Shown here: positions 1-64,000 of the stretch, one piece after another
Layout: every line of letters begins with the position of its first letter
Numbering within the stretch: position 1 is the first letter of the stretch
Source: an uncultured Alphaproteobacteria bacterium
GTDB taxonomy: Bacteria > Pseudomonadota > Alphaproteobacteria > HIMB59
Direction: 5' to 3'
NCBI GenBank assembly: GCA_902524245.1
Contig: CABZCN010000001.1
Span: forward strand, 124,001-188,000
Length of the DNA stretch: 64,000 bases
Notes under the pieces: model-generated
The model's input: the letters and a program-made list of their open reading frames with translations, nothing else
Database searches by the model: none
What the model was told of the DNA's origin: nothing
Made by a program: the position numbers and the translations under genes

Positions 1-278
1 TACAGATAAAATTTCTTGCTCAACGGTGTTATTATCATTACATAATACAAAATTTTGGTTAAAATAATTTACAGCAAAATTATCAATACTCCATTTTTCA
101 CCAGCATCAATATCATGTTGACCTGATATAACATTCATTAGGGTTGATTTCCCTGCCCCATTTTTACCAACAAGCGCAATAAAATCTTTTCGATGAATAT
201 TTATATCAAGTTCCTTTAAAATTTCTTTTTTATGATAACTAACTGATCCTTCTTTAAGTGAGAATAAAAGTTGTTTCA
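1..278 (-). CDS. ABC-F family ATPase, N-terminal part (cut by window edge)
   Basis: Reading the minus strand from an ATG at 278 gives an open frame to the window edge. It carries a Walker A motif (GKNGAGKST) about 38 residues in, followed by a segment like the start of a soluble duplicated-ATPase (ABC-F/Uup) protein, with no membrane segments. ABC-F proteins act on ribosomes or as housekeeping translation factors. Only about 92 residues are present, so the subfamily cannot be fixed. The gene lies just downstream of tRNA-Gln on the same strand and may share its transcript. A cytosolic ABC transporter ATPase is the alternative. Confidence 0.7.
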
Positions 279-304
279 TATTATTTCAATTTATAGCTTA
301 GATA

Positions 305-379
305 TGGCTGGGGCGGTAGGATTCGAACCTACGCATGCCGATACCAAAAACCGGTGCCTTACCGCTTGGCTACGCCCCA
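305..379 (-). tRNA. tRNA-Gln (anticodon UUG)
   Basis: The minus strand folds into a cloverleaf: a 7-bp acceptor stem that includes GGGGCG/CGCCCC, a D-arm, an anticodon stem CCGGT/ATCGG enclosing a 7-base loop with TTG at the anticodon position, and a T-arm with GTTCGAATC. The discriminator is G and CCA is encoded in the DNA (complement of 305-307). It begins only 16 bases after the ispE stop codon on the same strand, so it is probably cut out of a TPR-ispE-tRNA transcript. Confidence 0.95.
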
Positions 380-395
380 TCAGGATTTAAAGAAC

Positions 396-1214
396 TTATC
401 CGAAATAAAGGGATTTTTCAATTCTAACTGAAGGATAAAACTTGTTAATATCTCTAAAAATCAACCTTTCTTTTGCGTTTTTCTTAAAAGATACAAAAAT
501 TGAAGATCCACTACCACTCATGCCAAATTTTAAGAAATCTCTCCTATAATCCAAAAGGAACATAAATAATTCTTTAAATTCTTTATTTAGCAACATAGAT
601 GAACTAGTTAAGTTATTTTGAGATATTAGTTGTTTTTTGGCTCCCATATTATGGTTTTTAAAATAATTATAAATTTTTTTAGTTAAATTTTTTTGTGAAG
701 GAAAAATTAAGTAAACTTTCCTCCAATAATATTTTTTTGCCTTGAGGTATTTATACTGACTTAATCCATCAATTATTTTTGGATATTTATCTTTAAAAAT
801 AATTACATCTGAACCAATTAATGGTGCATCTTTTTCAAAGTTTTTTGAAGTAATTTGATGATATTCATATAGAAATTTTAAAATTGAGGCTGCATTTGAG
901 GATCCACCTCCTAATCCATAACCAACTGGTATTTTTTTATAAACTAAAAATTTTAATTTTGTTTTAGTTTTGTATTTTCTATCAAAAAATAGAATTGATT
1001 TTTTTATAATATCATTTTTCAATTTGATTATTTTTTTATTTTGATCGTAATAAGTAATTTGTAACTTTGTAGAATTGGATACCGTAATTAAATCATTTAA
1101 TTTTAAAAGAACGACTTTAGAAGAAATCTTATGTTTTTTGATAATTTTATCATAATATTTTATTTTTAAATCAAGATTTATTTTAGCATAGCTTGTTAAT
1201 TTACTTATTTTCAT
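396..1214 (-). CDS. ispE: 4-diphosphocytidyl-2-C-methyl-D-erythritol kinase
   Basis: GHMP-kinase enzyme of the MEP isoprenoid pathway; it phosphorylates CDP-methylerythritol with ATP in the cytosol. The 272-residue product has the glycine-rich ATP loop PVGYGLGGGSSNA at residues 96-108 and the C-terminal GHMP motif MSGSGSS near residue 232. The N-terminus (YAKINLDL) is typical of IspE. Length is slightly short (family about 280-300). Its start lies inside the 3' end of the TPR gene (14-bp overlap), indicating translational coupling. The pathway supplies precursors for ubiquinone and undecaprenyl phosphate. Confidence 0.93.
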   Translation of the reverse strand: MKISKLTSYAKINLDLKIKYYDKIIKKHKISSKVVLLKLNDLITVSNSTKLQITYYDQNKKIIKLKNDIIKKSILFFDRKYKTKTKLKFLVYKKIPVGYGLGGGSSNAASILKFLYEYHQITSKNFEKDAPLIGSDVIIFKDKYPKIIDGLSQYKYLKAKKYYWRKVYLIFPSQKNLTKKIYNYFKNHNMGAKKQLISQNNLTSSSMLLNKEFKELFMFLLDYRRDFLKFGMSGSGSSIFVSFKKNAKERLIFRDINKFYPSVRIEKSLYFG

Positions 1215-2799
1215 TTCTGGCTAAAACTTCCTCGTATTTAAAATAATCTTTATGAAATAGTAAAATTTTATTATCTAAAAATTTAGATTCTTTGTATCTG
1301 CCTAATTCATAATAAATTTGAGATAAATGATCTATTATTTCTGGCTCTGAGGGTTCAAGTTGATAAGCATCATAAATCCATTTTTCTGCCAAATCTAAGT
1401 TATCTTTCTTATAATAAAGCCATCCCAAACTATCAAGTATAGCCCCATCATTATAATTTGAGTCTTTTACTGCCTTTTGAAGCATACTTTCTGCAAGATC
1501 TAATTTTCTATCATTCTCTACCCATAAATATGCAAGATAATTTAATATATAAGGATATGAACTTTTAGATATATCAATACTTTTTTGGATAATTTCTTCG
1601 GCTTTTTTAATATCATTATTTCTCTCTAACAAAATACCATATTTAAAAAGATGAATTGCATCATCAGAATTCTCTATAATACTTATGCAACACTCGTTTA
1701 TAAAATCTAAAGCACCCCTATTATCATTTAAAAAGTACATTTCCATCGCAACAAGAAATGATAACTCTAGATTTATCCAATCATTATGATGATCACTATT
1801 ATTTATAAAATACACTAAGTCACTCATATCAGTGTCTAATTCAAATGATGTTGAGATATAAAGGTAGTTTTTAAAAAAATTAAAATTTTTGTCAGTTGGG
1901 TTAAAATTTTTAATTAATTTTAGTATTTCTTTACTTGGATTTAATTCTGCTAAAAATGAAATTTTTTTATAGAGATAATAATCTCTATTATCTGGATTTA
2001 TTTCGATTAAATAAGATAATAAAGCAAGTGCTTTTTTATACTCACGTGCATAAAAATAATAAGTGCTAGTTTGAAATAGTTGAAGATATATTATGTCTTC
2101 ATAATCCTTAACTACGTAATTTTTATCTAATTCAATAGACAAATTATTAAAAGTAGTTGATGACTGAATAAAATCTGAAAGTGGAAAATTGATGTTATGA
2201 TAATTGAAAATACTGTCCATTATATTTAATTCTTTAGAATTAAATATAGAGAGTGTTTCTATATTTGATGTTATTTCTTCATTAATTTTTTTTAAACTGT
2301 TGAGGTCTTTTTGATGATGATAATAATAAATAGTATTGATATATCTTAAATTTGTAAAGCGACTATCAATTTCATTCAAAATTTCTAAATTATTTTGAAC
2401 ATTGTGTTTATTACAAAAAGTCATCCAAAAATTTATGCTTTTTAATATAGCCTCTTCAAAAATATAAATTTGTTTTTTGTCAGGAATATTTAAGCATTTG
2501 TCATCACCTAGTTTCTTGAGAAAAAGAACAATTTCATGAATAAATCCACTTTCAGTTTCACTAATATTATCAAAAGTATAATTTCCTATAATAATATTAC
2601 TTAATAAGGTTGAAGTACGGTCATTTGAAAAATCATATTTAGGTAATTTTTCCCAAATTAAATAATCATTATTGTATTCAGAATAAATTGAACTTAGAAG
2701 TTGATTTTCGAAAGTATTTTTTAATTGAGACCCATATGCATATACAATAAATCCAAAAAAACATATAAAATATAAACTAAAAGATAATTTTTTAATCAT
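1201..2799 (-). CDS. Secreted or membrane-anchored TPR-repeat protein
   Basis: A 532-residue protein with a hydrophobic N-terminal signal or anchor segment (residues 4-22) followed by an all-helical domain. The C-terminal third (about residues 390-510) has consecutive 34-residue repeats with TPR spacing, for example DGAILDSLGWLYYKKDNLDL. Alphaproteobacteria often carry such a TPR protein next to ispE. TPR proteins act as scaffolds; the partner is unknown, and the envelope location is inferred from the N-terminus. The start codon interlocks with that of the divergent gene in a single CATG (2797-2800), so no separate promoter space exists. Confidence 0.82.
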   Translation of the reverse strand: MIKKLSFSLYFICFFGFIVYAYGSQLKNTFENQLLSSIYSEYNNDYLIWEKLPKYDFSNDRTSTLLSNIIIGNYTFDNISETESGFIHEIVLFLKKLGDDKCLNIPDKKQIYIFEEAILKSINFWMTFCNKHNVQNNLEILNEIDSRFTNLRYINTIYYYHHQKDLNSLKKINEEITSNIETLSIFNSKELNIMDSIFNYHNINFPLSDFIQSSTTFNNLSIELDKNYVVKDYEDIIYLQLFQTSTYYFYAREYKKALALLSYLIEINPDNRDYYLYKKISFLAELNPSKEILKLIKNFNPTDKNFNFFKNYLYISTSFELDTDMSDLVYFINNSDHHNDWINLELSFLVAMEMYFLNDNRGALDFINECCISIIENSDDAIHLFKYGILLERNNDIKKAEEIIQKSIDISKSSYPYILNYLAYLWVENDRKLDLAESMLQKAVKDSNYNDGAILDSLGWLYYKKDNLDLAEKWIYDAYQLEPSEPEIIDHLSQIYYELGRYKESKFLDNKILLFHKDYFKYEEVLARNENK

Positions 2800-3475
2800 G
2801 AATAACCAAGACTACCAAAAAAATATTCTTTTGGAATTGATGAATCTGGAGGAATTTCAAGTAAAAAAATCTCAAAATGACTCCGATAACCAAATAAATG
2901 TAGATATTATCAATAGTCCTAGCAAAGCCACCAGTATTGATCAAATAGAGGATTTTTTAAAAAATGAATTATTAAATTTAAATATTAATCAACCAATCAA
3001 TCTTGTAGAAGGTGATAAAAATTCGAAGATTTTATTTTTTTACGGTAAATGCGACATTAATGATGAAAAGATAATAGATAAAGCAAATGGTGAGTTATTC
3101 GATAAAATGCTTTCCTCCATAAAATTAGATAGGAAACAAATAAGCTTAGTGTCTTATATACCAAGGGGACTTAGTGAGTTTGATAATAACCACAAAATGA
3201 ATTCAATTTTACAACTTATCAATTATCGGTTGATTGAACTGATTAACCCAAAATATTTAATAATTATGTCAAATTATTGCATCAAAATGTTATTGGCTGC
3301 AGACTTGTCTTCCATGTCTCTTCGTGGAAAATGGTTTGATTTCAACACCCCGAATGACGTGGTACCCAAAAAATGCCGTGTGCTTTATGAGCCGTCTTTA
3401 TTAATAAACAATCCAGAACTTAAGAAGGATGCTTGGGAAGATTTAAAAGAAATTAGAAAGCAGCTTGGTGGATAA
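2798..3475 (+). CDS. Degenerate family-4-like uracil-DNA glycosylase homologue
   Basis: A 225-residue protein. Its second half follows the family-4 UDG fold in order: a loop where GEAPG is expected (here FFYGKCDIN, about residues 75-83), ELFDKML for the GKLLDKML helix, SYIPRG for NVVPWRP, INPKYLIIM, LRGKW, and YEPSLL where YHPAYL is normal. The active-site loop and the histidine of the last motif are altered, and the four cysteines that bind the Fe-S cluster in this family are missing. It is therefore probably inactive as a glycosylase, or has a changed role. The neighbourhood (lytic transglycosylase and moaB-like genes downstream) matches alphaproteobacterial family-4 UDG genes. An intact family-1 Ung is encoded at 61431. 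Confidence 0.68.
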   Translation: MNNQDYQKNILLELMNLEEFQVKKSQNDSDNQINVDIINSPSKATSIDQIEDFLKNELLNLNINQPINLVEGDKNSKILFFYGKCDINDEKIIDKANGELFDKMLSSIKLDRKQISLVSYIPRGLSEFDNNHKMNSILQLINYRLIELINPKYLIIMSNYCIKMLLAADLSSMSLRGKWFDFNTPNDVVPKKCRVLYEPSLLINNPELKKDAWEDLKEIRKQLGG

Positions 3476-5158
3476 ATGAGAATTATCGTTTTATTAATTG
3501 TAATGTTTTTTTACTCACAGAGTATCTTTGCTCTTAACTCTAAAGATATTGGCCTATACAAAAGTATTTTTAATGATTACAGAAATGGAAATTTTGATAA
3601 AGGTAATAAAGATATAGCAAAACTAGATGATTTAATTCTCATGGGTCATGTACAAGCTTTAAAACTTCTTCATCCAACAGCACATCGCTCTAGTTTTTTA
3701 GAGCTCCGAGATTGGTTGAGTGAATATAGTGATCATTACGAAGCTAAAAGGATTTATAAATTGGGAGTAAGAAGAATGCCAGATGGGGCAAAAAAACCAA
3801 AAAAAAATTCATACCCACTTTTTAATGAGATCTTTCAAAAAGATAAGTTACAAGAAACTGTTTCCACTAAATCAAATAAAATATTCTCAAATAAAAATTA
3901 CTCAAAAAAAATTAGTATTTATAATACTGTAAGATCAAGAGTTGGAAGAGGATGGCCTACTGGAGCATTAGAATATTTAAACCACCATATAAAAAATTTT
4001 AATCAAAAAGAAAAATCTTTTCTTCTTTCCAAAATTGCCAATGGCTACTACCTTGCAGATTTAGATGATAAGGCTATAAATGTTTTAAATGATGAAGCTT
4101 TCTTGAGTCAACCATACGATGAGGGCTTATGGATCAAAGGTCTCTCATATTATAGAAAAGGAAAATACCAAAAAGCCTCAAGACAGTTTTTAATACTCTC
4201 AAAAATTTCTGATAACAAATGGTTAAGGGATGCTGGTGCTTATTGGTCATTTTTATCCTCAACAAAAGATGCTAATGATGAAATTACTTTCAAAGCATCT
4301 TTAGAAGCTCTAAATAAATCTTGCAAACCAAGTTTTAATATATACTCAATTTTATCTTGTAGAATTTTAGATAAAACCATTCAAGACTTTGAATTTAATA
4401 CCTCATTAATGAGCTCAGATCTTGAGTCATTTTTAAATACCAAATTAGGTGAGAGGATTCAGGCATTAATTGAAATCAATGAACTTCCAATTGCAGAGAT
4501 AGAATTAAATAGACTTCAAAATATTACAAATGACAGGTTTAAAAGACTCATACTAAATTTTTCTATCAAAAATGATCTGAGTTCCTTGCAAATTAAAACA
4601 GCAAAATACTTGTTTAAAGATGATGCCCCGATAGATTTTTTATATCCAAATCCAAAATGGATACAAGATTACAATTTCAACAGTATTGACCCAACAATTA
4701 TTATTAGCATGATAAGACAAGAGTCGCAGTTTAGTGCTTTCGCAAAAAGTGGTAAAAGTGCATATGGATTGATGCAAATTCTTCCATCAACGGCTCGTAT
4801 GGTAAATAAAAAACATAAATTTAAGTCTAATCCAAGAATATTATATGATCCTGAAATTAATGTTGAGACAGGTAGCCTTTACCTTCAAAATTTATTATCT
4901 ATAAATTATATTAATGGAGATTTATTAAAGGCTTTAATTTCATATAATGCAGGGCCAGGAAATCTTTCAAAATGGATGAAAAAAACTACATTTAACGATG
5001 ATAGTTTTCTTTTAATTGAGTCTATACCTTCGAGAGAAACACGAATGTTTGTTGAGAGAGTTCTAACTAATCTTGTTATTTATGAATTAATAAATCATAA
5101 TTCATTCAATTATGCTGATGAACTTATAGCCACTAATACTATCTTGATTAATGATTGA
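3476..5158 (+). CDS. slt: Soluble lytic murein transglycosylase
   Basis: Periplasmic enzyme that cleaves peptidoglycan between MurNAc and GlcNAc with formation of 1,6-anhydro-MurNAc. The 560-residue product has a signal peptide (residues 1-19), a long alpha-superhelical region, and a C-terminal SLT domain. The catalytic glutamate lies in MIRQESQF (Glu about 416), followed by GLMQILPSTA and SYNAGPGN. It begins directly after the preceding stop codon and overlaps the next start by 8 bases, so it is co-transcribed with both neighbours. Confidence 0.92.
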   Translation: MRIIVLLIVMFFYSQSIFALNSKDIGLYKSIFNDYRNGNFDKGNKDIAKLDDLILMGHVQALKLLHPTAHRSSFLELRDWLSEYSDHYEAKRIYKLGVRRMPDGAKKPKKNSYPLFNEIFQKDKLQETVSTKSNKIFSNKNYSKKISIYNTVRSRVGRGWPTGALEYLNHHIKNFNQKEKSFLLSKIANGYYLADLDDKAINVLNDEAFLSQPYDEGLWIKGLSYYRKGKYQKASRQFLILSKISDNKWLRDAGAYWSFLSSTKDANDEITFKASLEALNKSCKPSFNIYSILSCRILDKTIQDFEFNTSLMSSDLESFLNTKLGERIQALIEINELPIAEIELNRLQNITNDRFKRLILNFSIKNDLSSLQIKTAKYLFKDDAPIDFLYPNPKWIQDYNFNSIDPTIIISMIRQESQFSAFAKSGKSAYGLMQILPSTARMVNKKHKFKSNPRILYDPEINVETGSLYLQNLLSINYINGDLLKALISYNAGPGNLSKWMKKTTFNDDSFLLIESIPSRETRMFVERVLTNLVIYELINHNSFNYADELIATNTILIND

Positions 5159-5672
5159 TGAAAAAATAACATTTAAACAAATAAATATTGCCGTAATCAC
5201 TTTGTCGGATACAAGAAAAGAAAGTGATGATAAATCAGGTAATACATTAAAAGAACTGATACAAAAAAAAGGACATTCTGTTTCCCATTATCAGATTATT
5301 GAAGATGAGCCTAAGCTCTTTATTCCTATTATTCAGAAATTAACAGCATCTATCGAACACGATGTAATAATTACTTCAGGTGGGACTGGTCTGACGGGAA
5401 GAGATAATACTATTGATGCCTTAAAAAAAATATCTCAAGTTGAAATTCCGGGATTTGGTGAATTATTTAGACAATTAAGTTATAAAAAAATTGGAACCTC
5501 AACTATACAATCTCGAGCAAGTGCATTTTTATTAAATCAAACTTACATTTTTTGTTTACCTGGATCTACTTCTGCTGTTAGAGATGCTTGGAATGATATT
5601 CTTTATCATCAATTAGACATAAGACACAAGCCATGTAATTTTGTCGAACTAATACCTAGACTTGATGAGTGA
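5151..5672 (+). CDS. moaB: Molybdenum cofactor biosynthesis protein B-like (MogA/MoaB fold)
   Basis: A 173-residue MoCF-domain protein. The conserved signature TSGGTGLTGRDNT lies at about residues 79-91, with ITLSDTR near the N-terminus and CLPGSTSAVRDAW towards the end. MoaB/MogA proteins adenylate molybdopterin. MoaB itself is often dispensable and its exact step is debated. No other molybdenum-cofactor gene is visible in this window, so the role is inferred from the family only. The stop overlaps the rnhB start. Confidence 0.88.
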   Translation: MIDEKITFKQINIAVITLSDTRKESDDKSGNTLKELIQKKGHSVSHYQIIEDEPKLFIPIIQKLTASIEHDVIITSGGTGLTGRDNTIDALKKISQVEIPGFGELFRQLSYKKIGTSTIQSRASAFLLNQTYIFCLPGSTSAVRDAWNDILYHQLDIRHKPCNFVELIPRLDE

Positions 5673-6267
5673 ATATGTTGTTGGAGTCGACGAGGTTGGC
5701 AGAGGATCTCTTGTTGGAAGCGCAATAATTTGTGCTTTTAGATCACAAAATTCCTTATTTGATAAACTTCCATTTAGTGTCTCTGACTCAAAAAAAATAA
5801 ATAAAAAAAAAAGAGAAGAAATTTATGAATATTTCAGATCAAATAAAGGTTTTGAATATAATTATCAAATTATTTTTGGAAAAAAAAAATATATTGAAAA
5901 GTTTAATATCCACAATGTAGTTTTGCAGAGCATGAAACAATCGATAATTTTGTTGTGTAAAAAATCAGATACGATCATCATAGATGGAAATTTTATTCCA
6001 AGCGAAATGCAAGGTTATAAGGTGAAGTCTTTAATTAAAGCAGATGATAAAATAAATCAAGTGTCAGCAGCTTCAATTATAGCAAAAGTCTTTAGAGACA
6101 AATTACTTCTCAAACTACACTCGTTAGATGGTAATTATCAATGGAATAAAAATGCTGGGTACGGTACAAAGTCTCACGTAAACGCTATTTATACACATGG
6201 GGTCAGCAAGTATCACAGAACCACTTATCAACCTATAAGTAAACTTATCAAAAAGTTATCTACTTAG
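5665..6267 (+). CDS. rnhB: Ribonuclease HII
   Basis: Removes ribonucleotides and RNA primers from DNA:RNA hybrids. The 200-residue protein begins with the family motif GVDEVGRGSLVG (acidic residues D and E), has the further acidic residue in IIIDGN, and has VSAASIIAKVFRD and GYGTKSH as expected. I chose the ATG at 5665 over the TTG immediately before it. It overlaps the moaB stop codon by 8 bases. It would cooperate with RNase HI, which is encoded at 15233. Confidence 0.93.
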   Translation: MSEYVVGVDEVGRGSLVGSAIICAFRSQNSLFDKLPFSVSDSKKINKKKREEIYEYFRSNKGFEYNYQIIFGKKKYIEKFNIHNVVLQSMKQSIILLCKKSDTIIIDGNFIPSEMQGYKVKSLIKADDKINQVSAASIIAKVFRDKLLLKLHSLDGNYQWNKNAGYGTKSHVNAIYTHGVSKYHRTTYQPISKLIKKLST

Positions 6268-6328
6268 TTATCAACAGTCTAGTAAGTTTTTTTTACACAA
6301 GATTCTTTATAAATATTAAGATTCATAT
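6268..6328 (+). promoter_or_regulatory. ccrM leader with two GANTC sites and TTATC motifs
   Basis: The 61-base gap before ccrM contains two GATTC sites (6301-6305 and 6320-6324), which are targets of the encoded GANTC methylase. TTATC motifs begin at 6245, 6256 and 6268, with the last reading TTATCAACA, one base from the DnaA consensus TTATCCACA. This arrangement suggests feedback by methylation and perhaps DnaA control of ccrM. It is an inference from motif position; no promoter hexamers are clear. Confidence 0.4.
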
Positions 6329-7393
6329 GTGTTGAAATCAGATAACCTATATTTAGGTGATTGTCTTGATCTGTTGGCTAAGATTAAAGATCAGACAATT
6401 GATTTAATTTTCTTAGACCCTCCTTATAATTTACAATTAAACAAAGTTTTAACTAGACCAAATCATTCTATTGTTAATGGTGTTAATCAGGATTGGGATA
6501 AATTTGATAGTTACTCGAGTTATGATGATTTTACCTTTTCTTATTTAACTGAGTGTAAAAGAGTTCTTAAACCTGATGGGGGGTTATGGATTATTGGTTC
6601 ATATCATAATATTTTTAGAATTGGGAAAATTCTCCAAGATTTAAACTTTTGGATTTTGAATGATGTGATTTGGGCCAAATCAAACCCGTTACCAAATTTT
6701 AGGGCAACAAGACTTACTAATGCGCATGAAACTCTTATTTGGTGTTCAAAAAAACCTAAATCTAAGTATCAATTTAATTATCATACTTTAAAGGTTGCAA
6801 ATGAAGACAGACAAGAGAGAAGTATTTGGAACTTCCCAATTTGTTCAGGTAAAGAAAGGCTGAAAAACAATAAAAACCAAACAGCTCACCCAACTCAAAA
6901 ACCCTTAGCTTTGATGAAAAAAATTATTATTCAGTCATCGATACAAGGAGATCTTGTACTAGAACCTTTTGCAGGCACAGCAAGTTTCTGTGCTGAAGCA
7001 AAATATTTGGGCAGAAATTACATAGGTTTTGAAAAAGATGAAGGTTATTTTAATTTAGCTATTAAAAGATTAAAAAAAATTAAATCTTTAAAAAATGATT
7101 TATTAGAAATTAATGAAAAAGATAAACCAACACAAAAAATACCCTTTGCAAGTTTAATTGACAATGGTCATTTAAAGCCAGGTGCTAATCTCTATAACAA
7201 TAAGAAAAGCTATAAAGCTACAATTTTACCAGATGGGAGTATTTCATATAAAAATGAGAGAGGATCAATTCATAAAATTGCTGCAAAAGTAAATAAGACA
7301 TCGAGTTTCAATGGATGGGATTATTGGTATTATGAAGATAAAAAAAAGAATTTAATATGTATCGATGAAATTAGAAAGAAGATGAGGAGTTAA
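6329..7393 (+). CDS. ccrM: CcrM-type DNA adenine-N6 methyltransferase (GANTC)
   Basis: Beta-class methylase that transfers a methyl group from SAM to adenine in GANTC and is a cell-cycle regulator in alphaproteobacteria. The 354-residue product has the catalytic DPPYN motif (residues 30-34), the SAM-binding LEPFAGTAS motif (about 210), AHPTQKP, and the C-terminal RAMA-like domain of CcrM (from PFASLIDNGHLKPG to the end). It starts with GTG at 6329; a TTG follows at once. An ATG two bases upstream is out of frame. The stop overlaps the mutY stop region by 4 bases on the opposite strand. Confidence 0.93.
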   Translation: MLKSDNLYLGDCLDLLAKIKDQTIDLIFLDPPYNLQLNKVLTRPNHSIVNGVNQDWDKFDSYSSYDDFTFSYLTECKRVLKPDGGLWIIGSYHNIFRIGKILQDLNFWILNDVIWAKSNPLPNFRATRLTNAHETLIWCSKKPKSKYQFNYHTLKVANEDRQERSIWNFPICSGKERLKNNKNQTAHPTQKPLALMKKIIIQSSIQGDLVLEPFAGTASFCAEAKYLGRNYIGFEKDEGYFNLAIKRLKKIKSLKNDLLEINEKDKPTQKIPFASLIDNGHLKPGANLYNNKKSYKATILPDGSISYKNERGSIHKIAAKVNKTSSFNGWDYWYYEDKKKNLICIDEIRKKMRS

Positions 7394-8388
7394 TTTAATA
7401 TTCTTTTAAAGAGTGTTGGTAATGCAAGCTGGTTAGTTTTTGATTTTTCTATCCATACTGAATTGTTAATTTTTGATTTTTTAAGATTAAGTTTATAAAC
7501 ATTTATTTGGAAGAGATTATTTGTAATCGTAAATTTAAAACTTTTGATTTTTTCTTTATTTTTTAAATTTAAATTCGCTATAAATTCTTTATCTAAATTT
7601 GAAGGTAAATGGATAAAGTTTTTGTAAAATTGAAATTTTGGTTTTTTTATAAAACAAATATGTAAAGGAGAGTTTATTAAATAGAAATCTATTTCCTTAT
7701 TATTTTTTTTTATATTTTTATTATTTTTAAATGATTGGAAAGCTGATTTACAAAAACTAGAAAATATACATTTGGAGCACTCGGGGTTATTTTTTTTGCA
7801 AATAATAGAACTATAATCCATCATAGACTCTGCTAAATTCCTATAAGAGATCTTTTTTTTACAAGCTAAACTAAGTATCTCTTCAATCCCATCATCATTG
7901 AGTTTTAAACCAGATACTCTCTGTATTAATCTTTTAACATTGATATCAACTGGGAATGATTTTTTATTATGGCCGATAGCTAATATCGCGCTTGAAGTAT
8001 ATTTCCCAACACCAGGCAAAGAGATAAGACTATCTCTATCATCTGGCAATTTACCATTATAGCTATTGTTAATAATTGTTACTGTTTTGAATAAATTCTC
8101 TGCCCTCTTGTAATAACCTAATCCTGACCAAACTTTTAATAAATGTTCTAATCTTTTATTCTTAAAGGAATTAAAACTTGGAAAAATATTTATAATTTCT
8201 AATATTTTATTTTCTACTGTTTTAACAGTTGTTTGTTGTAACATAATTTCTGATAAATAAGTTAGGTATAAATTTCTATTCCTTCTCCAATATAAGTTTC
8301 TTTGATTTTTTTTAAACCAATGTAGGATTAAAGAGATAAATTTGTTTTTATGAAAAAGTTCTCCAAGCTCAATGATATTGCTTTTCAT
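7390..8388 (-). CDS. mutY: A/G-specific adenine DNA glycosylase
   Basis: Removes adenine mispaired with 8-oxoguanine. The 332-residue protein shows the helix-hairpin-helix LPGVGKYTSSAI with catalytic Asp in FPVDINVKR, YLSEIMLQQTTVKTV near the N-terminus, and the four Fe-S cysteines in CKKNNPECSKCIFSSFC. The C-terminal NUDIX-like domain is present but shortened and poorly conserved. The start at 8388 makes the 5' end overlap divergent dciA by 39 bp. No later in-frame ATG fits before the conserved core, so either the overlap is real or a non-ATG start is used. Confidence 0.9.
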   Translation of the reverse strand: MKSNIIELGELFHKNKFISLILHWFKKNQRNLYWRRNRNLYLTYLSEIMLQQTTVKTVENKILEIINIFPSFNSFKNKRLEHLLKVWSGLGYYKRAENLFKTVTIINNSYNGKLPDDRDSLISLPGVGKYTSSAILAIGHNKKSFPVDINVKRLIQRVSGLKLNDDGIEEILSLACKKKISYRNLAESMMDYSSIICKKNNPECSKCIFSSFCKSAFQSFKNNKNIKKNNKEIDFYLINSPLHICFIKKPKFQFYKNFIHLPSNLDKEFIANLNLKNKEKIKSFKFTITNNLFQINVYKLNLKKSKINNSVWIEKSKTNQLALPTLFKRILN

Positions 8389-8802
8389 CTGGTAAATAAG
8401 GTAAATAAAAAAAAACTAAAAATAAATACTCTTATTCTAAAAAACTGGGAGTATATTTTTGGCAATAATAATAAATTTGTTCAATTAAAAAAAACTATAA
8501 TAAATAATAAAACAGAATCTGTAATTCTTGAATTAAGAGTTAGCCCAGAAAAATCTTTCGAAATGCATTCAAGTACAAATGAAATAGTCATAAAAATTGA
8601 GGAAGTAACTGGAGTGAAAGTAAATAAAATCCTATTTTTTCAAGATCTTTCTGATAAGAATTTAGGAAATAGTAATATTTCAAATTCATCAATGAAAGCA
8701 GAAGGAAAAACTCTTAATAATCAAAAATTTAATGATATAAAAGACGAAGAAGTAAGATCTATTTTTGAAAATATTAATAAAAAGTTATATGAAAATAATT
8801 AG
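8350..8802 (+). CDS. dciA: DUF721 protein, DciA-like helicase loader
   Basis: A 150-residue protein with an N-terminal DUF721 domain (about residues 15-95: NTLILKNWEYIFG, then a beta segment ESVILELRVSP). DciA is the ancestral replicative helicase operator that helps load DnaB. Its place between mutY and a DsbA gene upstream of smc is the usual alphaproteobacterial order. The C-terminal tail is low in complexity. Recognition rests on fold pattern and position more than on strict motifs. The 3' end overlaps the DsbA gene by 14 bases. Confidence 0.72.
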   Translation: MKKFSKLNDIAFHLVNKVNKKKLKINTLILKNWEYIFGNNNKFVQLKKTIINNKTESVILELRVSPEKSFEMHSSTNEIVIKIEEVTGVKVNKILFFQDLSDKNLGNSNISNSSMKAEGKTLNNQKFNDIKDEEVRSIFENINKKLYENN

Positions 8803-9406
8803 TCTGATAATTTTTTTAGTTGCATTATCAACAAATCCTGCAATATCAAAAATTTATGAATATAAAAAATATTTAGAGGACAACAACATTCAACCTCTTG
8901 TTAAATCGTCTGAAGAAAATTCGGTTGATATTATTGAGTTTTCATCATTCAGTTGCTCACACTGTGCTGCATTTCACAATGAAACGCTTAAAGAATTAAA
9001 AGAAAGTAGCGTTTATAAAAATATTAATTTTTACTTAATTGATTTTCCTTTAAATCAAGCTGCTTTTTATGGAGCTATTATTGCAAATTGTAGTGAAAAA
9101 GTTCGTACAAGCTATGTTGACTCTGTCTATGAAAACTATGATGTTTGGACAAAAGCAAGTTCTGGAGAAGAAATTATTGAATTACTTAATAGCTATGGAT
9201 TACAACATGGTCTTGGGGACGAAGAGTTACAATCTTGCTTAAAAGATGAGAATTCTCATAATGAACTTTTATCCCTTCAAGTTGATGCTCAAAATATTTT
9301 TGGTGTTGAGAGCACCCCAACATTTTTAATTAATGGTGAGAAAGTTCAGGGTAATCGACCTGCGTCAGAATTTATAAAAATAATAAATAAAAAATTGAAT
9401 AATTAA
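8789..9406 (+). CDS. DsbA-family periplasmic thiol-disulfide oxidoreductase
   Basis: Periplasmic thioredoxin-fold protein (Thioredoxin_4/DsbA type) of about 205 residues. A signal peptide (ISLIIFLVALSTNPAIS) follows the ATG at 8789, which I prefer to an upstream TTG at 8765 because it puts the signal sequence at the N-terminus. The active site is CSHC in FSSFSCSHCAAFH and the cis-proline loop is STPTFLI. It would introduce disulfides into exported proteins; a DsbB partner is encoded at 48221. Confidence 0.87.
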   Translation: MKIISLIIFLVALSTNPAISKIYEYKKYLEDNNIQPLVKSSEENSVDIIEFSSFSCSHCAAFHNETLKELKESSVYKNINFYLIDFPLNQAAFYGAIIANCSEKVRTSYVDSVYENYDVWTKASSGEEIIELLNSYGLQHGLGDEELQSCLKDENSHNELLSLQVDAQNIFGVESTPTFLINGEKVQGNRPASEFIKIINKKLNN

Positions 9407-9407
9407 T

Positions 9408-12008
9408 TTGTTATCTTTAGATAAACTCTCAATTAAAGGTTTTAAATCTTTTGTAGAGCCAACAGATTTTGAAATCAAAAATGGTCTTACCGGTATAGTG
9501 GGTCCCAATGGTTGCGGAAAATCAAACATTGTTGAAGCAATAAGGTTTGGTTTAGGGGAAGTCTCTGCCAAACAACTTCGTGGCAAAGAGATTGATGATT
9601 TAATTTTCAATGGAACTGATAATCGGCCCTCATGGAATATCGCTGAAGTTGGTTTGTTTGTAAATATTGATGGAAGTGATTTAGAAAATAAATTTCAATC
9701 AAAACAATTAGAAATTGCTAGAAAGATATGGAGAGGAGAAGGAACGAATTCATTCATAAATGGTAAAGAGGTAAGGTTGAAAGATATTCAATTGCTATTT
9801 GCCGACGCCTCCACATCAGCTAGATCAACTTCAATAGTTAGTCAAGGTCGTATTGGAGCAATCACCCAAGCGAAACCAGAAGATAGAAAAATGGTTTTAG
9901 AGGAAGCAGCGGGAATACTTGGTCTGCAATCCAGAAGACATGATGCAGAGTTGAGGTTGAAAGGTGCCAATAATAATCTATTAAGAGTAGAGGATGTTAT
10001 TCAAACATACGAAGAACAGTTAGCTATTCTTAAAAAACAAGCTAAAGAAGCTGAAAGATTTAGAAATATATCAACTTTAATCAAGAATGCGGAAGCGTCT
10101 GTATTTTTCGTAAAAAGAAATGAACTTCAACTTATTCTTGAGAGACTTACTGAAGAAAAAGATAAAATAAAAGTAAAACTCGCTGATTTCCAGGGCGATG
10201 TATCAATTCAAGATCAAGCTTATGAAGATTTAAAAGTTAAAATTCCACCAATGAGAGAGAAATCATATTCATTGAATAGTGAACTTGATAGGTTGAATAT
10301 GACTGTAGAAAATCTTAAACAGGAAGAATTACGTTTTGAAGAGCACAAAATAAATCTCGAGCATCGTGTAAAACAACTTAATCAAGACTTACAAATTGAG
10401 CAAAAACAATTTGAAGAAACGACCAGTAAAATCAAAACTATTAGGAAAGATATTGAAGATTTATCCTCTAAGGAATTTGAAGCTGAAAATCGAGACAGCA
10501 ACGTCAATCAATCAGATAGAAGTTTATTAAACAATATTTCCTTTGATAAAAAATACGAAAATGCAGTAGCTGCAATTTTTGGTAAAGAACTTTTAGCATC
10601 ATTGGAACCTGATGATATTTATTATTGGAGAGAACACTCAGGTGAGCAGGCTAATAAAGAGTTTAGTTTTCATTGTGAACCAGCTTCTAAAGTTATCAAA
10701 GCTCCAAACCAAGTAATGAATAAGCTTAATAATGTTGCCATTGTATCTTCAAAAAAAGAAGGTTTAGAAAATCATACAAAAATAAATATTGGACAAGCTA
10801 TAGTCGATCTAGAGGGTAATTTGTGGCGTTGGGATGGACTTTTTATTTCCAGTAGTTATGAGGCTAATATCTCAACAATACTCTCAGAATTAAAAGAAAA
10901 GAGGCTAAACGATCTTAAAAAGCAAGTTCTTGAGTGGGAAAGAATTTTAGAGGTCACTGTTCAAAAAACCGAGGACTTAAATCAAAGAATAAAAACTGCT
11001 AAAGAAGAATTAGAAATTTCTGAAAACAATCCAGGAGATATTGATAGCAAAAGACAATTTTTACTTAATAAAATTAAGCAACTAGATGACGAAAAAAAAC
11101 TTTTTGACAATAAATTACAAGAGCAAGAAAATCTTTTAGAAAGCCTCTCAAAAGAGTTGAGAAATAAAGAACAAAATTACTCTGTTGTAAAGGAGGAGTT
11201 AATACGAAAGGAGTCAGAAATTTCAAATTATTCAAATAATTTAACTCAGCTCGCTCAATCATGTAGAGAAAAAATTAATGTTGATTTATTAAATTTAGAA
11301 AATGAGGTAGATAAATTCAAAAGAGATGAAGATTTAGAGACCGCAGAGAAAAGAGTATTAAGATTAAACGCTGAAAGGGAGAGAATTGGTGCTGTAAACT
11401 TACTTGCTGAAGATGAATATGTAAAATTAAGAGAGAAAGTTGATGAAACAATTAAAGATAAAAATGAAATTCAAGAATCTATAGAAAAGTTACGTGAGGC
11501 AATTAATAAAATTAATAAAGAAGGTGTATTGAGACTAAAAGAAGCTTTTAAAATTGTTAATGAAAATTTTGAGAGGCTATTTACTAAGTTATTTGGTGGA
11601 GGTAAAGCATATCTAAAACTTATCCAAAATGATGAAGATCCTTTAAACTCTGGTTTGGAGATATTTGCCAGTCCTCCAGGTAAGAAAATGCAAAATATAA
11701 CTTTATTATCTGGAGGTGAGCAGGCTTTAACTGCAATTTCATTATTATTTGCCGTATTTATAGCGAACCCATCACCTTTTTGTATATTGGATGAGGTTGA
11801 TGCTCCTCTAGATGACAATAATGTGGATAGATTTTGTAGTATGGTTGAAGAAATTTCAGAAAAAGTTCAAACCAAATTTATTATTGTTACTCATAATCGA
11901 ATGACAATGTCTAGAGTAGACAGACTCTATGGTGTTACAATGCCCGAGGAGGGAATTTCTCAAATAGTCTCTGTTGAATTAGAAGAAGCCGTAAAGTACG
12001 CTGAATAA
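9408..12008 (+). CDS. smc: Chromosome segregation protein SMC, short-armed
   Basis: Structural maintenance of chromosomes ATPase that loops and organises the nucleoid. Visible parts: Walker A GPNGCGKSN (about 33-41), Q-loop region IVSQGRIG, a coiled coil (about 170-355), the hinge (about 380-475), a second coil (about 485-660), then the signature LLSGGEQALTA (about 766) and Walker B FCILDEVDAPLDD (about 790). The head and hinge look complete, but at 866 residues it is about 300 shorter than most bacterial SMCs, all from the arms. It starts with TTG one base after the DsbA stop codon. No ScpA or ScpB gene is in the window. Confidence 0.94.
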   Translation: MLSLDKLSIKGFKSFVEPTDFEIKNGLTGIVGPNGCGKSNIVEAIRFGLGEVSAKQLRGKEIDDLIFNGTDNRPSWNIAEVGLFVNIDGSDLENKFQSKQLEIARKIWRGEGTNSFINGKEVRLKDIQLLFADASTSARSTSIVSQGRIGAITQAKPEDRKMVLEEAAGILGLQSRRHDAELRLKGANNNLLRVEDVIQTYEEQLAILKKQAKEAERFRNISTLIKNAEASVFFVKRNELQLILERLTEEKDKIKVKLADFQGDVSIQDQAYEDLKVKIPPMREKSYSLNSELDRLNMTVENLKQEELRFEEHKINLEHRVKQLNQDLQIEQKQFEETTSKIKTIRKDIEDLSSKEFEAENRDSNVNQSDRSLLNNISFDKKYENAVAAIFGKELLASLEPDDIYYWREHSGEQANKEFSFHCEPASKVIKAPNQVMNKLNNVAIVSSKKEGLENHTKINIGQAIVDLEGNLWRWDGLFISSSYEANISTILSELKEKRLNDLKKQVLEWERILEVTVQKTEDLNQRIKTAKEELEISENNPGDIDSKRQFLLNKIKQLDDEKKLFDNKLQEQENLLESLSKELRNKEQNYSVVKEELIRKESEISNYSNNLTQLAQSCREKINVDLLNLENEVDKFKRDEDLETAEKRVLRLNAERERIGAVNLLAEDEYVKLREKVDETIKDKNEIQESIEKLREAINKINKEGVLRLKEAFKIVNENFERLFTKLFGGGKAYLKLIQNDEDPLNSGLEIFASPPGKKMQNITLLSGGEQALTAISLLFAVFIANPSPFCILDEVDAPLDDNNVDRFCSMVEEISEKVQTKFIIVTHNRMTMSRVDRLYGVTMPEEGISQIVSVELEEAVKYAE

Positions 12009-12244
12009 TGGCAAATGATGAAGAAAATGATAATAAAAAGCCAAATATGCAAGGTCTTAGTTTTGCTTATAGAATCTCAACTGAATTATTAGGCGCTTTA
12101 ATTGTTTCTGTTGTTATTGGATTGTTGATTGATAAGGTGTTTGACAGTAAACCTATTGGTTTAATAACGTTGATAATACTTGGTTTTTTTGCAGGTTTAT
12201 TGAATATTTACAGGCTTATACGTCGCATAGAAAACTCTAAATAA
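12008..12244 (+). CDS. atpI: ATP synthase accessory protein AtpI
   Basis: A 78-residue membrane protein with two transmembrane helices, matching the AtpI/AtpZ family: LGALIVSVVIGLLIDK, then a short turn with DSKPIG, and ITLIILGFFAGLLNIYR. AtpI helps assemble the c-ring and may carry Mg2+. It opens the F0 gene cluster and overlaps the smc stop codon by one base (TAATG), so ATP synthase F0 expression may start upstream of or within smc. Confidence 0.88.
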   Translation: MANDEENDNKKPNMQGLSFAYRISTELLGALIVSVVIGLLIDKVFDSKPIGLITLIILGFFAGLLNIYRLIRRIENSK

Positions 12245-12261
12245 ATCTGTTTTATTACCTC

Positions 12262-13014
12262 ATGGCTAAGGGTGAGAGTCCTCTCAAACAGTTTGAAATA
12301 CAACCCATTGTTGACATTAATTTTCTAGGTTTTGATATCTCTTTTACTAATTCTGCTCTATGGATGACTATTACAACAGCGTTTATATTAATTTTTTTTA
12401 CAGTGCCTTTTTTAAAAGCAAAAAAAACAAACTCTGTAAGTGACCTTTACCCGACCAGAATGCAAGTTGCTGCTGAGCTTGGTTTTAATTTTATAAATAG
12501 TTTATTAGCAGACACTGTAGGCAAAGAGGGCAAAAAATATTTTCCTTTAGTTTTTACTTTGTTCATGTTTATTTTATTTGGAAATCTTTTTGGTATGATT
12601 CCTTACAGCTTTACTTTTACTAGCCATATCATAGTGACTTTAGCTCTTGCAATGGGTGTGTTTATTTTTGTTACAGTTTTAGGATTTGTAAAACATGGCG
12701 TAAAATTTTTTAGCTTTTTTGTTATCCCTGGCTTGCCTGTATATATGCTTCCTTTATTGATACCAATTGAAATTATATCTTATCTCTCTAGACCAATAAG
12801 CTTATCTGTCAGACTTTTTGCTAACATGCTTGCTGGTCATACTTTACTAAAAGTTTTTGCAGGATTTGTCTCTGCACTAGGTTTTTTTGGAATTTTGCCA
12901 TTAGTATTCATAATAGCTTTAACAGGTTTAGAAATATTAATAGCATTTTTGCAAGCATATGTTTTTGCAATATTAACATGTTTGTATATTAACGACGCTT
13001 TACACTTACACTAG
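12262..13014 (+). CDS. atpB: ATP synthase F0 subunit a
   Basis: Membrane subunit that forms the proton half-channels against the c-ring. The 250-residue protein has about six hydrophobic segments, the essential arginine in SLSVRLFANMLAGH (about 190), and the C-terminal segment EILIAFLQAYVFAILTCLYINDA. Length is normal. It lies 17 bases after atpI and 20 bases before atpE. Confidence 0.96.
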   Translation: MAKGESPLKQFEIQPIVDINFLGFDISFTNSALWMTITTAFILIFFTVPFLKAKKTNSVSDLYPTRMQVAAELGFNFINSLLADTVGKEGKKYFPLVFTLFMFILFGNLFGMIPYSFTFTSHIIVTLALAMGVFIFVTVLGFVKHGVKFFSFFVIPGLPVYMLPLLIPIEIISYLSRPISLSVRLFANMLAGHTLLKVFAGFVSALGFFGILPLVFIIALTGLEILIAFLQAYVFAILTCLYINDALHLH

Positions 13015-13022
13015 ATGAACAT

Positions 13023-13030
13023 AAGGAGGT
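13023..13030 (+). promoter_or_regulatory. Strong Shine-Dalgarno site of atpE
   Basis: AAGGAGGT ends four bases before the atpE ATG. It is a full match to the anti-Shine-Dalgarno sequence, whereas most starts in this window have weak or no such site. It fits the need for many c-subunit copies per ATP synthase. Confidence 0.8.
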
Positions 13031-13034
13031 AAAT

Positions 13035-13262
13035 ATGGAACTAGTTGAAGGACTAAAATACTTGGGTGCAGGTTTAGCAGTGATCGGCGTGATCGGTGCT
13101 GGAATTGGTATTGGCAATGTTTTTGCAGCTTTTATTACTGCTGTTGGAAGAAATCCAGCTGCAAGAAACGAAGTTTTTACCATGACAATGTTAGGTTTTG
13201 CCCTAGTTGAAGCTATTGCTTTATTTGCATTGGTCATAGCATTGGTTATTCTGTTTTCTTAA
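13035..13262 (+). CDS. atpE: ATP synthase F0 subunit c
   Basis: A 75-residue hairpin protein forming the rotor ring. The first helix is glycine-rich (LGAGLAVIGVIGAGIGIGNV), the polar loop is GRNPAARNE, and the second helix holds the ion-binding glutamate in FALVEAIALFAL. The glutamate and absence of Na+-type ligands point to proton coupling. It is translated from an unusually good ribosome site. Confidence 0.97.
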   Translation: MELVEGLKYLGAGLAVIGVIGAGIGIGNVFAAFITAVGRNPAARNEVFTMTMLGFALVEAIALFALVIALVILFS

Positions 13263-13279
13263 CAGGGACTGACTAACGG

Positions 13280-13738
13280 ATGCCTCAATTAGAACAAGTA
13301 GAGTTTTTTATATCTCAGCTTTTTTGGCTGGGTGTTTTTTTTGTAATACTGTTTACAGTATTGACATACATAACACTTCCTAAAATTAGAGCTTTTTTGA
13401 ATCAAAGAGATGATTTTGTAAAATCACATATCTCAAAACAAGATGAATTAATCAAAAAAGCTGAGTCAATAATTGAAAACTACGAAGCTAAACTTTCTGA
13501 GGCAAAGAACCAAGCATCACAAATTATTAATGATGCCAAAGATAAAGCTTTAAAAGAAAGTGAAGACTTAATCAAAGTTACTGAAGAAAAGATCCAACAT
13601 GAAATCAAACAAACTGAGGAAAGAGTCGCAAAAGAAAAGGATACTGCGATATCTGAACTAAACGATCAACTTAAAGACTCAGCAACTAATTTTTTGTCAA
13701 AAGTAACTAACATAGAAAAGGGTAATATCAATCTTTAA
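13280..13738 (+). CDS. atpF': ATP synthase F0 subunit b'
   Basis: Peripheral stalk subunit, 152 residues: one N-terminal membrane helix (about 12-32, FWLGVFFVILFTVLTYITLP) followed by a long charged coiled coil. Alphaproteobacteria carry a b' and b pair in this order, and the KIRAFLNQRDDFV segment after the helix is typical of b'. It overlaps the next gene by one base (TAATG). Confidence 0.92.
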   Translation: MPQLEQVEFFISQLFWLGVFFVILFTVLTYITLPKIRAFLNQRDDFVKSHISKQDELIKKAESIIENYEAKLSEAKNQASQIINDAKDKALKESEDLIKVTEEKIQHEIKQTEERVAKEKDTAISELNDQLKDSATNFLSKVTNIEKGNINL

Positions 13739-14223
13739 TGAGCTATTTATTTCAAGATCCTAAGTTCTGGTTATTAATTTCATTTATTACATTTATTATT
13801 CTAATGATTAAACCTTTCAAAAGTATGATGATTGGTGGTCTAGACTCAAAAATAAATGAAATAAAAGAAAATATTGATAAATCACTAGAATCCTTTTCTG
13901 AAGCTGAAATAAAGTTAAAAGAGGCAGAAAAACAAACTGAAGATTTATCAAACAAAATTGATGAGATTATCAACAATGCTAAGTCCCAGTCTGAAGCTAT
14001 CTCAAAAAATATAATTGATAAAACCGCCTTAACGATCCAATCAAAAGAAAAGAACTCTCTGGACAGAATAAAACAAATAGAGCTCTCTGCTGTCCAATCA
14101 ATCAAAAATCAGGCTTCAATTGAGCTGAACAAATTAATTATCAATTATTTTTCAGAAATATCTGAGGATAGTAAGGCTAAAATATTAAACAAAAGTATTA
14201 TTGATCTTAAAACCATTAATTAA
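13738..14223 (+). CDS. atpF: ATP synthase F0 subunit b
   Basis: Second peripheral stalk subunit, 161 residues, with an N-terminal membrane helix (FWLLISFITFIILMI) and a coiled coil to the end. It is the last F0 gene; no F1 genes (atpHAGDC) follow, as usual in alphaproteobacteria where F0 and F1 lie in separate operons. Confidence 0.92.
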   Translation: MSYLFQDPKFWLLISFITFIILMIKPFKSMMIGGLDSKINEIKENIDKSLESFSEAEIKLKEAEKQTEDLSNKIDEIINNAKSQSEAISKNIIDKTALTIQSKEKNSLDRIKQIELSAVQSIKNQASIELNKLIINYFSEISEDSKAKILNKSIIDLKTIN

Positions 14224-14294
14224 CAACTTTAACCACCACTGTTTTAAATAAGTATCTTTATCTATCACAATTTAAACTCTAAAATTAACCATAA

Positions 14295-15236
14295 ATGGCA
14301 GTTTATACCGAAGTATCTCTTTCTGAGGCTCAAGAATTATTTCAACCTCTAGGAAAAATAATTGAATTTGAGGGTATTAAAGAGGGAGTTGAAAATACTA
14401 ATTATTTAGTGAAATTAAGCGACAATAAAAAAATTATATTAACTCTATTTGAGAAAAGAACTGAAGAACAAGATTTACCTTATTTTAATAATTTAATGAA
14501 ATTATTTTATGATAATGGCATTTCTTGTCCATTAAGTTTGACTTTGAATAATAAAAACTTATTTAAAATAAAAGGTAAACCCTGTTGTATTTATAGTTTT
14601 ATTGAAGGTAGGCCAGTTGTTGAACCTAATTTAGAGCAATTAAAATCACTAGGAAATTCAATTGCTCAATTACATCAATTTGGAGATCATTCAGAACTTT
14701 TTAGAGAAAATATGATGCTATTGCCCACATGGAAGTTTATTACAAGTCAATTTTCTAAAAACGAAACAAAAATAAATTCTAGTGAATACAAATATATTTT
14801 GAATAACATTCATACATTAAGTGATAGTTTTCCCCAAAATTTAAGAAAGACAAACATTCACGCAGATTTATTTAAAGACAACATTTTTTTTGTTGGTAAT
14901 CAGGTTTCAGGATTTATAGATTTCTTTTTTTCCTGTACAGATACCATCATTTATGATTTGGCTACTTTTGTGAATGCTTGGTTTTTTTCAGAAAATAAAT
15001 TTATTGAAGAAAATTATGTGAGTTTCTTAAGATCTTATAAAGAGAATATCGAATTAACACCAGAAGAGAAAAGCCACTTTAATTTTTATTTAAAAGTGAG
15101 TGCAATTCGTTTTTTTTTAACAAGAATTTATGATTTAAATTTTAATCTTGAAGGAGACGTTAAACATAAAAATCCCTTGGAGTTTTTTGAAATATTTAAA
15201 TTTCATGAAAAAAATAATTTACAGGATTTTTTTTGA
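14295..15236 (+). CDS. thrB: Homoserine kinase, APH-fold type (ThrB2)
   Basis: Phosphorylates homoserine in threonine synthesis. The 313-residue protein is of the aminoglycoside-phosphotransferase fold rather than the GHMP type: the N-terminus GVENTNYLVKL, the catalytic loop NIHADLFKDNIFF (Asp about 197), and the metal-binding IDFFFSCTD. It precedes rnhA with a 4-base overlap, an arrangement common in alphaproteobacteria. Threonine synthase is encoded on the other strand close by (16899-18251). Confidence 0.9.
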   Translation: MAVYTEVSLSEAQELFQPLGKIIEFEGIKEGVENTNYLVKLSDNKKIILTLFEKRTEEQDLPYFNNLMKLFYDNGISCPLSLTLNNKNLFKIKGKPCCIYSFIEGRPVVEPNLEQLKSLGNSIAQLHQFGDHSELFRENMMLLPTWKFITSQFSKNETKINSSEYKYILNNIHTLSDSFPQNLRKTNIHADLFKDNIFFVGNQVSGFIDFFFSCTDTIIYDLATFVNAWFFSENKFIEENYVSFLRSYKENIELTPEEKSHFNFYLKVSAIRFFLTRIYDLNFNLEGDVKHKNPLEFFEIFKFHEKNNLQDFF

Positions 15237-15676
15237 TAAAGGTATACACAGATGGCTCATGTCTCGGAAACCCTGGAAATGGGGGTTGGGCGTTTTTAAT
15301 AATTAATAAAAATGATATTTCTTATAGAGCTGGATTTGAAAGAAATGTAACAAATAATCAAATGGAGCTAATGGCAACAATCAAAGCGTTAGAATTTCTT
15401 GATCAGCATAATGATATAAATCTTAATACCGATAGTAATTATGTTAAGCAAGGCATCACAAATTGGATATTTAATTGGAAAAAAAATAATTGGAAAACAT
15501 CATCTAAAAAGCCTGTAAAAAATAAAGAGCTTTGGGAACGATTAGACGAATTAAATCTTAATAAAAATATTAATTGGATTTGGGTAAAGGCACATAATGT
15601 CGATGAATTTAATAACCAAGTTGATGTTCTTGCTAGAAAAGCGGCAGAAAATTTAACTGAGTCTTCGTTTAACTAG
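15233..15676 (+). CDS. rnhA: Ribonuclease HI
   Basis: Degrades RNA in RNA:DNA hybrids. The 147-residue protein has the acidic catalytic set in place: DGSCLGNPG (D10-type), NQMELMATIKALE (E48-type), NTDSNYV (D70-type) and DVLARKAA (D134-type). Translation starts with TTG at 15233, overlapping the thrB stop codon. The 3' end overlaps the convergent M16 peptidase gene by 24 bp. Confidence 0.94.
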   Translation: MIKVYTDGSCLGNPGNGGWAFLIINKNDISYRAGFERNVTNNQMELMATIKALEFLDQHNDINLNTDSNYVKQGITNWIFNWKKNNWKTSSKKPVKNKELWERLDELNLNKNINWIWVKAHNVDEFNNQVDVLARKAAENLTESSFN

Positions 15677-16906
15677 TTCAGCTGTTTCAAGGTTTTCAAT
15701 AGGACCTATTGATGACAAAGTCAAATTTGAGTCTAATATTTTTTTTCTTGCTTTTTCAAGGTCCTCTAATTGCACAGAGTCAATCTTCGAAATAAATTCA
15801 TCGGGAGATCTGACTTTATTGTGCATTAAATAACTAGAAGCGTTAGATCTACATCTCGTTGAGATACTTTCCTCTCCTTTTAGAATTCCCACTTTAAATT
15901 TAGCTTTAGTCTTCGTTAATTCCTCCTCAGTAAAGGTATTGGCATTAATATTTAATTGATCGCATAGTACGGGTATTAATTCTTTAACTTCCTTATGCCC
16001 TGTGCCGGCATAGACATAAAAAATACCTGAGTCAGAAAAGAAATCACCACTGCTGTATATGCTATAAACCAATCCTCTTTTTTCTCGAATTTCTTGAAAT
16101 AATCTTGAAGACATACCAGAGCCAAGAAGTGTTGAATAAACTCTTGTTGCATAGTAAAGGTCTGAATGAATATCTACACCCTCAAAACCTAGTAATAACT
16201 TTACCTGTTCTAAATTTTTCTCTTGACGGTATTCTCCACCAACATAAGAAGACTTTGGAATATAATCGTCTTCGCCCAGAGGGAGATTTTGGAATTTCTC
16301 TTCAACAAGTTTAATTATTTTGTCCTCTTCAAAATTTCCTGATACAGAAAAAACCATTTTTTTTGGGTTATAGAATCCTTTCATAAAACCCTCTACTTCA
16401 TCCCTTGATATAGACTTTATAATTTCAGCCGTACCTAAAATTGACCTACCCATGGGTTGGTCCGGGTAAGCTAACTCGTCGAATTTATCAGCAACAATAC
16501 TATCTGGTTCATCAGCATACATTCCAATCTCTTGTAATATGACGCCTCTCTCTTTATCGAGTTCCTTAGAGTCAAAAGTTGAGAACTGCAATATATCGCT
16601 AATTACGTCTATGGATAGTTCAACATTTTCCTTTAAACCACTCATGTAATAAGCAGTTATTTCTCTTGAAGTATAGGCATTGTGAGAATTACCTACTAGC
16701 TCAACCTCTTTTGCTATTTGAGCAGCTGATCTATTTTTTGTTCCTTTGAATGCCATGTGCTCTAATAAGTGAGCAACACCATTAATTTCTTTTCGCTCAT
16801 TTCTTGCCCCGACCTTGTTCCACATTCCTACACTTACTGTTTTTACAGTGTCTACATAATCTGTTATCAAGGTCATTCCATTTTTAAGCTTATGAATATT
16901 AGGCAT
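15653..16906 (-). CDS. M16 family zinc peptidase (processing-peptidase-like)
   Basis: A 417-residue pitrilysin-family protein with the inverted zinc motif HLLEH at about residues 46-50 and the downstream glutamate in GVILQEIGM. It is similar to the beta subunit of the mitochondrial processing peptidase. Alphaproteobacteria carry such a gene after thrC. No signal peptide is evident, so a cytosolic place is likely. Substrate unknown. The start overlaps the thrC end by 8 bases, so it is the last gene of the long minus-strand operon. Confidence 0.9.
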   Translation of the reverse strand: MPNIHKLKNGMTLITDYVDTVKTVSVGMWNKVGARNERKEINGVAHLLEHMAFKGTKNRSAAQIAKEVELVGNSHNAYTSREITAYYMSGLKENVELSIDVISDILQFSTFDSKELDKERGVILQEIGMYADEPDSIVADKFDELAYPDQPMGRSILGTAEIIKSISRDEVEGFMKGFYNPKKMVFSVSGNFEEDKIIKLVEEKFQNLPLGEDDYIPKSSYVGGEYRQEKNLEQVKLLLGFEGVDIHSDLYYATRVYSTLLGSGMSSRLFQEIREKRGLVYSIYSSGDFFSDSGIFYVYAGTGHKEVKELIPVLCDQLNINANTFTEEELTKTKAKFKVGILKGEESISTRCRSNASSYLMHNKVRSPDEFISKIDSVQLEDLEKARKKILDSNLTLSSIGPIENLETAELVKRRLS

Positions 16907-18251
16907 GTGCTTCTATATAATCTCCTAGTTCCTTGTAATTGTTGTCTATAATTGCAAATTTCTCATCATTAAGAAATTTTATGTTTTTATCATATTTTAC
17001 ATTGTTACCTAATGCCTTTTGGACAGTTTCCTGAAATTTTACTGGATGGGCACAAGCAAGACACATTGCTTTTTTTAAATTTAATTTTTCCGCACATACT
17101 ATGCCAACAGCTGTATGAGGGTCTATTAAAATTTTGTAATTTTCATATATAATTTTAATTTGATTTTCAACCTCTTTAGAAGTTGCACTCTCAGATAAAA
17201 ATTTCTCAGATAATGGCTTATGAACAGAACTTTCTAATTTTTTATTATGTTCATTGTTTTGTATATTTTGAAAAAGCTCATTTGTTGCTCCTGGTCCAAG
17301 AAGCTCTGCTAAAAGTCTTTCAAAATTACTTGATATTGTTATATCCATGCTAGGGCTATTAGTTTTTACAACATTGTAAAGATGTAGATCATTATTGCTT
17401 ATAATTCGATGTAAAATATTATTCTCATTTGTCGCAACAATTAACTTATTTATTGGAAATCCCATTGACTTTAGCAAATGAGCAGAATATATATTTCCAA
17501 AATTACCACTTGGTACAACAAAATTATCAATCTTATGATTAAGATATGACCATGCATAATAAATTGATTGAGGTAGCACCCTAAACCAATTAATAGAATT
17601 CACTGCAGTAAAGCTATATTTATTATTTATATCTTTATCTCTAAAAAGTTTTTTTACTAAATTTTGACAATCATCAAAACTTCCATTTAGGGCAATGTTA
17701 AAGACATTTTTACCTCCACTAGTTGTCATTTGTTTTCTTTGGAAGAGAGATGTGGAGTTATGTGGGTGCAAAATAAAAATACTAATATTTTCAATATCTT
17801 TAAAGGCTTGAATTGCAGCAGAACCGGTATCGCCAGAAGTTGCTCCAATAACTACTAATTTTCTATCTAGTTTCTTTAAATAGTATTCATATATCTTAGC
17901 TAACAAACACATAGCGTAATCTTTAAAAGCTAGTGTCGGTCCATGAAATAAATTCAATAGATCGTTGTCACCTATGTTTGATATTGTAACAATTTCTTTA
18001 TCAAATTTACTATAAGCCTCCTCGATAATCTTTTTAATTGTTGGGGCATCAAATAAATCTGATAAAAAAGGGGTTAAAATGAAATTTGCTATTTCAAAAT
18101 AATTTTTTCCTTTAAAGGCGTTGATTTGATTGTTAGTAAATTTTGGAATTTCATTTGGAATAAATAGACCTCCATCTGGTGCTAGACCGAAATTTAGTAC
18201 CTGCTCAGCAGAGTACTCTTTTTTATCATCTCTTGTGCTTATATATTTCAT
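16899..18251 (-). CDS. thrC: Threonine synthase
   Basis: PLP enzyme that converts O-phosphohomoserine to threonine. The 450-residue protein has the PLP lysine in HGPTLAFKDYAM (Lys about 110), GATSGDTGSAAI, and the phosphate-binding region PSGNFGNI. The N-terminus MKYISTRDDKKEYSAEQVL is typical of the long bacterial type. It overlaps both neighbours by 4-8 bases. Confidence 0.95.
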   Translation of the reverse strand: MKYISTRDDKKEYSAEQVLNFGLAPDGGLFIPNEIPKFTNNQINAFKGKNYFEIANFILTPFLSDLFDAPTIKKIIEEAYSKFDKEIVTISNIGDNDLLNLFHGPTLAFKDYAMCLLAKIYEYYLKKLDRKLVVIGATSGDTGSAAIQAFKDIENISIFILHPHNSTSLFQRKQMTTSGGKNVFNIALNGSFDDCQNLVKKLFRDKDINNKYSFTAVNSINWFRVLPQSIYYAWSYLNHKIDNFVVPSGNFGNIYSAHLLKSMGFPINKLIVATNENNILHRIISNNDLHLYNVVKTNSPSMDITISSNFERLLAELLGPGATNELFQNIQNNEHNKKLESSVHKPLSEKFLSESATSKEVENQIKIIYENYKILIDPHTAVGIVCAEKLNLKKAMCLACAHPVKFQETVQKALGNNVKYDKNIKFLNDEKFAIIDNNYKELGDYIEAHA

Positions 18252-19687
18252 TGAATAAATCTATCTACCAAATGATCAAAATAATATTTTGGGTTTAAAT
18301 TCTCACCAGAAATGCTTTGTAACATTTCATCAGATGAATACAAAGAAGCTTTTTGATGGATATTAGTATTCAACCAAATGATTAAGTTATTTATATTTTC
18401 TTCATTAGGGTTGCCTAAAAAAATATCAAATAAAGGGCAATTAAATTTAATTTGTGAGGCTATCATAGCACCAAGTGCATAAGTAGGGAAATAACCAAAT
18501 ATACCCTCATACCAATGAATATCTTGGAGAACCCCCTCTGTTTCTGAAATTTGATTGATTGACAAATTATTTAAATAGTTTTCGTTCCATAAATTTTTTA
18601 TATCTTTAAATTTAATTTTATTTTTAAATATCTCTTTTTCAATTTTATACCTAATGTAAACATGGATCGGGTAAGAAAATTCATCAGCACTAACCCTTAT
18701 AGGATTAACTCTCACAGTATGATAGTGCTCTAAAAACGATTTTTCCAAATCTTTAGAGTTATCAAAAATATTGTTTATGATGTTAAAATAAACTTTTGAT
18801 TTAAAGATATGATTTTCAAAAAAAAGAGATTGGCTTTCATGGACACTTAAACTACGGGATTGACCCAATGGCTCATAAAGATATTGATTAGGTCGATTCT
18901 GTTCATAAACCCCATGGCCTGTCTCGTGAAATAATGCTGATAAGGACTCTAATATATTGTCTTCAAACCTGGTTGTTATTCTTACATCATTTGTAGCTCC
19001 TCCACAAAAAGGGTGATGAGATTGATCAATTCTACCCCTATCAAAATCGAAGTTTAGCTGTTTTAATTTTACTTTTATCATTTTTAATATTTCTGAGTCT
19101 GAAATTTTTGATTTATAAACATAGGGTGATTTAATTTTTTTAATATCCAAATATTTAGGTATTATTTCTCTCTCAATTACTAAAAAAACTTGGTCGATCT
19201 TTGATGAATCATAATCCATATCATATTTTGAAATTAATGAGTCATAGGGTGATAGATTAGTAGCCTTAGCTAATTGACTCGCTTCCTCATGCACTAAATC
19301 TAATAGATCATTGAAATCTTTTTCAATTATCGAAGAGTCATTTTTTGATCTAGCCTCTCTCCATAAGTGCTCACAAGTTAGTTTTTTTTTTATCAGTAGA
19401 GATTTCAAATCTGGGTCAATAGCATTTTCTTTGACGATAATACTCTTCATTAGTTTTAAAGATATACTATCTGCTTCGCTTAATTTTGTATTTTCAGCTT
19501 TTTGAATTTCTTCTTGAATATCTTCACTTCTAAATATTCTATCTGTAAAGTTAGATAAAATAGACATTTGCTCTGATCTAGACTCAATACTTTTTTTTGG
19601 TAAATTAGTTGCGTTATCCCAAAATAAAAGACCACTGATGTCATTCAACACATAATAGCTTTTAAAATACTCTTTAAGTTTATTCAT
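18248..19687 (-). CDS. M32 family carboxypeptidase (Taq type)
   Basis: Zinc metallocarboxypeptidase of 479 residues, a typical length. The zinc motif HETGHG is at about residues 255-260, preceded by HPFCGGATNDVRITTR and followed by NRPNQYLYEPLGQSRSLSVHESQS, both hallmarks of the family. It removes C-terminal residues with broad specificity. The gene sits between surf1 and thrC with overlaps on both sides, so it is transcribed with the oxidase genes. Confidence 0.93.
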   Translation of the reverse strand: MNKLKEYFKSYYVLNDISGLLFWDNATNLPKKSIESRSEQMSILSNFTDRIFRSEDIQEEIQKAENTKLSEADSISLKLMKSIIVKENAIDPDLKSLLIKKKLTCEHLWREARSKNDSSIIEKDFNDLLDLVHEEASQLAKATNLSPYDSLISKYDMDYDSSKIDQVFLVIEREIIPKYLDIKKIKSPYVYKSKISDSEILKMIKVKLKQLNFDFDRGRIDQSHHPFCGGATNDVRITTRFEDNILESLSALFHETGHGVYEQNRPNQYLYEPLGQSRSLSVHESQSLFFENHIFKSKVYFNIINNIFDNSKDLEKSFLEHYHTVRVNPIRVSADEFSYPIHVYIRYKIEKEIFKNKIKFKDIKNLWNENYLNNLSINQISETEGVLQDIHWYEGIFGYFPTYALGAMIASQIKFNCPLFDIFLGNPNEENINNLIIWLNTNIHQKASLYSSDEMLQSISGENLNPKYYFDHLVDRFIQ

Positions 19688-20354
19688 ATTTCCTTCTTAT
19701 AATTAACAGCATAACGATACTTGACAAGCTAAGCAAAAACCAAGTTATTGAATAATTCAAATGATTATTTCTCAAAAATACAAGAGGATTAAAGGTATAT
19801 TTAGATACCCTATCATCTAGAAGAACAAAATAATATTTGGATAGGAATGCATATTGATAGAATTGACTAAAATCAGTTTTATTAACAGAGTACCAAATAT
19901 TATTGGATAAATCATTCTTTGGGGTAAAAAAAGATTTATCTGAATTAAAATCTCTTATGTATACCTTAGGATTGTCTATAGATTGATATCTTTGAATGAT
20001 ATTTTGAACTTGATCTACGTCTTTGTCTAAAAACCATCCAAAATTGATGACACTATATATTCTATTTTTATACTTTACCGGAAGTATTAGGTGATAACCT
20101 GGTTTTCCTTTAAATGTTTTTGACTCCAAATAAACTGGTTTGTTTAGAATGGTATAATTATCATCCAATTTTACTGAAACTAAATTGTTGTAATTTAGAT
20201 CATCTGAAAACAAAGTGGGATTGAGAATTGAATTACGAATATTGTCCATTAAATCATTTTTCCAATTTAACCGGTAAAGTTGCCACGAACCCAGGATAAA
20301 GGTTAAAATAGAAATTCCTATAAATACAAATGTTAATGATGACCTATTCTTCAT
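19680..20354 (-). CDS. SURF1 family cytochrome oxidase assembly protein
   Basis: A 224-residue membrane protein with helices at both ends (about 6-26 and 200-218) and a periplasmic middle domain containing PVYLESKTFKGKPGYHLILP and VNFGWF, as in SURF1/Shy1. SURF1 helps insert heme a into subunit I. Its position directly after coxC agrees. Confidence 0.88.
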   Translation of the reverse strand: MKNRSSLTFVFIGISILTFILGSWQLYRLNWKNDLMDNIRNSILNPTLFSDDLNYNNLVSVKLDDNYTILNKPVYLESKTFKGKPGYHLILPVKYKNRIYSVINFGWFLDKDVDQVQNIIQRYQSIDNPKVYIRDFNSDKSFFTPKNDLSNNIWYSVNKTDFSQFYQYAFLSKYYFVLLDDRVSKYTFNPLVFLRNNHLNYSITWFLLSLSSIVMLLIIRRKYE

Positions 20355-20397
20355 AAATAAAAATTTAGATTAAATGTAAAAGATAAAAATCTTTGGT

Positions 20398-21240
20398 TTA
20401 TCTTCCCCACCAATAGATACTTATGTATAAAAACAACCAAACAACATCAACAAAATGCCAATACCATGCAGCTGCCTCAAAACCAAAATGTCTTTTTGGG
20501 GTTAAATGACCTTTTCTTATTCTCAATAAACAGACTAATAAAAACAAAGTACCTATTAATACATGAAAACCGTGAAAACCGGTTGCCATGAAAAAAGTTG
20601 AAGGATATATACCCTCAGTAAAACCAAAAGTTGCATGTTGGTATTCATATATTTGTAAAAGTGAAAATATGAAACCTAAAAAAACTGTGTAATATAAACC
20701 TTTAAGAGCCTCTTTATTATTTCCCTCTCTTAGTTCGTGGTGTGCCCATGTACAGGTAGTGCCTGATAAAAGTAAAATTAAGGTATTTAAATATGGTATG
20801 TCTAGCGGGTCAAAAGTTTCAATTCCTTTTGGAGGCCAAACTCCTATCCCAAGAGTACCAGTAAAAACTTCTTTGTACTCGGCTAAAAATGTTTTAGGTA
20901 ATAGACTTGCATCAAAAAAAGCCCAAAAGAAAGCGACAAAAAACATAACTTCTGATGTGATGAACAGAGCCATGCCCCATCTAAGACCAATCTCAGTGAT
21001 TGAATTATGTACTTTCAAAAAAGTACTTTCTTTTATTATATCTCGCCACCACATAAACATTGTAAAAAGTATTAGAACAAGACCTGATATCATGGGCCAT
21101 AGCATCTCATAATGCATATACAAAATAGCACCTGAAACTAGAAAAAGAGCTGAAAAAGCACCAACTAATGGCCAGGGACTTGGGTTGACAAGATGAAATT
21201 TATGTTTCTTTTCAGAGTCTTTAAATACTAAATCAACCAT
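20398..21240 (-). CDS. coxC: Cytochrome c oxidase subunit III
   Basis: A 280-residue protein with seven hydrophobic helices and no redox centres. Typical motifs are HLVNPSPWPLVGAF at the N-terminus, SEVMFFVAFFWAFFDASL, WPPKGIETFDPLDIP, TGFHGFHVLIGT, and WYWHFVDVVWLFLY at the end. Subunit III stabilises proton uptake by the aa3-type oxidase. Confidence 0.97.
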   Translation of the reverse strand: MVDLVFKDSEKKHKFHLVNPSPWPLVGAFSALFLVSGAILYMHYEMLWPMISGLVLILFTMFMWWRDIIKESTFLKVHNSITEIGLRWGMALFITSEVMFFVAFFWAFFDASLLPKTFLAEYKEVFTGTLGIGVWPPKGIETFDPLDIPYLNTLILLLSGTTCTWAHHELREGNNKEALKGLYYTVFLGFIFSLLQIYEYQHATFGFTEGIYPSTFFMATGFHGFHVLIGTLFLLVCLLRIRKGHLTPKRHFGFEAAAWYWHFVDVVWLFLYISIYWWGR

Positions 21241-21252
21241 TTAAACAATATT

Positions 21253-21789
21253 TCATTCTTTTTTCTCAAAAAAGGTATATGACAAAGTGACATTCTTCGT
21301 CCTACTTGCCTCAGGATCATCAAGTATCAATGGATCTAAGTAGAAAGAGACAGGAAACTCAACAACTTGATTTGGTTTTATCGTTTGATCAATAAAGCAA
21401 AAGCATTCTATCTTATATAGGTATGGGCCAATTTTAGGTGGTAAAATGTTAAATATAGAAGTACCTGTTGAGCTAACATCAGTATTGTTTTTAGCTTTAA
21501 AAACAACATCATACTTTAAACCTTCTGTAATATTCATTTTTTGAGGAGCCTCGAACATCCAGTCCAAACCCTCATTTACCTGAGCTGAAAATATAACTTT
21601 TATATCAAGTTCCCCCAAGTTAATATTTTGTTGTTGTTCTTGAATTTTTACTTCTTTATTAAAACCTTGAAATCCGGTCAGGTCACAAAAAAGCTTATAC
21701 AATGGAACAGAAAAAATTACCAGACTTAGCATAAATCCAAGTATCAACATTAAAAAAATTAATGTTTTGTTTTTATTTGATACGTTCAA
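21253..21789 (-). CDS. ctaG: Cytochrome c oxidase assembly protein CtaG/Cox11
   Basis: Inserts copper into the CuB site of subunit I. The 178-residue protein has one N-terminal membrane helix and a periplasmic domain with the copper-binding pair in ECFCF (C-x-C). Other matches are VPLYKLFCDLTGFQG and FYLDP. The start is a TTG at 21789, whose bases overlap the stop codon of the small coxF-like gene before it. Confidence 0.93.
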   Translation of the reverse strand: MNVSNKNKTLIFLMLILGFMLSLVIFSVPLYKLFCDLTGFQGFNKEVKIQEQQQNINLGELDIKVIFSAQVNEGLDWMFEAPQKMNITEGLKYDVVFKAKNNTDVSSTGTSIFNILPPKIGPYLYKIECFCFIDQTIKPNQVVEFPVSFYLDPLILDDPEASRTKNVTLSYTFFEKKE

Positions 21790-21887
21790 ATACCAGATTT
21801 AATTCTAAATATTGTAATGAAATAAAATGCTGTTACGAGCATAAAAAGCAGAGCCAAGACTAATAAATTTTTATTTTTTCTTTTCAT
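21786..21887 (-). CDS. CoxF-like small membrane protein
   Basis: A 33-residue open frame that fits exactly between ctaB and ctaG. It starts in the ctaB stop codon (TAATG) and its TGA overlaps the ctaG TTG start. It has a basic N-terminus (MKRKNKN) and one membrane helix (LLVLALLFMLVTAFYFITIF). Alphaproteobacterial oxidase operons carry a small single-helix gene at this place, often named coxF. Function is unknown; a role in oxidase assembly is inferred from position. Confidence 0.75.
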   Translation of the reverse strand: MKRKNKNLLVLALLFMLVTAFYFITIFRIKSGI

Positions 21888-22813
21888 TAGAACAAATATT
21901 TATCAACAACTGTTAAAGTAAAAATAAGAAACAGATACACAATTGAATATCCAAAAAGTTTAATTGAGTCTTTCTTAATATTTTGTGACTTATTAAGTTT
22001 AAAAAGTTTGTATACAAAATATGCATTGAGAAGATTGGAGCCTAGAAAAAAACTCATTCCCGCGTATTTAAAAAAATATAAAGAGTTTACTGATGCTACC
22101 ATTAAAAAAGTATAAATGTTCATCATAAAAAGTGTTTTTTTTATGCCGTGTTTAACGGGGTACATGGGTATATCAGCGTCAGAGTAATCTTGGTTTCTAA
22201 ATATAGCTAATGCCCAAGAATGTGGAGGTGTCCATAAAAATATTATTAAACATAATATTAATGGGAAGAAAATTTGTTCATTTGAGATACTTATCCATGC
22301 AATCACTGGAGGGAGAGCGCCTGCTAAACCGCCAATTACTATATTCTGTGCAGTTTTGTGTTTCAGATACATTGTGTAAAAAACAGAGTAATAAAGAATT
22401 GTAAACGCTAGTAAGATAGAGGCCTTGATATTTCCAAAGAAAAATAAACCCACTACAGAAAAAAAAGAAAAAATTAATCCAATCCCAAGAGCTGTATTTG
22501 CTGAAATATTTCCTGAAGGAATAGGTCTAAACTTTGTTCTATCCATTTTAGAATCAATTATTCGATCAAACCACATGTTTAAAATAGCTGAACCAGATGC
22601 TCCCATTGCTATAAGGGTAAGAGCCATTCCTTTTATAAATAAACTTTTATCAGATGGGGCTAATAGCATCGCACATAAAGCCGTAAATATTACAAGGGAG
22701 ATTACACCAGGTTTAATTAGTACATAAAGTTGTTTTAAAAAATTAACAGCTTGCAAAAAGAACAGGTTTTGTTCTGACTGTACAAAAGTTTGATGATGCT
22801 TTTTTTCTAACAC
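21887..22813 (-). CDS. ctaB: Protoheme IX farnesyltransferase
   Basis: UbiA-family membrane enzyme that makes heme O from heme B and farnesyl diphosphate. The 308-residue protein has about eight or nine helices, the first aspartate-rich motif NMWFDRIIDSKMDRT with FRPIPSG, and the second-loop motif WTPPHSWALAIFRNQDY and DIPMYPV. It lies directly after coxA in the same operon. Confidence 0.95.
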   Translation of the reverse strand: MLEKKHHQTFVQSEQNLFFLQAVNFLKQLYVLIKPGVISLVIFTALCAMLLAPSDKSLFIKGMALTLIAMGASGSAILNMWFDRIIDSKMDRTKFRPIPSGNISANTALGIGLIFSFFSVVGLFFFGNIKASILLAFTILYYSVFYTMYLKHKTAQNIVIGGLAGALPPVIAWISISNEQIFFPLILCLIIFLWTPPHSWALAIFRNQDYSDADIPMYPVKHGIKKTLFMMNIYTFLMVASVNSLYFFKYAGMSFFLGSNLLNAYFVYKLFKLNKSQNIKKDSIKLFGYSIVYLFLIFTLTVVDKYLF

Positions 22814-22816
22814 AAA

Positions 22817-25263
<2,447 letters not shown>

Positions 25264-25298
25264 CTAAAACATATTAGTAATCTTTTTTGTACAGTATA

Positions 25299-25329
25299 TT
25301 GACAGGATGTCGCTTAAACCCGCTATAAT
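25299..25329 (+). promoter_or_regulatory. Candidate sigma-70 promoter, antisense to rsmE
   Basis: TTGACA at 25299-25304 and TATAAT at 25324-25329 are both consensus hexamers, but the spacer is 19 bases, longer than ideal. It points to the plus strand, where the next sense gene (ubiA) starts 700 bases away, so a transcript would be antisense to rsmE. The sequence between has an inverted repeat GACAggaTGTC (25301-25311). It may be chance in AT-rich DNA, or part of the cox control region. Confidence 0.25.
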
Positions 25330-26036
25330 TATGAAAAATAGTGAAATGTTAAACTAAGTGCGGCAATTACTGCTGTATCAGCTTTCAAAATGTTTGGTCC
25401 TAGACTCACATTAAAGAAATTTTTTGAGCTATCTGAAATAAATGCTCTTTCCTCTTCCTCAAAACCTCCTTCAGGTCCTATAACAACTAAAATTTCACTA
25501 TTTGGTTTAATTTTAGCTTGTGATAGATGAATTCCTTTGAGATTTTCATCGAACATCAGCACTGTTTTACCAGACACTATATTAGATCTATCTTTAAGAT
25601 GAATTAACTTGTCTATGTTTGGTATTGATAATCTTCCACTTTGTTGAGCAGCACCTACTGCATATGTATTAAACTTATCTAGATTAATCTTTGTGTTTAT
25701 AGTCCTATTAAATGATGTTGGAAATAGACACCTCACACCCATCTCAGTTGATTGTCTTATTATTGATTCACTGTTTTGGTATTTAATGGGAGAAAACATC
25801 AAGTCTATCAAAGTTTCTACTCGAGGTGCTGAGATTTGACATATCGATTTCGCTTTTAAAAAATTTTTTTTTATATCAATTATTTCGCACTTCCATTCAC
25901 CAGAAATATTGTTAAACAAAGAGATCTCATCTCCTATTTTAAGCCTTATAACTTTTACAAGATGGATATAATACTTTTTTTCTAGCTCATAAGTGCTACC
26001 CTGCTTTATAATTGAATTAAAATAAACTCTCTTCAT
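25329..26036 (-). CDS. rsmE: 16S rRNA m3U1498 methyltransferase
   Basis: SPOUT-family enzyme that methylates U1498 of 16S rRNA. Visible motifs are VVIGPEGGFEEEE, LGPNILKADTAVIAAL and the PUA-like N-terminal domain (HLVKVIRLKIGDEI). I chose the ATG at 26036 rather than the TTG at 26045. This ATG interlocks with the divergent ubiA ATG in one CATG (26034-26037). It lies downstream of nothing on its strand, so it needs a promoter inside ubiA. Confidence 0.92.
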   Translation of the reverse strand: MKRVYFNSIIKQGSTYELEKKYYIHLVKVIRLKIGDEISLFNNISGEWKCEIIDIKKNFLKAKSICQISAPRVETLIDLMFSPIKYQNSESIIRQSTEMGVRCLFPTSFNRTINTKINLDKFNTYAVGAAQQSGRLSIPNIDKLIHLKDRSNIVSGKTVLMFDENLKGIHLSQAKIKPNSEILVVIGPEGGFEEEERAFISDSSKNFFNVSLGPNILKADTAVIAALSLTFHYFS

Positions 26037-26943
26037 GAATAACAATTATAAGAATAATTTAATTTTTAAATTATTTCCACCTTTCACACACCCATACATT
26101 CTTTTAGTTAGATTAGATAAACCTATTGGTTTTCTTCTACTTTTTTACCCAATTAGTTTCATTTTAGCATCCTCAACAAATGGTTCGTCAAATAATATTT
26201 TAATTTTGTTTATTATTTTTTTTATTGGTTCAATGGTCATGAGATCTGCTGGGTGCATAGTAAATGATTTTATTGATAAAGACATTGATAGGAAAGTTAG
26301 TAGAACACAAAATAGAGCTTTAGCGTCATCACAAATAAGTTTAAAGAATTCACTCATACTATTATTTTTTCTTTTAATAATAGGTTTAATAATTTTATTA
26401 CAATTAAATTATGAAGCTATTGTATTAGGGCTTGTTATCACTCCTTTAATAATTTTATACCCTTTAGCAAAAAGATTTTTTTTCTTACCCCAATTAATTT
26501 TAGCTTTGACTTATAATTGGGGCTGTTTTATTGGCTGGGTGGCAATTGGCTCAAACGTACCCTTTTCATCTGTTCTCATTTTATATTTGTCACTAGTTTT
26601 TTGGACACTTACTTATGATACTGTTTATGCAACTCAGGATGAAAAAGAAGACAAAGAATTAAAATTATACTCTAGCACATTATTTTTTGGAGCTGGAAGA
26701 ATGATCATTTTAAATTTAATGATTTCTTTTAAATATTTTTTATTAGCATTTTTTGGAAGTGGCTTGAATTTCAGTTTTTTATACTATTTCTTATTAACAA
26801 CAATTTTCTTAATAAACATTATAGATCTTAATTTTATGTGGAAAAATATACCTGAAAAGGCTGGCTCATATTTTAGTCGCAATAACTATTACGGTATCAG
26901 CATACTTTTGAGTATAATAATTGGAAGTCACCTTAATGTCTGA
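26035..26943 (+). CDS. ubiA: 4-hydroxybenzoate polyprenyltransferase
   Basis: Ubiquinone-pathway membrane prenyltransferase, 302 residues. The first aspartate motif is CIVNDFIDKDIDRKVSRT with RALAS. The second is DTVYATQDEKEDKELK. YLLVRLDKPIG near the N-terminus is typical. Coq7, a later step of the same pathway, is encoded at 48669. It overlaps the exporter gene by 8 bases. Confidence 0.94.
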   Translation: MNNNYKNNLIFKLFPPFTHPYILLVRLDKPIGFLLLFYPISFILASSTNGSSNNILILFIIFFIGSMVMRSAGCIVNDFIDKDIDRKVSRTQNRALASSQISLKNSLILLFFLLIIGLIILLQLNYEAIVLGLVITPLIILYPLAKRFFFLPQLILALTYNWGCFIGWVAIGSNVPFSSVLILYLSLVFWTLTYDTVYATQDEKEDKELKLYSSTLFFGAGRMIILNLMISFKYFLLAFFGSGLNFSFLYYFLLTTIFLINIIDLNFMWKNIPEKAGSYFSRNNYYGISILLSIIIGSHLNV

Positions 26944-28663
26944 GTCTAAAGAGCATTTTATAAGAATTTCTAAGTTATTTCTAAATTTTAAATTAAGAAT
27001 GTTTATTGCTATTTTATGTATGATTATTGCTGCTCTATGCACAGGTTTTCATGCATGGTTGGTTAAACCAGCTCTTGACAATGTTTTGATTAATGCTGAT
27101 AGATTTTATTTATATTTTATACCCATTGCTATTTTAATTACTGGGATAATAAAAGGGTTAGTAACTTATATACAAATTACTTCTTTACAATTTATGAGTC
27201 ATAGGATTATTGAAAAACTCAGACGTGATGTTTTTAAAAATATTATAAATGTGCATTATGGGTTTTTTGTTAAAAATAAAATAGGATCATTAATTACGAG
27301 AATAACTACAGATACTTATTATCTAAGTGGGGCAATGGCCAACACATATACTGCATTAATAAAAGATTCTTTAACCTTGACTGTATTAATAGGAAATATG
27401 TTTTATCAAAATTGGAAATTAGCATGCATTTCTATAGTGATTTTTCCATTAGCTATTATTCCAATAAGAGTTTTAGGTAAAAAAATTAGAAGAGTCACAA
27501 AAAACTTACAAGAACAAGTTGGAACTTTAGCTTCAAATTTAGAAGAGGTCTTTAGAGGAATCAAAAATGTAAAATCTTTCAATGCAGAAAATTTTGAAAT
27601 TAAAAGAGTTAATAAAGAAATTGAGCAAGCTAGAGAATTAAATTTTAAACAGGAAAAAATTACTGCTAGATCCAGACCTTTTACGGAAACATTGGGTTCA
27701 ATGGCGGCTGGTTTAGCAATATTTGGTGGGGGTATTTTTGTAATTAACGAAAATATGACAGCTGGGCAATTGATGAGTTTTTTAGTAAGTCTAATGTTAG
27801 CTTATGCACCACTTAAAAACCTAATAAATGTTAATGTTTTACTTCAAAGCGGTCTTGGTGCTGCCTCTAGAATATTTGAATTTATAGATTTTAAAAACGA
27901 AACAATTGGAGGATCTAAGGTAATAAAAAATTTCAAGACTTTGAGTTTTAAAGATGTTTTTTTTAAATACGAAAATACAAATAAAAATATAATTAACCGA
28001 GTAAATTTTAAGCTTAAATCAGGAAAAAAAGTTGCATTTGTGGGACCCTCTGGAGGAGGTAAATCAACACTTATGGCTTTATTTTTGAGATTATTTGATA
28101 TCAATAAAGGTGATATAACAATAAATGAAATTGATATAAAAAAATTAAAATTAAATAGTCTTAGAAATATATTTAGCCTAGTTAGCCAAGATACAGTTTT
28201 ATTTGATGGTACTATATCAGAAAATATAAAATATAACTCTGGTCACAATCAATCAAATATAAATCATTTTGCTAATATTGCATGTGTAAATGATTTTGCA
28301 AACAAGCTACCTTTAAAATTGGATACTAAAATTGGAGAAAATGGAATTAAATTGTCTGGGGGGCAAAGGCAAAGAATTTCAATAGCGAGAGCTCTTGCTC
28401 AAAAAAGTCCAGTTGTTTTATTAGATGAACCAACATCAAATTTAGATCTTAAAACAGAGTCTAAGTTATTCAATAATTTGTATCATTTGCCTAAAATTAC
28501 AATGATCGTAGTTGCACATAGATTAAGCACAATAAAAAATTTTGATGAAATTTACTATTTAGAAAATGGTGAGGTTGTTGAGAAGGGAACTCATAAAACC
28601 TTAATGGCAAAGAAAAAACATTATTATAATCTTTATCAACGACAGATTAAAAAAAATGCTTAA
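26936..28663 (+). CDS. msbA: MsbA-like lipid exporter (ABC permease-ATPase fusion)
   Basis: A 575-residue half-transporter with six N-terminal helices (residues 1-300) and one ATPase domain. Walker A is GPSGGGKST, the Q-loop is LVSQDTV, the signature is LSGGQRQRISIARAL, Walker B is VVLLDEPTSNLDL, and the H-loop is VVAHRLST. Four lipid A and Kdo genes follow directly, which argues for flipping lipid A or core LPS rather than a drug. I chose ATG 26936 over the TTG at 26921. Confidence 0.88.
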   Translation: MSESKEHFIRISKLFLNFKLRMFIAILCMIIAALCTGFHAWLVKPALDNVLINADRFYLYFIPIAILITGIIKGLVTYIQITSLQFMSHRIIEKLRRDVFKNIINVHYGFFVKNKIGSLITRITTDTYYLSGAMANTYTALIKDSLTLTVLIGNMFYQNWKLACISIVIFPLAIIPIRVLGKKIRRVTKNLQEQVGTLASNLEEVFRGIKNVKSFNAENFEIKRVNKEIEQARELNFKQEKITARSRPFTETLGSMAAGLAIFGGGIFVINENMTAGQLMSFLVSLMLAYAPLKNLINVNVLLQSGLGAASRIFEFIDFKNETIGGSKVIKNFKTLSFKDVFFKYENTNKNIINRVNFKLKSGKKVAFVGPSGGGKSTLMALFLRLFDINKGDITINEIDIKKLKLNSLRNIFSLVSQDTVLFDGTISENIKYNSGHNQSNINHFANIACVNDFANKLPLKLDTKIGENGIKLSGGQRQRISIARALAQKSPVVLLDEPTSNLDLKTESKLFNNLYHLPKITMIVVAHRLSTIKNFDEIYYLENGEVVEKGTHKTLMAKKKHYYNLYQRQIKKNA

Positions 28664-29306
28664 AAAATTATCTAAGAATAAATTCTTTAAGATTATTTTT
28701 GTAAATTTAATTTATCTGTCATTATCACTTATAAAAAAAACAAGTAATTGGTCAGGTGTAAATGAAGAAGTCATAGAAAAACAATTACAAGATAATAAAT
28801 CAATCATTATACTTATTTGGCATAACCAACTTATGGGTTCTACATTTAGTTGGAAATTTAAACCAAAATTAAGACCCGTTGCAACATCTCACAGAGATGG
28901 TCAAATAAGTACTTTAGTTCAAAGAAAATTTGGTTTAGATCCTCTTTTACGTGAAAAAGATAAACCGACCGCTCTTATAAAAGAAATCACTTTAGCTGTA
29001 GAAAAAGGAGAGTGCATTTATATCACACCAGATGCACCTCATGGACCACCTTATGAAATTAACACCAATATTTACAAATTAGCTAAAAAGTTTGACTTAA
29101 AGATCGCTCTACTAACTTTTAAAACCAATCGTTTTTTTCGCCTTAATAATTGGGATAAATTAAAAATACCATTACCTTTTAGTAAAGGTATTTTTTTTTG
29201 GGGTGAAGAGATAATAAACCCAAGTCAGTTTGAAGAAAATTCATTTAATACATACATAAAAGATAATTTGAATAAAAATTTAAAAATAATTGATGCTCAT
29301 TTTTAG
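28656..29306 (+). CDS. DUF374 lysophospholipid-acyltransferase-like protein
   Basis: A 216-residue protein of the DUF374 family, related to LpxL/PlsC-type acyltransferases. Visible features are IILIWHNQLMGS, VATSHRDGQI and YITPDAPHGPP, the last resembling the family motif TPDGPRGP. It has a short hydrophobic N-terminus. The exact substrate is unknown. Position between msbA and waaA suggests lipid A or a related lipid is acylated. Confidence 0.82.
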   Translation: MLKKLSKNKFFKIIFVNLIYLSLSLIKKTSNWSGVNEEVIEKQLQDNKSIIILIWHNQLMGSTFSWKFKPKLRPVATSHRDGQISTLVQRKFGLDPLLREKDKPTALIKEITLAVEKGECIYITPDAPHGPPYEINTNIYKLAKKFDLKIALLTFKTNRFFRLNNWDKLKIPLPFSKGIFFWGEEIINPSQFEENSFNTYIKDNLNKNLKIIDAHF

Positions 29307-30453
29307 CTATAGATTATTACAACTAATATTTTTTCCAGTGATTTTAATCATTGGTTTAATTAGAATATTAAATAAAAAAGAAAATTTTTTTTCATATAAA
29401 CAAAAAATATTTGCAAACCAAAATTACACACAAATCAGACAAAGTGATTTTTTAATTCATTTTGCTAGCATAGGTGAATTAAATTCAATTAAATTCTTAG
29501 TGGATAGGCTCAATAATAAAAAAATTGTTTTATCATGTTCTACATTGTCATCTTTTGAATTATCGAGAAAATTATACCCCAACCTTATTAGTATATTTCT
29601 TCCTTTAGATTTTTTTTGGAATGTAAATATTTTCTTATCAAAAACAAATTTTAAAAAAATTTTATGGATTGACTCAGAAATTTGGCCTAATTGGCTAACG
29701 ATTTCAAAAAAGAAAAATTTAAAAAATATCTTAGTTAATGGCAGAGTATCAGATAAAAGTTATGTCAGATGGTCAAAATATCAAAATTTAAGTAAAATAA
29801 TTGGAGAACAATACGATTTAATTTTTGCGCAAAGTAAAAAGGATCAGGTGAACATAAATAATTTATTTTGCAAAAAAATTTATTTTTTTGGGAACTTAAA
29901 ATTTAATATTAATCCAAATATACCAGACTCAAAAAGAAAGATCGTTTGTTTCGCAAGTGTCCACTTAAATGAATATGATAAAGTTATAAATATAATAAAA
30001 AGATTAAATTTAAGTGAAATATTTGAAATAGTTATTATACCGCGTCACATTCAATTCTCTAATAATTTAAGTGAAAAAATTATTTCTGAAAATTTAGAAA
30101 AAATCACAGTGCATAATAAATTTGGAGATATTATGTCAATTTTTGAGCGCTCAAAAATAGTATTTATGGGTGGTTCTTTAATTAAACATGGTGGACAAAA
30201 TCCTCTGGAACCTATTTCAAGAGGTTGCTTTGTGCTTTCAGGAAATTTTAATAAAAATTTTGAGGAAATTTATCTTGATCTCGAAAAACTTAACCTTTGC
30301 AAAACAATGAATAGTGATAATTTAGAAGATATAAGCAATGAAATTAACAGACAAATAAAAGAGGACTTTCATCATGTTAAGGAAATTGAAAATTTTTTTA
30401 ATAATAATAAAAATAGTTTAAAAAATATTACTGAGATGATTGATAAATGTTAA
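29293..30453 (+). CDS. waaA: 3-deoxy-D-manno-octulosonic acid (Kdo) transferase
   Basis: Adds Kdo to lipid IVA. The 386-residue GT30 protein has an N-terminal membrane anchor, HFASIGELNSIKFL (the catalytic glutamate region), WIDSEIWPNWL, and the C-terminal glycosyltransferase motif MGGSLIKHGGQNPLEP. I chose the ATG at 29293 instead of the TTG before it. The length is short of the usual 420. Confidence 0.91.
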   Translation: MLIFSYRLLQLIFFPVILIIGLIRILNKKENFFSYKQKIFANQNYTQIRQSDFLIHFASIGELNSIKFLVDRLNNKKIVLSCSTLSSFELSRKLYPNLISIFLPLDFFWNVNIFLSKTNFKKILWIDSEIWPNWLTISKKKNLKNILVNGRVSDKSYVRWSKYQNLSKIIGEQYDLIFAQSKKDQVNINNLFCKKIYFFGNLKFNINPNIPDSKRKIVCFASVHLNEYDKVINIIKRLNLSEIFEIVIIPRHIQFSNNLSEKIISENLEKITVHNKFGDIMSIFERSKIVFMGGSLIKHGGQNPLEPISRGCFVLSGNFNKNFEEIYLDLEKLNLCKTMNSDNLEDISNEINRQIKEDFHHVKEIENFFNNNKNSLKNITEMIDKC

Positions 30454-31412
30454 AAGCTCCAAAATTTTGGTATCAAAAAACAATTTCTTTAAATGCACTT
30501 CTTCTCTCTCCTTTTTCAATAATTTGGTCAGTAGGAAATTTAATCAAAAGAAAACTATCAAAAGTTCAAAAAATTGACTTACCAGTTATAGCAGTTGGAA
30601 GTGCTATAATTGGTGGTTCAGGCAAGACACCCTCAGTATTGTACATCTGTAGAGAATTAAAGAAGATGGGATACATACCTCATATTATCTCAAGAGGTTA
30701 TGGTGGGTCTACTACAGTAGATGAAGTTATAAAAGTAAAACCTCATATGGACTTTAATTTTGTAGGAGATGAGGCTTTAATGATGTCAAATTATTTTCCA
30801 ACTTGGGTTAGTAAAAATAAATTTCACGCAATGATTTCAGCAAAGGAAGATGGTGCAAATATACTTGTTCTAGACGATGCTCTTCAATCTTACAATGTAT
30901 ATAAAAATATATCGATTTATGTTTATGACTCTATCCAATCATTTGGTAATAGACTTTTGGTTCCATCTGGACCACTAAGAGAGTCAGTAAAAAATGCAAT
31001 TAGAAAATCACAAATATTTTTTTTAATTAATACAGAAGTATGTAATGATTTAAATGATAGTCACTTCAAGCATATTTTGAAATATAAAATAGAAATCAAC
31101 CCAGAATTTAAAGAAAAAAAATTAATTGCTTTTGCAGGGCTGGGCTTTAATAAAAAATTTTTTGACCAATTAAAAACTGAAAATTTAAATTTAGTATTAA
31201 CAAAAGAGTTTCCTGATCATCATCAATATACAGTCGATGATATATTTTTATTACTTGATCAAGCAAATAAAAATGATGCTTTTTTAATAACAACAGAGAA
31301 AGATCATGTAAGGATACCTGATGAATTTAAAAGCTCTGTTGGAATAATACATGGAGAAATAGTATCTGATAACAATCTAGGATTTACTACGGAAATTGAA
31401 AAATATATTTAA
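30447..31412 (+). CDS. lpxK: Tetraacyldisaccharide 4'-kinase
   Basis: Phosphorylates the 4' position of the lipid A precursor. The 321-residue protein has a Walker A-like P-loop in VGSAIIGGSGKTPSV, the following SRGYGGS, and VLDDALQSYNV where the usual motif is DDGFQ. TTEKDHVRIP near the end is typical. It overlaps waaA by 7 bases and the next gene by 17. Confidence 0.92.
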   Translation: MLKAPKFWYQKTISLNALLLSPFSIIWSVGNLIKRKLSKVQKIDLPVIAVGSAIIGGSGKTPSVLYICRELKKMGYIPHIISRGYGGSTTVDEVIKVKPHMDFNFVGDEALMMSNYFPTWVSKNKFHAMISAKEDGANILVLDDALQSYNVYKNISIYVYDSIQSFGNRLLVPSGPLRESVKNAIRKSQIFFLINTEVCNDLNDSHFKHILKYKIEINPEFKEKKLIAFAGLGFNKKFFDQLKTENLNLVLTKEFPDHHQYTVDDIFLLLDQANKNDAFLITTEKDHVRIPDEFKSSVGIIHGEIVSDNNLGFTTEIEKYI

Positions 31413-32259
31413 AGTTTTTAGAAATTATATTGAGTTTGTAATTTTTATTACACTAAAAAATATATTAGGATTATTTAGTTTTAATTTTGCCTCAAATGTT
31501 GGAGGAATTTTAGTTAGTTTTTTTGGAAAATTTACAAAATACGAGCAAATTATAAAAAATAATTTGAAAGTATTAAACCTTAATGATGAAAAGAGTTCAA
31601 GATTAATAAAAGAAAATTTAAAAGAGACAGGTAAAGTTTTTTTTGAATTTTTTAACTTAAATAAATTTGATTGGAAAAATATAGATTTTGATAACATCCA
31701 TATTATGGACGAGATAAAATCTCACAAAGGCCCTAAAATCTTTATATCAGCTCATATTGGGAACTGGGAGCTAACAAGAAATTTTATTTTACGTCATGGT
31801 TTTACATTACATTCAGTATATAGACACGCAAATAATGAGAAGATCGATAACTACATTCAGAAAAATAGAAAAGAAAATAATGCTTTTTTTTATAAAAAAG
31901 GCTCTGAGAGTGCTAAATCCATGATTAAAGCCCTTAAACAAAATGAAGACTTAGCTCTTCTAATTGACCAAAGAGATAGTAGTGGCTTGGAAATAGATTT
32001 TTTTGGAAAGAAAGCACTTGCAACAGATGGTTTTGCTAATTTGGCAATCAGATACAAAACAATGATATGTCCAGTATACTCCATCAGAAATCAAAATAAC
32101 AAATTTAAAATAATATTTGAAAAACCTTTATGTTATGAAGAATATAAAAATTATGATGTAAAAGGCCTAGTTGAGATGATTCACAAAAAATATTTTGAAA
32201 AATGGATTACACACTCTCCATCACAATGGCTATGGGTACATAAAAGATGGAAATTATAA
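31396..32259 (+). CDS. lpxL: Lipid A late acyltransferase (LpxL/HtrB family)
   Basis: Adds a secondary fatty acyl chain to Kdo2-lipid A. The 287-residue protein has a membrane helix near the N-terminus and the catalytic motif SAHIGNWELT (His-x4-Glu) at about residue 117. It also has LLIDQRDSSGLEIDFFGK and, near the end, QWLWVHKRW. It uses a TTG start at 31396 inside the lpxK end. The donor chain cannot be told from sequence. Confidence 0.87.
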   Translation: MKNIFKVFRNYIEFVIFITLKNILGLFSFNFASNVGGILVSFFGKFTKYEQIIKNNLKVLNLNDEKSSRLIKENLKETGKVFFEFFNLNKFDWKNIDFDNIHIMDEIKSHKGPKIFISAHIGNWELTRNFILRHGFTLHSVYRHANNEKIDNYIQKNRKENNAFFYKKGSESAKSMIKALKQNEDLALLIDQRDSSGLEIDFFGKKALATDGFANLAIRYKTMICPVYSIRNQNNKFKIIFEKPLCYEEYKNYDVKGLVEMIHKKYFEKWITHSPSQWLWVHKRWKL

Positions 32260-33591
32260 TTTTTTTTTGATACTCATTACTCCATCTTTCAAAGTAACGT
32301 CAAAATTATTTAATTTTTTTAAAGTTTGTATACTTTTAATAATTTGATTTTCTGATTTCAATATTGCATACCCTTTTTTTAAGTTTTTTTCTATTGAAGA
32401 GGTATTAAGTATCTTATTTAGTAAATATAATTTTTGAGAAAAAATCTTGAATTTATTTAAAATTAAAGTTTTGTTATTATTATTAATGTATCCAACCTTG
32501 CTTTGTATTTCTAATATTTTTTGTTTTGGGCTATTTTCTTGCAATCTAATCAATATATCATTTAAGAAATTTGATTTATCATAAAAGGTATTATTAACTA
32601 TCTTTAAGTTCTCACTATTTATTTTACTTAATTTGTTCTCAACATCTTTGATAGAATTTGAAAAATAATTTACTGAATTTTTAAATTTCAATAATAGTTG
32701 TTCTATTGATAAATATTTTTGTTCGATAGATTGATTTAGTTTTACTTGTAAATCCTGAATTTGATTTATTAAATAATTTTTATCGGGAACTGCAATTTCA
32801 GCTGCTGCAGTAGGTGTTGGTGCACGCAAATCTGAGACATAATCTAATAAGGTATAGTCAGTATCATGACCAATAGCTGAAATATTAGGAATTTTTAATT
32901 TAAATACTCTTTTTATTAAATCAGGTTCGTTAAAAGGCATTAACTCTTCTAAAGAACCTCCACCTCTAGCAAATATGATTAAATCTGGCTTTAAAAAGTC
33001 TTTTGAGTCATGATTTTCAATAAGATCTAAAAAATCTATAATTTCATTATGAGAATTTTTACCTTGAACAGAAATAGGGAAAACCTTTATTTGAGTAACT
33101 GGAAATCTTTCAGAAATTCTATGAATTATATCATGAATTACTGAACCAGATGGTGACGTTAACACACCAATAGATTTTGGATACTTAGGTAATTTTTTTT
33201 TCTTATAATCATCAAACAAACCCAGTAAAGATAATTCTTTTTTCCTGTCTTCAATAAGCTTTAGTATTGATCCTGTGCCACTATACTCAACCTGATCAAT
33301 AATGAGTTGGTAAACAGATCTCCCAAATTTAGAATAAGATGTTATTCTACCATAAAAACTGTATTCAGTTCCCTCTTCAATTTGAACTTGCAAATTTTCA
33401 TAGCTTCCTTTCCAGCATATGCAAGATATGACCTCGTCATTTTCTTTAATTGAAAAATATACGTGTCCAGAACTAGCTATAGTTATTGATCCTGTCTCTC
33501 CAACTAACTTTAAATAAGAATAGTTTTCCTCCAATAAATCTTTTATTGACTTATTCAGTTGTGATACAGTGTACTCAGGAATATTATTCAC
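32254..33591 (-). CDS. xseA: Exodeoxyribonuclease VII large subunit
   Basis: Nuclease subunit that degrades single-stranded DNA, used in mismatch repair. The 445-residue product has an N-terminal OB fold (VYFSIKENDEVISCICWKG), the catalytic domain with LTSPSGSVIHDI, FARGGGSLEELMPFNE, GHDTDYTLLDYVSDLRAPTPTAAAE, then a long coiled coil and the C-terminal GYAIL segment. No xseB is adjacent. The 3' end overlaps lpxL by 6 bp. Confidence 0.95.
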   Translation of the reverse strand: MNNIPEYTVSQLNKSIKDLLEENYSYLKLVGETGSITIASSGHVYFSIKENDEVISCICWKGSYENLQVQIEEGTEYSFYGRITSYSKFGRSVYQLIIDQVEYSGTGSILKLIEDRKKELSLLGLFDDYKKKKLPKYPKSIGVLTSPSGSVIHDIIHRISERFPVTQIKVFPISVQGKNSHNEIIDFLDLIENHDSKDFLKPDLIIFARGGGSLEELMPFNEPDLIKRVFKLKIPNISAIGHDTDYTLLDYVSDLRAPTPTAAAEIAVPDKNYLINQIQDLQVKLNQSIEQKYLSIEQLLLKFKNSVNYFSNSIKDVENKLSKINSENLKIVNNTFYDKSNFLNDILIRLQENSPKQKILEIQSKVGYINNNNKTLILNKFKIFSQKLYLLNKILNTSSIEKNLKKGYAILKSENQIIKSIQTLKKLNNFDVTLKDGVMSIKKKL

Positions 33592-33621
33592 AAAATAAAT
33601 ATACTTTATTATGTTATATAA

Positions 33622-34884
33622 ATGAATGTCATAGTTGTAGGATCAGGCGCCCGAGAACATGCTTTGTGTAGAATTCTTCACAAATCCTATCTTTGTGAAA
33701 AAGTATTTTGTTTTCCTGGGAATTATGGAATTAGCCAAATTGCAGAGTGTAAAGATATATCATCAAAAGAAGATATTGTTGAGGAATGTATTAAAATTAA
33801 TCCAGACCTAGTTGTTGTAGGTCCGGAAAACTATTTATCAGAAAATCTTGCAGGAGAACTTAGAAATAAGGGTTTAAATGTTTTTGGGCCTGACTCTGAG
33901 GGCGCAAAACTTGAGTCTTCCAAGGAGTTCATGAAAGAATTTTGTCAATCTCACAATATCCCAACTGCAAAGTCTGAAACATTTGTTGATTTTGATGAAG
34001 CAAAAAACTATCTCGAAAGTTTTAATGAGCCCATAGTTGTAAAATATGATGGATTAGCTGCTGGTAAGGGAGTATTTGTATGCACAAATACAAATGAAGC
34101 AATAGAGGCTTGTGAAAGGATTTTTATAAAAAAAGAATTTAATCAAGAAAATAATAAAGTTGTTATTGAAGAATTCATTGAGGGAAAAGAATTGAGTTTT
34201 TTTACAATTACTGATGGTAATGAATATTTAAATATTGGTTCCGCCCAAGACTATAAAAGAGTTGGAAATAATGATACTGGACCAAATACTGGAGGAATGG
34301 GTACTATCAGCCCTGCCCCTATTTTAGATAATAATCTTGATATGATAATTCAGGATCAAATAGTAAAAAAAACTATAGAGGGTTTAAAGCATGACAACAT
34401 AGCATTTCAAGGTGTTATATTTTTTGGGATAATCGTCAATGAACACAATCACCCATATTTACTAGAATACAATACTAGATTTGGAGATCCTGAAATTCAA
34501 AGTATTTCTCTTAGGATAAAGTCGGATTTTTTATCTTTACTTCATTCAACTGCAACAAAAAATTTAAAATATGCAAATATTGAATTGTTTGAAAATAAAA
34601 AATCAATTTGTTTAATTTTAGCAACGAAAGGATATCCAGGGGATTACCCTAAAAATACTGAAATCAGAAATTTGAGTGAATTAAAAAATAATGATGAATT
34701 TTATATTTTTCATGCGGCAACTAAATTAATTAACAACAAAGTCTTTTCTAGTGGAGGTAGAGTTCTATCAATCGTTGTACTTGGAGATAATTATATTGAA
34801 TGTAGAAATAAAGTATATGAAATAGCAGATATTATCGACTGGCCAGAAAAATATTACAGATCTGATATTGGTGCTAATATTTAA
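33622..34884 (+). CDS. purD: Phosphoribosylamine-glycine ligase
   Basis: Second step of purine synthesis. The 420-residue ATP-grasp enzyme has VVGSGAREHAL at the N-terminus, VVGPENYLSENLAGEL, VVKYDGLAAGKGVFV, SAQDYKRVGNNDTGPNTGGMGT, and EYNTRFGDPEIQ. Length is normal. It starts 30 bases from divergent xseA, the usual alphaproteobacterial arrangement. Confidence 0.97.
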   Translation: MNVIVVGSGAREHALCRILHKSYLCEKVFCFPGNYGISQIAECKDISSKEDIVEECIKINPDLVVVGPENYLSENLAGELRNKGLNVFGPDSEGAKLESSKEFMKEFCQSHNIPTAKSETFVDFDEAKNYLESFNEPIVVKYDGLAAGKGVFVCTNTNEAIEACERIFIKKEFNQENNKVVIEEFIEGKELSFFTITDGNEYLNIGSAQDYKRVGNNDTGPNTGGMGTISPAPILDNNLDMIIQDQIVKKTIEGLKHDNIAFQGVIFFGIIVNEHNHPYLLEYNTRFGDPEIQSISLRIKSDFLSLLHSTATKNLKYANIELFENKKSICLILATKGYPGDYPKNTEIRNLSELKNNDEFYIFHAATKLINNKVFSSGGRVLSIVVLGDNYIECRNKVYEIADIIDWPEKYYRSDIGANI

Positions 34885-35299
34885 TTCTCTTATTCTTAAA
34901 AAATTTTTTTATTAAATTTTCTTCATTATTTTTAATTAATTTATACTTCACCTTCGATATAGTTTTTCTACTGGGATTTTCATTTTTAAATAAATAATAA
35001 ACCTCAGATAACCTTGAGGACTTTATAACCTCTTTACACATATTACATGGCTCTAAATAAGATATCATTATGAGACCATCTAATCTCTTCTGATTTAATT
35101 TTTTACATGCCTTTCTTATACATAAAATCTCTGCATGTGCTGTTGGATCATTTGATGCAATTTCTTGATTGAAAGATCTGGCAATAATTCTCTCATCGAA
35201 CGGGTTAACTATTACCGATGCGATAGGAATCTCACCTTTTTCCATAGCTAATTTACTTTGACTAAGTACAATACGTATAAAATTTGTTAGGTTGTTCAT
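34874..35299 (-). CDS. tadA: tRNA-specific adenosine deaminase
   Basis: Converts adenosine-34 to inosine in tRNA-Arg. The 141-residue zinc deaminase has the HAE motif in DPTAHAEILCIRKA and the second zinc motif PCNMC. I chose the ATG at 35299 over 35320, because the conserved core begins soon after and the upstream start would run into the divergent gene. The 3' end overlaps purD by 11 bp. Confidence 0.88.
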   Translation of the reverse strand: MNNLTNFIRIVLSQSKLAMEKGEIPIASVIVNPFDERIIARSFNQEIASNDPTAHAEILCIRKACKKLNQKRLDGLIMISYLEPCNMCKEVIKSSRLSEVYYLFKNENPSRKTISKVKYKLIKNNEENLIKKFFKNKRIKY

Positions 35300-35300
35300 T

Positions 35301-36008
35301 GTGAATAGATCCCCAGTCATTGGTATTACAACTGATTATAAGGAAAAAGAAAACACATATTCTAAATATCCTTGGTTTGCTTTAAGACGCCATTATTCAG
35401 ACTGTTTATATAAGTTTGGATGTACACCAATAATACTACCTATAACAGAAAGTATAGAAAATATAGATTTTTTAGATGGATTACTCATCTCGGGAGGGGA
35501 CTTTGATATTGATCCAAAATATTACGGTGAAAATATTCAGTCAGATAAAATTCAAACCATTAGAGATCGGACAAAATTTGAATTTGAAATATTAGAAAAA
35601 TATTTTCCCTCTAATAAACCTATTTTGGGAATATGTGGAGGTTGCCAACTTCTTAATGTATTTTTTGGTGGTAGCTTAATCCAAGATATTGAGTCATTTA
35701 TTGAACACGAACAACCCAATCCAAGAGATGAGACTAGTCATGAGATAGTTTTAAGTGATGAATCTAATCTTAAGATATTTAAAAATAGTCAAAAAATTTT
35801 TGTAAATAGTGCTCATCATCAGGGTATTAATAAAATTGGTCAAAATTTAATAGTAGATGCTTATGCACCTGATAATCTAATTGAAGCTTTTCATCATAAT
35901 CAACACCCATTATGTATGGGTGTTCAATGGCATCCTGAATTTTTAATAACAGAGTTTGATAAAAGTATAATAAAGCTATTTACAGATCATGCAAAAAATA
36001 ACGTTTAG
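35301..36008 (+). CDS. Class-I glutamine amidotransferase-like hydrolase (peptidase C26)
   Basis: A 235-residue protein of the gamma-glutamyl-GABA hydrolase (PuuD) family. It has the nucleophile in ILGICGGCQLLNVFFGG, the LLISGGDFDIDP motif, and the His-Glu pair in VQWHPEF. These enzymes release glutamate from gamma-glutamyl amides. The substrate here is unproven, since no polyamine pathway genes are nearby. I prefer GTG at 35301; a TTG at 35292 is the alternative and would overlap divergent tadA. Confidence 0.85.
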   Translation: MNRSPVIGITTDYKEKENTYSKYPWFALRRHYSDCLYKFGCTPIILPITESIENIDFLDGLLISGGDFDIDPKYYGENIQSDKIQTIRDRTKFEFEILEKYFPSNKPILGICGGCQLLNVFFGGSLIQDIESFIEHEQPNPRDETSHEIVLSDESNLKIFKNSQKIFVNSAHHQGINKIGQNLIVDAYAPDNLIEAFHHNQHPLCMGVQWHPEFLITEFDKSIIKLFTDHAKNNV

Positions 36009-36681
36009 TAAAAAATTATCAATTCAATTTAATATTTCGAGAAACCAAGCAGAAAGTTTAATAAAAAATAAAAAAGTAACTTTAAATGGTAATATTGAGA
36101 CAAGACCATTTATATCAGTAACTGATAAAGATATTTTTGAGATTGAAAAACTTAAATCAAATAAACTTAATATAATACTATTTCATAAACCGCGAGGTTG
36201 TATCACTTCCAAAAAAGATGAAAAAGATAGAAAAATTGTTTATGACTTTCTTCCTAAGAAATATCACCAGTATCACTATATTGGTAGATTAGATTATAAT
36301 TCTGAGGGTTTATTACTATTTACAAAAGAGACCTCTTTTAAAAGATATATGGAACTTCCTAAATCAAATATTAAAAGATCTTATCTTGTTAATGTAATGG
36401 GTGCTTTTGATCAAAATAAGCTTAAATCAATGAATAAAAAAATTTATGGAAAAGAAATTTATAAAAAACCTAATGTAAAATTAGTTCACTCTAATTCTAA
36501 CAAACATGTACTGAGATTTAATCTTACTGAAGGAAAAAATAGAGAAATCAGAAATATTTGTACATTATTCAATTTAAAGGTAGAAAAGCTTAAAAGAATC
36601 TCATACGGACGTTTCCTATTAAAATCTATAACCTATGGTGAATACAAAGAAGTGGAGGTTAATGAGAGTTATCAGCGGTAA
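35989..36681 (+). CDS. RsuA/RluB-family rRNA pseudouridine synthase
   Basis: A 230-residue enzyme with an N-terminal S4 RNA-binding domain (residues 1-50) and the catalytic motif IGRLDYNSEGLLLFT (Asp about 103). FHKPRGCITSKKDE and EGKNREIRNIC are further family signatures. It probably modifies 23S rRNA in the way RluB does; RsuA specificity for 16S cannot be excluded. It overlaps both neighbours by about 20 bases. Confidence 0.88.
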   Translation: MQKITFSKKLSIQFNISRNQAESLIKNKKVTLNGNIETRPFISVTDKDIFEIEKLKSNKLNIILFHKPRGCITSKKDEKDRKIVYDFLPKKYHQYHYIGRLDYNSEGLLLFTKETSFKRYMELPKSNIKRSYLVNVMGAFDQNKLKSMNKKIYGKEIYKKPNVKLVHSNSNKHVLRFNLTEGKNREIRNICTLFNLKVEKLKRISYGRFLLKSITYGEYKEVEVNESYQR

Positions 36682-37189
36682 ATATAAGGGGAGAAAAATT
36701 CTAGTTGAATCTAAAAGCGATTACAGACCAACCTTAACAAGAATTAGAGAGGATATATTTAATTTATTATTACATAATAATGATCTGAATATAGACCTTA
36801 ATGAGGTTATTTTATGTGATTTGTTTGCAGGAACAGGTTCAATTGGTATAGAAGCGTTATCTAGAGGTGTTAAAAAAGTAATATTTAACGATATCGAAAA
36901 AAATTATACTAATAAAATTGAAAAGTTTCTAAAAGAAATTAATGAAATAAATTATGAAATAACTAATTTTGATCCTTATGAACAAAAAATAGATATTTTA
37001 AATAAGTGCCACGTAATTTATATTGATCCTCCGTATGATCATAGTTTTGAATTAATTCAAAAAAAAATATTAATGAGTATTCAATCAAATATCTTAATCA
37101 TATTGGAAAGTTCAAATTTAATTAATTTAGAAAATCTTATATTAAAAAAACAATACAAAAATAAAAATTTATTTTTTTTTAGAACTTAA
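36662..37189 (+). CDS. rsmD: 16S rRNA m2G966 methyltransferase
   Basis: A 175-residue methyltransferase: MRVISGKYKGRKI at the start, RPTLTRIREDIFNLL, SAM motif LFAGTGSIGIEALSRG, and catalytic IDPPYD. The ATG at 36662 fits the conserved N-terminus; an upstream ATG at 36635 adds nine residues with no match to the family. Partner of the preceding rRNA-modifying gene. Confidence 0.93.
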   Translation: MRVISGKYKGRKILVESKSDYRPTLTRIREDIFNLLLHNNDLNIDLNEVILCDLFAGTGSIGIEALSRGVKKVIFNDIEKNYTNKIEKFLKEINEINYEITNFDPYEQKIDILNKCHVIYIDPPYDHSFELIQKKILMSIQSNILIILESSNLINLENLILKKQYKNKNLFFFRT

Positions 37190-37479
37190 TAAATTTTAAA
37201 ATAATTAATAAATTTAATAAAAAATTTTTTAAAGTATCTCAATTCTCCAAATACAAAAGCAACACCAATTAGTACAAATTGATATAATGGAAAAATTAAT
37301 ATTAATCTAATTAACCAATATAAAAATTTATTTGTAATATAGTTTTCTATTGATACAAGTTGAAGTAATGGTTCAGATAAAATAACAGAAAGAGAGCCTG
37401 CTAATCCAAAAATTATAAAAATTTTTAATAAATGTAACTTGGAATTTGCACCAAAAAAATTAATCAAATTATTTATCAA
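37186..37479 (-). CDS. Small membrane protein, DUF6787-like
   Basis: A 97-residue protein with two clear membrane helices (about 16-42 and 57-80) joined by a short loop. The pattern, a GLAGSLS helix start and a second helix ending before VFGELRYFKKF, resembles DUF6787 proteins, which I know mainly from Bacteroidetes. The link is by memory of the pattern and needs a profile search. It is the last gene of a minus-strand group after pgi and overlaps the rsmD stop by 4 bp. Confidence 0.5.
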   Translation of the reverse strand: MINNLINFFGANSKLHLLKIFIIFGLAGSLSVILSEPLLQLVSIENYITNKFLYWLIRLILIFPLYQFVLIGVAFVFGELRYFKKFFIKFINYFKIY

Positions 37480-37480
37480 T

Positions 37481-38638
37481 TTATGCTTTCGTATTTTTCT
37501 TTAAAATTTCAACAGCTGGTTGATCAAGAAAATTAATTTTTTCAAATTTAGACCTTAAATATATATCAAAAATTAAGAAGAAGATTAGATAACAATAACT
37601 AGTAAAATCATCTTTAATTGAAAACTGTGTAACTAAAAATTTTTTTTGAATTAGGGTTTTTATAGCACCCTCCTCTAATGTACTCATTAAATTGTAACCT
37701 TTAATTAAACTGGCATTGGAAATGATTGTTTTATTTCTATTTTCAATTTTAAAAAAATAAAAATGTTTATCATGTGGGCCATCAATGTAGAGTTGAAATT
37801 GACTATGCTGATCTATAGAGCCATAAGAAGATATATAATTTTTTGCTCTTTTATTTTTACCTAAACTTTCTGCAAAAATTTGCCTATACCACTCATTAAT
37901 AGCATTTACCTTATCGTGATAACTAAGGCCTACAAGGATGTTTAAGTTAAATTTTTTTTCATGGGCAATAGAGTAGTTAATATACTTTGATAGTTTACTA
38001 TGATTTTTTTGAAATATTTTTTTTGCTTTATTAAATGACTTTATGATTGAAGGTAATGAATGTCCTATCGATAAAAGTGGGAGAAGTGATGTTATTGAAA
38101 ATATACTAAATCTTCCACCTATATTTGGGTCATGATCAAAACATAGAATATTATTTTTTAGAGCAAATTTTCTCATGTAATTATTTTTATTTTCTGTAAT
38201 AAAAATAAATTTTTTTATAAGCGTTGAAATTTTTTTTTGTTTGAAAATTTTTATTACTAAATTTAGAAAATATTTAGTCTCAATAGTGTTACCTGATTTC
38301 GAAATGAATATAAATTTATCATTTTTATTAATATTTAAATCCAATAGAGTGTTTTCGATCTTAACCAATGAGGGGTTATCATAAATAAAAATATTTTTAT
38401 CAAGGCAATAGGGATCTAAGAATTGGCATAGTAATTTCGTACTTAATGAAGACCCTCCCATTCCAAATACGTGAGTTCTAAATTTTTTATTTTTAAATAT
38501 ACTTAGATCATAATTATTAAAATAATTTTTTTGCAATATTGGATTAAACATATCTAATGAAAAGAATTCATTAATTGAATAGTTGATATTTGTTTGTTTA
38601 ATAAATCTAAAATTTTTTGAATTATTTTTTATTTTCAT
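37481..38638 (-). CDS. pgi: Glucose-6-phosphate isomerase, short form
   Basis: Interconverts glucose-6-phosphate and fructose-6-phosphate. The 385-residue protein has the SIS fold with FGMGGSSLSTKLL, ISKSGNTIETKYF, GGRFSIFS, the catalytic glutamate region NEWYRQIFAESLG and SSYGSIDQHSQFQLYIDGP. It is much shorter than the 540-residue E. coli type, but its core motifs are intact. The gene has very A-rich codon use, more than its neighbours. Confidence 0.9.
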   Translation of the reverse strand: MKIKNNSKNFRFIKQTNINYSINEFFSLDMFNPILQKNYFNNYDLSIFKNKKFRTHVFGMGGSSLSTKLLCQFLDPYCLDKNIFIYDNPSLVKIENTLLDLNINKNDKFIFISKSGNTIETKYFLNLVIKIFKQKKISTLIKKFIFITENKNNYMRKFALKNNILCFDHDPNIGGRFSIFSITSLLPLLSIGHSLPSIIKSFNKAKKIFQKNHSKLSKYINYSIAHEKKFNLNILVGLSYHDKVNAINEWYRQIFAESLGKNKRAKNYISSYGSIDQHSQFQLYIDGPHDKHFYFFKIENRNKTIISNASLIKGYNLMSTLEEGAIKTLIQKKFLVTQFSIKDDFTSYCYLIFFLIFDIYLRSKFEKINFLDQPAVEILKKNTKA

Positions 38639-38672
38639 GAAATAATTGACTCAATAATAAAAATTCTTGTAA

Positions 38673-39005
38673 CTACTTTTTTTTACCCTTAAAAAGCCTC
38701 TGGAAAAAATTTCCCTCTTCCTCTTCAGTATCGTTTTCCTCTATTATAATCTCGTTTCCATTATCAATTTGTTCAATAATATTTGGATTTGCTTCATTGG
38801 CATTTGTCTGGTTAAGTATTGACTCTATCACTGGATTATTTGAGATTTCAGAATTCGTTGTGTTTTCATCTCCACTATTTGGCAGGGGTAAATCATTTGT
38901 TGGAGGTATAATAAGCTCTTTATTATATCCAACACCAACTTCGTTTCTTATTTCTCTTTGGCAAGATACCAAAAGGACTAATAAGACTAAAAATATACTT
39001 TTCAT
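38673..39005 (-). CDS. BamF/DUF3035-like outer-membrane lipoprotein
   Basis: A 110-residue lipoprotein: signal peptide and lipobox VLLVSC with Cys at 15. After it comes NKELIIPPTNDLPLPNSG, which fits the basic-to-PP-x-x-x-LP segment of DUF3035. In Caulobacter this family (BamF) is part of the beta-barrel assembly complex. The middle is low-complexity and acidic, with a basic C-terminus (FFQRLFKGKKK). Position directly after ileS-lspA is the expected alphaproteobacterial place, which is the stronger argument. Confidence 0.65.
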   Translation of the reverse strand: MKSIFLVLLVLLVSCQREIRNEVGVGYNKELIIPPTNDLPLPNSGDENTTNSEISNNPVIESILNQTNANEANPNIIEQIDNGNEIIIEENDTEEEEGNFFQRLFKGKKK

Positions 39006-39490
39006 AATTTTTTATTCAAAAACAAGATATTCATCATCAAAATAACAAAGCCAACAGTAATACAGCTATCAGCAATATTAAATGCTGGCCAGTGGTATTC
39101 CCCTATGTATATGTCAATAAAGTCAATAACAAAACCCCTAAATATTCGGTCTATAAAATTGCCCAATGCACCAGACAAAATTAAGGTCAAAGTAAATTGA
39201 AAAACCTTATCTTGTGTTTTTATGAGTAAATATAAAAAATATGAAATAATTAGTAATATTACTATTGAAACTACTATTTGATTAAGAGATGGATTATTCA
39301 ATAGTCCAAATGCAAAACCGTAATTTACAACAAATGTTAAATTTATAATTGGGAATAAAGACACTGACTCATAAAGATCAAAGAAATTGATAACTAAAGC
39401 CTTAGTGATTTGGTCCAAAGTAACAAGGAATAAAAATAAAAAAAATAAATTTAAGTTAAACTTATTTTTGAAAAGTTTTCCAAACATCAT
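39002..39490 (-). CDS. lspA: Lipoprotein signal peptidase
   Basis: Cleaves the signal peptide of diacylglyceryl-modified prolipoproteins. It has four membrane helices and the conserved motifs VTLDQITKALV, VNYGFAFGLL, GALGNFIDRIFRGFVIDFID and FNIADSCI, with the two catalytic aspartates. I place the start at 39490 (tandem ATG codons at 39490 and 39487). A longer frame back to 39568 runs through the ileS zinc-finger region in another frame and lacks family similarity. Confidence 0.93.
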   Translation of the reverse strand: MMFGKLFKNKFNLNLFFLFLFLVTLDQITKALVINFFDLYESVSLFPIINLTFVVNYGFAFGLLNNPSLNQIVVSIVILLIISYFLYLLIKTQDKVFQFTLTLILSGALGNFIDRIFRGFVIDFIDIYIGEYHWPAFNIADSCITVGFVILMMNILFLNKKL

Positions 39491-42242
39491 CACATCGATT
39501 GCATAAATTATTTTTACTAGATGATACTTCTTGCAACACAGCCCAGCATCGCTCGCATTTTTTTCCATCAGCTAATTTTATATCAACATATATTTCCTCA
39601 TCTTCAATACTGATTGATTCTTTTGACCTATTTGAAATATCGTGTGTTTCAACATTGCTGACAATACACATCTCAGCCAAATCTAAATCTGCAATTATTT
39701 TTTGTATATCTTTAGATAAAAATAAAATTACTTTGGCTTGAAGGCTTGAGCCAATTAATTTTTCATTTCTTTTTAGCTCTAAGGCGGAGGTAACACTTTT
39801 TCTTACTCTTTTTAGTTCTTCAAAAACTTTTTCAAGCGAATTATCCTTATAAGTAAATTCATCATCTTTAACATTTTGTAATAAAATACTTTCTTCGTTA
39901 CTATAGCTCCTAGACTTCCATGCTTCTTCACATGTAAATGAAACTATGGGTGAAAGCCATTTTGTTAAAAACTCAAATATTATATGTAAACATGTTGAAG
40001 TTGATCTTCTTTTTATACTTTTTATATCATCACAATATAAGGAGTCCTTTCTAATATCAAAATAAAATGCTGATAGCTCAAGAGTGCAGAAATTTAGTAA
40101 AGCAGTGTAAATCGCATGGTAATCATGTTTTGAAACTAATTCTTTAAGTTTTTCATTAAGGCTTGAAATTCGCGTTAAGAGATACCTTTCTAATTCAGGC
40201 ATTTCTTCTGGGTCAACTAAATTTTGTTTATTGAAGTTATAAAGATTTCCTAAAAGGAATCTTAATGTGTTTCTTATTTTTCTGTAAGAGTCTATTTGGT
40301 AGTTGATAATCTTATTATCAATTTTTAAATCCTCAGAATAATCTGATGCAACAACCCAAATACGCAATATATCTGCGCCGTATTTATTGATTATTTCATC
40401 TGGAGAAATAACGTTTCCGACTGACTTAGACATTTTTCTACCTTTACCATCCACAACAAAACCATGTGATAAAATACTTTCAAAAGGTGCTTTATCTCTT
40501 GTTCCGCAAGACTCAAGTAATGAGGAGTGAAACCAGCCTCTATGTTGGTCTGAGCCCTCTAAATACATCGATGCTGGCCAGTGAAGATCTTCTCTAGCCT
40601 CTAATACATAAGAATGAGTTGAACCACTATCAAACCAAACTTCAACGACATCTTTTACTTGTTCAAAATCATTTGGGTCATATTCAGGTGATAAAAATCT
40701 TGAGGGTTCGGAATTAAACCAGGCATCGCCTCCCTCTAATTCATAAATCTTCGCAATTTTTTCAATAATATTTTGATCGCGTAGAGGTTCACCTGTTTTT
40801 TTATTGACAAATATTGGTAAAGGCACCCCCCAAACTCTTTGTCTCGACACGCACCAATCTGGACGGTCCTGTATCATACTTCTTAATCTTTTTTGTCCTT
40901 GTTTTGGGAAAAAATCAGTTTCATCAATAGCTTTAAGTGCTTTTGTTCTCAAATCGTTTGTGTCCATTGAGATAAACCATTGTGATGTATTTTTATATAC
41001 CAAAGGAGCTTTAGATCTCCAAGAATGAGGATAGCTATGAACTAAAATACCTTGTGATATAAGGTTATTGTTTTTTTTAATTTCATCACAAACATTTTGA
41101 TCAACTTTGAAAATGTGTTGGCCATTAAATACAGGAATATGATCATAATATATTCCACTTTCATTTATTGTCATGGGTAATTCTAAATTATGTTGTTTAC
41201 CCAAAATAAAATCATCCATCCCATGTACTGGACATATATGAACAATGCCTGTGCCTTGTTCAGTAGTTACAAAATCACCATGAAGAATAGGAACTTCAAA
41301 ATTATATCCAGAGTCGTATAAAGTGTGTTTACAAAAAGTATTTGTTAATTCATGACCTTCAATAGAAAAATTAACTTCGTATTTTTCAATTTTATTTTCT
41401 TTAACAAATGACTCAACCAAATCGCTAGCTATAATAACGTTCTTGTTTCCATCATTTATTTTTAAATTTAAAGATTTGTATTCAATTTCGTTATGAACTG
41501 CCAGAGCTCTATTCCCTGGTATTGTCCAAGGAGTAGTTGTCCAAATAACTATAGAGTGCTCTATTAATTTATCGTTATCAGTTTTTGAAATTGGAAAACA
41601 AGCATATATTGTTGTTGATTTATGATCATGATATTCAACCTCTGCATCTGCAAGTGCTGTTTTTTCTATAACTGACCATAGAACTGGTCTGTGTCCTTTA
41701 TAAATACCACCATTTTTGAGAAACTTTCCTAATTCTCTTACTATTTGTGCTTCTGCATGAAAATGCATAGTTGTGTATGGGTTATCCCAATCGCCAATTA
41801 CTCCCAATCTTTGGAATTCTTTTTTTTGAATAGATATCCACTTATTAGCAAAATCTCTACACTGTTTTCTGAATTCAATCACAGGTACATCGTCTTTATT
41901 TTTCTTTTTAGCTCTGTATTCCTCCTCTATTTTCCATTCAATAGGTAGTCCGTGGCAATCCCATCCTGGGACATAAATAGAGTTTTTATTAAGAAGTTGT
42001 TGATATTTTACAATTATATCTTTTAAAATTTTATTAAGGGCATGACCCATATGAAGATGACCATTTGCATAAGGAGGTCCGTCGTGAAGAATAAATTTTT
42101 CTTTAGAATTGGATTGTTCTCTTAATTTTTTATATATGTCATTTTTAAGCCATTCATCTAGAATTCCTGGCTCTTTTTTAGGCAAGTCAGCTTTCATAGA
42201 AAATCCAGTCTTTGGAAGAGTAATAGAGTCTTTAATTTCCAT
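39462..42242 (-). CDS. ileS: Isoleucyl-tRNA synthetase
   Basis: Class I synthetase, 926 residues, normal for a bacterial type. It has HMGHALNKILKDI (the HIGH motif), the editing domain in the middle, WFDSGSTHS, KMSKSVGN (the KMSKS loop), and a C-terminal zinc finger KCERCW with CNRCD. It overlaps ribF by 11 bases and lspA by 29. Confidence 0.97.
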   Translation of the reverse strand: MEIKDSITLPKTGFSMKADLPKKEPGILDEWLKNDIYKKLREQSNSKEKFILHDGPPYANGHLHMGHALNKILKDIIVKYQQLLNKNSIYVPGWDCHGLPIEWKIEEEYRAKKKNKDDVPVIEFRKQCRDFANKWISIQKKEFQRLGVIGDWDNPYTTMHFHAEAQIVRELGKFLKNGGIYKGHRPVLWSVIEKTALADAEVEYHDHKSTTIYACFPISKTDNDKLIEHSIVIWTTTPWTIPGNRALAVHNEIEYKSLNLKINDGNKNVIIASDLVESFVKENKIEKYEVNFSIEGHELTNTFCKHTLYDSGYNFEVPILHGDFVTTEQGTGIVHICPVHGMDDFILGKQHNLELPMTINESGIYYDHIPVFNGQHIFKVDQNVCDEIKKNNNLISQGILVHSYPHSWRSKAPLVYKNTSQWFISMDTNDLRTKALKAIDETDFFPKQGQKRLRSMIQDRPDWCVSRQRVWGVPLPIFVNKKTGEPLRDQNIIEKIAKIYELEGGDAWFNSEPSRFLSPEYDPNDFEQVKDVVEVWFDSGSTHSYVLEAREDLHWPASMYLEGSDQHRGWFHSSLLESCGTRDKAPFESILSHGFVVDGKGRKMSKSVGNVISPDEIINKYGADILRIWVVASDYSEDLKIDNKIINYQIDSYRKIRNTLRFLLGNLYNFNKQNLVDPEEMPELERYLLTRISSLNEKLKELVSKHDYHAIYTALLNFCTLELSAFYFDIRKDSLYCDDIKSIKRRSTSTCLHIIFEFLTKWLSPIVSFTCEEAWKSRSYSNEESILLQNVKDDEFTYKDNSLEKVFEELKRVRKSVTSALELKRNEKLIGSSLQAKVILFLSKDIQKIIADLDLAEMCIVSNVETHDISNRSKESISIEDEEIYVDIKLADGKKCERCWAVLQEVSSSKNNLCNRCDDVWKTFQK

Positions 42243-43167
42243 AATTTAATATTTTTTTTGCTTCAGCGATATCTAAATTGATTTGATTTAATAATTCTTT
42301 TATACCATTAAATTTTTTCTCTTGTCGAATTTGTTTATAAAAAAATAATTCTATATTTTTATCATAAATATTATTGTCAAAATCAAACAAATAAGCCTCA
42401 ACAATTGGCTTTTCTTTATTAAAGGTTGGTCTTATACCAAAATTAACAATACCAAAATAGGTATTTTCATCAATTGTGGTCTCTACAGCATAGACACCAT
42501 ATGGAATAATAATTGTATTGAGAGGGTACTCAATATTGGCTGTGGGAATACCAATTGAACGACCTCTCTGATCGCCTTTAATTACTTTACCAGAAATACT
42601 AAATTTTCTTTTCAAATCTTTATTTGCTAATTCAATATTTCCTAAATTAAGATTTTCTCTTATTTTACTTGAAGAAATTTTGTTATTATTTTGCTCATCG
42701 ACAATGAGATCAATTTCGTTTAGTTGAATATTATTTTTCTCACAAAATATTTTTAATGTCTCTATGTTTCCTTTTCTTTGATTCCCATACTGGAAGTCTC
42801 TTCCTATTAAAATTTTTTTGGCATTAAGTTTTCCTAATAAAATTTTATCTTCGAATTCTAAATGATTTAGTTCAGTAAATTTTTTATTAAAATGTAAGTC
42901 AATTAAATAGTCTAAACCTAAGCTCTCTAAAATCTCTTTTTTTTTTAATTGAGAATTAATCATAAAATTATTTTGTTTTTTAAAATAAATTTTTGGATGT
43001 GGAGTGAATGATAAAATAGCAGATTTGAATTTTGATATTTTAGTTTTTTGTATTAAGTTTTTTATTATCTCTCTGTGGCCTTTGTGAATACCATCAAAGT
43101 TACCTATTGTTAAACACAGCTTTTCATCGATATTAATTTCTTCAAAACTACTATTTATATATTTCAT
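42232..43167 (-). CDS. ribF: Bifunctional riboflavin kinase / FAD synthetase
   Basis: Makes FMN and FAD. The 311-residue protein has an N-terminal nucleotidyltransferase domain (LTIGNFDGIHKGHREII, and ISSSKIRENL) and a C-terminal riboflavin kinase domain (GRSIGIPTANIEYP and NFGIRPTF). It precedes ileS, as in many proteobacteria. The FMN-dependent gene upstream (43176-43646) is a possible functional neighbour. Confidence 0.95.
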   Translation of the reverse strand: MKYINSSFEEINIDEKLCLTIGNFDGIHKGHREIIKNLIQKTKISKFKSAILSFTPHPKIYFKKQNNFMINSQLKKKEILESLGLDYLIDLHFNKKFTELNHLEFEDKILLGKLNAKKILIGRDFQYGNQRKGNIETLKIFCEKNNIQLNEIDLIVDEQNNNKISSSKIRENLNLGNIELANKDLKRKFSISGKVIKGDQRGRSIGIPTANIEYPLNTIIIPYGVYAVETTIDENTYFGIVNFGIRPTFNKEKPIVEAYLFDFDNNIYDKNIELFFYKQIRQEKKFNGIKELLNQINLDIAEAKKILNYGN

Positions 43168-43175
43168 AGAAAAAA

Positions 43176-43646
43176 TTAAACGGTGTGATATTTGCTCTTA
43201 TAATAAATAAGGGGTTTTTTGGTGTTTAGTTTTATGCAGTTTGTTATTAAACATATGATTATTGTATGATCGCCTGATATGACTTTTTTTTCAACTTTTG
43301 CCTCTAATAGCCCCAAAGACTCCGGAAAGAAAGGAACCTTATTATTTGCAATTTTATATTTTGTATTCACCCACCTTTTCTCTAATGATCCCGCAAATTT
43401 ATTAGATAAATTAAGTTGAGATTTAGCTAAAAAATTTACATTTAAAGGACTATTTAATTTAAAACTTTTTAAATTTAAATTTTCATTTCCAAGACAAAAT
43501 AAAAACTTTGGAGGAACAAGAGAAAGGCTTGAGAAAGAATTGACTGTACAACCAAAAAATTGATTTCTTTTTGTTCCATTTGTTACAATCGTAATACCTG
43601 TAGAAAATAATGAGAAAACGGCCGTTAAATTTTTAATATTTTTCAT
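43176..43646 (-). CDS. Flavin reductase-like FMN-binding domain protein
   Basis: A 156-residue protein of the HpaC/flavin reductase family. FSTGITIVTNG and FFGCTVNSFSSLSLVPPKFLFCL match the FMN-binding core. It lacks the usual C-terminal GDH-containing order but has VISGDHTIIIC, which corresponds to that motif. I start it at the ATG at 43646; a longer frame to 43733 passes through tRNA-Leu and is rejected. It may supply reduced FMN to a monooxygenase not seen here. Confidence 0.82.
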   Translation of the reverse strand: MKNIKNLTAVFSLFSTGITIVTNGTKRNQFFGCTVNSFSSLSLVPPKFLFCLGNENLNLKSFKLNSPLNVNFLAKSQLNLSNKFAGSLEKRWVNTKYKIANNKVPFFPESLGLLEAKVEKKVISGDHTIIICLITNCIKLNTKKPLIYYKSKYHTV

Positions 43647-43661
43647 AATTTTATTTTTTGT

Positions 43662-43747
43662 TGGTAGCGCTGGAGAGACTCGAACTCTCACGAGGTTACC
43701 CTCACCGGATTTTGAATCCGGCGCGTCTACCATTCCGCCACAACGCC
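43662..43747 (-). tRNA. tRNA-Leu (anticodon CAA)
   Basis: An 86-base class II tRNA on the minus strand: acceptor stem GGCGTTG/CAGCGCT with two G-U pairs, anticodon stem CCGGA/TCCGG with CAA in the loop, a variable arm (TGAGGGTAACCTCG), and T-arm GAGAG-TTCGAGT-CTCTC. CCA is encoded. It is followed after 15 bases by the flavin reductase ATG on the same strand, so the two are likely in one transcript. Confidence 0.96.
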
Positions 43748-43862
43748 TTAAAATAATCTTATTTACTTATATTATTAAGACAAATTAGGCAAATTGATAA
43801 CTAATTGTATATTTATTTAAATTTAAGAATAATATCTCGATACTTTGGAATACATTTACTTT

Positions 43863-44441
43863 ATGGCTCCCATACTCACTTTTGCAATGACTGCTGCCAT
43901 TACACCCGGACCTAATAATATAATTCTTTCAACAAACGCTGTTAATTATGGTTTTAAAGCAACAATTCCCCTTATGTTTGGTGTCTTCTTTGGTTTCTTA
44001 TCAGTTTTGAGTCTTTGCTTATTAGGAATAGGGGAGATTTATGATAGCTACCCTAATTTCAAGTTATTTATAAAAATAGTAGCCACAATCTTCTTAACTT
44101 ATCTTGCTTATAAAATCTTTATTTCAACCAAATTTTCAGAAAACAATAACAAAAGAAGATTTAAATTTAGAGATATTTATTTTTTTCAATTAATAAACCC
44201 TAAAGCTGTAAGTATTTCTATGTCTAGTTCTGCAATATTTATTCAAAATAAATTCTCATTTTTAGAGGAATTTATTTTAATTTTTATTTGTTTTATGATT
44301 TCAACATCAACTAGTGCTTTAGTTTGGGCTGCTATTGGACACTCATTTAGGAAATATCTTAATGATAAAAGAAAAATTATTTATTTTAACAGAGTCATGG
44401 CTCTATTGTTACTAGGCTGTGTTTTTTATATTATTTTATGA
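43863..44441 (+). CDS. LysE/RhtB-family amino acid exporter
   Basis: A membrane protein of about 192 residues with six predicted helices. The hallmark TPGPNNIILSTNAVNYG lies near the N-terminus and LINPKAVSISMS in the middle. Members export amino acids such as lysine, threonine or homoserine, or small amino-acid-like compounds; the substrate is not defined here. ATG at 43863 is preferred; a TTG at 43845 adds six residues. It overlaps the next gene by 4 bases. Confidence 0.87.
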   Translation: MAPILTFAMTAAITPGPNNIILSTNAVNYGFKATIPLMFGVFFGFLSVLSLCLLGIGEIYDSYPNFKLFIKIVATIFLTYLAYKIFISTKFSENNNKRRFKFRDIYFFQLINPKAVSISMSSSAIFIQNKFSFLEEFILIFICFMISTSTSALVWAAIGHSFRKYLNDKRKIIYFNRVMALLLLGCVFYIIL

Positions 44442-46006
44442 CAGTAAATTTATTTAAATTATTTTTCTTTTTATTAATTAGCTTCTTACTACTTACCCCT
44501 ATAGCCTTAGTTATAACAAATGGTTTGAGTGCAATTTTTTTAACCAATGAGCTTTACATTAATAGATATTTAATTGGGTCTACTAAACTCATAGTAATGG
44601 TAAGTATTTTTTCAACAATCATTAGTGTGCCATTAGCATGGATAAATACAATGACCGAATTTTGGGGGCGAAAATTTCTACAAATATTTGCAATACTACC
44701 TTTAGCAGTTCCAGCCTATATTTCAGCATATACTTATGCCGAAATTTTGGAGCCAGGTGGTTTTATAACTCTCAAATTTTTGTTTTATGATGGTTTCTCA
44801 ATAAGAAATAGTATCGCGGCTTCGCTAATAATTTCTTTATCTTTTTTTCCATATGTTTATATCCTAACTAGGATTGCAATCATAAATTTCTCCGCAAGAT
44901 ATATAGAGGCTGCAAAAACTCTTGGTAAAAATCCCTATCAATGTTTTTTTAAAATTGGTTTACCCATGGCCCTACCTGGAATAGCTGCAGGACTAGCATT
45001 AGTTTTGATGGAAACAGTCAATGATTTTGGTGTTGCAGATTTTTTTGGTTTACAAACACTTTCAGTAGGAGTTTTTCATTATATAGCAATATTAAATGAT
45101 CTACCCTTAGCTTTCCTATTGGCCTTAATTATTATTTTAGTAATGGTTTTGTTATATTTTTTTGAGCAAAAATTAAGAGGTAAAAGGAAATTCAATAATA
45201 ATACCTATGAAAATATTCAGTGGTCAAAATATAAATTGGGAAAGTTCATTGGAATAATTGCATTAATCTTAGGAGTCTTACCTATTTTGTTTGGATTTAT
45301 TCTGCCTCTTATTTTTGTAATTTATACATTTTTTAATAATTTAAATTTTATTAATTTTAGTAACTATTTTACCTCACTATTTAATTCAATTTTGCTTGGA
45401 ATTATTGCAGGAATTGGATGTGCTATCATCTCAGTATTTATTAGTTTTTACTCAAGATTCACTACTAAAAATCACATTACATATTACAAAAAAATAATAA
45501 ACATTGGGTATGCAATACCAGGTGTAGTAATAGCTTTAGGAGTGCTTTTCTTTTTATTTTATTTTGATCAATTAACAACATTATCTTTGTCTACCACTTT
45601 ATTGGGTTTGTCCTTAGCTCTGATAATTAGATTAATTGCTCTATCAAATAATTCTTTAGACTCAGGGATGGAAAAAATTGGAAAATCAATTGATGATGCC
45701 TCAAGATTAATTGGAAGAAGATCTTCAACAACATATTTTCGAATAATTTTACCTCAGGTAAAGTTAAGTATATTAGCAGGATTTTTTTTAGTATTTGTCG
45801 ATACTGTAAAAGAGTTACCAATTACTTTACTACTAAGACCTTTTAATTTTGATACACTTGCTACTAGCCTATACGAATATTCATCAAATGAAATGTTTGA
45901 GTATGGAAGTTTGCATGCTTTAACAATTATTTGTTTTCTTTCTATCGTTATTTATTTGTTCGATAACGTGCTAGAAAAAAGAATTTTGTCAAAGACGAAA
46001 AAATAA
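44438..46006 (+). CDS. ABC transporter permease, ferric-iron (FbpB/SfuB) type
   Basis: A 522-residue permease with twelve helices, formed from two duplicated halves. Each half has a binding-protein-dependent transport motif: EAAKTLGKNPYQCFFKIGLPMALPGI (about 157-182) and DDASRLIGRRSSTTYFRIILPQV (about 416). These are signs of the two-domain iron/thiamine permease class. No binding protein or ATPase gene lies next to it, so the rest of the transporter must be elsewhere. The stop abuts the convergent mntR stop. Confidence 0.85.
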   Translation: MTVNLFKLFFFLLISFLLLTPIALVITNGLSAIFLTNELYINRYLIGSTKLIVMVSIFSTIISVPLAWINTMTEFWGRKFLQIFAILPLAVPAYISAYTYAEILEPGGFITLKFLFYDGFSIRNSIAASLIISLSFFPYVYILTRIAIINFSARYIEAAKTLGKNPYQCFFKIGLPMALPGIAAGLALVLMETVNDFGVADFFGLQTLSVGVFHYIAILNDLPLAFLLALIIILVMVLLYFFEQKLRGKRKFNNNTYENIQWSKYKLGKFIGIIALILGVLPILFGFILPLIFVIYTFFNNLNFINFSNYFTSLFNSILLGIIAGIGCAIISVFISFYSRFTTKNHITYYKKIINIGYAIPGVVIALGVLFFLFYFDQLTTLSLSTTLLGLSLALIIRLIALSNNSLDSGMEKIGKSIDDASRLIGRRSSTTYFRIILPQVKLSILAGFFLVFVDTVKELPITLLLRPFNFDTLATSLYEYSSNEMFEYGSLHALTIICFLSIVIYLFDNVLEKRILSKTKK

Positions 46007-46414
46007 TTATTTAAATCTTTTCATTAACTTTAATGTTTCATCACTAACGTGATGCTCAATACCTTCACTGTCGTTTTCTGCAGTCTTTCTGGAAACACCT
46101 AACTTAATTAAAAAATTATAAACAATTTCATGCTTTTGTTTTGATTGTGTGGCTAATTTTTCTCCCTTTTCTGTCAAAAAAATCGAACGGTATGGTTCAG
46201 ATTTTGCTAAATTAAAACTTATTAAACGCTTCAAATTTTTATTAACAGTAGCTTGTGACACACCAAAATGTTGAGCTAAATCAGCATTTTTAACATCACC
46301 TTTATTTTGTAAAATTTCTTGAATAGCCTCAACATAATCCTCTAGTATTTCATTCTTATTTTGGCTTCTGATATTTGAAAATTGATATGGCTCACTAGAT
46401 CTAGTGTTTTTCAT
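46007..46414 (-). CDS. mntR: DtxR/MntR-family manganese-responsive regulator
   Basis: A 135-residue regulator: winged helix (about 25-85, DLAQHFGVSQATVNKNLKRL) and a metal-binding dimer region (EKHEIVYNFLIKLGV, DSEGIEHHVS). The Glu-His-His set in EGIEHH matches the metal ligands of MntR. It lacks the SH3-like domain of long DtxR proteins. It lies divergent to a metal exporter that has a 16-bp palindrome on its promoter, so it probably controls that gene by manganese level. Confidence 0.88.
   Translation of the reverse strand: MKNTRSSEPYQFSNIRSQNKNEILEDYVEAIQEILQNKGDVKNADLAQHFGVSQATVNKNLKRLISFNLAKSEPYRSIFLTEKGEKLATQSKQKHEIVYNFLIKLGVSRKTAENDSEGIEHHVSDETLKLMKRFK
46393..46406. repeat. 14-bp perfect palindrome in the 5' end of mntR
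   Basis: CACTAGATCTAGTG is a perfect palindrome within codons 3-7 of mntR. It differs in sequence from the operator-like palindrome 90 bases away. It could be an autoregulatory site or a chance product of AT-rich codons. Confidence 0.3.
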
Positions 46415-46459
46415 AGCTGGTTCAATCTATTTTGTTAACAATTAAATGTAAAGAATTGT

Positions 46460-46487
46460 TTGACTAATATTTAGTTATATCTATATT
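46460..46487 (+). promoter_or_regulatory. Promoter of the metal exporter gene
   Basis: TTGACT (46460-46465) and TATATT (46482-46487) with a 16-base spacer form a reasonable sigma-70 promoter. The expected start of transcription falls in the palindrome just downstream, leaving a leader of about 15 bases before the ATG. Confidence 0.55.
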
Positions 46488-46488
46488 G

Positions 46489-46504
46489 TTTAGCCTAGGC
46501 TAAA
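46489..46504. promoter_or_regulatory. Palindromic operator, DtxR/MntR type
   Basis: TTTAGCCTAGGCTAAA is a perfect 16-bp palindrome directly after the -10 box and ending four bases before the exporter ATG. Its core resembles the DtxR-family operator core TTAGGCTAGCCTAA. With mntR next door, it is the obvious MntR site. Being downstream of the -10, it would act by blocking transcription. If MntR instead activates, the position would be unusual. Confidence 0.7.
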
Positions 46505-46507
46505 AAT

Positions 46508-47635
46508 ATGACAGAATTAGTATTAGAATTAAGTAGAAAATTTCAATATTTAAGATTTTCAAAAATTTTTCTCTTTATATGTATTCTCCTTCTTTTATTT
46601 TCTGAGCAGACTAGAAGTATTTTAATTTCATCATCGAGCGACGCCTACATAGCTGTATCTAGCTTTGTTGGAGTGACACTTCTCCTATTCGTTATTCTTG
46701 AAAAGAGAAATTTTAATTTACAAAAATTAATTTTACAAAATAAGAAATTTGAAATTCCCATTTGCTCTATGTTAGGAGTTATACCTGGCTGTGGTGGAGC
46801 AATAATGGTTATGAGCTTATTCACTAGAAAAGTAGTTTCTTTTGGAGGTGTGCTCGCAGCGCTTATTAGTACTATGGGCGATGCAGCTTTTCTTCTCATT
46901 GCAACAAAACCCCAGGCAGCTTTAATCATACTACCAGTAACTTTTATAGTTGGCATAATATCTGGATATGTTGCTCAACCATTTACAAAAAATTTTTTAC
47001 AAAATAAAATTAATAAGAATATAAATACAACCCATTTACCTAAAAACAAAATATCAAATAAGTTTTATTATATTTGGTTTTTATTTTTAGCTCCTGGATT
47101 TATTTTGGGAATGTTAAATGCTTTTAACTTTGATCTAAACTTTAATTTTATTGGAATTAATGTGGTCGAAGTAATGGCATTTATTTTGGCGATATACTGT
47201 GTCTTGTTGTGGGTTTTAAATCCATTAACAGATATTCAAATGGCTTCAATACACGAAAACTCCTATAGAAAAGTTGTAGATACAACTTGCTTTGTTACTG
47301 TTTGGGTCATTATTTCATTTGTTGTCTATGAATTAATAGATCTATCAACTAATGGTTTAATATTTGAGTCATTAATACTATTTGGTCCATTTATTCCTCT
47401 AATGGCTATACTAATTGGTTTTATTCCTGGCTGTGGTCCTCAAATTATGATCACATCCATGTATGTGAGTGGTCAAATTCCTATGTCCGCACAAATAGGA
47501 AACTCTATATCTAACGACGGTGATGCACTTTTTCCTGCGATAGCTATATCTGCAAAAGCAGCAATAGTTGCTACACTCTACAGTGCGATCCCAGCTATTA
47601 TAATTGCTTATCTCTGGTATTACCTTATAGGTTAA
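46508..47635 (+). CDS. ArsP_2-type membrane transporter, probable manganese exporter
   Basis: A 375-residue protein with about ten helices and two inverted pseudo-repeats, each with a Cys-containing turn: GVIPGCGGAIMVMSLF (about 95) and GFIPGCGPQIMITSMY (about 310), each followed by a GD-containing loop (STMGDAAF and SNDGDALFP). This matches the 10-TM heavy-metal exporter family (ArsP_2), often listed as a putative manganese transporter. MntR beside it supports manganese. Transport and direction are inferred. Confidence 0.78.
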   Translation: MTELVLELSRKFQYLRFSKIFLFICILLLLFSEQTRSILISSSSDAYIAVSSFVGVTLLLFVILEKRNFNLQKLILQNKKFEIPICSMLGVIPGCGGAIMVMSLFTRKVVSFGGVLAALISTMGDAAFLLIATKPQAALIILPVTFIVGIISGYVAQPFTKNFLQNKINKNINTTHLPKNKISNKFYYIWFLFLAPGFILGMLNAFNFDLNFNFIGINVVEVMAFILAIYCVLLWVLNPLTDIQMASIHENSYRKVVDTTCFVTVWVIISFVVYELIDLSTNGLIFESLILFGPFIPLMAILIGFIPGCGPQIMITSMYVSGQIPMSAQIGNSISNDGDALFPAIAISAKAAIVATLYSAIPAIIIAYLWYYLIG

Positions 47636-47658
47636 ATACTTAATATTAATTAATTGAT

Positions 47659-48228
47659 ATGATTTGGAAGAATTTACATATATATGTTGAAAAAAAATCT
47701 AAATCAAAATATTCACAATATTTTTTATCTTTAGTTGCTTTTATAGAAAGTATTTTTTTTCCAATTCCTCCAGATTTAATTTTAATACCAATTGTTTATT
47801 TTAACCCAAAAAAGTTTTTAGCAACTGCCCTGAACTGTACGATATTTTCAGTCATTGGAGGTGCTTTTGGATATTTCATAGGGTATTTCATTTTTGATAT
47901 TGCCCAATCTTATTTTGATATAAGCAAGCAGGGTGCATTTATGAATTTTTATAATGATTGGGGTATTTTTGCAGTTTTTTTGGGTGGTTTTACACCTATA
48001 CCTTACAAAGTTATAGCTTTAACAAGTGGATATGCTCAATTTAATTTTATCTATTTTATACTCCTTTCATTGTTATCTAGGGGGTTGAGGTTTTTTATTA
48101 TTGCTTTTATCATTAAACAATTTGGGAAATTAGGTATGGAAATTTTACAAAGAAATAAACTATTAATTTTTATAATCATACCTCTTGGAATAGTCTTTTT
48201 TATTTATTTATTTTTTTATCATGATTAA
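47659..48228 (+). CDS. YqaA/DedA-family membrane protein
   Basis: A 189-residue protein with the SNARE-associated (DedA) pattern: FIESIFFPIPPDLILIP in the first half, and GGFTPIPYKVIALTSGYAQFNFIYFILLSLLSRGLRF in the second, with about five helices. DedA proteins are linked to lipid flipping (undecaprenyl phosphate) and membrane stress; the YqaA branch has no settled role. It overlaps dsbB by 8 bases. Confidence 0.83.
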   Translation: MIWKNLHIYVEKKSKSKYSQYFLSLVAFIESIFFPIPPDLILIPIVYFNPKKFLATALNCTIFSVIGGAFGYFIGYFIFDIAQSYFDISKQGAFMNFYNDWGIFAVFLGGFTPIPYKVIALTSGYAQFNFIYFILLSLLSRGLRFFIIAFIIKQFGKLGMEILQRNKLLIFIIIPLGIVFFIYLFFYHD

Positions 48229-48691
48229 ACAAACTAGTATTTTATTTCTTGTTTTCTTTTTTTCGCTAGTAGCTATGTCTTTTGCTTTAATATTACAATA
48301 TGCATATGGTCATAGCCCATGTAAATTGTGTGTATATCAACGAGTTCCATATTATTCAATTTTGATATTGGGTGTATTTTATTTTTTAATGAAGAGATAT
48401 ATCAATTTAATTTATATCTTACTAACTATCTTGCTTCTTCTTGAATTAGGAATTTCCGGTTATCATTCTCTAACAACATTTGGGATAATTGAGTACACCG
48501 GATGTGAAGCTGCCACGCTTCCAAATGATATTACAAAATTAAAAGAAGAATTAATGTCTAATACATTAATTACCACATGCTCCGATGCAAACTTACCTTA
48601 CTTTGGTATTCCATTATCAGTTTATAACTTCTTGTTTTCAATGACTTTTCTGATATTAATTATTTTCAATGCCTACAAAAAAGAAAAATAA
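48221..48691 (+). CDS. dsbB: Disulfide bond formation protein DsbB
   Basis: Four-helix membrane protein of 156 residues that reoxidises DsbA and passes electrons to ubiquinone. The first cysteine pair is CKLC in HSPCKLCVYQRVPYY. The second pair is more widely spaced, in TGCEAATLPND and TTCSDANLPYFG. Its partner may be the DsbA-like protein at 8789. It overlaps coq7 by 23 bases. Confidence 0.9.
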   Translation: MIKQTSILFLVFFFSLVAMSFALILQYAYGHSPCKLCVYQRVPYYSILILGVFYFLMKRYINLIYILLTILLLLELGISGYHSLTTFGIIEYTGCEAATLPNDITKLKEELMSNTLITTCSDANLPYFGIPLSVYNFLFSMTFLILIIFNAYKKEK

Positions 48692-49226
48692 ATCACTGAG
48701 TGGTGAAGAAAAAAAATTAATTGAAGAAATTATCAGAGTTGATCATGCAGGTGAGCATGGAGCTACACAAATATATCGTGGACAATTAGCTATTTTTAAA
48801 GAAAACACAGAATTTGGTAAAGAAATTAAAGAAATGGCTGACCAAGAGGAAATCCATAAATCCACTTTTGATGAGTACATAGTAAAAGAGAATGTAAAAC
48901 CAACCGCTTTATTTCCATTTTGGAATTTAGCAGGTTATGCCCTTGGATTAGGCACTGCATTAATGGGGAAAAAAGCTGCAATGGCATGCACCGTTGCTGT
49001 TGAAGAAGTTATTGGTCAACATTATGAGGAACAAGCCAAGGAACTATCTAAAAGAAAATTAAAACCAGATTTATTGAAGACTGTAAAAAAGTTTAGAGAA
49101 GATGAGCTAGAACATCATGATACAGGCGTTGAACACCAGGCAGAAATGACAACTGGATATGTTCTTTTGTCTAAAACAATAAAACAGCTATGCTATACTG
49201 CGATAAAAATAACTAAAAAATATTAA
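48669..49226 (+). CDS. coq7: Demethoxyubiquinone hydroxylase (Coq7)
   Basis: Di-iron monooxygenase for a late ubiquinone step. The 185-residue protein has the carboxylate/histidine ligands in RVDHAGEHGATQIYRGQ, ADQEEIHKS, AVEEVIGQHYEEQ and REDELEHHDTG, a duplicated E-x-x-H pattern typical of Coq7. This alphaproteobacterial form matches the mitochondrial enzyme. It complements ubiA at 26035. Confidence 0.95.
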   Translation: MPTKKKNKSLSGEEKKLIEEIIRVDHAGEHGATQIYRGQLAIFKENTEFGKEIKEMADQEEIHKSTFDEYIVKENVKPTALFPFWNLAGYALGLGTALMGKKAAMACTVAVEEVIGQHYEEQAKELSKRKLKPDLLKTVKKFREDELEHHDTGVEHQAEMTTGYVLLSKTIKQLCYTAIKITKKY

Positions 49227-49783
49227 TCCTTCTCTAAGACACTATCCCAATATAAATAATCTCTCCAACTCGAGTGAAGATAATCAGAGGGGAAATTTTT
49301 ACTTTTTAATCTCAAAGAATATTGAGAAGGTTCTTTAGGTTTTCTAAGCAATTTAAAACCAACTTGACTTAAATCCCTACTTCCTTTGGTCCAATTACAT
49401 TTTGAACATGCAGTCACAACGTTCTCCCAATTTGTCAATCCTCCTTTTGAACGAGGTATCAAATGATCGAAAGTTAATTCTTTTGTTGAAAATTTATCAT
49501 TGCAATATTGACACGTGAAATCATCTCTCAAAAAAACATTAAATCTTGTAAATGCAGGTTTATGACTATGTGGTATGTAATCTTTGAGTGCGATAATGCT
49601 AGGGAGTTTTATTTCAAATGATGGGGATGAAACCTTTTGATCATATTCTTCAACTATATTAACTCTATCAAGAAAAACTGCTTTTACCGTATCTTTCCAA
49701 CTCCATATGGATAAGGGGAAATAGCTAAGAGGCCGGTAGTCTGCATTTAATACTAACGATGGACAATGATTCGAGTTAATCAT
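49223..49783 (-). CDS. HNH endonuclease domain protein
   Basis: A 186-residue protein with a zinc-ribbon HNH domain: CQYCNDKF, then LTFDHLIPRSKGG (the DH of the motif), NWENVVTACSKCN (the N, with the second cysteine pair). The N-terminal half (SLVLNADYRPLSYFPL) is conserved in this family. It is widespread in alphaproteobacteria as a lone gene; its biological role is not known. No phage or restriction genes are near. The 3' end overlaps coq7 by 4 bp. Confidence 0.9.
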   Translation of the reverse strand: MINSNHCPSLVLNADYRPLSYFPLSIWSWKDTVKAVFLDRVNIVEEYDQKVSSPSFEIKLPSIIALKDYIPHSHKPAFTRFNVFLRDDFTCQYCNDKFSTKELTFDHLIPRSKGGLTNWENVVTACSKCNWTKGSRDLSQVGFKLLRKPKEPSQYSLRLKSKNFPSDYLHSSWRDYLYWDSVLEKD

Positions 49784-49828
49784 GATTCAATAATAACATA
49801 TCCAAAAAAGAGTATGTTTAATAGTTTA

Positions 49829-50431
49829 TTAATTCCAGTGTTCATACAGCATGTTAATCTCATCTAAAGCAATTGGGCTAATTGAATGTGCACAGTTTTC
49901 ATCTAAAACTAGTTTACTAGAAAATTTTTTTGATTCCAAAAACGAATTTGTCTCAATTGCCCTATTAAATGGTACGACATCATCCATTTTTCCATGAAAA
50001 ATTAAAAAACTAGATTTGATTTCAGATATTTTTAAATCATTTAAAATCTCTTTTGGCAATGATCCTGATAATGAAATGACACTGTGAAAATTTAAATTTT
50101 TTTGTAGAGCGTAATATGTCGCCAACATAGAGCCTTGAGAGAAACCAATGATAGAAATCTGAGTTTCATCAACTGCGTGTTCATGAATTATTTTTTCAAT
50201 TATTTTTTCAAGATGAAAGAAGGCTGATTTTAGGCCTTCTTTTAATTCTTCAATTGATCTTTCTTTCAATGGAAACCACTGATACCCAAAATAATTGAAT
50301 TCACAGGGCTCAGGGGCATTAGGAGATATAAACTCAGTTTCTTCTTTTTCCAAAGAAATATAATCTTTTAAGGATATTAGGTCATTTCCATTAGACCCAT
50401 AACCATGCAAAAATAATACAATTTTCTTCAT
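49829..50431 (-). CDS. Carboxylesterase/phospholipase, YpfH-type alpha/beta hydrolase
   Basis: A 200-residue alpha/beta hydrolase with the nucleophile in IIGFSQGSMLATYY (Ser about 112), the oxyanion segment LFLHGYGSNG at the N-terminus, FHGKMDDVVPF (Asp) and a late histidine in NCAHSI. The family includes YpfH and human acyl-protein thioesterase. The natural substrate is unknown. The ATG at 50431 is preferred to one a codon upstream. Confidence 0.85.
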   Translation of the reverse strand: MKKIVLFLHGYGSNGNDLISLKDYISLEKEETEFISPNAPEPCEFNYFGYQWFPLKERSIEELKEGLKSAFFHLEKIIEKIIHEHAVDETQISIIGFSQGSMLATYYALQKNLNFHSVISLSGSLPKEILNDLKISEIKSSFLIFHGKMDDVVPFNRAIETNSFLESKKFSSKLVLDENCAHSISPIALDEINMLYEHWN

Positions 50432-50488
50432 CAATTCTTCTTAAATTTAATAATTAGACATTTATAGATAATTTGATAACTATTTACC

Positions 50489-50689
50489 ATGTTTTCATCT
50501 ACTGTATTACCTTTTGTTTTAGTTGTATCCATGGTTTTAGCTCTTCTCATGGTTGTAATTGGTGTAATAGCTATGGCTAAAAATGGAAGTTTTAATAAAA
50601 AACACAGTAACAAACTTATGCGAATGAGAGTATTGTTTCAAGGTATTGCTGTTTTAGTATTCGCTGCGATAATATATTTATCAAGATAA
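50489..50689 (+). CDS. HIG1-domain twin-helix membrane protein
   Basis: A 66-residue protein with two helices (about 7-30 and 47-64) and a basic loop. NKLMRMRVLFQGIAVLVFA matches the (Q/I)x3(R/H)xRxx3Q signature of HIG1 proteins. In mitochondria HIG1 proteins associate with cytochrome oxidase and supercomplexes, so a link to the cox operon in this window is plausible. Confidence 0.85.
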   Translation: MFSSTVLPFVLVVSMVLALLMVVIGVIAMAKNGSFNKKHSNKLMRMRVLFQGIAVLVFAAIIYLSR

Positions 50690-50705
50690 TTTAATTACTA
50701 AAATC

Positions 50706-52097
50706 ATGAATAAGAAAAGTAAAATACTATCAACCACAATTAATAAAAGCACTTCCAGTTTAATGGATGATTTTAATAGCTCAATTGATATTGATAAAAG
50801 ATTAATTGAAGAGGATATTGCTGTTACAAGCGCACATGTAAAAGCTTTAGTAAAACTAAAAGTTATTTCAAAAAAAGAATCTCTTACTATTCAAAAAGGA
50901 TTAAATTCAATATTGAATGATAATAAAAAAGGTAGACTAAAATTTTCAAAAAAAAATGAGGATATTCACATGAATGTAGAGTCTTTCCTCAATAAAAAAA
51001 TAGGTAATGTAGCTAATAAGATACATACTGGAAGGTCTCGTAATGATCAGGTAGCAACTGATACTAGATTATGGACAATTAAAGCCTCCAAAAATTTACA
51101 AGAAGCAATCAAGAATTTAATGAAGTCTATTTTAAATAAAGCTCGTGGAAATGAAAAAACTATTATTCCTGGATTTACTCATTTGCAAGTGGCACAACCT
51201 GTATCTTTGGCTCATCACTTAATTGCATATTTAGAGATGTTTAAAAGAGACTTAAATTATTTTGATTTTTGTATTAATAACAGCGATGAAAATGTATTAG
51301 GCAGTGCTGCTTTAGCAGGTAGTAATTATAACTTAGATATAGGTTTACTAAATAAAAGTTTACATTTTTCAAAATCTAAAAATAATTCTATGGATGGTGT
51401 AAGTGATCGTGATTTTTGCATGTATTTTCTACATGCTAGTTCTTTAACTGCGACGCATTTAAGTAAATTATCATCTGAGCTAATTGTATGGTCAAGTAAT
51501 TTCATGAAGTTATTTAATATAAGTAGTGAATATTCTACAGGTAGTTCCATAATGCCTCAAAAAAGAAATCCCGACTCATTAGAACTTGTAAGATCAAAAA
51601 CGAATAGCATTAGAATTAAGTCAATAGAACTCTCAAATATCGTTTCAAACCTTCCTTTAACTTATTTTAAAGATTTTCAGGAGGATAAAAGGATAATATT
51701 TGATTGTTATGATGAGTTAATAAGCTGTATTAAAATTATGGAAGAAGTTATAAAAAAATCTAATTTTGAAAAATCTATTGGGAGAGATTTATGCAATAAT
51801 TATTTTGCTACAGCTACAGATTTAGCAGACTATCTAGTTATAGAAAAGAAAATACCATTCAGAGACTCTTACAAAATTATTGCTGATATAGTAAATTATG
51901 CTCAGAAAAAAAATAAAAATCTCTCACAAATAAAAATTGATGAATACCAAAAATTTCAAAAGTCAATTGATAAAAATATTTATAAATACGTTGATATAAA
52001 TAACAGTCTATCAAGAAAAAAAACACCAATGAGCTCTAATCCAAAAGATGTTTCTAGAGTGATTAAAAAATATATTAAATTTCTTAGAGTAAGATGA
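50706..52097 (+). CDS. argH: Argininosuccinate lyase
   Basis: Last step of arginine synthesis. The 463-residue fumarase-superfamily enzyme has the signature GSSIMPQKRNPD (about 282), HTGRSRNDQVATD, and THLQVAQPVSLAHHL. Length is normal. Starting with it, argH-lptM-lysA forms a tight operon, with the argH stop overlapped by the next ATG (ATGA). Confidence 0.96.
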   Translation: MNKKSKILSTTINKSTSSLMDDFNSSIDIDKRLIEEDIAVTSAHVKALVKLKVISKKESLTIQKGLNSILNDNKKGRLKFSKKNEDIHMNVESFLNKKIGNVANKIHTGRSRNDQVATDTRLWTIKASKNLQEAIKNLMKSILNKARGNEKTIIPGFTHLQVAQPVSLAHHLIAYLEMFKRDLNYFDFCINNSDENVLGSAALAGSNYNLDIGLLNKSLHFSKSKNNSMDGVSDRDFCMYFLHASSLTATHLSKLSSELIVWSSNFMKLFNISSEYSTGSSIMPQKRNPDSLELVRSKTNSIRIKSIELSNIVSNLPLTYFKDFQEDKRIIFDCYDELISCIKIMEEVIKKSNFEKSIGRDLCNNYFATATDLADYLVIEKKIPFRDSYKIIADIVNYAQKKNKNLSQIKIDEYQKFQKSIDKNIYKYVDINNSLSRKKTPMSSNPKDVSRVIKKYIKFLRVR

Positions 52098-52243
52098 TCA
52101 AGTTTTTATTAATAATATTGTTACCCATATTTATCATTGGCTGTGGAAACCAAAAACCCAATAAATTACCAGAGGGTGTTGTAGATAAATCTCAATATCC
52201 ATTTCCTCCTAATGATGACTATGATTACCCTGAGAGCGAATAA
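52094..52243 (+). CDS. lptM: LptM-like small lipoprotein
   Basis: A 49-residue open frame filling the argH-lysA gap. It starts in the argH stop (ATGA) and its stop overlaps the lysA ATG (TAATG). It has a hydrophobic signal (FLLIILLPIFI) and a lipobox ending IIGC (Cys about 17), then KPNKLPEG and a tyrosine-rich acidic tail. Small lipoproteins upstream of lysA in proteobacteria belong to the LptM (YifL) family, which aids maturation of the LptD translocon. The assignment rests on gene position and the lipobox. Confidence 0.72.
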   Translation: MIKFLLIILLPIFIIGCGNQKPNKLPEGVVDKSQYPFPPNDDYDYPESE

Positions 52244-53430
52244 TGCTGGATAAAATATTAAAAGAGTTTTCTAGTCCTTTTTATCTTTATGATGAGGAAA
52301 AAATTAAAGATAAAATAAATTTTCTAAATAATTTAGAATTAGAATTTCCTAGAAAATTTAATTTTGCCGTCAAAGCTAATCCTAACCTTGCAATTTTAAA
52401 CCTTATTCATCGTTGTGGTTTTGGTGCTGAAGTTGTCTCTGCTGGTGAACTATTTAAATCATTGAAAGCCGGGTTTGAACCTGAAAATATTATATTTGAT
52501 GGGCCAGGAAAAACTGATTTCGATTTAAAGTACGCAATCACGCAGAAAGTTCACTCTATAAATATTGAAAATATTGAGGAAGTTAAATTTATTAATGATT
52601 ACTCTTTAAGTAAGGGGCTAAAAACAAATATTGGTATCAGAATAAACCCTGATATTGATGGTTCGACCATGGATAAGATTACTACTGGTTTATCAGGAGG
52701 TAAGTTCGGTATTTCAATTGATCAAATTGATTTTGATACAATCTCTAATTTAGAGGGGGTAAACTTAAAAACACTTTCTGTTCATATAGGAAGTCAAATA
52801 AGTGATTATCAGAAGTTACTTGGTTCATATGAAAATCTAATCAAAATTGCAGATGAGCAAAATCTTAAAAATAATATAAATATTGATACTTTAGATTTTG
52901 GTGGAGGATTTGCTGTCCTTGATCACTCAGATAAAGAAATCAATTTTGACAGTTGGAAAAATAATTGTAACAAAATACTTAGTGGTAAAAATTATAATAT
53001 TATTTTTGAACCTGGAAGATTTATAGTAGCTGATAGCTGTGAACTTATCAGTAAAGTTTTATATTTAAAAAATAGTGGCAATAAGAAAATTGCTATTATT
53101 GACTGTTCATTTTCTGAATACATTCGTCCAGCTTTGTATGACATAAAGCCTCCAATAAAAGTTTCAAACAACTCAAAGGATGTTGAAATTTATGATATCG
53201 CAGGTGGAATTTGTGAGACTACTGATTATTTTGTAAAAGATATTGAGCTCCCCAAGATAAAAGTTGGAGATAATATAGTATTTATGAATGTTGGTGCTTA
53301 CGGATCCTCTATGTCCTCAACTTATAATAGTCGACCTCGACCTCTAGAGGTATTATTTAACAAAGATGAGTATCGTGTAATCCGATCTCGTGATACATTA
53401 GAAGATCTATGTAAAAATGAGATCATGTAA
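52243..53430 (+). CDS. lysA: Diaminopimelate decarboxylase
   Basis: PLP enzyme making lysine from meso-diaminopimelate. The 395-residue protein has the PLP lysine in FNFAVKANPNLAIL (Lys about 45), GFGAEVVSAGEL, LSVHIGSQI, FGGGFAVL, FEPGRFIVADSC, and CETTDYF. The fold-type III length is normal. Confidence 0.95.
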   Translation: MLDKILKEFSSPFYLYDEEKIKDKINFLNNLELEFPRKFNFAVKANPNLAILNLIHRCGFGAEVVSAGELFKSLKAGFEPENIIFDGPGKTDFDLKYAITQKVHSINIENIEEVKFINDYSLSKGLKTNIGIRINPDIDGSTMDKITTGLSGGKFGISIDQIDFDTISNLEGVNLKTLSVHIGSQISDYQKLLGSYENLIKIADEQNLKNNINIDTLDFGGGFAVLDHSDKEINFDSWKNNCNKILSGKNYNIIFEPGRFIVADSCELISKVLYLKNSGNKKIAIIDCSFSEYIRPALYDIKPPIKVSNNSKDVEIYDIAGGICETTDYFVKDIELPKIKVGDNIVFMNVGAYGSSMSSTYNSRPRPLEVLFNKDEYRVIRSRDTLEDLCKNEIM

Positions 53431-53996
53431 TGATAATATTTTTAAAGCGTGTAAATATTATAATCGCCTTAATTTTATTATTTTTAACTCTTGGTTTAAT
53501 TAAATTTAAAAATAACTTATCTCATGATCCTGTAAGTAACTTTAATGTTGACGCGATTGTTGTATTAACAGGGGGAAAAGGAGAGAGAATAATTGAGGGT
53601 TATAAACAAATAGAAAAATCTAATCAAAATAAGTTGTTTATTTCTGGTGTCGATAATACCTTTAATTCAGAAGTTGTATTAGTTAATATTCTTAACTTTG
53701 ATCAAAACATTGTTGAATGTTGTATTGAGGTTGGATATTTATCAAAAAATACATATGAAAATGCTTTAGAAACAAGATATTGGGCCTTAGAAAAAAAAAT
53801 AAAATCGATTTTATTAATTACTTCAGATTTACATATGCAACGTGCAGAATTTTTATTTAATAAACTATCAGGTTTGAGAGTAACTCCTTATTCTGTAAGC
53901 AATAATGACATAGTCATTCCTTTTGAAAAATTGGTAGAGGAGTACATTAAGTTAATTGTCTCAAAATTAGTTTTTATAAAAAAATATGAAATTTAG
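53430..53996 (+). CDS. YdcF-family (DUF218) membrane-anchored protein
   Basis: A 188-residue protein with an N-terminal membrane helix (about 5-22) and a DUF218 domain: AIVVLTGGKGERI, SKNTYENA, LLITSDLHMQRAEFLF. Relatives such as SanA and ElyC act in envelope homeostasis; the catalytic function is not known. It overlaps lysA by one base and plsC by 11. Confidence 0.87.
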   Translation: MIIFLKRVNIIIALILLFLTLGLIKFKNNLSHDPVSNFNVDAIVVLTGGKGERIIEGYKQIEKSNQNKLFISGVDNTFNSEVVLVNILNFDQNIVECCIEVGYLSKNTYENALETRYWALEKKIKSILLITSDLHMQRAEFLFNKLSGLRVTPYSVSNNDIVIPFEKLVEEYIKLIVSKLVFIKKYEI

Positions 53997-54657
53997 TTTT
54001 TTAATAACATTTTATTTTACAACAGCTGTTGTATTAATTATTTCTTTATTAGGCCTTCCCTTCAAATATACAAAATTTAGATTTTTTGTTCTTTTCTTTA
54101 CAAGGAACATGACAGTAATTTTAAAATTGTTTGGAATTAATATAGAAGTAATTAATTCTGATTTTGCTCACAAAAAGGGTTATCTCTATGCAAGTAAACA
54201 TCAGTCAATGTTTGAAACAATATACTTTAATGAACTCTTTTATAATCCTGCATATATTTTAAAAAAAGAATTATTGAATATTCCATTATTTGGGACCTAT
54301 CTTAAAAAATTGGGAATGATTGCTATTGATAGAAAGCAAGGAATCCATAGTCTTCGTTACGTAAATCAGCAAACAGCTGAATATTTAGATCATAGACCTG
54401 TAATAATTTTTCCCGAAGGAACCAGAACAACCTTTAAGGATCAACCTGATTTAAAACCTGGAATTTATTCTATGTACAAGTCTTTGAACAAGCCAGTTGT
54501 ACCTATTGCTTTAAATTCTGGAAAATTTTGGCCTAAAAATAATCAGGTTCATAAAGGCTCCATAACAGTAGAGTTTAAAGAACCGATACCTCCAGGGTTA
54601 AGCAAGCAAGAATTTTTAAATAAACTCAAAATGGAGATAAATAGCCTTAATCATTAG
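53986..54657 (+). CDS. plsC: 1-acyl-sn-glycerol-3-phosphate acyltransferase
   Basis: Makes phosphatidic acid. The 223-residue protein has N-terminal membrane helices, the catalytic block ASKHQSMFET (H-x4-D type, here with E), KKELLNIPLFG, and the substrate motif FPEGTRTTF. The usual H-x4-D box reads HQSMFE, an accepted variation in this family. It converges on tyrA with an 11-bp overlap. Confidence 0.9.
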   Translation: MKFSFLITFYFTTAVVLIISLLGLPFKYTKFRFFVLFFTRNMTVILKLFGINIEVINSDFAHKKGYLYASKHQSMFETIYFNELFYNPAYILKKELLNIPLFGTYLKKLGMIAIDRKQGIHSLRYVNQQTAEYLDHRPVIIFPEGTRTTFKDQPDLKPGIYSMYKSLNKPVVPIALNSGKFWPKNNQVHKGSITVEFKEPIPPGLSKQEFLNKLKMEINSLNH

Positions 54658-55543
54658 GAATAAACTTTCCTGCCTGTCTTGCTTTAACAATTCTATCTCT
54701 TACGTTTTTGGTCTTCTTTAATTTTGTTAATAAATTCTTAGAATTTCCCTGATTAAGGGTTTTAGAAAATTTTTTTAATTCACTTATGAAATTATTAGTT
54801 AATTTTTTAATTTGAGAATTATTTGCTAAAAATATATCCCTCCACATTTCTGGATCACTTCCTGCTACTCTAGTAAAGTCTCTAAATCCACCAGCAGAAA
54901 ATTTTACAAGCTTTGAATTAAGTGAAGATTCTTTTTTCATTGCCGTCAAAACTAATGAATAGGAAATTAAATGAGGCAAATGTGAAGTCAAGCTAAGCAC
55001 TTTATCATGTTCTTTTGCAGACATAATTTCTATTTTCATATTTAGTGACTTCCAAAACCTAACTATCTTATTGATGTTTGTCTTGGAAGATTTTTTTAAA
55101 GGACAAATAATATTATATCTATTTGTAAATAGTCCATCAAATCCATTCTCCAGTCCAGCTTTTTCAATACCCGCTATTGGGTGTGAGGGAATAAAATTAA
55201 ATTTATATTTTTTTTGATTATATAATTTTTCTATATTTACTTTTGTTGAGCCCACATCTGTAACAATTGCTTTATCTAAATTAATGTTGCTAAGTTTTTT
55301 GAATATAGATTGATACTGGAGCATAGGCACACAAATAATTATGAGATCAATATTTAAATTGTTGATTTCTTGAAGTGATTTCAAAACTTTTACATTGTTT
55401 AATTTTGATTTATTAATTCTAATTTTGAGGTTATTGGATTTATCAAAGGCAAAAATATTTACATTTTTGTATTTTTTAATTACTGATCTTGCTATTGATG
55501 ATCCAATCATTCCAAAACCAATTATGAGAATATTTTTAAACAT
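54647..55543 (-). CDS. tyrA: Prephenate/cyclohexadienyl dehydrogenase
   Basis: Tyrosine pathway enzyme of 298 residues. The NAD-binding loop is IIGFGMIGSSIARSV at the N-terminus, then DVGSTKVNI, SHPIAGIEKAG, and SHLPHLISYSL (His) and FRDFTRVAGSDPEMWRDIF. It lies 3' of hisC with an 8-base overlap, as in many alphaproteobacteria. Prephenate versus arogenate use cannot be told apart here. Confidence 0.93.
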   Translation of the reverse strand: MFKNILIIGFGMIGSSIARSVIKKYKNVNIFAFDKSNNLKIRINKSKLNNVKVLKSLQEINNLNIDLIIICVPMLQYQSIFKKLSNINLDKAIVTDVGSTKVNIEKLYNQKKYKFNFIPSHPIAGIEKAGLENGFDGLFTNRYNIICPLKKSSKTNINKIVRFWKSLNMKIEIMSAKEHDKVLSLTSHLPHLISYSLVLTAMKKESSLNSKLVKFSAGGFRDFTRVAGSDPEMWRDIFLANNSQIKKLTNNFISELKKFSKTLNQGNSKNLLTKLKKTKNVRDRIVKARQAGKFIPND

Positions 55544-56591
55544 TAAATTTATTGGCTGTTTTTACTGCCTTTTTCATGTCACTTTTTGTTCCAATGGTCA
55601 TCCTAACAAAATTATGTAATCCATATGATGACAATGATCTGACTGTAATTTTATTGGAGTGTAAAAAATCAACAAATTTTTGAGTTATTGATGAACTTTT
55701 AAACTTTAAAAGGATAAAATTGGCCTGAGTATCAATAGTTTCAAATAATTTGTTATTTAGACCTCTACAAGTAAGAGATTTGTTTACAGAATTATTTTTT
55801 ACAGAGTCATTAATCCATTTTTTATTTTTCAAAGACTCTTGGGCTGCAATGCATGACAATCTAGATACATTAAAAGGCTTTTTATATTGATAGAGTTGAG
55901 AAATAAGCTTTGAATTAGCGTATCCCCAACCTACTCTTAAGCCGCCTAGAGCAAATATTTTTGAAAAAGACCTTGTTATAATCAAATTAGAATATTTTTT
56001 AACTAATTGCATTCCATCTTCATATTTTTTATCTCTAATATATTCACAGTATGCTGAGTCTAATACAACAATTGTTTTTTTACTTAATTTATTTAAAAAT
56101 TTAATTAATTCATTTTTGTAAAAAATAGACCCTGTAGGATTATTGGGGTTAGCTAAAAAAACAATTTTTGTTTTTGAGCTGATCATTTTACTTAAATTTT
56201 CTAATTTAAATTGAAACTCTTTATCATCATATTTTTTTACTTTGCATCTAAAGTGTTTTGCATAGATTGAATACATAGCAAAAGCATATTTAGTAAAAAC
56301 GACTTCATCATTGGGTTTTGAAAAAGTAGCATATATCATTTGGAGAACTTCATCTGAGCCTGCACCTAATATAATTTGTTTATTATTTATTTTATAAGTT
56401 TTAGCAATTTGATTAATTAAACTCTCTCCATCAAGCTCAGGATAGATATTTGAAAATTTAATATTTTTTTTTATTAATGACTTTACAGATTTAGCTGGGC
56501 CATAGTTGTTCTCATTTGATGAAAGCCTTACATACCCTTTAAATACTTCTGCTCCACCCTTATAGATATTTTTTGGTTGGCTATTTTTCAT
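55536..56591 (-). CDS. hisC: Histidinol-phosphate aminotransferase
   Basis: Class II PLP aminotransferase of 351 residues. SSNENNYGP at the N-terminus, the cofactor lysine in ITRSFSKIFALGGLRVGWG (Lys about 213), GAGSDEVLQMI, and ANPNNPTG are visible. It can work on both histidinol-phosphate and aromatic amino acids; the link to tyrA suggests an aromatic role too. It faces metX across a 164-base gap that holds the riboswitch-like leader. Confidence 0.92.
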   Translation of the reverse strand: MKNSQPKNIYKGGAEVFKGYVRLSSNENNYGPAKSVKSLIKKNIKFSNIYPELDGESLINQIAKTYKINNKQIILGAGSDEVLQMIYATFSKPNDEVVFTKYAFAMYSIYAKHFRCKVKKYDDKEFQFKLENLSKMISSKTKIVFLANPNNPTGSIFYKNELIKFLNKLSKKTIVVLDSAYCEYIRDKKYEDGMQLVKKYSNLIITRSFSKIFALGGLRVGWGYANSKLISQLYQYKKPFNVSRLSCIAAQESLKNKKWINDSVKNNSVNKSLTCRGLNNKLFETIDTQANFILLKFKSSSITQKFVDFLHSNKITVRSLSSYGLHNFVRMTIGTKSDMKKAVKTANKFNV

Positions 56592-56673
56592 AATTTTTTG
56601 ATAATAAATAAACTATATAAAGAAAATATCATCATTTTATATTGAAAATTAATCCAAAAAGCCTTAAATTCCA

Positions 56674-56730
56674 GTTTCACCGATTTGATAGCAGCTTGCG
56701 GGTGTAAAACAGCTAAAGCGTATCTCCCGC
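56674..56730 (+). promoter_or_regulatory. Candidate SAM-II/SAM-V-type riboswitch upstream of metX
   Basis: In the 5' leader of metX, CACC (56678-56681) can pair with GGTG (56701-56704), enclosing a loop with GATTTG. The 3' side has AGCTAAAGCG (56711-56720), like the conserved AGCTAAA block of SAM-II. GCTT (56694-56697) can pair with AAGC (56716-56719) as a pseudoknot. A competing hairpin, GCGGG (56698-56702) with CCCGC (56726-56730), shares the same bases as the first stem. A methionine gene downstream supports a SAM sensor. The class is a guess from memory of motifs. Confidence 0.6.
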
Positions 56731-56755
56731 AGTTATCTTTCGAACAGGTTTAAAA

Positions 56756-57877
56756 ATGAGAGAAATAATTGCAAATACTGAATATCCAGGTTTCTTACTG
56801 AAATGCCAAGAAGAGCTACCATTGGACTCTGGTAAAAAAATTAAGAATTTTCAAATCGCTTATCAAACATATGGAAGTCTTAATGCTCAAAAAAATAATG
56901 CAATTTTAGTTTGTCATGCATTAACTGGTGATCAATTCCCTGCAGAGGAAAATCCTATAACTAAAAAAAATGGATGGTGGGAATTAATGATTGGACCCGA
57001 TAAGCCTATTGATACGAATAAATACTTTGTTATCTGCTCTAATGTTCTTGGGGGCTGTGTTGGAACGACAGGTCCTAATGATACTAATCCTGATACCTCA
57101 AAAATATATGGTTTAGATTTTCCTACCATAACGATTAGAGATATGGTGAGAGTACAAAAAATACTTGTTGATGAGCTTGGAATATCCAAATTGCTTTCTG
57201 TAGCAGGTGGTTCAATGGGTGCAATGCAAGTTCTACAATGGGCTGCTACTTATCCGGAGAGTGTAAGGTCTATTATGAGTATAGCAGGTTCATTGAAACA
57301 CTCTGCCCAAAATATTGCATTTGACGAGGCAGGAAGGCAATCCATTATGTTGGATCCTAATTGGCAAAATGGAAGATATTTGGAGAGTAATGAAAAACCT
57401 GAGAATGGTCTCTCTGTTGCAAGAATGATAGCTCATATTACTTACTTATCTGAGAAAGCTTTTCAAAATAAATTTGGTCGAAATTTACAAGAAAAAAATG
57501 ATTTATCTTTTGGCTTTGGAATAGACTTTCAGGTCGAAAGTTATCTTCGTTATCAAGGTAGATCTTTTGTTGATCGATTTGATGCTAATAGCTATCTATA
57601 TATGACTCGAGCAATGGATTATTTTGACGTGAAAGATGAAATTATTGCAAATAAAAAAACTATAATTGATAATTCGATCCGATTTCTAGTTTTATCATTT
57701 ACCAGTGATTGGCTATTTCCAACAAAAGAGTCAAGAGAGATAGTATCTATATTAAATTCTATTGGGTCCAATGTTAGTTTTGCTGAAGTCGTATCAGATA
57801 GAGGTCACGATAGTTTTTTATTAGATGAGCCACAATTTTTTAAAGTTGCTCAGGGATTTTTAAAGGGAATAAAATGA
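56756..57877 (+). CDS. metX: Homoserine O-acetyltransferase (MetX)
   Basis: Alpha/beta-hydrolase enzyme that acylates homoserine for methionine synthesis. The 373-residue product has [23 protein letters not shown], the nucleophile in [13 protein letters not shown] (Ser about 153), [11 protein letters not shown], and the late Asp and His in SDWLFP and RGHDSF. The sequence is uninterrupted and typical over its length. An internal 124-bp piece (codons about 237-277) is duplicated in reverse orientation in metW downstream. Acetyl and succinyl donors cannot be separated here. Confidence 0.95.
57464..57587 (+). repeat. 124-bp inverted repeat, source copy in metX
   Basis: This stretch of metX is an exact reverse complement of 58317-58440; I compared the two copies base by base and found no difference. 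The coding of this copy (from the FGRNLQ region through SFVDRFDA) is canonical for MetX, so it is the original. Confidence 0.93.
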
Positions 57878-58401
57878 GAAAAGACTATGAGATCATTTTA
57901 AATTTAATTCCAGAAAACTCAAAGGTGTTGGATATTGGTTGTTCTGATGGAGAGCTAATCACTTACTTAGAAAATAAAGGAATAAGTGCTCAAGGTGTGG
58001 AATTGAGTCAAGAAAAAGTAATCAAATGTTTGGAAAAAGGATTAGATGTAATACACGGTGATATAAATTTAATAGTTGAAGATTTTCCATTTAATCAATT
58101 CGATTATTGTCTTTTGACTCAGACAATTCAGGCAGTTCAAGAACCAGACCAATTATTAAACACCCTCAAAAAAGTAAGTAAAAATATCATTGTGAGCTTT
58201 AATAATTCGGCACGTCTGAGTAAAATTTCAAATTTTCTTTTAACAGGAAGTTTTGACTCACTTTTAAAAAAAGCAAATAGTGATCACTGGTATAATACTG
58301 ATTATATTCACCCATGTAGCATCAAATCGATCAACAAAAGATCTACCTTGATAACGAAGATAACTTTCGACCTGAAAGTCTATTCCAAAGCCAAAAGATA
58401 A
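57874..58401 (+). CDS. metW: Methionine biosynthesis protein MetW, C-terminal end replaced
   Basis: Small SAM-binding methyltransferase-fold protein that partners MetX in alphaproteobacteria. It has [20 protein letters not shown] (SAM loop), [25 protein letters not shown], and [13 protein letters not shown]. Up to Cys 148 it is normal MetW. Residues 149-175 come from the inverted metX copy, and the frame stops at 58401 inside it. About 35-40 residues of true MetW have been lost, and a remnant of the normal tail follows the repeat. The protein is probably defective unless this is an assembly error. It overlaps metX by 4 bases. Confidence 0.85.
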
Positions 58402-58440
58402 ATCATTTTTTTCTTGTAAATTTCGACCAAATTTATTTTG
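58317..58440 (-). repeat. 124-bp inverted repeat, inserted copy in metW
   Basis: Reverse complement of metX 57464-57587, without mismatch. It starts at the codon after HPC of metW and ends where metW-like coding resumes ([11 protein letters not shown] at 58442). Neither end has target-site duplications or transposon ends. The flanks match the opposite copy by only a few bases. It looks like a template-switch replacement, or an artefact of assembly or amplification. Confidence 0.93.
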
Positions 58441-58441
58441 T

Positions 58442-58477
58442 AAAGAAGTTCTCTTCCATATTACTAATGAACAATAA
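58442..58477 (+). pseudogene. metW: Remnant of the metW 3' end
   Basis: After the inverted repeat, the plus strand reads [11 protein letters not shown] and a TAA at 58475-58477, in a frame shifted by one from the start of metW. This looks like the normal MetW C-terminus, which usually ends with a hydrophobic strand a few residues before the stop. It also overlaps the ATG of the next gene (58467), as expected of the original operon. This remnant shows that a replacement, not a simple 3' deletion, has occurred. Confidence 0.6.
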
Positions 58478-58823
58478 AAATATAATTTTTGTCTATAACG
58501 CCAAAGGTGGTAAATGGAACTATATTCTTGATACAGTCCATAAATATGCCTCCCCCAGCACTTATGATTGCAATTTATGTAAAATTACTCACGACCTGAA
58601 AATGCGCGAGTCGTGGAAGAAATTTATAGAGAGCTCACCACATAATTTTAAGTTTTTACATTCAGAAGAATTGGAAGAATTTAATCTTCTAAATTACAAA
58701 GATGAACTACCTATATGTCTTGAGGAAAAAGAGGGTAAATACAAATTATTGATAGATAATAAACAAATGAATGAATTTAAAAATGAATTTGAATTAATCA
58801 ATATTTTAGAAAAGATATTATAA
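58467..58823 (+). CDS. Conserved small protein with C-x-x-C motif
   Basis: A 118-residue protein with no signal or membrane segment. [30 protein letters not shown] is the most striking part: a hydrophobic strand, a helix and a C-x-x-C motif (about residues 35-38), followed by [17 protein letters not shown] recall similar proteins in bacteria with this YNA...CNLC layout but no settled function. The C-x-x-C could bind metal or act in redox. It ends 6 bp inside the convergent sulfite-exporter-like gene. Confidence 0.6.
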
Positions 58824-59570
58824 ACCGACTAAACCCAAATAAATTAATCGAAGCGAGCCTATCACTACAAAAATATTAATAATGGTAAAAAAAGAATTAT
58901 CTGAAAGTTTACTATTCATCCAGTGTCCCAAAATTACTCCTATTATTGCAATTGGTGAAAAAATTAAATAACTATATAACTTCTCAAAGTTTAATATTTC
59001 CAAATAGAAATACGGGATTAATTTAAATAAATTTATTAAAGCAATAGAAAAAACTACGCCTGCAACAAACTGCACTTTTTTATTATAAATTGACATAAAA
59101 TATATATTTAATGGCAATCCTCCAGAGTGGAGTACAAAACTAGTAAACCCCGCTAGTGCTCCCCAAAAAGATTTACTTCCATAAAAGGGTATTTTTTTTA
59201 AATTTCTATTGTCTGCGATTAAGTAATTAAGCAAAACATATAGTAAGGAAATTGATCCAATAAAAATACTTATCATTGATAAATTGATAAATTTAAACAA
59301 GATTGTTCCAATAATTACCCCTAATAAAGAATATGGTGCAATTGACCATAAAATTTTATATTCAAAATGTTTTTTATTTAAAAACAAAGCAATTACATCA
59401 CATACAATTAACATTGGCATTAATATAGCTATTGCAGTTAAAGGACCATAAGTTATGGATAATAGGGTTACTGAAATTAAAGCCAATCCACCCCCGGAAA
59501 AACCTGATTTTGAAATTGCAAATAGAAGAATAGAAAAAGAAACTATTAAGTAATAACTAATATCTATCAA
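58818..59570 (-). CDS. TauE/SafE (TSUP) family anion exporter
   Basis: A 250-residue protein with about eight helices. The first repeat has SGFSGGGLALISVTLL (about residues 22-37), and the second GALAGFTSFVLHSGGLPLNIYF, as expected of the duplicated TauE fold. Members export sulfite, sulfoacetate or related organosulfur anions. The substrate is unknown here. It forms a minus-strand pair with the methyltransferase gene 40 bases upstream. Confidence 0.88.
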   Translation of the reverse strand: MIDISYYLIVSFSILLFAISKSGFSGGGLALISVTLLSITYGPLTAIAILMPMLIVCDVIALFLNKKHFEYKILWSIAPYSLLGVIIGTILFKFINLSMISIFIGSISLLYVLLNYLIADNRNLKKIPFYGSKSFWGALAGFTSFVLHSGGLPLNIYFMSIYNKKVQFVAGVVFSIALINLFKLIPYFYLEILNFEKLYSYLIFSPIAIIGVILGHWMNSKLSDNSFFTIINIFVVIGSLRLIYLGLVGL

Positions 59571-59610
59571 TAATTTATCCTATATTTTAAAATCTCAATA
59601 TAAATTAATA

Positions 59611-60318
59611 TTAAGTCGGCACAAAATTTTTAATAGGTATTTTTTTTTGTTTTTTTGAACTCTTCGCGTAAACAATCTTTTTACATACGCAAATCATTAG
59701 CCCTCCCATATAAGGAAAAAATAATTTACCTATTTTTTCAATTGTTCGATGTGATTTGTAATTTAAATAATGACTCCATGGAGGAAAGTGCAAAAATGTT
59801 TTTCTATAATCAAGAACCAAAAAGTCTTGTATTAGTGATTTAAATTGCTTATTTGAGTATGATCGACCAAACCCAAAAGGATTGTTATCATACCGAGTCC
59901 ATATACCTGACCTTCTGGGAATAATTGATAAAAATAAACCGTTTGGCTTAAGTATTCTCCATATTTCTTCAATACTACTCTGGGGCTTATCAACGAACTC
60001 AAGCAAATGAGTAGATATTACCACATCAACTGAACTTGGATCCAAAGGTAAGAAATATTCATGTATTATTTGGTGTTCGAAATCGTATTTCTCTTTAACA
60101 TTACCATCTAAAAATTCTGGTTGCATAGAGGATATTTGTAAATTTTTATTTTGCTTACTAAGAAAAGAAAGAAAAGGGTTTGTATAACCATATCCACAAA
60201 TAACACTATCGTTTACAGAATTTAAATGGGTGTTTAATTGATGACGTATGTTACGTTTAACAATAGTGCCTAGTCTTGAATTATAAAAACTATAAATATC
60301 GGATGCGTTGATATCCAT
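59611..60318 (-). CDS. Class I SAM-dependent methyltransferase
   Basis: A 235-residue protein with a methyltransferase fold: VICGYGYTNPFL in motif I place, SSMQPEFLD, DVVISTHLLEFVDKPQSSIEEIWRILKPNG (motifs II-III). The glycine-rich motif is weak (GYGYTNP). Alphaproteobacteria usually place such a gene divergent from gloB, as here, 40 bases away. Substrate unknown. Confidence 0.85.
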   Translation of the reverse strand: MDINASDIYSFYNSRLGTIVKRNIRHQLNTHLNSVNDSVICGYGYTNPFLSFLSKQNKNLQISSMQPEFLDGNVKEKYDFEHQIIHEYFLPLDPSSVDVVISTHLLEFVDKPQSSIEEIWRILKPNGLFLSIIPRRSGIWTRYDNNPFGFGRSYSNKQFKSLIQDFLVLDYRKTFLHFPPWSHYLNYKSHRTIEKIGKLFFPYMGGLMICVCKKIVYAKSSKKQKKIPIKNFVPT

Positions 60319-60358
60319 AGTTGTATTTTAACGAGATTTACATAACATTCTATTTCTT

Positions 60359-61120
60359 ATGCAAAAACCTAATGTGTATTTGTTTCCTCAATTAGATGAT
60401 AACTATGGATATCTAATTAAAAATCCTCACGAAACAAAAGGAGTGCTAGTTGATCCCTCAGATCTAGATATGTGTTTGAAGATTCTTGAGCTAAATGATT
60501 GCAGTGCTTCTCACATAATCATTACACATCATCACGATGATCACATTAATGCTGTTGATGAAATTAAATCAAGATTTAAATCTTTAGTCATAGGGTACAA
60601 AAATGACTCCAAAATACCAAAACCAGATAAAGAAGTTGAAGATCAGGAAATTTTTGAGATACATGGAAATGAATATAAAGTCATACATACTCCTGGGCAT
60701 ACGCTTCAACACATAAATTATTTTATGCTAAAACATAATATTTTATTTTCTGGGGATACTCTATTTAGCATTGGATGTGGAAGAATGTTTGAGGGAAATC
60801 CTGAAGTTTTTTGGAACAGTTTGTCTAAGTTAAAACAATTACCTGAAGATACAAAAGTATATTGTGGGCATGAATATACGATGGCTAATTTAAAATTCGC
60901 CTTAAACATAGACCCTGATAATGAAAAGCTTAATGAATATTATAAATGGGCCTCACATCAAGAAAAAGAGCATCGACCAACAATTCCAACAACTCTCTCA
61001 GACCAATTGTTATGTAATCCATTTTTGAGATGTGACACAGATCAATTTATGAAATTTTTTGACACGCAAGATGCAACAGAGGTATTTGCTAAAATGCGCT
61101 CTGCAAAGGATAATTTCTAG
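60359..61120 (+). CDS. gloB: Hydroxyacylglutathione hydrolase (glyoxalase II)
   Basis: Hydrolyses S-lactoylglutathione to lactate and glutathione. The 253-residue metallo-beta-lactamase-fold protein has the metal motif THHHDDHI, HTPGHTLQHINYF, FSGDTLFSIGCGRMFEG and CGHEYTMANLKFA, and ends with the C-terminal glutathione-binding domain (LCNPFLRC). It lies upstream of a small gene with the same strand. Confidence 0.94.
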   Translation: MQKPNVYLFPQLDDNYGYLIKNPHETKGVLVDPSDLDMCLKILELNDCSASHIIITHHHDDHINAVDEIKSRFKSLVIGYKNDSKIPKPDKEVEDQEIFEIHGNEYKVIHTPGHTLQHINYFMLKHNILFSGDTLFSIGCGRMFEGNPEVFWNSLSKLKQLPEDTKVYCGHEYTMANLKFALNIDPDNEKLNEYYKWASHQEKEHRPTIPTTLSDQLLCNPFLRCDTDQFMKFFDTQDATEVFAKMRSAKDNF

Positions 61121-61173
61121 AAAATTATTTTAATCTTGGTGTTTTAATGAAATGTGCTAGTTTCAGAATACTT

Positions 61174-61419
61174 ATGAAAGACACTTTTCAATTAGATAGC
61201 GATATTGCTGATGCTTTTCAAAAAAAGCAAATGGATAAAGTATGTTCTCTCTACTATGAAGCAGCAAATTACTTCGAAGATAAGGCTGATATTGAAGCAG
61301 CATGTTTTTTTTATACACAAGCCTTAGTTATGGCTTTAGAAGAAAATCATGAACTTAAAGAAAAGATTATTTATAAGCTTGAAAAATACGGCAGAAGTAA
61401 AGACGCAACTTTAAATTAA
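61174..61419 (+). CDS. Small helical TPR-like protein
   Basis: An 81-residue protein starting at ATG 61174 (an upstream ATG at 61147 would add nine poorly conserved residues). It is all-helical: DIADAFQKKQMDKVCSLYYE and EAANYFEDKADIEAACFFYTQA suggest a pair of TPR-like helices. I know similar proteins near gloB in alphaproteobacteria, all without a known function. Confidence 0.65.
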   Translation: MKDTFQLDSDIADAFQKKQMDKVCSLYYEAANYFEDKADIEAACFFYTQALVMALEENHELKEKIIYKLEKYGRSKDATLN

Positions 61420-61430
61420 CTAAAATCTGA

Positions 61431-62108
61431 ATGGAAAAATCTACCATTCAACTTCCTGATACTTGGCTTGAACATTTAAAAGAGGAATTTAATCAAGATT
61501 ATATGATTAAACTCAAAAGCAAACTTTTAGAATTAAAAAAAAATAAAATTATTTTTTATCCTCCAGGAAAACAAATTTTTAATGCATTTAATTTAACTCC
61601 TTTAGACAAGGTGAAGGTAGTGATATTAGGTCAAGATCCCTACCATGGACCTGGCCAAGCTCATGGGCTCAGTTTTTCTGTACCAGAAAATATAAAACCA
61701 CCGCCCTCACTGTTGAATATTTATAAAGAACTTCATGATGACTTAAAAAAAGAGGTGAATTACAACAATGGTAATTTAGATAAGTGGGCTAAGCAGGGAG
61801 TATTTCTTTTAAACACAACTCTTACAGTAGAAAAATCAAAACCCCTCTCACATCAAAAGTTTGGTTGGGATATTTTTACAGACAAAGTTATCTCAGTGAT
61901 CAGTAATGAATTAGAAAATATTGTTTTTATATTATGGGGTTCGTTTGCTCAATCAAAGAAAGAGATAATTGATTCGAATAAACATCTTATTTTATCAGCA
62001 CCGCACCCTTCCCCATTATCGGCTCACCGCGGTTTTTTTGGGAGTAAGCCTTTTTCTAAGACAAATACCTTTCTAAAATCAAAACAAATTGATATGGTTG
62101 AATGGTAA
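61431..62108 (+). CDS. ung: Uracil-DNA glycosylase, family 1
   Basis: Removes uracil from DNA. The 225-residue protein has the catalytic motif LGQDPYHGPGQAHGLSFS (Asp about 65) and the DNA-intercalation loop HPSPLSAHRGF. Both are canonical. The presence of this enzyme makes the degenerate family-4 relative at 2798 functionally dispensable. Confidence 0.97.
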   Translation: MEKSTIQLPDTWLEHLKEEFNQDYMIKLKSKLLELKKNKIIFYPPGKQIFNAFNLTPLDKVKVVILGQDPYHGPGQAHGLSFSVPENIKPPPSLLNIYKELHDDLKKEVNYNNGNLDKWAKQGVFLLNTTLTVEKSKPLSHQKFGWDIFTDKVISVISNELENIVFILWGSFAQSKKEIIDSNKHLILSAPHPSPLSAHRGFFGSKPFSKTNTFLKSKQIDMVEW

Positions 62109-62524
62109 TGAAGACTAATGTTGAAAATCTCGTAGGGTTTATTGAAAAAGCAGTTATTGCAATAATATTAATAGCTACTATTACAGCCATTATGTTTGAG
62201 ATAATGAGAATGATAGAAGTTCAGTATGTAGAGTTAGCTGATCTACTCCTCTTGTTTATTTATGTTGAGGTTATTGGAATGGTTCGAGTCTACTATGTTT
62301 CCAATCGTGTTAGAATGACATATCCGTTATTTATTGCTATTACCGCTTTATCTCGTCTTATTATACTTCAAGGTAAAGACTCAAACCCAGAGCTTCTTCT
62401 TTACGAAGCAGGAGCAATAGTCTTAGTTGCGATTGCAGTCATCATTCTTCGACTTAGGTATGTCCCAATACTTCGTCCTATTGAAGATGTTGATGAAATT
62501 AAACCTAGAAGCACAAAAAAGTAA
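62102..62524 (+). CDS. PsiE-family membrane protein
   Basis: A 140-residue protein with about four helices and the PsiE signature: LADLLLLFIYVEVIGMVRVYY followed by ALSRLIILQGKD. PsiE is phosphate-starvation-inducible in E. coli; its function is unknown. The ATG at 62102 overlaps the ung stop region; an in-frame ATG at 62108 is also possible. Confidence 0.85.
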   Translation: MVMKTNVENLVGFIEKAVIAIILIATITAIMFEIMRMIEVQYVELADLLLLFIYVEVIGMVRVYYVSNRVRMTYPLFIAITALSRLIILQGKDSNPELLLYEAGAIVLVAIAVIILRLRYVPILRPIEDVDEIKPRSTKK

Positions 62525-62529
62525 TAAAA

Positions 62530-63510
62530 TTGAAAAAAATTGCAGTCATTGGAACTGGGCTTAGTGCGCTTTCTTTAGCATATCACTTGCCTGCACTTGA
62601 TATTACATTTTTTGAGAAATCCTGGAGACCAGGTGGAAGAATAAGCACAAGAAAACATGAGCAATATGCTTTTGATCATGGAGCTCACTATTTGAAATTA
62701 GATCATGGTGTTATTGGCTTAAATGAATTTTTAAAAAAAATTGATGCTATTAAAATTTTAAAAGGTCAATTTTGTTCAAATATCTCACAAAATTCTCCAA
62801 TTGAAGATAAAGAGGTCATTGTTGGTAAAGATGGAAATGAATCAATTCCTATAAAGATACATAAATCACTGCACTACCCTACGCATTTTTCAAAACAGAT
62901 AACTAACATTGAAAGCCATAATAATGAATATTTCTTAATCGCAGCAGATGAGAAATTTGGACCTTATGATTATGTTTTTTGTAGCATGCCCTATGAACAA
63001 TCAAAAAAATTGTTAGATCAATTTATAGATTATAGCGATATTCCTGAAATAGAGTTTGACTCCATTTGGACAGTCATGATTGCATTTAATAAAAGATTGG
63101 GAGCTCCGTTTCAATTTGGATATCACTTAACACCTGAAATTAGTTTCTTAATGAATCAAAATTTTAAACACGAATTTTTTAATGAAGAGTGCTGGGTTGT
63201 AAATATGAGAGCTGATTGGACAAAAGAGTATTACAACATAGAAAATTATGTTTTAGAGGACTATGTGGTAAATCAAATGAAAAAGTCTTTTCAATCAAAA
63301 GCTGATGCTGTTTTTAAGAAGTCACATAGATGGAGATACTCTTATACAAAGAAAAGTCTAAGAGATCAAAACTCTAAAAGATTCATTGAGTCCATAGATC
63401 AACGTCTATATGCTTTTGGAGATTGGTGTGAAGGTCCAAGTATGCAAGATGCTTGGTTATCTGGTAAGAAATTAGCTCAGCATTTCAGTGAAATGAGACT
63501 AAAAAATTAA
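62530..63510 (+). CDS. FAD-dependent amine-oxidase/renalase-like protein
   Basis: A 326-residue flavoprotein. The dinucleotide-binding fold VIGTGLSALSLAYHLP at the N-terminus, FFEKSWRPGGRISTRK, and the C-terminal FAD contact FGDWCEGPSMQDAWLSG are typical of the renalase/amine-oxidase family. Renalase-like proteins oxidise reduced NAD(P) isomers; the substrate is unproven here. A TTG start at 62530 puts the FAD-binding loop at the usual distance from the N-terminus. Confidence 0.85.
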   Translation: MKKIAVIGTGLSALSLAYHLPALDITFFEKSWRPGGRISTRKHEQYAFDHGAHYLKLDHGVIGLNEFLKKIDAIKILKGQFCSNISQNSPIEDKEVIVGKDGNESIPIKIHKSLHYPTHFSKQITNIESHNNEYFLIAADEKFGPYDYVFCSMPYEQSKKLLDQFIDYSDIPEIEFDSIWTVMIAFNKRLGAPFQFGYHLTPEISFLMNQNFKHEFFNEECWVVNMRADWTKEYYNIENYVLEDYVVNQMKKSFQSKADAVFKKSHRWRYSYTKKSLRDQNSKRFIESIDQRLYAFGDWCEGPSMQDAWLSGKKLAQHFSEMRLKN

Positions 63511-63545
63511 ATAAAGATTGTGAATAATAAAATTTAGGAAGTTCC

Positions 63546-63752
63546 TCAATGCGTTTTATTATAAATTTTTTTCCATTTTAAATAGTCTTGGTCATTTAAC
63601 ATAAATCTCATCAAGTTTTTTACATCATTTTTATTAATATTATATTGAGAATTTATTATTTGGTATGGTATCTCGTCGTTATGTGCCAAGAACTTAATAT
63701 GATCTAATTCATAGGGCGTTAAATATTTCATTAAACTATAAACATCCGACAT
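63546..63752 (-). CDS. Small DUF2805-like protein
   Basis: A 68-residue, probably helical protein. LTPYELDHIKFLAHNDEIPYQI followed by NKNDVKNLMRFML and DYLKWKKIY resembles DUF2805 (TIGR03643) in spacing: a start like LSPEELDRIIEMA, an EVI.LMR helix, and a FKLWRKR end. Function unknown. The match is from memory of the pattern. Confidence 0.5.
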   Translation of the reverse strand: MSDVYSLMKYLTPYELDHIKFLAHNDEIPYQIINSQYNINKNDVKNLMRFMLNDQDYLKWKKIYNKTH

Positions 63753-63840
63753 ATAGAAAAACTATACAAAAAATAGTATTTAAGTCTAGTTCGTGAAAAT
63801 GTATTACCTAAAAATTAATAAAAGGTGATTTTTCTGTATT

Positions 63841-64000
63841 CTATTTCAAAGCAGCAAAAAAACTGTCTGATTTATTGCAATCGCCGTAATAAGTTTTTTT
63901 CAAATTTACACTATCAGGATAAAATATGTTTCTCTCATATCTAAGGATTTTTTTATATAGAATTAGGGTGTTAAAGGATAAGTCAGTTTCAATTCTAAAA
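63841..64000 (-). CDS. C-terminal end of a hypothetical protein (cut by window edge)
   Basis: The minus strand has an open frame from the edge to a TAG at 63841-63843, about 53 residues. Its sequence includes LRYERNIFYPDS and TYYGDCNKSDSFFAAL, which looks like real protein. I cannot name the family. It would be read towards the DUF2805-like gene on the same strand. Confidence 0.5.
   Translation of the reverse strand, partial: FRIETDLSFNTLILYKKILRYERNIFYPDSVNLKKTYYGDCNKSDSFFAALK

Follow-up and report, generated by a model that had tools for sequence, protein, structure and literature searches.

MetW is a methionine biosynthesis protein with a role beside MetX. In the stretch of alphaproteobacterial DNA analysed here (64 kb, hereafter the window), the end of metW is occupied by an inverted copy of part of the neighbouring metX. 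The closest described counterparts are the chimeras made during whole-genome amplification with phi29 polymerase and the template-switch mutations associated with quasipalindromes. According to excerpts of a study of MDA from a single E. coli cell, inverted chimeras numbered 406 out of 475, and in 337 of these the joined segments lay within 10 kb of each other; most chimeras were primed by 2–21 complementary nucleotides, and about one junction arose per 22 kb (PMC1855051). A larger chimera set, as given in extracts of the report, spans distances from 0 to more than 5000 nt with overlaps mostly of 5–8 nt, and chimeras with two switches made up 2–3% of the chimeric read pairs in two samples (564,397 of 24,595,400 and 445,861 of 15,664,038; PMC4595205). 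Inverted forms predominate in single-cell data too (PMC6515389, in part), and the excerpted portion of a comparison of WGA-X with MDA gives no difference in read-level chimeras (PMC5519541).

At quasipalindromes, out-and-back switching between inverted matches likewise replaces a local stretch with an inverted copy, as set out in passages of PMC7202029 and, at short range in great apes, of PMC7954356. In these partial accounts such mutations arise at pre-existing imperfect inverted repeats (PMC7202029, PMC7954356). The locus described here differs: when exact matches are compared, the sequence of a relative (G014) shows correspondence along the arms at their two ends only, and not a prior imperfect inverted repeat. 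The matching ends measure 10 and 13 nt, the arms are separated by 729 nt, and the copied foreign stretch is 101 nt long. Quasipalindrome template switches are typically of sizes unlike this spacing and this copied length.

The inverted metX segment in metW

The donor gene, metX (56756–57877, + strand), belongs to the homoserine O-acetyltransferase family and is an intact open reading frame (ORF) of 373 amino acids that scores 518.5 bits against NF001209 (cut-off 331). The metW ORF starts inside its 3' end, at 57874. Bases 57464–57587 of metX (+ strand) equal the reverse complement of 58317–58440, in metW, at 124 of 124 positions, confirming the exact inverted recurrence reported in a preliminary description of this DNA. 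The donor segment itself shows 0 differences from G014 over the 124 nt. If one mismatch is allowed, the arms reach 129 nt (57459–57587 and 58317–58445), with the 729 nt between them. The three other inverted pairs of at least 30 nt listed for the whole window are short (31–50 nt), AT-rich and 74–84% complementary, which excludes chance as the source of the 124-nt repeat.

We aligned the window with 24 metW loci from relatives, a set drawn from 33 loci by leaving out the window's own (L001–L003 and L010) and the more distant L029–L033. The window tracks native metW to 58326 and again from 58428. Between these points, 94 nt of native metW have given way to 101 nt of inverted metX (58327–58427, - strand), so the segment is a replacement and not an insertion, as had been proposed. 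Its extent, previously placed at 58317–58440, is narrower than first thought. With the relative's locus L005 as reference, the outer 10 nt on the left (58317–58326, + strand; TAGCATCAAA) and the outer 13 nt on the right (58428–58440, + strand; CAAATTTATTTTG) occur in native metW as well as in inverted metX, leaving 58327–58427 as foreign. Past the right-hand microhomology the native tail of metW (58441–58477, + strand) resumes in another frame from that of the truncated ORF and runs to the native stop at 58477, in agreement with the earlier account; 58441–58480 is identical to G014.

It follows from the replacement that MetW is truncated, as had also been stated. Comparison of the translations, again with L005 as reference, shows that the ORF at 57874–58401 (+ strand) encodes 175 residues, 151 native and 24 foreign, whereas MetW of the relative has 198. 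Residues 1–151 are identical to the relative's intact protein, and the last 47 residues are lost. Likeness to the MetW family (TIGR02081, PF07021) therefore lies in the first 151 residues, and the difference in the exchange of the last 47 for 24 foreign ones. The TIGR02081 match ends at 153 of 194 in the window, short of a full-length domain, compared with 193 of 194 in the intact relative; the scores, 136.2 and 156.1 bits, both fall below the curated cut-off of 189.5.

This anatomy points to a pair of template switches primed by microhomology, one leaving the template and one returning to it. The 10- and 13-nt microhomologies at the ends support this interpretation, and with it the earlier suggestion of template switching. 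A horizontal or mobile insertion is ruled out, since the foreign piece copies the gene next door exactly and native DNA has been replaced.

Just upstream of metX is a SAM-II-like leader (56673–56731, + strand). Its scores are sub-threshold both for SAM-II (13.2 bits; gathering score 44) and for SAM_alpha (11.5 bits; gathering score 36), and a search of 54000–61000 with Rfam at gathering scores gave no match. Across the window and 34 aligned loci there is nevertheless almost no variation in the core of the leader, CACCGATTTGAT.GCAGCTTGC.GGTGTA.AAA.AGCTAAAGCGT. From its sequence, the leader may be a diverged member of the SAM riboswitches, left unscored by Rfam.

Distribution among relatives and along the genome

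Of the 52 genomes of the genus that were searched, a single assembly has the inverted patch. Searches for the 27-nt first junction and the 31-nt second junction, each with up to three mismatches allowed, located them in the window's own genome (1 of 52) and in none of the other 51. The first junction had 0 exact matches in viral_contigs, where little was expected. When the intact MetW of the relative was used as a query, 40 of the 52 genomes gave a match. In 38 of the 51 other genomes metW extends over 195–198 of the 198 residues without internal stops, and in G029, a single contig, it covers 198 of 198; the match in the window's own genome covers 170. None of the 12 genomes lacking a match is at least 90% complete, and every one of the 10 genomes that are (the window's included) has one, so metW looks core for the genus. 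Because 12 genomes have no metW match at all, about 38 of the 51 are informative about the junctions. The locus is conserved at the DNA level among several relatives, with identical runs of up to 577 nt. A shared or old feature of the clade is unsupported, given that 0 of the 51 other genomes carry the junctions.

The MetW match in G069 is partial and lies at a contig start. That contig begins inside metW, at residue 111 (G069:C9:3-263; L070 3-113), a point that does not coincide with the junctions described above.

The window aligns with G014 as one piece of 64,004 columns at 97.6% identity, with 8 indels, 4 of them at the inverted patch; the defect is isolated, the rest of the window being colinear with the relative. 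Tiles of 60 nt that fall below 75% identity to all three of G014, G004 and G007 occur only within 58301–58440. Compared with these three relatives, the window has no other defect of this sort.

We also searched for similar structures beyond the window. Further stretches of the same genome (314 kb, n = 20) contained no inverted repeat of at least 30 nt at 90% identity, and 400 kb of G029 contained none either. About 2.14 Mb of other stretches, largely from the same genus, held one inverted match only, of 31 nt at 90% (L180). That collection comprises five sets from same-genus genomes and 37 named loci, with some stretches overlapping; it includes L068 and L069, whose MetW reaches only 36–38% and which we take to lie outside the genus, and single-cell origin is not established for every source. 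Self-overlapping palindromes were omitted from the repeat counts for the 314 kb and the 2.14 Mb, and a search of the comparison genomes at stricter identity returned three 30-nt self-palindromes and six direct repeats. We conclude that the event is singular twice over: no searched relative has it, and it is unrepeated in the stretches of the genome that were seen.

The idea of a genome rich in such chimeras is rejected, there being none more in 314 kb of it. This test gives no help to a reading of the patch as an artefact, since the comparison stretches are also empty but for the L180 match. The scarcity in the 314 kb and the 2.14 Mb indicates that assemblies of this type seldom contain such chimeras.

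Elsewhere in the window, a one-base deletion relative to three relatives lies at 3475, at the joint of two adjacent genes whose ORFs (2798–3475 and 3476–5158) are both open. In the locus of AG-896-E11 (L050) that is homologous to 54500–56500, about 2 kb next to metX differ from the window by up to 91 positions per 300 nt, between flanks nearly identical to it. On sequence grounds, this divergent part, which spans the two genes upstream of metX, looks like a product of recombination.

Origin of the exchange

The genus, probably HIMB59/AEGEAN-169, is sampled mainly by single amplified genomes (SAGs), and the window's assembly fits that type. A contig scan of one genome per species gave 37 loci, 32 of them from AG-numbered genomes and the other five from MAGs; many AG-numbered genomes are labelled MAG in their titles all the same. 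Excerpts of PMC10308909 term one member with an AG number a SAG and describe the AEGEAN-169/HIMB59 clade using GORG-Tropics SAGs. The window's genome consists of 21 contigs, all longer than 2000 bp and the shortest 2,067 bp, and the single-cell pipeline, as outlined in part of PMC5519541, retains contigs above 2000 bp and normalises k-mer depth before assembly. We infer that the genome is a SAG. Chimerism in another sense, the presence of foreign DNA, affects SAGs less than MAGs according to an extract of PMC11247762.

Our preferred explanation, which we consider probable, is a two-switch inverted chimera made by a phi29-type polymerase during single-cell whole-genome amplification (MDA or WGA-X) and kept by the assembler. 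The event itself probably took place in vitro. Also in favour are the confinement of both junctions to this assembly among the 52 genomes, the near-full-length metW of 38 others and the colinearity of the rest of the window with a relative. The inverted source lies well inside the 10 kb noted for MDA chimeras (729 nt between the arms), and the overlaps of 10 and 13 nt fall within the range of 2–21 complementary nucleotides. Inverted MDA chimeras, two-switch or '2-level' ones among them, as portrayed in excerpts of PMC1855051 and PMC4595205, share with this locus an inverted source within a few kb and complementary overlap at the junctions, and more than one switch per molecule is known in them. 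Here, however, the second switch returns nearly in register to the first template (94 nt exchanged for 101), the chimeric product has become part of an assembled contig, and the overlaps exceed the 5–8 nt that are usual in the available part of PMC4595205. The feature fits the class of MDA chimeras, with overlaps at the long end.

In the course we envisage, the growing 3' end would leave its template during synthesis of the metW sense strand, just after making TAGCATCAAA. Once free, it would anneal through these 10 nt to their complement within metX on a displaced sense strand, the arms being 729 nt apart. Backward copying of metX would follow until the 3' end detached again and re-annealed to the first template through 13 nt (CAAATTTATTTTG), from where synthesis would continue. 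The event could equally well have run in mirror image on the other strand. The positions of both switches are explained by strong annealing sites. Apart from the 13-mer, no inverted exact match in 2.3 kb of the G014 locus reaches 13 nt, and the 10- and 13-nt matches are the only pair of their kind there, by criteria chosen after the event was seen; at least one such pair occurred in 8 of 200 simulated sequences. A double switch that comes back to its own template would give the assembly graph a bypass of nearly equal length, and this may explain why the chimera survived in the contig.

Several observations sit uneasily with an amplification chimera. Similar repeats are scarce in the 314 kb of the same genome and the 2.14 Mb of other stretches, and the great rarity of comparable repeats in other assemblies weakens the case for a general in vitro cause. 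A double switch at the same place is a minority form (2–3% of chimeric read pairs) and the overlaps are longer than usual, in both respects as excerpted from PMC4595205. Misassemblies tended to be fewest in SAGs of small Prochlorococcus genomes (PMC5519541, in part), and the status of the window's genome as a SAG is itself a deduction.

The preliminary description had allowed for a chimera of either assembly or amplification, and of these the amplification form fits best. A pure misjoin in the assembly graph, with no chimeric DNA molecule behind it, would have to happen twice, on overlaps of 10 and 13 nt, and the 101-nt segment can be spanned by short reads. Assembler k-mers are usually longer than 10 and 13 nt. 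The likely workflow does have reported misassemblies, 1.5 per 100 kb on three bacterial benchmark cultures in the excerpted results (PMC8443664, PMC11247762), but two misjoins of this sort strike us as highly implausible.

The anatomy of the patch is not decisive between amplification and a natural event, because a real allele would look alike: a double switch in vivo would leave the same structure. On that account, a replicating nascent strand in the cell or its clone switched within metX–metW very recently and returned, destroying the C-terminus of MetW with no further function. The standing of the 13-nt match as the only one of its length in the relative's locus favours such a mutation as well, as does the rarity of comparable repeats in other assemblies, which are largely of the same genus and in many cases single-cell. 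Such a mutation must be set against the absence of the junctions from the other genus genomes searched (0 of 51) and the damage done to a gene that looks core, since all 10 genomes with a completeness of 90% or more, the window's included, have a match to it. That the copy has not diverged from its source is a weaker objection. Fourfold divergence from G014 is 7.1% (431 of 6079 sites), and half of this value over 101 free sites gives 3.6 changes expected over the whole branch; the probability of 0 changes is 0.03 for an event at the start of the branch and 0.27 for one of uniform age. Dating by divergence is thus too weak to decide, and overall we regard a genuine recent mutation as unlikely.

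Far less credible is a real allele kept for function, in which the metXW mRNA folds into a 124-bp duplex that silences metX, the self-antisense arrangement proposed in the preliminary description. One metXW transcript is plausible, since metW starts inside the end of metX, and the predicted fold, at -351.5 kcal/mol, is very stable beside those of 20 shuffled sequences, which average -193.9 (sd 6.8). However, equal folding is expected of any perfect 124-nt inverted repeat. The arrangement is also unconserved among the genomes searched (0 of 51 others) and sacrifices part of MetW. Nothing speaks for the masking of metX beyond the self-pairing of the sequence.

Meaning for the locus and the genus

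The most likely origin of the inverted patch is an amplification chimera, not a biological feature. The locus would then be a worked example of a two-switch amplification chimera standing unmarked in a contig that is long and in other respects clean, from a genome that represents its species. Such a chimera can mimic a gene truncation together with a regulatory hairpin. A simple screen for exact inverted repeats of at least 40 nt that lie within a few kb of each other, are bounded by microhomology and are absent from relatives would flag such cases.

It seems to us improbable that metW of a streamlined marine bacterium has just been broken by a natural double switch over 729 nt, primed by the longest inverted microhomology in the region, and that its metXW mRNA has thereby gained a 124-bp hairpin. 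Were the allele real, it would be a record of natural long-range template switching in a core-looking gene of the genus.
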